In this document: positions 1 to 28,793 of the stretch, piece by piece
Numbering within the stretch: the first letter of the stretch is position 1
Layout of the letters: the number at the start of each line of letters is the position of its first letter
Source of the DNA: Candidatus Alcyoniella australis
GTDB taxonomy: Bacteria > Lernaellota > Lernaellaia > JAVCCG01 > Alcyoniellaceae
NCBI GenBank assembly: GCA_030765605.1
Contig: JAVCCG010000138.1
Coordinates: forward strand, 1-28,793
Reading direction: 5' to 3'
Length of the DNA stretch: 28,793 nt
The notes under the pieces: generated by a model
What the model was told of the DNA's origin: nothing
Databases searched by the model: none
The model's input: the letters and a program-made list of their open reading frames with translations, nothing else
Made by a program: the position numbers and the translations under genes

Positions 1-5
1 AAACC

Positions 6-785
6 ATGAAGTGGCTGAGCGTGATCTTGCTGTCCGCTGCTTTGGCATTGTTTTGCCCGGCCTGCGGCGATGACGACAATGCGGGCGAGGGTCCCCAAAC
101 ACAATCACCGGCTGATGTCGACAGCCCAACCAACGCGACACAGACCCCGGACGATCTTGGTTTGCAAATCGATCCGGATAAAGAGCATGCAACCTTTGAA
201 GACAACCTGATGATCAATGCCGTATTCAACAGGCGGGGTATCCACTACAACATCGAGTTTCTCGACCTGCTCGATCAACACGGTCTGATCGCCCCGGGGC
301 AGGCCGAGGTCTTCGACCTGCTGGGATTGCTCCAACTGAGCGTTAACGTAGAGTACGCCGATAATTACGACGTTCTCGCAGGCTTTGAACTCAGTGGGTT
401 GTGGAAGTTCCAGGAGTATGGCTCAGTACCTAACGGCGAGTACGGTTTCTACTGGGGGACCGACCCGTGGAATCTGCCGCCGGAGTCCGGCGACATGCTG
501 CAGGTCGTGCTATGGCTCAACCGCGACAGCGTCGAGGTACGCGCTAAGAGCGTGCTCGAATACATCGAGTTCGACGTCCAGGACGTGATCGAAGTCGACG
601 GTGGATCGGTCGGCGTCGCATTGGACGAGTGCGCAGAAATCTCGCTGCTGGCCTGGGGCATGGGTTTGGAAAGCAAGCATCTCGAGCTGCGGATGGATGA
701 TCGGTGCTGGTCCTTCGACTACAACGTAAAAATGGAGATGCCCAACTCGATCGTGGCCATGCGCTGGAATCCGTACAACTGGTAG
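6..785 (+). CDS. Putative lipoprotein of unknown function
   Basis: The 259-residue product opens with a lipoprotein signal peptide: basic start, hydrophobic core, then a cysteine at residue 20 in the context CPAC. The mature N-terminus is acidic (GDDDN) and is followed by a Thr/Pro/Gln-rich linker to about residue 55. The rest looks like a mixed alpha/beta domain with many Trp and Tyr and two late cysteines (near residues 209 and 233) that could form a disulfide. I recognise no family. The start codon is only six bases into the window, so its ribosome binding site cannot be judged, but the intact signal peptide supports this ATG. The gene is convergent with the next one, with 17 bases between stop codons. 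Envelope location is well supported; function is unknown. Confidence 0.8.
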   Translation: MKWLSVILLSAALALFCPACGDDDNAGEGPQTQSPADVDSPTNATQTPDDLGLQIDPDKEHATFEDNLMINAVFNRRGIHYNIEFLDLLDQHGLIAPGQAEVFDLLGLLQLSVNVEYADNYDVLAGFELSGLWKFQEYGSVPNGEYGFYWGTDPWNLPPESGDMLQVVLWLNRDSVEVRAKSVLEYIEFDVQDVIEVDGGSVGVALDECAEISLLAWGMGLESKHLELRMDDRCWSFDYNVKMEMPNSIVAMRWNPYNW

Positions 786-802
786 GCCGAACCGGATTCA
801 GG

Positions 803-1513
803 CTACTTGACCTTGAACGCCGCGATCCACAGCGGTCCGATGGCGCGCGCTCCGGTGATCCAGGAGCACTCCACCGCGTAGATCCAGTCGCCCTTGCGGC
901 GCAGGAGCACCAAGTTGTCCTGAGCGATCAGGCTTGATTTCCCGCCGGTCGAAAACACCGGGTAAAGGTCGATCCCGAATCGTATCTGAAGCGAACGCAC
1001 GAGGTCCGACTGCGGGTCATAGTCGCCGTTGAGCGCCAATTCCTGCAGCGTCTTGCGGATCGCATCCTGTGCTGCGCTGTCATCGGCATTTACGGCGAAC
1101 ATCTGCGCCACCGGACGCTGGATGTCCGAGGGATCGAGGTTGTAGCCGCTGATCGCCCTGATGTTGGCCTCGATCACTCGCTGACCCTCGGCGCTGCTGG
1201 GAGGCGAATCGATCAGGTGGATTGCCAGCGCCGCAAGCTCGGGGCTCATCACCGAACCCTCGGGGGTCACGCGATAGCTCAGGCCGATCAACGCGCCGTT
1301 GGCCATCTGTTGCAGATCCACGACATCGGCCTGCATGAATCCCTTGATAATTTCACAGGCCGTGGGGAAGCCGTAGTCCACCTCGCATTTAACCCGCGAC
1401 TGGATCTGCGCCAGCTCCTGTTCGCTCAGGTCGGGCATCTGCGACGCGTGTGAGATCGCCGGAAACATCAGAACTAACAGTGCGAAAAGCACGAATCCTG
1501 TAAAAAGCCTCAT
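803..1513 (-). CDS. Secreted protein of unknown function
   Basis: The 236-residue product has a clear Sec signal peptide (MRLF, a hydrophobic stretch, then a cleavage-like SHA-SQ near residue 24). The mature part is largely helical, with two cysteines near residues 43 and 53, and ends in a strand-rich segment with a conserved-looking Trp-rich tail (WIYAVECSW). I recognise no named domain. A GAGG lies seven bases or fewer before the ATG, and a promoter-like pair sits upstream on the minus strand (TTGACG at 1567-1572, TAGCCT at 1544-1549). It is divergent from the tolC-like gene, 137 bases away. Because the two genes do not share a strand, a functional link with TolC is only possible, not shown. 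Confidence 0.8.
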   Translation of the reverse strand: MRLFTGFVLFALLVLMFPAISHASQMPDLSEQELAQIQSRVKCEVDYGFPTACEIIKGFMQADVVDLQQMANGALIGLSYRVTPEGSVMSPELAALAIHLIDSPPSSAEGQRVIEANIRAISGYNLDPSDIQRPVAQMFAVNADDSAAQDAIRKTLQELALNGDYDPQSDLVRSLQIRFGIDLYPVFSTGGKSSLIAQDNLVLLRRKGDWIYAVECSWITGARAIGPLWIAAFKVK

Positions 1514-1543
1514 TTTTGCCTCGGGTATCGGTTGTCCGCAAAG

Positions 1544-1572
1544 AGGCTAGCCCACGGCGGGAGAATCGTCAA
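1544..1572 (-). promoter_or_regulatory. Candidate sigma70-type promoter for the secreted-protein gene
   Basis: On the minus strand TTGACG (1567-1572) and TAGCCT (1544-1549) are separated by 17 bases and lie about 30 bases above the ATG at 1513. The -35 matches consensus at five of six positions; the -10 matches at only three. Position and spacing support the call more than the -10 does. Confidence 0.45.
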
Positions 1573-1593
1573 TCGCGGCCGACAGGCCGATCC

Positions 1594-1622
1594 TTGACAT
1601 GACGCGGCGCGCCCAACAAACT
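1594..1622 (+). promoter_or_regulatory. Candidate promoter for the tolC-like gene
   Basis: An exact TTGACA lies at 1594-1599. With a 17-base spacer the -10 would be CAAACT (1617-1622), which is poor at three of six matches. The element is back to back with the minus-strand promoter of the neighbouring secreted-protein gene, so this 137-base gap appears to serve both genes. Confidence 0.4.
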
Positions 1623-1640
1623 TGTCAAATGCTTTTGACA
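1623..1640 (+). promoter_or_regulatory. Inverted repeat abutting the tolC ribosome binding site
   Basis: TGTCAAA (1623-1629) and TTTGACA (1634-1640) are perfect 7-base arms around a four-base loop. The next bases, GGAG at 1641-1644, are the ribosome binding site for the GTG at 1651. The repeat could be an operator just past the transcription start, or an RNA hairpin beside the binding site. Confidence 0.45.
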
Positions 1641-1650
1641 GGAGACGCGA

Positions 1651-3051
1651 GTGCATCTACCCCGTAATTTCGTCATTGTACTTTTCCTGATTTCAGTCCT
1701 GGCTGTGCCGCAGGCTTTCGCACAGTCCGCATCCCCGGACGCCGAACCCACGGCCCTGACCCTGGCCCAGGCGATCGAGATCTCGCTGGCCCACAACCTG
1801 GGTCTCGAGGGCGCGCAATACCAACGGCAGGCAGCGCGCTGGGCGATGTGGTACTCAGTGGCCGGCTATCTTCCCAACGCCAGCTTCAATACCAGCTACA
1901 CCCGACTGGACCCTGAGACGGTCGATAACGCCAACCAGGGCGTTAAAAGATCCGGGGACATGGCTGAGGCGTTTGGCATTGAGCTGAATCTCGAACCCTC
2001 GGCCTTTGAGGACAACTACAGCTCGAACATCACGGTGGTGCAACCGATCTTCAACGGCGGAGCCGAGATCGCCGCGATCCGCCTGGCCCGCGCCGCTTCC
2101 AAGCAAAGCGACCTGGCCTACGACGAGCAGATGCTCTCAACGGTGCGCGATACCAAGACCGCCTACTTTCAGGTGATGCAAGCATCCGCGCTTAAGCAGG
2201 TGTCTCAAGACGGACTGGCTCTGGCCACCGAAACCTTGCGTCTGTTCCAGGCGCAGTATGAGGTAGGGCAGGTCAGTCGTAGCGACGTGCTGCGCTGGGA
2301 GGCCCAGGCGGCCCAGGCCGAGGGGTCGATGATCGAGGCCGAGTCCGCTTACGAGCTGTCGATGATCGCCCTGGCCGAGGTGCTTGGCAGCGACCTGGCG
2401 ACGCGCTACATAATGCCAAAGCTCGAACTGTCAATCGATCCGCAACTTCAGCAGGCCGTACGCGCCGAGCTCGACGAGCTAAGCACGAGCGAACAGATCG
2501 ACGAGCTGATCGCCGACCATCCGGCGATCAAAGGGATCGAGCAAAGCGTGAAGATGCAATGCAGCAACGTCCAGCTCGCTTGGGCCACGATCCTGCCCAA
2601 ACTCAATTTCGCCTACAACTATTCCTGGCCCACGGACGACGACCTGCACCTCAACGGCGACGAGTCGTGGACCGCGATGCTGCAGCTCGAGGTCCCGCTG
2701 TTCACCGGACTGCGCGGCGTGACCGGCATCGGCAGGGAACGACGTAACCTGCATTTGGCACGGGTGGAACAGCAACAATTCCAACGCAGCTTTGTCCAGC
2801 AGGTTTACGCGGCCAGGCTGCAGCTCGACACGGCGTTGCGCAAGCTCGAGGCCGCGCGCAAGCAGGTCGATTTCGCCGAGGAGAACCTGCGCAACATGCA
2901 GGGCCGTAGCGAGGTGGGCATGGCGAGCAACCTGGAGCTGCTCGACGCGCAGGTCACCTACAACGGCGCGCGCTCTGATCTGGTCCGTGCGGTCAGCGAC
3001 TACTACATCGCGCTTTCGCTGTGGGAGTACATCCAGGCCCGCAGATACTGA
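1651..3051 (+). CDS. TolC family outer-membrane efflux channel protein
   Basis: The 466-residue product matches the TolC/OEP family in length and layout. It has a signal peptide cut near AFA-QS (residue 24), then the typical opening LTLAQAIEISLAHN and an AGYLPNASFNTSYTR-like segment. Two long coiled-coil halves follow, each with Gln/Ala/Glu-rich helices, and a second LAWATILPKLNFAYNYSW segment mirrors the first. TolC trimers form a beta-barrel in the outer membrane with a helical tunnel into the periplasm, and export drugs, proteins or metals when joined to a pump and an adaptor. The start is GTG with AGGAG six bases upstream. No adaptor (HlyD-type) or RND/ABC pump gene is in the window, so the partner is elsewhere or is shared. 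Family membership is very likely; the substrate is unknown. Confidence 0.93.
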   Translation: MHLPRNFVIVLFLISVLAVPQAFAQSASPDAEPTALTLAQAIEISLAHNLGLEGAQYQRQAARWAMWYSVAGYLPNASFNTSYTRLDPETVDNANQGVKRSGDMAEAFGIELNLEPSAFEDNYSSNITVVQPIFNGGAEIAAIRLARAASKQSDLAYDEQMLSTVRDTKTAYFQVMQASALKQVSQDGLALATETLRLFQAQYEVGQVSRSDVLRWEAQAAQAEGSMIEAESAYELSMIALAEVLGSDLATRYIMPKLELSIDPQLQQAVRAELDELSTSEQIDELIADHPAIKGIEQSVKMQCSNVQLAWATILPKLNFAYNYSWPTDDDLHLNGDESWTAMLQLEVPLFTGLRGVTGIGRERRNLHLARVEQQQFQRSFVQQVYAARLQLDTALRKLEAARKQVDFAEENLRNMQGRSEVGMASNLELLDAQVTYNGARSDLVRAVSDYYIALSLWEYIQARRY

Positions 3052-3094
3052 CAATTTTCGGCGCCTCCCCCCGCACTGAGGGTCGGCCCGATCC

Positions 3095-3123
3095 TTGACA
3101 GTCCGATTTTACACTTGTATTAA
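3095..3123 (+). promoter_or_regulatory. Candidate promoter for the CoA-transferase operon
   Basis: TTGACA at 3095-3100 and TATTAA at 3118-3123 are separated by exactly 17 bases: a perfect -35 and a four-of-six -10. They lie 70-100 bases above the ribosome binding site of the CoA-transferase A gene. The TTG of the -35 is in frame with that gene, so an automatic caller could mistake it for the start codon. Confidence 0.6.
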
Positions 3124-3193
3124 ATCCTGGTTGCTGTTTTCGGTCCTCGCCACATGCTGGCGACCACAACTCGAGTTTTCTGCGGAGGCGACC

Positions 3194-4204
3194 TTGAAAG
3201 AGCTTTTCGAGGGGCAGGGCCCCCTGTTCACCGATCCTGATCCCGACCACGCTCGTGAGCATTTTCGCAAAAAAGAACGCGGGCTGGTCAACAAACTAAT
3301 GCCCGTGAAACAGGCTGTCGAGCAATTGATCCACGACGGCGACTACCTGGCCGTGGGCGGATTCGGCGGCGTGCGCATTCCCACCAGCGTGTTGCACGAG
3401 ATCGTGCGCCAAGGGCGCAAGAACCTCGGGTTCTCGGGCCACACCTCAACCCACGACTGCCAAATTCTGGCCGCTGGCGAGTGCTTCGACCGCTGCGACA
3501 TCGCCTATATTATCGGACTCGAGGCCCGCGGGTTATCGCCGAACTCCCGCAGATATTTCGAGAGCGGCAAGGTCAAAGTCTGCGAATGGACCAACGCGGG
3601 CATGTACTGGCGCTATCAGGCAGCGGCCCTGGGCGTGCCATTCATACCCGGGCGCTCGATGCTGGGCACCGACACCAACGCGCACTCGGGCGCCAAGACC
3701 GTAGAGTGCCCCTATACCGGCAAGCCGATCGTGCTCTTTCCGGCGCTCTACCCGGACGTGGCGGTGATCCACGTACACGAGGCCGACATCTACGGCAACG
3801 CGCGAATCCGCGGCAACATCATCGCCGACCACACATTGGCCCGGGCCTCGAAACACGTGATCCTTACCACCGAGCGGCTGATCTCCTCCGATGAGATCCG
3901 TCGCGAGCCGGCATCGAACTGCATCCCGTACTTCTGCGTCGACGCGGTGTGCGTGGTGCCCTACGGCGCCTTTCCCTCGAACATGCCCTACCTCTACTTT
4001 TCCGACGAGGACCACCTCCGGCTGTGGCTCGATACCGAACGCGACGTACAGCAGCTGGACGAATTCGTGAAGAAGTACATCTACGGGACAAACGATTTCG
4101 AGGAATACCTACGGCTCTGCGGCGGATTGGAGCGCATGGCGCAGCTCGAGCGCCAGGAGCTGCTGATACCCGAGCCCGGCCAAGCGGCCGAGGAGGCGCT
4201 GTGA
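3194..4204 (+). CDS. CoA-transferase subunit A, glutaconate CoA-transferase (GctA) type
   Basis: This is the alpha subunit of a class I CoA-transferase, which moves CoA between an acyl-CoA donor and a free acid. The sequence follows glutaconate CoA-transferase GctA closely: GDYLAVGGFGG near the N-terminus, SRRYFESGKVKVCEW, a YQAAALGVPFIPGRSMLGTD segment, DVAVIHVHEADIYGNARI, ISSDEIRREP and the VDAVCVVPYGAFPS block. I chose TTG at 3194 because GGAGG (3184-3188) lies five bases before it. The longer reading from TTG 3095 would start inside a promoter -35 and add 33 residues that do not fit the family. The protein is then 336 residues, slightly longer than GctA through an N-terminal extension with DPDPDHAREHF. 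It overlaps the beta-subunit gene. The actual acid substrate cannot be told; IpdA of steroid-ring degradation is a related alternative. Confidence 0.9.
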   Translation: MKELFEGQGPLFTDPDPDHAREHFRKKERGLVNKLMPVKQAVEQLIHDGDYLAVGGFGGVRIPTSVLHEIVRQGRKNLGFSGHTSTHDCQILAAGECFDRCDIAYIIGLEARGLSPNSRRYFESGKVKVCEWTNAGMYWRYQAAALGVPFIPGRSMLGTDTNAHSGAKTVECPYTGKPIVLFPALYPDVAVIHVHEADIYGNARIRGNIIADHTLARASKHVILTTERLISSDEIRREPASNCIPYFCVDAVCVVPYGAFPSNMPYLYFSDEDHLRLWLDTERDVQQLDEFVKKYIYGTNDFEEYLRLCGGLERMAQLERQELLIPEPGQAAEEAL

Positions 4205-4974
4205 TGGCCGCGTACAACAGCATGGAACTGATGATCTGTGTAGCCGCGCGCTTTCTGCAAGACGGCAAGATCGCGACCATCGGCACGGGTGCTCCGTGCG
4301 CCGCGGCGATGCTCGCCCAGAAGACCCACGCGCCGAATCTCGTAATGATGTTCGAGGCCGGGGGAGTCGCGCCGATCCTGCCGACGATGCCGGTCTCGGT
4401 CGGCGATTCGCGCACCTACTACCGTGGCCTGATGGCCACCTCGATGCGCGACGTAATGGCCACCATGGCCCGCGGCATGGTCGATTACTGCTTCCTCGGC
4501 GGCGCCCAGATCGACGCCTACGGCAATATCAACTCGACGATGATCGGCGACGACTACGACGACCCAAAGGTCCGGCTACCCGGATCGGGAGGGGCCAACG
4601 ACCTGGCCTCAATGGCCTGGCACAGCATGGTGCTCACGGTCCACGACAAGCGGCGCTTTGTGGAAAAGATGTACTTCGTCACCACGCCGGGCTACCTCGA
4701 CGGACCCGGAGCGCGCGAGCGGGCCGGGCTGCCCCCGGATTCGGGCCCCTACAAGGTGATTACCGACCTGGCCGTGATGGGCTACAACGCCGATACCTGT
4801 CGAATGCAGGTCGAGTCGCTGCACCCCGGGGTCGATATGGAGCAAGTCCAGGCCAACACCAGCTTCGAGATCAAGTCTGCTCCCCAGATTACACAGACTG
4901 AGCCTCCCACAGCGCGGGATCTGGAGATTCTACGCACTGAGGTCGATCCGCACCGCTACATCATCGGACGCTGA
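4204..4974 (+). CDS. CoA-transferase subunit B, GctB type
   Basis: The 256-residue product is the beta subunit that carries the active site of class I CoA-transferases. FEAGGVAP at residues 50-57 places a glutamate at residue 51, close to the catalytic Glu54 of Acidaminococcus GctB, which forms the glutamyl-CoA thioester intermediate. Further family features are GTGAPCAAAMLAQ near the start, GGAQIDAYGNINSTMIG, LPGSGGANDLAS and VITDLAVMGYN. The ATG overlaps the stop of subunit A (TGATG) and AGGAGG sits at 4191-4196, so the two are translationally coupled, as expected for a 1:1 complex. The family fit is strong. The true acid could be glutaconate-like, a branched dicarboxylate, or a ring-derived acid such as the IpdAB substrate. 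Confidence 0.9.
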   Translation: MAAYNSMELMICVAARFLQDGKIATIGTGAPCAAAMLAQKTHAPNLVMMFEAGGVAPILPTMPVSVGDSRTYYRGLMATSMRDVMATMARGMVDYCFLGGAQIDAYGNINSTMIGDDYDDPKVRLPGSGGANDLASMAWHSMVLTVHDKRRFVEKMYFVTTPGYLDGPGARERAGLPPDSGPYKVITDLAVMGYNADTCRMQVESLHPGVDMEQVQANTSFEIKSAPQITQTEPPTARDLEILRTEVDPHRYIIGR

Positions 4975-5004
4975 TCAGGCGTATTCCTCTCGCTTGCCGA
5001 TGGT

Positions 5005-5034
5005 TTGCCCGACCCGCGGGCACTATGCTATTTT
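5005..5034 (+). promoter_or_regulatory. Weak promoter-like pair and hairpin upstream of fadH
   Basis: TTGCCC (5005-5010) and TATTTT (5029-5034) are 18 bases apart and each match consensus at four of six positions. A perfect 6-base inverted repeat, TGCCCG (5006-5011) with CGGGCA (5017-5022), overlaps the -35. It might be an operator, a weak terminator after the CoA-transferase genes (five Ts at 5031-5035, not directly adjacent), or chance. Confidence 0.3.
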
Positions 5035-5073
5035 TCGCGATTCTCACCTGATCATCCAATGGGAGTACGCCCT

Positions 5074-7086
5074 GTGAAACATCTGTTTTCGCCGATCACC
5101 ATCAACGGCATGACCCTTGCCAACCGCATCGTGATGCCGGCGATGCACCTGAACTACACGATGGGCGGCGAGGTCAGCGACCAGCTGATCGCGTTCTACG
5201 CCGAGCGCGCCGCGGGCGGAGCCGGCTTGTTGATTGTCGGCGGCTGCTCGATCGATAAGGCCGGCGGCGGCCCGATGCTGATCGGCCTGGACGAGCCGCG
5301 TTTCGAGCCCGGGCTCGAGCGCTTCGTTCGCGAGGTGGGGTCCGCAGGTGAGAAGGTCAAGCTCGGCGCTCAGCTCTACCACGCCGGACGCTACTCGTGG
5401 AGCATGCTCACCGGAATGCAGTCGATCAGCGCATCGGCTCTGCCCAGCCGCTACACCCACGAGATGCCGCGCGCGCTGACCCTCGACGAGATTCCAGAGG
5501 TTCAGCACAAGTTCGTCGCGGCTGCGCTACGCGCCCGCGATGTGGGCTTCGACTGCTGCGAGATCATCGCCTCGGCCGGCTACCTAATAAACCAGTTCCT
5601 CTCGCCGCTGGTCAATCAACGCGACGACGAGTACGGCGGATCGTTCGCCAACCGCGCGCGCTTCGGCATTGAGGTCGTGCAGCAGGTACGGCAGGCCCTG
5701 GGCCCGGACTATCCGTTGCTGGTGCGTGTGGCGGGCAACGATTTCATGGAAGGCGGGCAGGGCAGCGCCGAGACGATCCAGGTCGCGCAGCTCTACGTAG
5801 AGGCCGGAGCCGACTGCATCAACGTCACCGGCGGCTGGCACGAGACCAGGGTGCCGCAACTCACGATGAGCGTGCCGCGCGGTGCCTACGTCTACCTGGC
5901 CTCCGGGGTCAAACGCGCGCTGGACGTACCGGTGGTCGCCAGCAACCGCATTCCCGACCCGCTGTTGGCCGATCGGATCATCGCGCAGGGGCACGCCGAC
6001 CTGATTGGCATGGCCCGGCCGCTGATCGCCGATCCCGAGCTTCCCAATAAAGCGCGCCGCGGCGAAAGCAAATTGATCCGCAACTGCATCGCCTGCAACC
6101 AGGGCTGCTTTGACGCGGTGTTCGCCGGCATGCCCGTGGGCTGCATGGTCAACGCCCGGGTAGGCCGAGAGCACCAGGTGCAGCTGCGCCCCGCGGAACA
6201 CAAGCGCAAGGTGATTGTGGTGGGCGGCGGCCCGGCAGGCATGGAGGCGGCCCGTGTGGCCGCACTTTGCGGGCACCAGGTGGTGCTGTTTGAATCCGAA
6301 GATCAGCTCGGCGGACTGCTGCCGATGGCTGCCGCGCCCCCGGGACGCCAGGAGTTCAACGAGCTGACCCGCTACTTCCGTGAAACCCTGGCGCAGCTTG
6401 GCAATGTCGAGCTGCGGCTGGGAACCGAGGCGACTATCGACGAGATCGTCGCGGAACAGCCCGACGCGGTGATCATCGCCACCGGCGCCGAGCCGATCGT
6501 ACCCGAGTTCGCGCGCGACGCGGACCCGGCAAGGGTGCTGATGGCCCACGACGTGCTGAGCTCAAAACGGATCGTGCCCGGCGACGCGGTAATCATCGGC
6601 GCCGGTGCAGTGGGTTGCGAGACAGCGCTTTTCCTGGCTGACCGCGATACCATCGACCCGCAGACCGCATGCTTCCTGCTCGAACAGAAGGCTGAATCGC
6701 CCGAGCGCGTGCAGCAACTGCTCAACCAGTGTTCGCGCAAAATCGCGCTAATCGAAATGCAGGGCCGCATCGGCGCGGACATCGGCAAAACCACGCGCTG
6801 GACCGTGCTCAAGGACCTGCGACGCTATGGTGTTCGGACCCGCGTTAATAAGCGAGTGGTCGGATTGACGCAGAGCGGACTGCTGCTCGAATCCGACGGC
6901 ATGGAGCCCGAAGAGATGACCGCCGAGACGATCGTGATCGCGGTCGGATATCGCTCGCGGCCGAGCGCACTGTACAAACAACTGGAACAAAAGGGTATAA
7001 AGGGACTCCTGATAGGCGACGCCAAGGCCGCACGCAAAGTGCTTGAGGCTGTGCGCGAAGGGTTTGACGCGGCGAACGGACTGTGA
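5074..7086 (+). CDS. FadH-type NADH:flavin oxidoreductase / 2,4-dienoyl-CoA reductase
   Basis: The 670-residue product has nearly the length of E. coli FadH (672) and the same plan: an old-yellow-enzyme TIM barrel for FMN (about 1-335), a 4Fe-4S loop with Cys 338, 341, 345 and 357 (CxxCx3Cx11C), then FAD/NAD(P) Rossmann parts beginning at VIVVGGGPAG (about 380-390). Residues matching FadH catalytic Tyr166 and His252 are present at Tyr170 (AGYLINQF) and His256 (GGWHE). Such enzymes reduce C=C bonds conjugated to a carbonyl, usually in CoA thioesters; bile-acid enzymes BaiCD and BaiH and enoate reductases share the fold. I chose GTG 5074 with GGGAG at 5061-5065; the ATG at 5059 lies inside that region. 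It follows the CoA-transferase by 99 bases, suggesting a shared pathway. The substrate is unknown. Confidence 0.9.
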   Translation: MKHLFSPITINGMTLANRIVMPAMHLNYTMGGEVSDQLIAFYAERAAGGAGLLIVGGCSIDKAGGGPMLIGLDEPRFEPGLERFVREVGSAGEKVKLGAQLYHAGRYSWSMLTGMQSISASALPSRYTHEMPRALTLDEIPEVQHKFVAAALRARDVGFDCCEIIASAGYLINQFLSPLVNQRDDEYGGSFANRARFGIEVVQQVRQALGPDYPLLVRVAGNDFMEGGQGSAETIQVAQLYVEAGADCINVTGGWHETRVPQLTMSVPRGAYVYLASGVKRALDVPVVASNRIPDPLLADRIIAQGHADLIGMARPLIADPELPNKARRGESKLIRNCIACNQGCFDAVFAGMPVGCMVNARVGREHQVQLRPAEHKRKVIVVGGGPAGMEAARVAALCGHQVVLFESEDQLGGLLPMAAAPPGRQEFNELTRYFRETLAQLGNVELRLGTEATIDEIVAEQPDAVIIATGAEPIVPEFARDADPARVLMAHDVLSSKRIVPGDAVIIGAGAVGCETALFLADRDTIDPQTACFLLEQKAESPERVQQLLNQCSRKIALIEMQGRIGADIGKTTRWTVLKDLRRYGVRTRVNKRVVGLTQSGLLLESDGMEPEEMTAETIVIAVGYRSRPSALYKQLEQKGIKGLLIGDAKAARKVLEAVREGFDAANGL

Positions 7087-7096
7087 GGAGGCGAGG

Positions 7097-8026
7097 GTGA
7101 GAAGGCACAAAGAAGCCTTTGTCGAGAGTTTCGACGGGACACGCATCCACTACGTTTCCCAGGGCGAGGGCATGGCCATCGTCTGCTGCGACGGCATCGG
7201 CTGCGACGGCTACGCTTGGAAGTATCTGGCCGAACATTTCCGCGAGCGCTGCCGCATCGTGCGATGGCACTATCGCGGCCACGGCCAGAGCGAGACGCCG
7301 ACCGACCAGAACCTGCTGTCGATCGAGGATTGCTGCCGCGATCTGCTCACGGTGATGGACGACGATGGTATCGACAAAGCCGTGCTCGTCGGACACAGCA
7401 TGGGCTGCCAAGTGATCCTGGAGATGATGCGGATGGCGCCCGAACGCGTGCTGGCGATGGTTCCGGTCTGCGGCTCCTACGGCAGGCCGCTGGACACCTT
7501 CCACGACGACACCAAGTTGAAAAAGGCCTTCCCGTATCTCTATCCGTTGATCACCCTGTTCCCCGAACCGTTCGAGGCGATCTGGAAGCGGATCGTACCC
7601 ACGGAGCTGGCCTGGCAGATCGCGGTGCGCGGCGGCGAGATCAACGGGCACATGGTGCGCAAGAAAGACTTCATGCCCTACTTGCGGTACATCTCGACGA
7701 TCTCCCTACGGGTGTTCATCAAGATGCTCGACCACGCCTCGCGCCACAGCACCGAGTCGATCCTGCCGACGATCAAAGTCCCGGTGCTGATCGTAGCCGC
7801 GGAACACGACTCGTTTACACCGATGTGGCTCTCCGAACGGATGAACAAACTGATTCCCGGATCGGAGATGATCGTCATTCCCGAAGGGACCCATACCGGA
7901 CCGATCGAGATGCCCGACATGATCAACCTGCGGGTCGAGAAGTTCCTGGTCGAGCGCTTGCAATGGTGCCCCGAGCTGCCGCTCCAGCCCTCGACGGTCG
8001 TTACCACTGACAGGCTGATGGCCTAA
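7097..8026 (+). CDS. Alpha/beta hydrolase
   Basis: The 309-residue product is an alpha/beta hydrolase fold enzyme. The nucleophile elbow GHSMG puts Ser at residue 101, and the likely acid and base are Asp238 (VAAEHDSFTP) and His266 (GTHTGP). The early strand WHYRGHGQS is typical of the family. A long insert, about residues 130-200, forms a lid rich in Pro, Tyr and Phe, which suits a hydrophobic substrate. I chose GTG 7097: GGAGG lies at 7087-7091, right after the fadH stop, leaving ten bases between the genes. A thioesterase, C-C hydrolase or esterase would each fit the neighbouring CoA-transferase and dienoyl reductase. There is no signal peptide, so it is cytoplasmic. Fold is near certain, reaction is not. 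Confidence 0.88.
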   Translation: MRRHKEAFVESFDGTRIHYVSQGEGMAIVCCDGIGCDGYAWKYLAEHFRERCRIVRWHYRGHGQSETPTDQNLLSIEDCCRDLLTVMDDDGIDKAVLVGHSMGCQVILEMMRMAPERVLAMVPVCGSYGRPLDTFHDDTKLKKAFPYLYPLITLFPEPFEAIWKRIVPTELAWQIAVRGGEINGHMVRKKDFMPYLRYISTISLRVFIKMLDHASRHSTESILPTIKVPVLIVAAEHDSFTPMWLSERMNKLIPGSEMIVIPEGTHTGPIEMPDMINLRVEKFLVERLQWCPELPLQPSTVVTTDRLMA

Positions 8027-8046
8027 CCTAAACGAACGAGGCCCGG

Positions 8047-8868
8047 ATGCGCCGTTTACTCGTCTGCATCGCACTGCTTTTGATGCTGACGCAGCTCGGT
8101 GCGGGCAGGTCCGATCAAATCCAAATTCATCCGCGCTATACCGGTCCGCAACCGCAAAGAATCGGCCGCTGCCAGCAGTTGCAGGTGATCGACTGGGTTT
8201 ATCTGCCAAGCCGCGGGGTCAAGCTTACGGCGCTGGTCGGCACCCAGGATCAGCCGGGCTCGCAGGTCAAGTTCAGCGTGGATTCCGAACCGGTCGCTAC
8301 GGCCACAGCCGACAGCCAAGGCGTGGCGAGACTAATAATCGACCCTCTGCCGCCCGGTCTGCACTCTCTGCAAGCAACCTGCGAATGCGGACCCCAGGGG
8401 GATAGTCAGACCGACACGGGGGTAATTCTCGTGCGTCGCACTCAGCGACCGTTGATCGCGATCTTGATCGAGGGCGTGCTGCTCAAACCCCGTCCGCGCG
8501 CAAGTACGCGCGATTCGCTGACCATGGCTGACGTCCAGCCCGAAGCCCAGGCCAGGGTGTTCGAGTATGATAGGCAGTTCGACGTAGTACTGTTCAGCAC
8601 GACCCCCGGATGCCCGGCGCTGCTGCGCAAAGAGCTCGACGAGCTGCTGTTTCCAAAGCTGCCGATCATCAAGCTGCGCTCGTCAGAGCCGCAAGCCACC
8701 CGCGAGTGGGGCGGCATCCACCTCGCGCTGTGCGTTTCCGAGGAACAGGCCGCGCCGCTGCTGGCCCAAGGGGTGCGGGTACTGATCGTTGAACAACCGC
8801 ACCGTCGGATGGATTGGGACATGATCTATCAGCGAATGATCCAAATGCTAAAGGCCCAGGGGCAATGA
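8047..8868 (+). CDS. Secreted protein with Ig-like and degenerate HAD-like domains
   Basis: The 273-residue product starts with a signal peptide (about residues 1-19). Residues 45-130 look like an Ig-like or transthyretin-like beta domain with a VATATADSQGVARL hairpin. Residues 134-270 resemble a HAD-superfamily fold: a strand LIAILIEGVLL where HAD motif I would be, DVVLFSTTPG like motif II, and a late CVSEEQAAPLLAQGVRVLIV like the motif IV strand-helix. The catalytic aspartates of motif I are absent (Ile and Glu stand in their place) and no GDxxxD is visible, so phosphatase activity is unlikely. The HAD assignment is inference. GAGG (8038-8041) precedes the ATG by five bases. The stop overlaps the next start (ATGA), so the next lipoprotein is probably co-translated. 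Confidence 0.75.
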   Translation: MRRLLVCIALLLMLTQLGAGRSDQIQIHPRYTGPQPQRIGRCQQLQVIDWVYLPSRGVKLTALVGTQDQPGSQVKFSVDSEPVATATADSQGVARLIIDPLPPGLHSLQATCECGPQGDSQTDTGVILVRRTQRPLIAILIEGVLLKPRPRASTRDSLTMADVQPEAQARVFEYDRQFDVVLFSTTPGCPALLRKELDELLFPKLPIIKLRSSEPQATREWGGIHLALCVSEEQAAPLLAQGVRVLIVEQPHRRMDWDMIYQRMIQMLKAQGQ

Positions 8869-9923
8869 TCAAGGTAGCGGTCCAAACTCTAATTTTAATA
8901 CTGTTGGTTTCCCTGACGTGGATCGGCTGCCAGGGAGATCCGGGCAATCCCTTTGACGACGACGACGACCAACCCGGCTCGGACGATCCCACGCGCTATC
9001 ACGGCGACCAGGCCCAGGACCCGTTTTTCGAGGGCTGGTACCTCAACGTCAAAGACCCGGCACAAGGCAGCTCGCATCTGTTGATCATTGCCGTGCTCAA
9101 TCCCAACCGTACTTCGGGCGCTTGGAGCACTGCCTACGCCTTGCTGGCCGATATGAACCGCGGCAGCTACTTGATGCAACTTTTCGATCCGTTGGACTTC
9201 AACGCCTCGAGCGAACGCTTCGACGCCTCAATCGCCGATAGACTCTCGATCGATTTCAGCGGTACGTCCGGCTGTATCGAGGCTGACGGGCACAGCGCCT
9301 GCTGGCAGCTCGAGCTCACCAACTGGATGCGCTGGACCAACGCCATGGGCTCGCTGACCAACGTGCCGGACCTGGCGATGAACTGGGACGTCTGGATGCT
9401 CAACGGCCGCGCCGGCGGCTATATCGAGTACGACGGACAGCGCACAGACTATTTCGACGCAACAGCCTACGGCGATCACAACTGGGGGACTCAGTTTCCC
9501 GACACCTACGTCTGGGGGCAGGCCAACAACTTCGCCACAGCCGGCGACTGTCTGGCGTTTTCCGGCGGCGACGTCCCCCTGGGCGACATCCCCCTGCGCG
9601 GCTACATGATCGGCTATTTGCGCGGCGATCGGTTGTACGAGCTGCGCAGCCAGGACGGCGATCTGATCAACCACAGCTACCAGGACGGAATTTGGGTCGT
9701 CGAGGGGATCGAGGGCAACCACAAGCTGGTGATCACCGGCGTGGCCGACACGCGCACGATCGTAAGGCTGCCCGCGCCGCGTCCCGAGGGATTGTCCGAC
9801 TACGCCGGACAGACCTTGAAGGGAACGGTAACGGTCGAGGTCTTTGAGCGCGACGGGTTGGGCTGGAAGATCGTCGACAGCAACGCATCGAGCCCCGCGG
9901 GGTTGGAGAACGGCGGCTCCTGA
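8865..9923 (+). CDS. Lipoprotein with tocopherol-cyclase-like domain
   Basis: The 352-residue product begins MIKVAV and carries a lipobox WIGC with Cys22, followed by an Asp-rich tether (DDDDDQPGSDD). The mature domain has marks of the tocopherol cyclase-like family (PF14249): YHGD and FFEGWYLNV near the start (FEGWY at 55-59), then YGDHNWGTQFPDTYVWGQAN in the middle. These mirror the FxGWYxK and the HNWG...W.Q.N motifs of that family, a lipocalin-like double barrel. Bacterial members are mostly uncharacterised, so binding or modification of a hydrophobic molecule is a guess. The ATG overlaps the preceding stop codon; a longer reading from 8814 would bury the signal peptide and is rejected. 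It lies last in the plus-strand run that begins with the CoA-transferase. Confidence 0.82.
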   Translation: MIKVAVQTLILILLVSLTWIGCQGDPGNPFDDDDDQPGSDDPTRYHGDQAQDPFFEGWYLNVKDPAQGSSHLLIIAVLNPNRTSGAWSTAYALLADMNRGSYLMQLFDPLDFNASSERFDASIADRLSIDFSGTSGCIEADGHSACWQLELTNWMRWTNAMGSLTNVPDLAMNWDVWMLNGRAGGYIEYDGQRTDYFDATAYGDHNWGTQFPDTYVWGQANNFATAGDCLAFSGGDVPLGDIPLRGYMIGYLRGDRLYELRSQDGDLINHSYQDGIWVVEGIEGNHKLVITGVADTRTIVRLPAPRPEGLSDYAGQTLKGTVTVEVFERDGLGWKIVDSNASSPAGLENGGS

Positions 9924-9932
9924 TCGCGCGAA

Positions 9933-11024
9933 TCAGTAGCGGATGAAATTCCTGACAAGCAGCTCCTCGAGCACGCGCTGTTGGCGCGATTCCTCGTCGG
10001 CCAGCACGGAGCACAGCTCGCTAAGCACCCCGTCCATCCGTTGCTTGGCCAACCAGACGTAAAGGCTGCGTCGGCCTGCCACCTGTTTCAGGGCGCAGAG
10101 CATCGCCGGTTTGATCGAGGTGAAAGTATTCGCCGGCTGGGGCGAGTCGGTCTCCCAGTCGCCGATGTCGGCCGGAGCCGCTCCAGGCAAATATTCGCCT
10201 GTGTTCGAGATCTCCATAGCTGAGGAGAGTCGGTCCGAATGGTTGCGCTCGATGCGCGACATCTCGGAAAAGGTCTGCTCGCCCGAGCGGTCCTCTGAAA
10301 GCTGAGACATCTTGTTGTAGAGCCCGGTTGAGAACTGCTCGCGTTCAACCGCAAGTTCGATCCAGCTCTCGATGCTCATCTGCGGCCCGGCTTTGGCTCC
10401 CGCGGATTTGCCTCCGGCGTTGCGGTACTCCCGGCCGAGCCTGACACGCTCGGGCTTGGGCAGGGTGACAATTCTGCTTCCCAGCTCTTGGGCCTGGGTA
10501 AGCAGCTCGGAATCGGCCGCGACAGCGTCCGGATCCTCCATGCCCGAGACCAGCAATTTATGTTCGAACGATTTGTTCAACGGGTCAAAGAAGTAGCGTG
10601 CGGTGTGCAGCACTCCGTCGAACAGCCGCGGTCCGCGTGTGGCCCCCACGGCGATCAGCACGCCGCGTCCGGTTCCCTGGTCGCCGGCCTTGCGCAGATA
10701 TTTCTGCGACCACATCCGCTGCACGCGCGAGATCAGAATTTGTGCGTGGGCCGAGAGCGCGTAGAAATGAATCGGGCTGGCCAGCACCACGGTTTGCGTG
10801 TCGCGCAGTCGCGGGATCAGCTCGTACAGCTCGTCGCGGATCTCACAGTCATCGCCCAGGCGGCAACGGTCGCAGGCCTTGCATGGGTGCATCTCGATCT
10901 GGGCCAGATTGATTTTTTCCACCTTGGCCCCGGCTCGCGAAGCGCCGTTGAGCAGCTCGTCCAGCAGTCGCTCGGAGTTTCCTCCCTTGCGTGGGCTGGC
11001 GGCCAAGCCGATCAGGTCGATCAT
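9933..11024 (-). CDS. Isf-type iron-sulfur flavoprotein fused to a ferritin-like domain
   Basis: The 363-residue product has two parts. Residues 1-190 are an NADPH-dependent FMN reductase/flavodoxin-like domain with the FMN phosphate loop ASPRKGGNS and a compact Cys motif at 48, 51, 54 and 60 (CxxCxxCx5C), as in archaeal iron-sulfur flavoprotein Isf, which binds 4Fe-4S. Residues 216-360 are helical and resemble a rubrerythrin/ferritin-like domain: ELAVEREQ in helix 1 and ExxH at Glu259-His262 in helix 2. The second half is degenerate, with ExxR at 344-347 and no matching Glu in helix 3. The start at 11024 has GGAGG six bases upstream; an ATG at 11030 touches that site. Electron transfer to oxygen or peroxide is a plausible role. 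It is divergent from the DHH gene, 101 bases away. Confidence 0.85.
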   Translation of the reverse strand: MIDLIGLAASPRKGGNSERLLDELLNGASRAGAKVEKINLAQIEMHPCKACDRCRLGDDCEIRDELYELIPRLRDTQTVVLASPIHFYALSAHAQILISRVQRMWSQKYLRKAGDQGTGRGVLIAVGATRGPRLFDGVLHTARYFFDPLNKSFEHKLLVSGMEDPDAVAADSELLTQAQELGSRIVTLPKPERVRLGREYRNAGGKSAGAKAGPQMSIESWIELAVEREQFSTGLYNKMSQLSEDRSGEQTFSEMSRIERNHSDRLSSAMEISNTGEYLPGAAPADIGDWETDSPQPANTFTSIKPAMLCALKQVAGRRSLYVWLAKQRMDGVLSELCSVLADEESRQQRVLEELLVRNFIRY

Positions 11025-11074
11025 CGTCATCCTCCGCGGTCCGCCCTGAGCGTCCAACGCGATCAATCGATTTG

Positions 11075-11103
11075 CGGACAATCAAGCGTGAGTTTGATAT
11101 AGA
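11075..11103 (+). promoter_or_regulatory. Candidate promoter for the DHH gene
   Basis: CGGACA (11075-11080) and TATAGA (11098-11103) are 17 bases apart; each matches consensus at four of six positions. The -10 lies within a perfect dyad (11092-11112). Transcription would begin close to 11110, giving a leader of about 16 bases. Confidence 0.4.
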
Positions 11104-11112
11104 CTATCAAAC
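11092..11112. promoter_or_regulatory. Operator-like perfect dyad between divergent redox genes
   Basis: GTTTGATA (11092-11099) and TATCAAAC (11105-11112) are perfect 8-base arms with a five-base centre, a 21-base dyad of the size usual for a dimeric repressor. It covers the candidate -10 of the DHH gene and lies 68 bases upstream of the flavoprotein start on the other strand. The binding protein is unknown and no regulator gene is adjacent. Confidence 0.55.
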
Positions 11113-11125
11113 ATATTTGCCCAAT

Positions 11126-12214
11126 ATGCCAAACTGTGAAAAACGATTGAGCTTAAACCAACAGACTCCGGCCGTGAAAACCAAGTGGGACGAGCTGTGC
11201 GTACTGCTGGCCAAGCATCGACCGCGGCGCCGGCTGTTGATCATGACCCATAACAATCCCGATCCCGACGCCATCAGCGCTGCAGCCGGGTTGAAGTACC
11301 TGGTCTGGCGCTCTATGCGCATCCACTCGACGATCCAGTACGGCGGGATCATCAGCCGGGCCGAGAACGTGCAGATGGTCAAGCACTGTCGGATCGATAT
11401 CCGTACGATCAACCCGGCGCAGGCCTCGCGCTACTCGCTGGTGGCGATCGTCGACAGCCAGCCGGGCGCCCGCAACAACTCGCTGAGCAAGAAGATCAAG
11501 GCGCAGATCGCCATCGACCACCACGTACCGCTACGTAAAGAGACCCTGCGGCTGCCGTTCCACGACGTGCGGAACGACCACGGCTCGACCTGTACGATCA
11601 TCACCGGCTATTTCCAGCACGCCGGCGTCGAACCCGATCGGCGCATTGCCACGGCTATGTACTACGGCATCCTGACCGACGTGGGCGATATCGGCCGCGA
11701 CAAGCACGCCATCGACATCCGGGCGATGCAGTGGCTGCACCGATTCATCAGCGAACGGACCTTGATGAAGATCACCCACCCGCGGATGTCGGCCGCACAC
11801 CTGAACAGCATTGCCGACGCAATTAAGCAGGCCGTGGTTTACCGCGACGTGATAATCAGCGACCTGGGCGAAGTAGCCCGGCCCGATACGATCTCCGAGC
11901 TGGCCGACTTCCTGCTTAAACTCGAGGGGATGCGCTGGAGCTTCACCTGCGGACATTACAACGGCAAAATCATGTTTTCCATGCGCACCAGTCAGAACAA
12001 TCGCAACGCCGGACAGCTCGCATACCGCCTGAGTAAAGGCCGCGGCGACGCCGGAGGACATCAACGCTTTGCCGGTGGAATGATAACGCTAAATAAAAAT
12101 CAACTTCCGCACGAGCAATGCAGTGCGTTGATCGAACGTTTTTTAAAACTAATCGGCCGCCAGGATCTTCCATGTCGGCCGATCTCCCCGCTCAAGCCGC
12201 CTGAGCAGGAATAG
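11126..12214 (+). CDS. DHH/DHHA1 family phosphoesterase (NrnA/RecJ-like)
   Basis: The 362-residue product has the DHH phosphoesterase motifs in order: NPDPDA (44-49), VDSQ (109-112), DHH (131-133) and TDVGD (184-188), which bind two metal ions. The C-terminal DHHA1 domain ends in a GDAGGHQRFAGG glycine motif near 308-318 for substrate contact. The length is close to that of NrnA-type nano-RNase and pAp phosphatase or cyclic-dinucleotide phosphodiesterases; RecJ is longer. Start choice is uncertain: ATG 11126 has no clear ribosome binding site, and in-frame TTG 11147 or GTG 11174 are alternatives. The opening region has lower GC than the body. A rubredoxin gene follows after five bases. The protein is cytoplasmic; nano-RNA, pAp or c-di-AMP products are the likely substrates. 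Confidence 0.87.
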   Translation: MPNCEKRLSLNQQTPAVKTKWDELCVLLAKHRPRRRLLIMTHNNPDPDAISAAAGLKYLVWRSMRIHSTIQYGGIISRAENVQMVKHCRIDIRTINPAQASRYSLVAIVDSQPGARNNSLSKKIKAQIAIDHHVPLRKETLRLPFHDVRNDHGSTCTIITGYFQHAGVEPDRRIATAMYYGILTDVGDIGRDKHAIDIRAMQWLHRFISERTLMKITHPRMSAAHLNSIADAIKQAVVYRDVIISDLGEVARPDTISELADFLLKLEGMRWSFTCGHYNGKIMFSMRTSQNNRNAGQLAYRLSKGRGDAGGHQRFAGGMITLNKNQLPHEQCSALIERFLKLIGRQDLPCRPISPLKPPEQE

Positions 12215-12219
12215 GGCGT

Positions 12220-12384
12220 ATGAGCGAACGCTACGAGTGTCAGGTCTGCGGCTATCTCTACGATCCGGTCGCAGCCGACCCGGCCAACGGAATCCCGCTT
12301 CAGACCGAATTTTGGGAACTGCCTGAGGATTGGTGCTGCCCGGTCTGCTCGGCGTCGAGAAAATCTTTCGATCGGTTGGGCTAA
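12220..12384 (+). CDS. Rubredoxin
   Basis: This short gene encodes a 54-residue rubredoxin. The iron-binding cysteines are Cys7 and Cys10 (YECQVCGYLYDP) and Cys40 and Cys43 (DWCCPVC), the CxxCGY...CPxC signature with the usual spacing. The family's usual V/K/T before the third ligand is here an extra cysteine (Cys39). The rest fits: GIPLQTEFWELPEDW in the loop. Rubredoxins are small one-electron carriers, often feeding rubrerythrin, flavodiiron proteins or superoxide reductase. It lies five bases after the DHH gene, so it is likely co-transcribed, and a flavoprotein with a ferritin-like domain is divergent nearby. Its stop overlaps that of the convergent FHA gene. Identity is very sure; partner is inferred. 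Confidence 0.93.
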   Translation: MSERYECQVCGYLYDPVAADPANGIPLQTEFWELPEDWCCPVCSASRKSFDRLG

Positions 12385-13313
12385 CCGGGAAACAGCCGAA
12401 AGATCGCCACGGCGATCGTCACCAAACCCGCCGCCAGTAAACACAGCAGCAGCACGCTTAGCCAGGTGGGCAAACCTCCGCGCACCGGCGTGCTGTGTTG
12501 TTCAACGCTCGGCAACGGCTCAGAGCGTTCGCGTTTGGGTCGCAGGTTGGTCGGCAGCTGAAAGCGCAGCTTGGTGTTGCCCAGCATGATCGAGTCGTTA
12601 TGTCCCAGCACGCTGTGGCCCACTGTGCGATTGTTGACCAGCGAGCCGTTGAGGCTGTTGAGGTCCTCAATGCCGAATTGCTTGCCCGCAGCCTCGAGCC
12701 GGGCATGGTGACTGCTCACTCGTGGGTCGTCCAAATGAATCTGGCTGTCGTTGCTGCGGCCGATCACATAGCTTCCCGGCGCGATCATGAACTTGCGCCC
12801 CTTATCCGGACCAAAGAGCACCTCGAGGGTGGCGAAGCTGGCCATGCCGGTCTTCTTCTTGTACATCTGCCGCACCAGCTCGTCGCGATTGTACATCGCG
12901 GTAGGCTCGTCCACGCTCTCGTCGGTCTCGGGATCGATCTTGAGTATCGACTCGTTGCGTGCCACCTCTTGCAGCTGGGCGATGGTCAGCACGGAGGTCT
13001 GGTTGATGGCCTCCTCGGTCGGCTCCTCCTGGCGCAGGTGGAACTGATACGAGCCGATGATCACCTCGTCGCCGATCTTCAACGGCGTGATCTTTGTTAT
13101 CAAGAAATTGTTGACGAAAACACCGTTGGTCGATTTGTTGTCTTTGATGTAAATTGCGTCGTCGATGATGTAGATCTTGGCGTGATGGCGACTGATCTCC
13201 TCGTCGAAAAGCTGAATGTCGCTGGAGGGATCGCGGCCGATGATCGTACGTTTGCGCACTAGAGGAAAACGGAGCAGCCCGCCCAGATCGTCCGTGGTTA
13301 CGAGTTGATACAT
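12381..13313 (-). CDS. Double FHA domain protein with C-terminal membrane anchor
   Basis: The 310-residue product has two forkhead-associated domains, which bind phosphothreonine peptides. The first (about 1-95) shows TIIGRDPSSDIQL, SRHHAKI and STNGVFVNN; the second (about 165-260) shows YVIGRSNDSQIHL, SSHHARLE and LNSLNGSLVNN, so both keep the Arg, Ser-His and Asn binding residues. An acidic linker (DPETDESVDEPT) joins them. The C-terminus is a single membrane span followed by a few residues, a tail anchor, so the FHA domains face the cytoplasm. I chose ATG 13313 because a promoter-like pair ends at 13342; longer readings from 13343 or 13349 begin inside the -10 or ahead of the start of transcription. 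No kinase, phosphatase or secretion gene is nearby, so its partner is unknown. Confidence 0.9.
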   Translation of the reverse strand: MYQLVTTDDLGGLLRFPLVRKRTIIGRDPSSDIQLFDEEISRHHAKIYIIDDAIYIKDNKSTNGVFVNNFLITKITPLKIGDEVIIGSYQFHLRQEEPTEEAINQTSVLTIAQLQEVARNESILKIDPETDESVDEPTAMYNRDELVRQMYKKKTGMASFATLEVLFGPDKGRKFMIAPGSYVIGRSNDSQIHLDDPRVSSHHARLEAAGKQFGIEDLNSLNGSLVNNRTVGHSVLGHNDSIMLGNTKLRFQLPTNLRPKRERSEPLPSVEQHSTPVRGGLPTWLSVLLLCLLAAGLVTIAVAIFRLFPG

Positions 13314-13341
13314 AATCGCCCCGCATTTATTGATCACTCCC

Positions 13342-13369
13342 ATTAACACAGCTTTCGAGTTAGAGTCAA
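13342..13369 (-). promoter_or_regulatory. Candidate promoter for the FHA gene
   Basis: On the minus strand TTGACT (13364-13369) and GTTAAT (13342-13347) are 16 bases apart, matching consensus at five and four of six positions. Transcription would start near 13335, about 22 bases before the chosen ATG at 13313. Confidence 0.45.
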
Positions 13370-13395
13370 AACCGCATGCGCCGCGAGGAGGAATC

Positions 13396-14580
13396 GTGAG
13401 AACAAAATCGGCACCACCGATCGCCTGCCTGGCGATCCTCGCGCTGTTGCTCGTTGCGCCGTTTTCGAGTCACGCGGTCGAGCCCGGACGCTACGTGGCT
13501 TACGTGATGCCCGACGAGCAGGCCGTGGAACTGATCCTCGAACTGGAGGTTGACGGCACGTTCAGTTACGTGGAACGTAACGCGGGCAAACAAGTACTGA
13601 GCTATCAGGGCAGCTATGTGTCCAACGGCTCGTGGCTGGCGATGACCCACGCGCAGAACGACGAGCAACAGCCGGGACCGCAGGGGCTGACGCGAACGTT
13701 CATCGTCACCCAGAACGCGGGGAGCATCATCCTGGCGCCGTTTGACTCGGACAACATCTACAGTTTCGCGATCCTCCCCGTGTCGCCGGAACGCGCAGTG
13801 CGCTATCTGCAGATCGTCGAGGGCCACAGCATCTCGCCCATCGGGCGCTACAACGGAAGCTACAAGCTTCCCAACGACCAGACGCGCAATATCGAGCTGG
13901 TGATCAGGCCCGACCGCAGCTTCGTCTATCGCGAAAAGAAGCCTGGCCGCAGCAGACGAATGATGGGCATCATGGGAGATTGGGATGCCCGGGAAAACCG
14001 CCTGACCCTCAGAAACCAGGGGAGCAGTCGGATCAGCGTTTTCCAGTACGCCATTGTCCAGGACATGCTGCAATTAAAACGCCTGGACTCGGCCAGACCC
14101 CCGTTGGCGGTCCAGCCCAAAACCGAGGACCAAGGTCTGACCTATCAGCGCAGCCTGGGCCGCGAAACTCAATTCACCGAGCTGTACGAGCCGCACGGGC
14201 TGCACGGCCGCTGGCGGCTGGACTTCCAGAATCAGCAGTTGAGCACCACACGCTGCGAACTGAAACTGCTCGAACCCCATCGATTCGAGTATTCCGAGCA
14301 AGTGCTCGGCGAGCCCGCTGCGCGGCTGGAGTTGTCCGGCACCTTCCGACTGGACGGCGATGCGCTGATATTGGTGCTGCCAAAAAATGGAACCGAGCGC
14401 AGCTTTAACTTCCGCCTCAGCGCCGATGGCAAGGTTCTCGAACTGAGCACGACCACGACCAACGGACGTTTCGCATTCCCCGTATCGCCCGTGCTCGTGC
14501 AGTTCAGCGCACCCTACGAGAGGATCGTTGAAACCGATGGTCCCAAAACCGATGGGCAGCTGGGCCAGACGATCCAGTGA
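13396..14580 (+). CDS. Secreted protein with three NlpE-like repeats
   Basis: The 394-residue product has a signal peptide cut near SHA-VE (residue 27). Three related beta-rich segments follow, about 31-128, 150-231 and 269-353. Each begins with G(R/L)Y or GRW, runs through a strand of the type (V/I)ELILELEVDGTFSY, a basic-aromatic hairpin, then a G(D/S)W or SGTF strand and a final turn rich in L-T-L. This is the plan of the NlpE N-terminal domain (lipocalin-like, copper/adhesion sensing envelope lipoprotein), but the family's CxxC is missing and there is no lipobox. I chose GTG 13396: AGGAGG at 13386-13391 is four bases upstream. The stop overlaps the start of the manganese exporter gene (GTGA), so the two are coupled. 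The NlpE link is by pattern; binding partner unknown. Confidence 0.78.
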   Translation: MRTKSAPPIACLAILALLLVAPFSSHAVEPGRYVAYVMPDEQAVELILELEVDGTFSYVERNAGKQVLSYQGSYVSNGSWLAMTHAQNDEQQPGPQGLTRTFIVTQNAGSIILAPFDSDNIYSFAILPVSPERAVRYLQIVEGHSISPIGRYNGSYKLPNDQTRNIELVIRPDRSFVYREKKPGRSRRMMGIMGDWDARENRLTLRNQGSSRISVFQYAIVQDMLQLKRLDSARPPLAVQPKTEDQGLTYQRSLGRETQFTELYEPHGLHGRWRLDFQNQQLSTTRCELKLLEPHRFEYSEQVLGEPAARLELSGTFRLDGDALILVLPKNGTERSFNFRLSADGKVLELSTTTTNGRFAFPVSPVLVQFSAPYERIVETDGPKTDGQLGQTIQ

Positions 14581-15119
14581 ATCTCTGGGAGATAGTGCTG
14601 TTGGCAATCGGCCTGGGAGGCGACGCCTTCGGCGTGGCGCTGGCCACCGGGCCGGGAACGGTTTCACCGCGGCACATCTTCAGGCTCTCATTGCATGCCG
14701 GGCTGTTCCAGTTCCTGATGCCGCTGGTCGGATGGTTAATCGGACGTATGGCCGCGCCGATCGTCGGCACTGCGGCCGCGTTCATCGCCGCATCGCTAGT
14801 GCTGTTGATCGGCATTAAGATGCTGATCGAGGGGCTGCGCACCAAGGCGCACAAACCGATCGACATCAGCCGCGGAAAGGCCCTGTTGGCTTACTCACTG
14901 GGTACCAGCGCCGACGCGCTGACCGTGGGAATCGGCGTCGGCCTGCTGGGCAGCGAACTGCTTCTGCCTGCACTGATCTTTGGCGTAGTCGCCGCGCTGA
15001 TGGCCGCACTGGGGCATTGGCTGTCGCATCTGGTGGCCACAATCATCGGCAGTAGGGCGGAAATCTTGGGCGGCGTGGTGTTGATCGCTTTGGGAGTCAG
15101 GATGTTGCCGGCTTGGTGA
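14577..15119 (+). CDS. mntP: Putative manganese efflux pump, MntP family
   Basis: The 180-residue product is a six-helix membrane protein of the MntP (YebN) family, which exports Mn(II) from the cytoplasm. It has the two-fold repeat of the family: GLGGDAFGVALATG near residues 12-25 and SLGTSADALTVGIGVG in the second half, each carrying the conserved membrane aspartate. The length (E. coli MntP is 188) fits. The start is GTG 14577, which overlaps the stop of the NlpE-like gene; no clear ribosome binding site is seen, so translation probably depends on coupling. No yybP-ykoY manganese riboswitch is seen upstream, as the gene has no leader of its own. Membrane topology and family are sure; the pairing with an envelope sensor-like protein is unusual. 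Confidence 0.88.
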   Translation: MNLWEIVLLAIGLGGDAFGVALATGPGTVSPRHIFRLSLHAGLFQFLMPLVGWLIGRMAAPIVGTAAAFIAASLVLLIGIKMLIEGLRTKAHKPIDISRGKALLAYSLGTSADALTVGIGVGLLGSELLLPALIFGVVAALMAALGHWLSHLVATIIGSRAEILGGVVLIALGVRMLPAW

Positions 15120-15124
15120 GTCAG

Positions 15125-15208
15125 TGCCCGGGGCGGGAATCGAACCCGCACGAGGAAATCCCCAGGGGATTTTAAGTCCCCAGCGTCTACCAGTTCCGCC
15201 ACCCAGGC
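15125..15208 (-). tRNA. tRNA-Leu (anticodon UAA)
   Basis: The minus strand folds as a type II tRNA of 84 bases. The acceptor stem pairs GCCTGGG with CCCGGGC with one wobble, and A is the discriminator base. The anticodon stem GGGGA/TCCCC encloses CTTAAAA, giving anticodon TAA, which reads UUA leucine codons. A long variable arm and the T arm (GCGGG TTCGATT CCCGC) follow. The 3' CCA is not encoded (the next bases are CTG), so it must be added by nucleotidyltransferase. A promoter with TTGACA lies upstream on the minus strand. Confidence 0.96.
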
Positions 15209-15235
15209 GTCGGCACAAGCCATTGAGCCAGGCAC

Positions 15236-15264
15236 ATGATCATCAGCGTCCGCTCGGCTGTCAA
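15236..15264 (-). promoter_or_regulatory. Candidate promoter for tRNA-Leu
   Basis: On the minus strand TTGACA (15259-15264) and GATCAT (15236-15241) are 17 bases apart. The -35 is perfect and the -10 matches at four of six positions. Transcription would start about 20 bases before the mature tRNA. Confidence 0.55.
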
Positions 15265-15289
15265 GTGCAGCGCCAAGCGAACAGCCCGA

Positions 15290-15793
15290 TCAATTATCGA
15301 AGTAATCGGTCTCCAGACAGCCGACTGTGCCCGAGACATCGTAGGTCTCCAGCAGGCTGTCCGGATCGACCTGCGCCGCACAATAGACCTCGACCCAACC
15401 GATGATCGCATCGTAGGCCAGGCCGATGTCCAGCGCCACGCAGATCGTCGAGGATTCGCAGTCGATTCCGCCAGGCAGGGCATCGAACAGCGCCGTGCCG
15501 GTCAAGCTGCCAAGGTCCACCTCGCCGCTGAACACCGAACTGCTATCGCCGATGACCAGCGTTCCTTGAACCGATCCGTCGGATTTATTCAGCGACAGCA
15601 CGCCGGAGAGCTCGCCCGCCACGCGCGCATCAGGGAAGTGCAGCTCCAGATCGAACACAAAATCTTTGCCAGCGCACTGGTCCTGATCGTCATCGTCGCC
15701 ATCATCGTCCTGGTCAGCGCTACAGCCCACCGCCACCGCCGTCATTAGCAGCAGCAGCAACCAGAGCCTTGAAGCGGACTTGCGACTGATCAT
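15290..15793 (-). CDS. Asp-rich lipoprotein of unknown function
   Basis: The 167-residue product has a lipoprotein signal peptide with lipobox AVGC (Cys24), then a strikingly acidic tether (about nine Asp in the first fifteen mature residues). The body is beta-rich: DFVFDLELHFPDARVAGEL and repeated G-x-hydrophobic strands, plus four cysteines near residues 40, 111, 117 and 137 that may pair. I recognise no family. The ATG has no ribosome binding site and lies only seven bases after a -10-like hexamer, so its mRNA may be leaderless. It is divergent from the glycosyltransferase genes and follows the tRNA-Leu on the same strand only at a distance. Location in the envelope is well supported. Confidence 0.8.
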   Translation of the reverse strand: MISRKSASRLWLLLLLMTAVAVGCSADQDDDGDDDDQDQCAGKDFVFDLELHFPDARVAGELSGVLSLNKSDGSVQGTLVIGDSSSVFSGEVDLGSLTGTALFDALPGGIDCESSTICVALDIGLAYDAIIGWVEVYCAAQVDPDSLLETYDVSGTVGCLETDYFDN

Positions 15794-15800
15794 CGCCAGG

Positions 15801-15830
15801 AAGTTAGCCCGCGGTCTCGCCGACTGTCAA
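15801..15830 (-). promoter_or_regulatory. Candidate promoter for the Asp-rich lipoprotein, leaderless
   Basis: On the minus strand TTGACA (15825-15830) and TAACTT (15801-15806) are 18 bases apart. The ATG at 15793 begins seven bases after the -10, which is where transcription itself would start. The -35 is perfect, the -10 weak (three of six). Confidence 0.5.
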
Positions 15831-15891
15831 CAGAGTACTGGAGCCCGCGCGGAGCTTGGCAGTGGATCGGTTTTGCGACAAAGTAGCACTG

Positions 15892-17127
15892 ATGCGGATA
15901 CTGCATGTAATTCACGACAACCCCTTTGAAGTGCCGGGAGGCGCGCAGAGCTATTCGGCGAGCCTGGCGCTGGAGCAGGCCGTGCAGGGGCACGAGTGCG
16001 CATTGTTCTTTCTGGACCGGAACGGCCGCTCAGCTGGGAAACTGGTCAGCCGCGAGCATCACGGCTTGAAACTGTTCAGCGGCAACATCGACCGCATGCC
16101 GCGGCTCATGCGCGGTTTCCAATTCCGCAACTCCTATGACAACCCTGACGCCTTCAAACTCTTCCAAACTGTTTTCGAACATTTCCAACCACAGTTGGTC
16201 CACGTCCACAGCCTGATCCTGCTCTCCTACCGCATCCCGCAATACGTCCGCTCCCATCACGCTAAGTTACTGTGGACACTGCACGACTACTGGCCGGTGT
16301 GCCATCGCATCGTGTTGCTCGACAATGAAAACGACCTTTGTCACGGGTCGCGTGACGGGTCGCGTTGCGTTCACTGCGGCAAACCGGGCTATAACCGCTG
16401 GCCGGGAAGCATGCTCAAGCCCGCCTTTAAATCCGCCTTTGCCAGGCGCAACTCCCGACTGCTCGACGCGCTGCACCAGGCGCATCGGCTGCTCGCTCCC
16501 TCGCAATACCTTCAAGGCGTCTATCGCAAACTCGGCGCGCCGGCGGACAGACTGATCCACAGCATCTACGGCATTCGGCCACTGCCGCGACTCTATGCCA
16601 GAGAGCCCAAGGAAAAATTGCGGTTTGGATTTTTAGGCAACCCCGCTGCTCACAAGGGAACGATCGAACTGGCGCGCTGCTTTGGCAGCATCCACAACGC
16701 CGGCCTCACGTTCTACGGACCGACTCCCCGGGGGCGCGATCTGATTCAGATTATCGCCGCGGCACCCGAAGATGTGATCACGTTCCACGGCCCTTACAAA
16801 CATCAAGATACGGACAAGGTGCTGCGGACCATCGACGTGCTGGTCGTTCCCAGCCTGTGGCAGGAGAACTCGCCGCTGGTGATCCACGAGGCGCTCAGCG
16901 CCGGAATCCCGGTACTGGCCTTTGCCGCGGGCGGCATCCAGGAGTTGGTGCAGCCAGGTGTCAACGGCTGGCTGCTGCCCACAGCCGACTTCCCGGCGCT
17001 GGCCCGCACCATCGCGGAACTGGCAGCGGAACCGTTGCTGGTCGACCAGATGTCGCTGGGCGCGGCGCTGATCCGCCCGATTGATGACGACGCCCGCACG
17101 TGTATCGAGCTGGCGGAGATCGACTGA
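15892..17127 (+). CDS. Glycosyltransferase family 4 protein
   Basis: The 411-residue product is a GT-B fold glycosyltransferase. It opens with MRILHVIHDNPFEVPGGAQSY, the usual first strand and acceptor loop, and has the donor-binding motif SLWQENSPLVIHEALS (E-x7-E) followed by GIPVLAFAAGGIQELV. A Cys-containing loop, C-H-GSR-D-GSR-C-V-H-C near 150-165, may bind metal. Such enzymes add sugars from nucleotide donors to growing surface glycans. Two starts are possible: ATG 15892, which gives the canonical N-terminus, or GTG 15862 with GGAG seven bases upstream, adding ten residues. The glycosyltransferase family 2 gene follows with overlapping stop/start (TGATG). A role in O-antigen or capsule assembly is inferred from the neighbours. 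Confidence 0.88.
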   Translation: MRILHVIHDNPFEVPGGAQSYSASLALEQAVQGHECALFFLDRNGRSAGKLVSREHHGLKLFSGNIDRMPRLMRGFQFRNSYDNPDAFKLFQTVFEHFQPQLVHVHSLILLSYRIPQYVRSHHAKLLWTLHDYWPVCHRIVLLDNENDLCHGSRDGSRCVHCGKPGYNRWPGSMLKPAFKSAFARRNSRLLDALHQAHRLLAPSQYLQGVYRKLGAPADRLIHSIYGIRPLPRLYAREPKEKLRFGFLGNPAAHKGTIELARCFGSIHNAGLTFYGPTPRGRDLIQIIAAAPEDVITFHGPYKHQDTDKVLRTIDVLVVPSLWQENSPLVIHEALSAGIPVLAFAAGGIQELVQPGVNGWLLPTADFPALARTIAELAAEPLLVDQMSLGAALIRPIDDDARTCIELAEID

Positions 17128-18017
17128 TGCCCGAACCGCTGTTCGCAATCTGCATCCCGGCGTACAACGCCCGCTCCACGTTGGCCCACGTTTTAAACGC
17201 TGCCGCGCGCCAGCGGGTCGGGGGCCGCAGGCCGCAAATTTACGTGCTCGACGACGGTTCGACCGATGACACGGCGGAGCTGATCGGGCAAAGCACCGCG
17301 CAACTGCTCTCCCACGACCGATGCCTGGGCCTGGCGCGGGCGCGCAACACGCTGATCGAGAAGGTCGGGGCGCAGTTCCTGGTGTTCCTCGACGCTGACG
17401 CCGCGCCCGAGCCCGGCTGCGTGCAATCGTTGCTCGATGCCTTTGAGGACGATGTCGGCGCAGTGGGCGGCATGGGCATCGAGCACTACCAGGATCGGCT
17501 CGCCGACCGTTATCGGGCGCAGGTCACTCCGCAATCCCACGGAGACCAGCCGCTGGAAGATCGCCATCTGATGGGCTTGTGCCTGGCGGTGCGACGCTGC
17601 GCGGCACTTGAGATCGGCGGCTTCGACGAGGCGTTTGCCAACGCCGGCGAGGACATCGACTTCAGCCTGCGTCTGCGCCAGGCCGGATGGAAATTGCGCT
17701 ACGAACCTGAGGCGCGCGTTGATCATCTGCGCAGCGGATCAGTGGGCGACCTGCTGCGGCAATCCACGCGCCACGCCTATTGGGCGAGTAGGGCGCTTTC
17801 GGCCATTGACCGGCGGGAGCTCTCAGCCTACGCTTTGGGCACCGTGCGGCACCTATCGACAAGGACCGTTCACGACCTGCGCGCGGGGCGGATCGGCATG
17901 GCCGGATTGGGCGCACTGGTGCTGCCGGCGCGCCTGGCGTCGATCGTCGCGGGCACGCTGGCCGGCATGCCGTTGCGCACGCAGGCCCGCTGCGCAAGTA
18001 AACACGAGGATGATTGA
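17127..18017 (+). CDS. Glycosyltransferase family 2 protein
   Basis: The 296-residue product is a GT-A fold glycosyltransferase. Motifs are PAYNA near residue 12, DDGSTDDT for nucleotide-sugar binding, FLDADAAPEP (the DxD metal motif) and GGFDEAFANAGEDIDFSLRLRQAGW, which holds the catalytic ED pair. A C-terminal stretch of about 70 residues is helical and hydrophobic in part (LVLPARLASIVAGTLAG), suggesting membrane association. The ATG overlaps the stop of the preceding glycosyltransferase with GGCGGAG upstream, so the two are made together. The sugar donor and acceptor cannot be read. A methyltransferase gene follows after five bases, forming a three-gene glycan unit. Confidence 0.9.
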   Translation: MPEPLFAICIPAYNARSTLAHVLNAAARQRVGGRRPQIYVLDDGSTDDTAELIGQSTAQLLSHDRCLGLARARNTLIEKVGAQFLVFLDADAAPEPGCVQSLLDAFEDDVGAVGGMGIEHYQDRLADRYRAQVTPQSHGDQPLEDRHLMGLCLAVRRCAALEIGGFDEAFANAGEDIDFSLRLRQAGWKLRYEPEARVDHLRSGSVGDLLRQSTRHAYWASRALSAIDRRELSAYALGTVRHLSTRTVHDLRAGRIGMAGLGALVLPARLASIVAGTLAGMPLRTQARCASKHEDD

Positions 18018-18022
18018 GATCA

Positions 18023-19342
18023 ATGCAGCCCGATATCACTCCCCAAAAGTTCGATGACTTCCTCGAGCGCCTCGGCACGCAAGAGCATGAGCGCCGGCTG
18101 AACTACTTTCGTTGGCTCGAATACCCGCTGGCCCTGTCGTTGCTCGATGCGCAGCCCGGCCAGGAGGTACTCGAGATCGGTGCCGGACACGTGGCCGCGA
18201 CATCGCTCTACCTGGCCGACAAGGGCTGCCGAGTCATCGCCTCGGATCTCAAGAGCGCCGACGAGCAGGTATTGCACTACGTTGACTTGCTGCGCCAACG
18301 GCTGGGATTCCCTTCCGCGAACCTCTCGCTCAAGGCGGCCGACGCGCGGGAGCTGCCTTTTGAGAGCGGGCGCTTCGACCGTGTGCTCTGCGTTTCCACT
18401 CTGGAACATACGATCCCCTTCGAGGACTCGGTGATCGCCAAGGAGATCGGCCGCGTGCTGGCGCCCGGAGGCCTGGCGGTTATCACAGTGCCGTTCAACC
18501 ACGGCGAGCACATCGAGTTCAACGACGCCCACGGCGAGGAGTATTTACAGCGGCACTACAACGAGTACAGCCTGCGCGAGCGGATACTGACGCCCACCGG
18601 CCTGCACATGGAGCGGGCGCTGATCTTCGGCGAGCATGATTTTCTCGACGGAGATAAGTGGCGCCAAATGCCTCGCGATGAACAGGTCGCGTTCTGTCGC
18701 CACAACCTCGAGCACTGGGAGCGCTACTGGAAGGTTTACTACGAGCTGGACCAGGACGATTTTCACATCGACCGCGAGCAGCTGGCCGACTCTGTGCAAC
18801 AGCGCGCCGGGCTCGTGGCGCTACGACTGGTCAAGTCGCCGCTGTCCGCCACGCTGTGGAGCAAATACATCTACGATCCGCTCAAGAGCTTCCGCGAAAA
18901 CGGGCGCTACGTACGACCCTTTGACGAGGGTCCCGTTGGCGCGAGGTTGCTTGATATCAAGGTGCATAACATGTACGGCACGCCGCTGGACGCCTTTAAA
19001 TCGGGCGAGACCCTGTTGATCAGCGCCAAGATCGAGGTCCGCGGCCGCACCGGCGTGGTGTTCCGCGCGACGTTCGAGGATGATCTGGGGAACTGTGTGG
19101 CCAGGGTCGACTTGCCGTTGGCCGACCCGCAGGGGCTCAACGATCTCGAGCTGACCTTCGGCATGCTCAACCTGGGCGCCGGGACCTACGATCTGACCTT
19201 GGGCCTGTGGGACCGCGACAAGCCCTCGCCGCTGCCTCCGGTACCACTCGACGTCCACGAGCCGGCGGTCCAACTGGTGGTGGGCAACGATAAGCCCGGA
19301 CTCAGCGGGCCGGTCTATCTGCCTTACTCGGTCCGCTTCTAA
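18023..19342 (+). CDS. SAM methyltransferase fused to a Wzt-like carbohydrate-binding domain
   Basis: The 439-residue product joins two domains. Residues 30-200 form a class I S-adenosylmethionine methyltransferase with motif I EVLEIGAGH (48-56), ASDLKS for the acidic residue after strand 2, RFDRVLCVSTLEH for strand 4 and a LAPGGLAVITVPF strand. Residues about 307-439 look like the C-terminal domain of Wzt, the O-antigen ABC transporter ATPase, which recognises the capped end of a glycan (LLDIKVHNMYG, SGETLLISAKIEVR, LNLGAGTYDLTLGLW). The start ATG 18023 has GAGGA only at 12 bases. It is preceded by two glycosyltransferases. Methylation of a surface glycan is the natural reading; no Wzm/Wzt genes are in the window. 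Confidence 0.85.
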   Translation: MQPDITPQKFDDFLERLGTQEHERRLNYFRWLEYPLALSLLDAQPGQEVLEIGAGHVAATSLYLADKGCRVIASDLKSADEQVLHYVDLLRQRLGFPSANLSLKAADARELPFESGRFDRVLCVSTLEHTIPFEDSVIAKEIGRVLAPGGLAVITVPFNHGEHIEFNDAHGEEYLQRHYNEYSLRERILTPTGLHMERALIFGEHDFLDGDKWRQMPRDEQVAFCRHNLEHWERYWKVYYELDQDDFHIDREQLADSVQQRAGLVALRLVKSPLSATLWSKYIYDPLKSFRENGRYVRPFDEGPVGARLLDIKVHNMYGTPLDAFKSGETLLISAKIEVRGRTGVVFRATFEDDLGNCVARVDLPLADPQGLNDLELTFGMLNLGAGTYDLTLGLWDRDKPSPLPPVPLDVHEPAVQLVVGNDKPGLSGPVYLPYSVRF

Positions 19343-19350
19343 GATCAACT

Positions 19351-19375
19351 GCCGGCTGATTTACATTCAACCGGC
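19351..19375 (+). other. Short inverted repeat after the glycan genes
   Basis: GCCGG (19351-19355) pairs with CCGGC (19371-19375) around a 15-base loop, nine bases past the methyltransferase stop. It lacks a following T-run, so a terminator role is weak. The 115-base gap before nagB otherwise holds the second hairpin at 19399-19420. Confidence 0.25.
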
Positions 19376-19398
19376 ACTGTGTTAGTTAGCTTTTTCAG

Positions 19399-19420
19399 TC
19401 GCGCGAGTCTCCCTGCGCGA
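19399..19420 (+). other. Perfect hairpin upstream of nagB
   Basis: TCGCGC (19399-19404) and GCGCGA (19415-19420) form a perfect six-pair stem with a ten-base loop, preceded by five Ts. It lies about 38 bases before the nagB ATG and could be in its leader or end the transcript from the glycan genes. No convincing promoter hexamers are seen in this gap. Confidence 0.35.
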
Positions 19421-19457
19421 TCGACCTCTTCCAGACCGCCTTACAGGAGCTTTCACC

Positions 19458-20273
19458 ATGAGCGAGCGCATGAAGATCGTCGCTGCCAGCGGTAAGATTT
19501 TCCAGATGATTCTGCTCGACAACGAGGACGATCTCGCGGTCCACGGGGCCGACCTGATCGCCAAAACGATCGAGGATAAGAACGGGAATGCCGTGCTTTG
19601 CTTCGCCACCGGGTCGACGCCGTTGCCGGTCTACCGCGAGCTGATCCGTCGTTATCAAGCCAAACAGATCAGCTTTGCCAAGGTTCACGCATTTATGCTC
19701 GACGAGTACATCGGACTGGGCCCGGACGACCCGAACTCTTTCCGATACTATATGTCTCAGAAACTGTTCTCGCAGATCGACATCCCCGAAGACCAAGTGC
19801 ACTGCTACAGCGGACCGGTAGAGGACCACATGCAGAGCTGCTTCCGCTACGAGCGGGCGATCAAGGAGCTGGGCGGGATCGACATGATGCTGCTGGGGAT
19901 CGGCCGTAACGGGCACATCGCATTCAACGAGCCGGGCTGCACGATCGACTCGCGTTGTCGACTGATCAAGCTCACCGACGACACGCGTCGGGCCAACGCG
20001 CGCTTTTTTGAAAGCCTCGATCAGGTGCCGCAACACGCGCTGTCGATGGGCATCGGCAACATCCTCGAGGTCAAACAACTGATGATGATGGCCACCGGAT
20101 CGAGCAAGTCCGAGGCGGTGTTCAACATGCTGCGCGGACCGGTCGACTCGATGGTTCCGGCCTCTTCCCTGCAAATGTACAATGGCGAGTGCCACCTGCT
20201 GATCGACCGCGCCGCATCGACCGAGCTGCTTGAATATCGCCTAGACCAGAGCCGCAAATCCAATCCGGTCTAG
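19458..20273 (+). CDS. nagB: Glucosamine-6-phosphate deaminase
   Basis: The 271-residue product is NagB, which converts glucosamine-6-phosphate to fructose-6-phosphate and ammonia. Family marks include FATGSTPLPVYREL (phosphate loop), MLDEYIGL with Asp82, NSFRYYM, and GIGRNGHIAFNEPG with His153 and Glu158. Asn151 stands where E. coli has Asp141, a change also known in Bacillus-type NagB, so activity is not in doubt on that account. Length fits (E. coli 266). AGGAG lies eight bases before the ATG. It is convergent with the SGNH gene, and the two stop codons share the sequence CTAG. It follows the glycan genes and sits near a GH114 lipoprotein, so amino-sugar salvage or supply is a fair context. 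Confidence 0.93.
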   Translation: MSERMKIVAASGKIFQMILLDNEDDLAVHGADLIAKTIEDKNGNAVLCFATGSTPLPVYRELIRRYQAKQISFAKVHAFMLDEYIGLGPDDPNSFRYYMSQKLFSQIDIPEDQVHCYSGPVEDHMQSCFRYERAIKELGGIDMMLLGIGRNGHIAFNEPGCTIDSRCRLIKLTDDTRRANARFFESLDQVPQHALSMGIGNILEVKQLMMMATGSSKSEAVFNMLRGPVDSMVPASSLQMYNGECHLLIDRAASTELLEYRLDQSRKSNPV

Positions 20274-21577
20274 CGTCGCGGACATCCGGCAGGCAGTCCC
20301 TGATCCATTAACCTCTGCGCGATAATCTCGGCCACTATCCGATGGCCGGCGTGCGACGGATGGCAGCCGTCGAGAAACAGCTGATCAATTGTCAGGCCGG
20401 ACTGTTCAGCGCGCTGCGCGAGCAACGGCAACATGTCGATGACAGGCACCCCGCGCTCCCCGGCGTATTCGATCATCCGTAGTTGCGGCTCGTTCATCTG
20501 TTGCATGTCCTGAAACTGGATCGTGAACGGGAAGACCACGATCAACAGCGCAATCTCGCGCTCCTTGCAAAGCCTGACGATGCCGTCGACGTTGGCAAGG
20601 GTCTCGGCCCAGGCCTTTTTCACGAGGGGATCGTTGGGGTTGCGAATCAGGTCGCGGATCTGTAACAGCTGTTGCTGCTGTGCGCCGCGTTGCACATCCT
20701 CGCCCAAGCGGATGCGCGCACTGAGCCGGCGTGCAAAATACATCAGGCCGCTTATGTTGCACAGCCGATCGGTAAGCGAGACGTAGCTTTGCATCAGCTG
20801 GAAGCCGACTCCCGTTCCGCCGTAACGGGTCAGCACGTATTTCTCCACAACGTCGTTGAGCACGAATCCCAGCACCACCAGATCCGGGTCGTACTTCAAC
20901 CCCTCGCGCTGTAGGTAGATCAGCTCCTGCCAAGGCGAATAGCCGTCCACTCCGGCGTTGATCGTCTGCACCCGGCAGTCCGGTGACTGCGCGAGCAGCC
21001 GTTGGACTTGGTAGGCGAAGGTGTACCCGTATGAACGGATGCCGTAGCCGAAGGTCAGCGAATCGCCCAGGTAGAGTATGCGCTTGACGCCCACGGGCTT
21101 TGCGTATTCCAGCTCCGGACCGCGCAATCCCTTGGCGTTGATCCGCACATCGACCCTGGCCCACGTATCAACGGCGCCGGGGCGCAGCTTCCAGCCCAGC
21201 TCGTGGTCGGGCAAAAAGATCGTTGTCTTGCGCGCGAACTGGGCAAAGGGTCGCAAATAGAGCTCGGAAACCATCAGTGGAACGAGCAGTGCGGCAACGA
21301 ACAACAACAGGTCGAGCGATCTTTTACGCTCAAACAACCAAGCTCCAATACGCAATCGCCCGATTAACCGTGCAATCAACAGCAAGGACAGTCCGCTCAG
21401 CGCCAATCCGATGATGCTGGGCACCAGTTGTGTCAATTGCGGTACAATCACGCCGGAGGGCAACACGGCGCGCAGCAACCACGGGTTGTACAACAGCGCC
21501 GCCACTAAAAGCAGCAGGCCGCAGCTTGTAAGAGTAGTTGATGCCAGTCGTTGTTGTGCGGTTGGTTCCATCAGCAT
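20270..21577 (-). CDS. Membrane-anchored SGNH/GDSL hydrolase-like protein
   Basis: The 435-residue product has three hydrophobic spans (about 17-35, 52-73 and 86-104), then a long extracytoplasmic domain. That domain starts with DHELGWKLRPG and NAKGLRG, the typical lead-in of membrane SGNH enzymes. Catalytic marks are GDSLTFGYG (Ser173), FVLNDVVE (block III Asn) and DGCHPSHAGH, giving Asp403 and His406. Such proteins act as acyl-ester hydrolases or acyltransferases, some modifying surface polysaccharides. The start is uncertain: ATG 21577 or 21571, neither with a ribosome binding site. It is only 13 bases from the start of the divergent GH114 lipoprotein, so its promoter must lie within that gene; TAAAAT at 21610-21615 on this strand is a candidate -10. 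Confidence 0.88.
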   Translation of the reverse strand: MLMEPTAQQRLASTTLTSCGLLLLVAALLYNPWLLRAVLPSGVIVPQLTQLVPSIIGLALSGLSLLLIARLIGRLRIGAWLFERKRSLDLLLFVAALLVPLMVSELYLRPFAQFARKTTIFLPDHELGWKLRPGAVDTWARVDVRINAKGLRGPELEYAKPVGVKRILYLGDSLTFGYGIRSYGYTFAYQVQRLLAQSPDCRVQTINAGVDGYSPWQELIYLQREGLKYDPDLVVLGFVLNDVVEKYVLTRYGGTGVGFQLMQSYVSLTDRLCNISGLMYFARRLSARIRLGEDVQRGAQQQQLLQIRDLIRNPNDPLVKKAWAETLANVDGIVRLCKEREIALLIVVFPFTIQFQDMQQMNEPQLRMIEYAGERGVPVIDMLPLLAQRAEQSGLTIDQLFLDGCHPSHAGHRIVAEIIAQRLMDQGLPAGCPRR

Positions 21578-21590
21578 TCCGGAGGATCAA

Positions 21591-22556
21591 TTGCCGACGA
21601 ATATAGCAGATTTTATCGCCTCAACCGCATTGCTGCTGTTGCTGGCTTGTCTGGCGATCCCAGGCTGCTCGGGCGACCAGGATGATGACGACGATGACGG
21701 ATACGATGGTGACGACATTGATCTGTCCGCTGTCGACGACTGGACATACTGGCTTTCCGATATCGATCTACTCGAACTGGGGAACAGCGCCTTTGACCTG
21801 GCGGTGATCGATTATTCGCAGGGCGGCGAGGAGTCCGGCGAATGGAGCCCTGAACAGATCGCCGATCTACGCGCCTCTGCGGGCGGCGACAAGTTGGCGC
21901 TGGCCTATCTCAGCATAGGCGAGGCCGAGGATTATCGCTTCTACTGGGATCAAGACTGGCTCGACCAACCCCCGGATTGGCTCGGACCGGAGAATCCGGA
22001 CTGGACCGGAAATTACAAGGTGCGCTATTGGATGGACGGCTGGCAGCGGCTGATTCTCGGGCAAAACGGCTACCTGGAACGGATCATGGATATGGGCTTC
22101 GACGGAGTGTACCTCGACATCATCGACGCCTATGAATTCTGGGGTCCCGAGGGACTCGACCAAAAAGACGATGCGGCGGATCAGATGGTCCGCTTCGTCG
22201 ATCGTATCGCGCAACAGGCCAGGCAGGTCAACCCGGATTTTATTGTATTGGGACAAAACGGCCTGGAACTGGCTGAGCTCGAGCCAGAGTACCTGGAGAT
22301 AATCGACGGTGTGGGCGCGGAGGATACGTTCTTTGACGGCGACGACCCACAGCCTGCTGACGACGTTGAGTGGACTGTTGAACTGCTCGATCTGTACCTA
22401 CAGCGTGGGCTGATCGTGCTGGCGATTGATTACTGTCGAAAGAGCGACAACGTCGATCGGTTTTATCGGATGGCATTGGAACACGGGTACGTGCCGTACA
22501 GCTCGCAACGTGACCTGGAACAGCTGACGATCGACCTGGGACACGAACCTGATTGA
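21591..22556 (+). CDS. GH114 family lipoprotein (endo-alpha-1,4-polygalactosaminidase type)
   Basis: The 321-residue product has a lipoprotein signal with lipobox IPGC (Cys26), then an acidic tether (GDQDDDDDDG). The mature domain is the GH114/TM1410 fold, a TIM-like barrel: DLAVIDYSQGG (Asp74), ALAYLSIGEAEDYR (Glu111), NPDWTGNYKVRYW, GFDGVYLDIIDAYEFW (Asp176) and a late IVLAIDYC strand. Characterised members cut alpha-1,4-linked galactosamine polymers, and the Pel exopolysaccharide enzyme PelA has a related domain. The start is TTG 21591: GGAGG at 21581-21585 is five bases upstream. A longer frame from 21411 would place 60 extra residues ahead of the signal peptide and is rejected. Its placement beside an SGNH enzyme and nagB hints at turnover of an amino-sugar polymer at the cell surface. 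Confidence 0.88.
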   Translation: MPTNIADFIASTALLLLLACLAIPGCSGDQDDDDDDGYDGDDIDLSAVDDWTYWLSDIDLLELGNSAFDLAVIDYSQGGEESGEWSPEQIADLRASAGGDKLALAYLSIGEAEDYRFYWDQDWLDQPPDWLGPENPDWTGNYKVRYWMDGWQRLILGQNGYLERIMDMGFDGVYLDIIDAYEFWGPEGLDQKDDAADQMVRFVDRIAQQARQVNPDFIVLGQNGLELAELEPEYLEIIDGVGAEDTFFDGDDPQPADDVEWTVELLDLYLQRGLIVLAIDYCRKSDNVDRFYRMALEHGYVPYSSQRDLEQLTIDLGHEPD

Positions 22557-22570
22557 TAAACCCGTCGGCC

Positions 22571-23047
22571 TTACTGGGGCTCGATCAGTCCGATGCCGCG
22601 CAGGGTCTCGCTGTCCTCAGGGTCGGTGATCCCCAGCACCAGGCTGTTTTGAGTGCTCTCCAGCGATGTGATCTCGATCGCGATCTCAAACGATCCTTCG
22701 CCCGCCACAAGCTCCTGGTCGCAGGCGTAACGCTCGAAGTTGCCGGTCAGACCGATCGACACGCCGCTGGGACCCTCCCAGAAATAGGAGCCGCGCAATA
22801 AATACTTCTGGGTCGATGTGACCGGCCAATCGGTCCCCTCGAACCCCTGTACGTTGAACTCGAAATCGCCGTATGTGCGCTCAAGGCCGGCGACATCCCA
22901 GGCGGTGTATTGATAGATGATCACCTCGGTGCCGCTCAGATCCAGCGCGCAGTCCTCGATGACGACATCTTCCTGTTCAACGTCGTTCTCAGCGCACGCC
23001 GCAGTCATCAACAACAGTAGTACGATTACCAACAGTCGGTTGCGCAT
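22571..23047 (-). CDS. Small lipoprotein of unknown function
   Basis: The 158-residue product has a signal peptide ending in lipobox TAAC (Cys18), then an acidic stretch (ENDVEQEDVVIEDC). The body is beta-rich with aromatic residues (FEFNVQGFEG, YLLRGSYFWEG), suggesting a single barrel or sandwich, and has two further cysteines near 33 and 109. I recognise no family. AGGAG lies six bases before the ATG, inside the end of the upstream methyltransferase gene, which stops three bases earlier; the two are clearly co-transcribed. It is convergent with the GH114 gene. Envelope location is well supported, function unknown. Confidence 0.8.
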   Translation of the reverse strand: MRNRLLVIVLLLLMTAACAENDVEQEDVVIEDCALDLSGTEVIIYQYTAWDVAGLERTYGDFEFNVQGFEGTDWPVTSTQKYLLRGSYFWEGPSGVSIGLTGNFERYACDQELVAGEGSFEIAIEITSLESTQNSLVLGITDPEDSETLRGIGLIEPQ

Positions 23048-23050
23048 GGA

Positions 23051-23947
23051 TCACTCCTGGGCTTTACGCGCGATCACGGACATGCTGTCGCCAAAGTTCA
23101 CGGGCAGCACGATTCGGTTGAGCAATTTTATCATTTTATCGGGGCGGCGTCGGCGCCAGATCGGGGTGCCCAGCGAACGGGCGAGACGTTCGACCAGATA
23201 GTCCAGGGTGTAGAAGTTGGTCTCGTGGCTAACGTGTTCCACACTGAATCCGCTTTGGCTCAACATTTTCGAAAGGGTGGTCACCGAGAAAAACTCGAGC
23301 ACCTCCGGCAGTGTGTAGATGTGCCAAAATTGGCCGCACAGCCGCGCAAAAGCGCTGCCCACGTCGCCGGCGACGATGTTAATCACGCCGCCGGGCTTGA
23401 GCAGCTGATGCACTCTTTCCAGCAGCAGGGCGGGCTGCGGAAGGTGTTCGAGGAATCCCCAACAGATCACGCTATCGAAGCTGAGCTTGGGCAAATCGAG
23501 GGTGAAAAAGTCGTTGCAGAAAACCTGCTGATGTCCGCGGGAACGCGCCAGCTCCACCGCGTAGCACGAGATGTCCACCCCGCAGATCTCCCACTGGGGA
23601 CCGGCCACCTCGAAGATCAGTCCCGTGCCGCACCCCACGTCGAGCAACTTGCCGCCGGGCACGAAACGCTCGATCTTTATCAACCGCCGGACGAAGTTAA
23701 TCCGGTCCTGCCGCAGGCACAGATTGAAGTCGAAATAGCCGTTCAGACCTCCGCCCTGGAAGTAGTCGCGGCCGTAGAGCTGTTCGAGCTGATCAACGGT
23801 CGGCTGATGGTCGGTGAATACCAGCCCGCATTCGCCGCATTCGAGCAGGCGATAGTTACCTTTGCGCAGACGTTCCCGGCGCGGCGTCTCAACGCGGCAC
23901 AACGGGCAGATGCGCGATGGCGGCACAATGGGAACCTTCTGCGTCAA
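23051..23947 (-). CDS. Class I SAM methyltransferase with N-terminal zinc ribbon
   Basis: The 298-residue product has a zinc-ribbon-like head with Cys14, Cys17, Cys37 and Cys40 (ICPLC and ECGECGLVF), then GRDYFQGG and a class I methyltransferase domain with motif I KLLDVGCGTGL (100-110), GVDISCYAV, FDSVICWGFLEHLPQP and LLKPGGVINIVAGD. This layout is common in methyltransferases of glycan and secondary-metabolite clusters. A C-terminal WRRRRPDKMIKLLNRIVLP segment is basic and amphipathic, perhaps for membrane contact. The start is TTG 23947, overlapping the upstream stop (TTGA) with AGGA six bases before; GTG 23926 is a weaker choice. It is the middle gene of a minus-strand three-gene unit. 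Substrate unknown. Confidence 0.87.
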   Translation of the reverse strand: MTQKVPIVPPSRICPLCRVETPRRERLRKGNYRLLECGECGLVFTDHQPTVDQLEQLYGRDYFQGGGLNGYFDFNLCLRQDRINFVRRLIKIERFVPGGKLLDVGCGTGLIFEVAGPQWEICGVDISCYAVELARSRGHQQVFCNDFFTLDLPKLSFDSVICWGFLEHLPQPALLLERVHQLLKPGGVINIVAGDVGSAFARLCGQFWHIYTLPEVLEFFSVTTLSKMLSQSGFSVEHVSHETNFYTLDYLVERLARSLGTPIWRRRRPDKMIKLLNRIVLPVNFGDSMSVIARKAQE

Positions 23948-24225
23948 TCCTCGTCCTGCCCTGTAAGCACGTTGTATTCCTCGGGCGTGTAAAATCGTAG
24001 CTCCCGGCCCGATCCCCAGAGGATCAGCACGGTCTTGCCAAGGTCGATGCGCAATGGTCCGACCGGTTGCAATCCAAGCTGAAGCAGGTCCGAATCATCG
24101 GATGGTTTCGCTCGATCCAGCACGCCGCTGTGTTTGACGCGCTGGTACAGACGGCTCAGCTCGCCCTGATCCAACGCCGAGCACAGCATCTTACGGTTAT
24201 CGATGTGAATTACGGTCAGGGCCAT
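23944..24225 (-). CDS. Small protein of unknown function
   Basis: The 93-residue product is mixed alpha/beta with no signal peptide or membrane span. It begins MALTVIHIDNRKM, has a charged helix (QGELSRLYQRV), a turn-rich middle and ends in strand RELRFYTPEEYNVLTGQDED. I recognise no family. The stop overlaps the start of the methyltransferase gene, so the two are coupled. The ATG lies six bases after a good -10 (TATTAT), so the mRNA may be leaderless; there is no ribosome binding site. Coupling to the methyltransferase and the conserved reading frame support a real gene, but no role can be named. Confidence 0.68.
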   Translation of the reverse strand: MALTVIHIDNRKMLCSALDQGELSRLYQRVKHSGVLDRAKPSDDSDLLQLGLQPVGPLRIDLGKTVLILWGSGRELRFYTPEEYNVLTGQDED

Positions 24226-24231
24226 CGGCCG

Positions 24232-24259
24232 ATAATAGCACAGCCCGGCAGCCGGTCAC
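24232..24259 (-). promoter_or_regulatory. Candidate promoter for the 93-residue protein, leaderless
   Basis: On the minus strand GTGACC (24254-24259) and TATTAT (24232-24237) are 16 bases apart, four and five of six consensus matches. The ATG at 24225 starts six bases past the -10, near the expected transcription start. Confidence 0.45.
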
Positions 24260-24263
24260 GCGA

Positions 24264-24292
24264 TTGCCGCGGATATCGCCGCATGTTATCTT
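24264..24292 (+). promoter_or_regulatory. Candidate promoter for the MoxR operon
   Basis: TTGCCG (24264-24269) and TATCTT (24287-24292) are 17 bases apart and each match consensus at four of six positions. The ATG at 24315 lies 22 bases past the -10. The gap to the divergent gene is 89 bases, so both promoters fit within it. Confidence 0.4.
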
Positions 24293-24314
24293 TCGCCCAC
24301 TCCAAGGAGGAATG

Positions 24315-25163
24315 ATGCAGCCGGCGCAAGAGTTTAAAGGCACCAGCAAATATATCCTCGATCACGAGTTGGCCAAGATCGTCAACGTCAGCATCCGGCT
24401 GGAGATGCCGCTGCTGCTCAAGGGCGAGCCGGGCACGGGCAAGACCCTGCTGGCCCATGCCGTGGCCGAGGATCTGGGCATTCCGTTGATCGTGCTCAAC
24501 GTCAAGTCCTCGATGAAGGCCGTCGACGCGCTCTACCTGTACGATACCTTGACCCGCCTCAACGACGCGCGCTTCGGCGACAGCCAGCGCGATGTGAGCA
24601 ACATCGAGGATTACATTCGCATGGGCAAGATCGGCCAATCATTTACCGTCGATCATAAGGTCGTACTGCTGATCGACGAGATCGACAAGGCCGAGAGCGA
24701 GTTCCAGGACGACCTACTCGATGTTCTGGACCAGATGTCGTTCGACATCGTCGAGGTCGATCGCACGATCCACGCCCTCCATCGACCGGTGATCGTGATC
24801 ACCTCCAATGCTAAAAAAGACCTCTCCGATCCTTTCCTGGGGCGCTGCAACTTCCATCACATCGCCTTTCCCGACTCGGAGTTCATGAGCAGGATCGTGT
24901 CCGCACACTTCCCGGACATCCCGCGCAAGCTCGCCAAACTCAGCATTGACGCGTTCTACCGTGTGCGCGAGATCCGCGGAATCGAAAAGAAGCCGAGCAC
25001 GCGCGAGCTGATCAACTGGGTGCGAGCCCTGCTCGCGGAGCCGGATTTCGACGCCGATGTGCTCAAACGCGACTCCTCTTTGCCGTACCTCGGCGTGCTG
25101 TTCAAAAAGAGCCAGGACATGCAGATAGCTCGCAACGTTCTGGGGGACGACAGAAACTCTTAA
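24315..25163 (+). CDS. MoxR family AAA+ ATPase
   Basis: The 282-residue product is a MoxR-type AAA+ ATPase. Walker A is GEPGTGKT (37-44), Walker B is VVLLIDEIDK with Asp121-Glu122, and sensor 1 lies in VIVITSNAKKDLSDPFLGRC, whose arginine fits the usual FxxRC position. The small lid domain has KKPSTRELINWVRAL. MoxR ATPases act as chaperones that assemble or activate complexes, usually with a VWA-domain partner encoded next door; none is seen here. ATG 24315 is preferred, four bases after AGGAGG (24305-24310); ATG 24312 is too close. It heads a tight plus-strand operon with a ceramidase-like lipoprotein, a secreted protein and a DUF2752 protein. The client is not known. Confidence 0.9.
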   Translation: MQPAQEFKGTSKYILDHELAKIVNVSIRLEMPLLLKGEPGTGKTLLAHAVAEDLGIPLIVLNVKSSMKAVDALYLYDTLTRLNDARFGDSQRDVSNIEDYIRMGKIGQSFTVDHKVVLLIDEIDKAESEFQDDLLDVLDQMSFDIVEVDRTIHALHRPVIVITSNAKKDLSDPFLGRCNFHHIAFPDSEFMSRIVSAHFPDIPRKLAKLSIDAFYRVREIRGIEKKPSTRELINWVRALLAEPDFDADVLKRDSSLPYLGVLFKKSQDMQIARNVLGDDRNS

Positions 25164-25167
25164 CGGG

Positions 25168-26583
25168 ATGTTCATGCGTCTGATGAGCAACCGTATTAAA
25201 CGCTTCTGTATGCCGTTGGCGCTCACACTGGCGATCAGCGCGCTGTGCGCCTGCCAGGCCGGACGCATCCATCCCGAGCGACCGTTGTCGCGTCTGCCCC
25301 AAATCGAACAGCGACTCGACCGTGCGGTTCAGGGCCTTAACGGCGAGTCGCGGCTGATGGTCGGCGCATCAAAAGTCGACATTTCACCCTACGGCTTCCG
25401 GGTCTGGATCGCGGGCTTCGGCCCGGGACGCATCAGCCGCGGAATGCTCGATCCGATCTGGGCACGGGCGCTTTACATTGACGACGGCAGCCAGGCATTG
25501 GTGCTGCTGACCCTCGATGTCGTGGGCCTGGGACTGATGGACGTACAGCGCATCCGCGAGCTCGCGGCGCCGCTGCACGGCGATAAAATCATGGTTATCG
25601 CCACCCACAACCATCAGGGTCCTGACACCGTCGGCCTCTGGGGTCCGGGTGTAGTGCTGCCGCTGGACTCGGGGGTCGAGCCGCAATATCACCAGCGGAT
25701 GCTGACCCTGGCTGCCGTGGCCGTTGATCGCGCAGTGCGCGACGCGGTGCCTGCCACGCTACATTTTGGCTCGGCCGACGTGCCCGCGGGCTGGGCCGCC
25801 AACTTGTGGTTCCCCGACGATGAAAGCACTTTCGATCACCAGCTGAGCGCAATCCGCGCAGTCGACGCCCAGGGCAATACGATCGCCACGCTGTTTAACT
25901 GGGCGATGCACGCCGAGGCGCTGTTTCAGAAAAACCATCGGGTGAGCGCCGACTTCCCGGGACGCGCCTACGACGCCATTGAGCAACGCAGCGGCGGGGT
26001 GGCGATGTTCGTCTCCAATGCGGCAGGCGGAATGGTTATCCCGTATCCCAACCGCTGGGATAAACGCGGTGATTACGACCTGGACGACCGCGTACAATGG
26101 ATCGACGAGCTGGGGCAGGTGCTGGCCGACACTGTCGATCGGGCGTTGGATAACAGCCAGCCGTTTGGTCCCGGCGCAATCATCATCAAGCACAACAGCC
26201 GCGATATTTTTCTGCCGGTGGACAACGCGATGTACAACATGATGTACCGCAACGGACTGCTGAGCCTTGAGGGTCGACCGACCAAGGTCGAGGAAGGCCA
26301 GGAGTTGATCGGCTCGGAAGTGCATGCCGTCAGCCTGGGTCCGGCACAGATCGCCCTTGTGCCCGGCGAGCTGTTCCCCTCCATCGGCTGGGAGCTCAAG
26401 GCGGCGATGGACGCACCGTACCGCTTCGTGTTCACCCTGGCCAACGACGAGCTGGGATACATGATGCTTCCCGCACAGTTCGAGGACCGGACCTACAAAT
26501 ACGAGCGCGGCGCCAGTCTCGGACCCCAAACCGGCGCGATCGTGCTCCAGGCGGCCAAGGAACTGCTCGCGCAGCTACCCTGA
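25168..26583 (+). CDS. Neutral/alkaline ceramidase-like lipoprotein
   Basis: The 471-residue product carries a lipoprotein signal (lipobox LCAC, Cys29). It matches the N-terminal domain of neutral ceramidase (PF04734): VGASKVDISPYG, LTLDVVGLGLMDVQRIRE, IATHNHQGPDT (His147/His149), FNWAMHAEAL (His248), ALVPGELFPSIG (Glu401) and LANDELGYMMLP (Tyr431), which correspond to the zinc ligands of the family. Ceramidases split ceramide to sphingosine and fatty acid; bacterial relatives may act on other amides. The C-terminal Ig-like domain of Pseudomonas ceramidase is missing, so this is the catalytic domain alone. ATG 25168 follows the MoxR stop by four bases; ATG 25174, with GGGA five bases upstream, is a close alternative. 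Whether the substrate is a sphingolipid is unknown. Confidence 0.87.
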   Translation: MFMRLMSNRIKRFCMPLALTLAISALCACQAGRIHPERPLSRLPQIEQRLDRAVQGLNGESRLMVGASKVDISPYGFRVWIAGFGPGRISRGMLDPIWARALYIDDGSQALVLLTLDVVGLGLMDVQRIRELAAPLHGDKIMVIATHNHQGPDTVGLWGPGVVLPLDSGVEPQYHQRMLTLAAVAVDRAVRDAVPATLHFGSADVPAGWAANLWFPDDESTFDHQLSAIRAVDAQGNTIATLFNWAMHAEALFQKNHRVSADFPGRAYDAIEQRSGGVAMFVSNAAGGMVIPYPNRWDKRGDYDLDDRVQWIDELGQVLADTVDRALDNSQPFGPGAIIIKHNSRDIFLPVDNAMYNMMYRNGLLSLEGRPTKVEEGQELIGSEVHAVSLGPAQIALVPGELFPSIGWELKAAMDAPYRFVFTLANDELGYMMLPAQFEDRTYKYERGASLGPQTGAIVLQAAKELLAQLP

Positions 26584-26585
26584 CC

Positions 26586-27059
26586 TTGCTATTCCCAAAG
26601 CGCTTATTGCTCGGCTCAATCCTTACCGCTACATTGCTGATGCTCTGCGCGCTTCAAAGCGCCGCGACGCCCCAACTGCTGTTTGGCAACAGCGAGCAGC
26701 TGCTGGCCGGGCAGGGACCGTCAAGCTGGCGGGTGATAATCGAGAGCTCGGATCCGCGCAACGGCGTGCTCGAGATCGACACCGAACAGGGGATGATCCG
26801 GATACCGCTGGAGCAGATCGTGCTCGACGCATTCTCCGACCAATCGGGCGAGCGCCGCTTCCTGGTGCTGTTGCTTCAATCCAAGAACGACGAAGGCGTC
26901 GCAACTCAACAGGCGCTTTTTGTTGCCCAGCGCGAGACGATCCGCTTGTTTGCCGCGGGCTTCCAACTGTTGCTCGACGACCCCTCAAACGTGGTATCGG
27001 ACTACGGCGTCCTGAGCACGATCCGCCTCGACCGCTCTTTGCTGGAACGCCTGCGATGA
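26586..27059 (+). CDS. Secreted protein of unknown function
   Basis: The 157-residue product starts with a signal peptide (MLFPKRLLLG, cut near AAT-PQ about residue 28). The rest is a small alpha/beta domain: SSWRVIIESSD, GVLEIDTEQGMIRIPLEQIV, RRFLVLLLQSKND and an ending STIRLDRSLLERLR. I recognise no family. The start TTG 26586 is two bases after the ceramidase-like gene's stop and has no ribosome binding site, so expression likely depends on coupling with that gene. Its own stop overlaps the ATG of the DUF2752 gene. It belongs to the MoxR operon and probably sits in the periplasm. Confidence 0.75.
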   Translation: MLFPKRLLLGSILTATLLMLCALQSAATPQLLFGNSEQLLAGQGPSSWRVIIESSDPRNGVLEIDTEQGMIRIPLEQIVLDAFSDQSGERRFLVLLLQSKNDEGVATQQALFVAQRETIRLFAAGFQLLLDDPSNVVSDYGVLSTIRLDRSLLERLR

Positions 27060-27562
27060 GCAAGCCCTATGCCCAGCGGCCGATCAAGGCCGAACAGATC
27101 GAACGACCGTTGGGCAGCGGTTGGCTCTCGCGCCGAATTTTCGTGCTGGACAAGCGCGCCTCGGACGAGTGGATCTACTTCATCTTGTTCGGCGGTGTAA
27201 TTCTTTCAACGCTTTTAATACCGGTGTTCAACAGCGCACCTTTCGACGCCTGCGGGTTCCATCGCGCTACCGGGTTGCCCTGCCCGGGATGCGGCAGCAC
27301 GCGGGCCTTTGTGGCCATGGGGCATGGGCAATTCAACACAGCCTGGACCTTCAACCCTTCGGCGGTAGTGCTCTACCTGTTGATGCTCTTTCGCTGGCTG
27401 CTCAGCGTGCCGGCAATAATCAGGCCGCTCAAAATTAAACTGTTCTCATCCAGTTTGACGATCACGATCCTGGTGGTCTATCTGGTGCTGCACCTGGCAC
27501 ACGGCATCTTGCGGCTGGTGCTGGTGCACCAGGGGAAAATCCCCTGGCCGCCGAACATCTGA
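27056..27562 (+). CDS. DUF2752 family membrane protein
   Basis: The 168-residue product matches the DUF2752 family: ACGFHRATGLPCPGCGSTRAF (Cys66, Cys76 and Cys79), then GHGQFNTAWTFNPSAV. Three hydrophobic spans lie near 38-56, 101-120 and 132-155; the cysteines fall in the loop after the first. The family is small and its role unknown; the CPxCG motif suggests metal or redox use. A hydrophilic N-terminal tail of about 35 residues is unusual. The ATG overlaps the stop of the preceding gene (ATGA), making this the last gene of the MoxR operon. It converges with ridA. Confidence 0.85.
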   Translation: MSKPYAQRPIKAEQIERPLGSGWLSRRIFVLDKRASDEWIYFILFGGVILSTLLIPVFNSAPFDACGFHRATGLPCPGCGSTRAFVAMGHGQFNTAWTFNPSAVVLYLLMLFRWLLSVPAIIRPLKIKLFSSSLTITILVVYLVLHLAHGILRLVLVHQGKIPWPPNI

Positions 27563-27590
27563 TCAAACTTCTTCCAGTCGCGGATCAGAT
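27557..27590. other. Inverted repeat spanning both convergent stop codons
   Basis: ATCTGATC (27557-27564) and GATCAGAT (27583-27590) are perfect 8-base arms around an 18-base loop. They include the DUF2752 stop (27560-27562) and the ridA stop (27585-27587). A hairpin shared by both convergent transcripts is possible, but there is no T-run for a standard terminator. Confidence 0.4.
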
Positions 27591-27983
27591 TGTGGCCACG
27601 GCCTCGATCTCAATGCGGGCCTCGGGCTTGGGCAGGGCTGCCACCTGCAGCGCCGAGCGCGCGGGGAACGATCCTCCGGCAGCCTCGAAGACCTCGGCGT
27701 AGACCGCGTTGAACGCGGCGAACTCAGCGATGTCGGTCATGAACACCGTGAGTTTGATCGCGCGATCAAGGCCGGAGCCCGCGGCCTGAAGTACGGCGGA
27801 TACGTTGGCCAGGGCCACGCGCGCCTGTTGCTCGATCCCCTCGGGGATTGTTCCGCTTGCCGGGTCGATCGGCAGCTGGCCCGACGTAAAGACGTACCTT
27901 CCCACCGCCACTCCCTGACTGTACGGGCCGATCGCCGCCGGGGCCTGGTCGGTGTGCAGCGGATGCTTGCCGTGCTTCTCCAT
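27585..27983 (-). CDS. RidA family reactive intermediate deaminase
   Basis: The 132-residue product is a RidA (YjgF/YER057c) protein, which hydrolyses reactive enamine and imine intermediates made by PLP enzymes. Conserved marks are AAIGPYSQGV, FTSGQLPIDP, and the active-site Arg109 (FPARSALQVAALP) and Glu125 (ARIEIEAVA), matching Arg105 and Glu120 of E. coli RidA. I chose ATG 27983, with AGGAG about seven bases upstream, over a TTG at 28031 that would add 16 residues inside the leader. The promoter lies at 28015-28044. RidA proteins form trimers in the cytoplasm. Confidence 0.93.
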   Translation of the reverse strand: MEKHGKHPLHTDQAPAAIGPYSQGVAVGRYVFTSGQLPIDPASGTIPEGIEQQARVALANVSAVLQAAGSGLDRAIKLTVFMTDIAEFAAFNAVYAEVFEAAGGSFPARSALQVAALPKPEARIEIEAVATI

Positions 27984-28014
27984 CGCTTTCTCCTGTAGTG
28001 CGTACGTGTCGGCG

Positions 28015-28044
28015 ATGATCGTCAGCCCCAAAGCACTCTGTCAA
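28015..28044 (-). promoter_or_regulatory. Candidate promoter for ridA
   Basis: On the minus strand TTGACA (28039-28044) and GATCAT (28015-28020) are 18 bases apart. Transcription would start near 28008, giving a leader of about 25 bases with AGGAG before the ATG at 27983. Confidence 0.5.
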
Positions 28045-28065
28045 GCACTACCGTCCAATAGAGGA

Positions 28066-28094
28066 TTGACACACCGCGTTGAGATTTGCATGCT
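28066..28094 (+). promoter_or_regulatory. Candidate promoter for the terminal alpha/beta hydrolase gene
   Basis: TTGACA (28066-28071) is followed after 17 bases by CATGCT (28089-28094), a poor -10; shifting by one gives ATGCTA behind a TG dinucleotide. The ridA promoter points the other way 21 bases off. The -35 is exact but the -10 is unsure. Confidence 0.4.
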
Positions 28095-28129
28095 AGCTTG
28101 CATCAACCATCGCAGGGGTAGGGGGCGGA

Positions 28130-28793
28130 TTGACGGCAACGCGCAGGATCGTTCACGGCAAGCGCAGCCTGATGCTGTGCGAGAGGATAAATCGCGTCGA
28201 GACCGACGATGGCACACCGCTGGCATTGGTCCACAAGCAGCGCGCCGAGATCGGCGCCTACAACACCGACTCCCGAAAGCTGGTCGGAGCCAACCTGCTG
28301 TGCATCCACGGACTGGGCCAGAATCGTTTGACCTACGATCTGCCGACGATCAGCCCGGCCAACTACTTTGCCGAGACCGGGCTCGACGTCTGGCTGGCCG
28401 ATCTGCGCGGGCACGGACTGTCGCGCGAGCTCGGAGCTGCCGCACCCTCCTCGTTCGATGAGTACGTGTCCCAGGACCTGCCTGCCTTGATCAATTACAT
28501 CGAGCAGCACAATGACGGCCCGCTGTTCATTGTCGGACACAGCCTGGGAGGCACGATCCTCTACAGCCTGGATCCGCAGGTCTGTGACAACGTCGCGGGA
28601 TTCATCTCGATCGCCGGCCCCTACCACTTCGGCAGAGGGCTGCGGCTGCTGAGGCTGGCCAGTTACCTGCTGCACCACACCTACGCGGTCAATCCGTTGC
28701 GCCTGGTCTCGTCCGACGACTCGACGTTCCCGATCGACCTGGTGGGCAAACTAATGAGCGGCGCGGGCTTCTACTTCAACAACGCGCACCTGC
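28130..28793 (+). CDS. Alpha/beta hydrolase, 3' end beyond the window
   Basis: The frame is open from TTG 28130 to the window end, giving 221 residues of an incomplete protein. It is an alpha/beta hydrolase: LLCIHGLGQNR (oxyanion strand), WLADLRGHGLS, and the nucleophile elbow FIVGHSLGG with Ser138. The catalytic acid and histidine lie beyond the window. The opening ERINRVETDDGTPLALVHKQR is typical of lipase-like members with an N-terminal beta pair. TTG is preferred because AGGGGG lies four bases before it; ATG 28172 would remove 14 residues. No signal peptide is seen. The gene is divergent from ridA. Its substrate is unknown. Confidence 0.85.
   Translation, partial: MTATRRIVHGKRSLMLCERINRVETDDGTPLALVHKQRAEIGAYNTDSRKLVGANLLCIHGLGQNRLTYDLPTISPANYFAETGLDVWLADLRGHGLSRELGAAAPSSFDEYVSQDLPALINYIEQHNDGPLFIVGHSLGGTILYSLDPQVCDNVAGFISIAGPYHFGRGLRLLRLASYLLHHTYAVNPLRLVSSDDSTFPIDLVGKLMSGAGFYFNNAHL

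Follow-up and report, generated by a model that had tools for sequence, protein, structure and literature searches.

A methyltransferase joined to a Wzt-type carbohydrate-binding domain in Candidatus Alcyoniella australis, a candidate glycan O-methyltransferase

In Candidatus Alcyoniella australis (GTDB Bacteria; Lernaellota; Lernaellaia; JAVCCG01; Alcyoniellaceae), a class I SAM-dependent methyltransferase and a relative of the C-terminal carbohydrate-binding domain of Wzt are joined in one polypeptide. The window analysed here is the whole 28,793-nt stretch of contig JAVCCG010000138.1 (GCA_030765605.1), in which the fusion gene is the third of a tight set, preceded by the genes of a GT4-type and a GT2-type glycosyltransferase (Table 1). 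Both halves of the chain and the two adjacent glycosyltransferases had been proposed in a sequence-only reading, and all are matched by Pfam families. The fusion is real, conserved and modestly novel, and we infer its function as follows: the protein is probably a cytoplasmic SAM-dependent glycan O-methyltransferase, kept on the chain by a Wzt-derived carbohydrate-binding module (CBM).

In exporter-dependent glycans, the proteins that add the cap and those that recognise it have been studied separately, and little is understood of how terminators locate chain ends. With methyltransferase and Wzt_C naturally fused, one small protein becomes available in which to ask whether recognition serves substrate recruitment or product retention, and whether an exporter-type recognition domain can function when no exporter is encoded at its locus.

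Table 1. Features of the fusion gene and its gene set in the window (nucleotide positions; residue numbers refer to the fusion protein)
Feature	Position	Strand	Basis
GT4-type glycosyltransferase, gene 1 of the set	15893..17127	+	Pfam Glyco_trans_1_4 (8.6e-21), Glycos_transf_1 (1.9e-18)
GT2-type glycosyltransferase, gene 2 of the set	17127..18017	+	Pfam Glycos_transf_2 (6.8e-23)
Methyltransferase-Wzt_C fusion protein, 439 aa	18023..19342	+	Intact ORF; full-length homologues in other genomes
Class I SAM-dependent methyltransferase half, residues ~1-276	18023..18850	+	Pfam Methyltransf_11/25/23; invariant columns
Wzt_C / carbohydrate-binding domain, residues 299-439	18917..19339	+	Pfam Wzt_C; Aquifex Wzt structures; hhalign to class Wzt C-terminal domains
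Inverted repeat, possible weak terminator	19349..19377	+	-14.7 kcal/mol, z -1.9; 7/200 shuffles fold equally well

The three genes of the set are closely packed. The GT4 ORF is listed from a TTG at 15856, and the ATG at 15893, read from the sequence, is its likely start. The GT2 ORF is listed from a GTG at 17100; its ATG at 17127 shares one base with the GT4 stop (TGATG at 17125-17129). The GT2 stop (18015-18017) lies five bases upstream of the fusion ATG at 18023, and an in-frame TTG is also located at 18014. Such a spacing, with a one-base overlap and a five-base gap, suggests that the GT4, GT2 and fusion genes are co-transcribed and perhaps translationally coupled. The inverted repeat is situated just 3' of the fusion stop, which ends at 19342, with a TTTTT some distance beyond, and the next gene, glucosamine-6-phosphate isomerase-like and located at 19458, appears to be a separate unit. 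Near the glycosyltransferase set, the window also encodes a GDSL/SGNH hydrolase (20270-21577) and a GH114-family glycoside hydrolase (21411-22556), with a possible role in glycan processing. Elsewhere in the window, the listed ORFs of two CoA-transferase proteins (PF01144; 3095-4204 and 3949-4974) overlap, and the second probably starts later than listed.

The C-terminal domain, which the sequence-only reading had placed at residues 307-439, shows the expected similarity to Wzt. Wzt_C (PF14524) matches residues 306-430 with 33.4 bits against a cut-off of 30.4 in Pfam, and with 36.3 bits in the genome search; across this region, homologues in other genomes reach 43-65 bits. Among structure chains, a profile built from six C-terminal sequences credibly matches only those of Aquifex Wzt, namely 7k2t, 8dku, 8dky and 6o14 (E 2.3e-7 to 9e-7). 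In profile-profile comparison (hhalign) with the C-terminal domains of seven genuine Wzt proteins of the class, the match reaches E 4e-27 over 142/146 columns. The full length of Wzt_C is kept in the fusion, including the last strand GPVYLPYSVRF; a single-sequence AlphaFold model of the fusion protein has a mean pLDDT of 35. Relatives and profiles strengthen the single-sequence score, and a chance or marginal Pfam match is ruled out. These sequence comparisons confirm the domain as a true relative of the Wzt carbohydrate-binding domain. In the Pfam scan, the fusion protein contains no ABC_tran, and it has no Walker A, so it does not belong to the Wzt exporter ATPases.

In the methyltransferase half, Methyltransf_11 matches residues 50-154 (E 7.5e-13, Pfam). 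This half contains the SAM motif VLEIGAG, the acidic residue D75, FDRVLCVSTLEH and the family motif QRHYNE, the QRHY of which is shared across the family, and the residues V49, L50, G53, D75, D119, E128 and H129 are invariant in the alignment of the fusion family. The Rossmann motifs for SAM binding are present, placing this half among the class I SAM methyltransferases. In the copy of genome G001, an insertion of ~56 residues is situated between the two domains and therefore marks the domain boundary of the fusion. Best NCBIfam matches of the methyltransferase part of the relatives include the mycofactocin-oligosaccharide methyltransferase MftM (NF041255), at 40 bits against a cut-off of 200; like MftM, the other best matches fall far short of their cut-offs. 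Like the fusion protein as read here, MftM is by its name a glycan O-methyltransferase; the similarity is that of the general fold only, and we know of no CBM in MftM. Class I methyltransferase profiles are unspecific and, as sequence matches, do not reveal the substrate. The nearest single-domain relatives of the methyltransferase are located in ABC-exporter glycan loci: in G030, the relative shares one same-strand gene run with Wzt, an AsnB-like protein and glycosyltransferase-like proteins, and in G324 it overlaps the end of wzt.

The Wzt domain of Aquifex binds 3-O-methyl-mannose and not mannose, through contacts that include Asn313, His350, Thr346, Ala348, Leu300 and Trp362 (PMC9445017). 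These published residue numbers correspond to the chain index used here minus one, after which the identities agree. At the equivalent positions, the fusion family carries N/H/D (N313), W/F (H350), T/S (T346), G (A348) and A/L/T (L300); the W362 position, inferred through the Aquifex-like sequence L056, is apparently V/L/R. Pocket residues vary among true Wzt domains too; each Wzt domain fits its own ligand, so pocket variation is normal. Both the class Wzt domains and the fusion possess a Trp (or Phe in the fusion) at the His350 position, with a longer loop after it. Judged by its sequence, the C-terminal domain of the fusion is a plausible CBM, from which ligand and cap cannot be read off because the cap-pocket residues of Aquifex are only partly kept.

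The fusion is found in six of the seven sampled genomes of the class, as six intact copies and one frame-broken copy with 38-42% identity. Outside the window genome, the copies are located in G001, G002 (two), G003, G005 and G006; in G004 no fusion was found, though class Wzt is present. The G005 copy (L051:8161-9484, minus strand) is the frame-broken one, either a pseudogene or an assembly error. An assembly chimera is ruled out, since the fusion recurs in independent genomes. A full-length profile run over 386 genomes, with about four candidates scored per genome, found no fusion outside the class; with most families or genera represented by a single genome, this sample is not a census. The contig profile scan returned one distant methyltransferase only and no fusion, the plasmids gave one partial methyltransferase match, the phages none, and the viral contigs no relatives. 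Searches around G030 and G193, which mostly resampled the same genomes, gave no further fusion.

Across the 386 genomes, 129 of the 140 distinct Wzt_C domains examined are situated in proteins with Walker A and the ABC signature, a count that excludes about ten listed matches and weak unlisted ones. The other eleven comprise six members of the fusion family (five intact, one broken piece), one protein that has Walker A and missed the signature pattern only, and four fragments judged to be truncated Wzt, with contig ends checked for part of them. Apart from the presumed truncated Wzt, all examined Wzt_C domains without an ABC ATPase belong to the fusion family. GT4-type glycosyltransferases are encoded within a few kb of the fusion genes in G002 and G003. 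Outside the window genome, the fusion neighbourhoods are not conserved; several copies lie among unrelated genes, and no Wzt_C match of the relatives adjoins a fusion gene.

The locus had also been described, in the sequence-only reading, as being without the ABC transporter. This holds within the 28.8-kb contig, where no Wzm/Wzt is present and the fusion is thus not encoded with an exporter, but it does not hold for the genome: the search for Wzm/Wzt elsewhere that had been suggested yields three pairs, on C119, C141 and C151, and absence of an exporter from the organism is ruled out. The further idea of a self-targeting capping enzyme is borne out in its architecture and glycan context and not in the capping itself, as the pocket is partly kept and the fusion protein has no kinase or other terminator module. 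The fusion may serve in end-capping or in internal decoration of the chain.

In the reading preferred here, the fusion methyltransferase would work with the GT4 and GT2 enzymes encoded just upstream. The methyltransferase would have acquired its Wzt-type domain in a single event that dates to the ancestor of the class or earlier. This C-terminal domain would now hold the enzyme to its chain, whether still growing or complete, and thereby combine methyl transfer with chain recognition in one molecule. We infer a glycan as the substrate, bound by the C-terminal domain and methylated at or near the chain end. That most sampled genomes of the class conserve the fusion is suggestive of an enzyme bound to the very glycan that it methylates. 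In Aquifex, the best-studied case, the Wzt domain binds the capped end and not the unmodified sugar; a domain of this type would recognise the product and not the substrate, and therefore binding the chain that is modified, as the sequence-only reading had put it, need not mean substrate recruitment; by analogy, the Aquifex precedent favours a CBM that would retain the product rather than recruit the substrate.

A possible, though somewhat unlikely, alternative is a terminator acting in trans for the class-wide C119-type Wzm/Wzt, in which the methyltransferase would end-cap the polymer of this exporter and the C-terminal domain would read the same chain end as Wzt, the cap-adding and cap-reading parts sharing a domain family. 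The distribution fits in part: C119-type Wzt is present in 7/7 genomes of the class and the fusion in 6/7, but G004 has the exporter and no fusion, and the fusion and exporter genes are unlinked in every genome. Over the stretch compared, the C119 locus has radical SAM enzymes and no methyltransferase match, whereas the C151 and C141 loci each contain a free-standing methyltransferase; on C151 its gene directly follows wzt, the listed ORF overlapping wzt. A fusion gene in G002 is located about 4 kb from the gene of a GT4-radical SAM/SPASM protein, the radical SAM part of which resembles the radical SAM parts encoded in the C119-type loci. A relation to the class Wzt domains is also favoured by two shared features, Trp (or Phe) in place of His350 and a lengthened loop after it, but the Trp is also found in some other Wzt domains.

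The phylogeny of the domain bears on the same alternative. The methyltransferase-linked C-terminal domains form one clade, with support of 99/99 in the first tree and 100/99 in a wider tree. In the first tree they neighbour the class-wide Wzt domains (81/88, with one further row included), but the free search of the wider tree leaves this sister relation unplaced. When the wider tree is constrained to unite the fusion and class Wzt domains, the likelihood is 3.6 log units above that of the free search (p-AU 0.59), a test that only fails to reject the relation. The profile-profile E-value of 4e-27 against class Wzt compares with 7e-22 against other Wzt C-terminal domains, and the two sets differ in diversity, so the values are not directly comparable. 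The fusion domain and the class Wzt domain may possibly be sisters, a relation that the wider sampling makes less firm than in the first tree.

The C-terminal domain might instead be mainly a module for dimerisation or docking, with little sugar binding, forming a strand-exchanged dimer and hence a dimeric methyltransferase, or docking on Wzt. In isolation, Wzt carbohydrate-binding domains dimerise by swapping their C-terminal strands (PMC9445017), and the fusion family has retained the last strand. The variable pocket residues would also suit this role, but the same variation among true Wzt domains takes away from their weight, and the alternative is considered unlikely. Still less probable is a methyltransferase acting on a target other than a chain, such as a sugar nucleotide, a lipid or a small molecule, with the C-terminal beta-sandwich recruited for a new role. 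The unspecific methyltransferase profiles and the several relatives without recognised glycan genes adjoining are consistent with such a target, against which stand the glycosyltransferase genes that adjoin the fusion gene in the window and lie near it in G002 and G003, the exporter-linked glycan loci of the nearest methyltransferase relatives, and the full-length Wzt_C similarity. Very improbable is a fusion that both writes and carries an export mark, methylating the chain end, keeping that end bound to its own Wzt-type domain once methylated, and handing the chain to an unlinked Wzm/Wzt by pairing or strand exchange with the Wzt domain, which, if true, would mean export quality control encoded away from the transporter.

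A glycan O-methyltransferase with its own Wzt-type CBM, as preferred here, can be compared with several known systems. The Klebsiella pneumoniae O7 terminator ORF6, a methyltransferase-kinase with an Ig-like CBM, a coiled coil and GT2 modules, is the nearest example of a terminator methyltransferase with a predicted CBM; according to its authors, such modules were not known from other terminators (PMC11231755). Like ORF6, the fusion belongs to a glycan assembly setting and is a single polypeptide in which an N-terminal methyltransferase is combined with a predicted beta-sandwich for carbohydrate binding. Unlike ORF6, the 439-aa protein is devoid of kinase, coiled-coil and GT modules, and its CBM, placed at the very C-terminus, is recognisable by sequence as Wzt_C; no exporter adjoins. 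WbdD of E. coli O9a is a kinase-methyltransferase that adds methylphosphate (PMC3482155); here too a SAM methyltransferase would work with glycosyltransferases, and an end modification is proposed, whereas the fusion has Wzt_C instead of a kinase domain. No kinase family was found in the fusion protein by the Pfam scan, which sets it apart from terminators of the WbdD and O7 ORF6 type. Compared with Wzt of the ABC-dependent O-antigen exporters (Aquifex 7k2t/8dku/6o14; E. coli O9a type), the homologous C-terminal domain is kept at full length, but a methyltransferase takes the place of the ABC ATPase domain. In the literature searched, most subscription journals being outside that search, no published description of a methyltransferase-Wzt_C fusion was found.

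Several exporter loci of the compared genomes have features of their own. Some Wzt proteins possess C-terminal extensions of ~165-330 residues past Wzt_C (L186:720-2900, L185, L057, L133 and L135), and no Pfam family matched the extensions in L186, L057 and L133. The GT4-radical SAM/SPASM protein of G002 is itself a fusion of 859 aa (L048:2263-4842, minus strand). In the C119 locus (L044:7297-13324) and its orthologues L052, L053, L054, L087, L088 and L089, radical SAM / SPASM genes are situated where glycosyltransferases would be expected, and radical SAM genes beside Wzt are also found in G045 (L064), G190 (L180) and G322 (L176).
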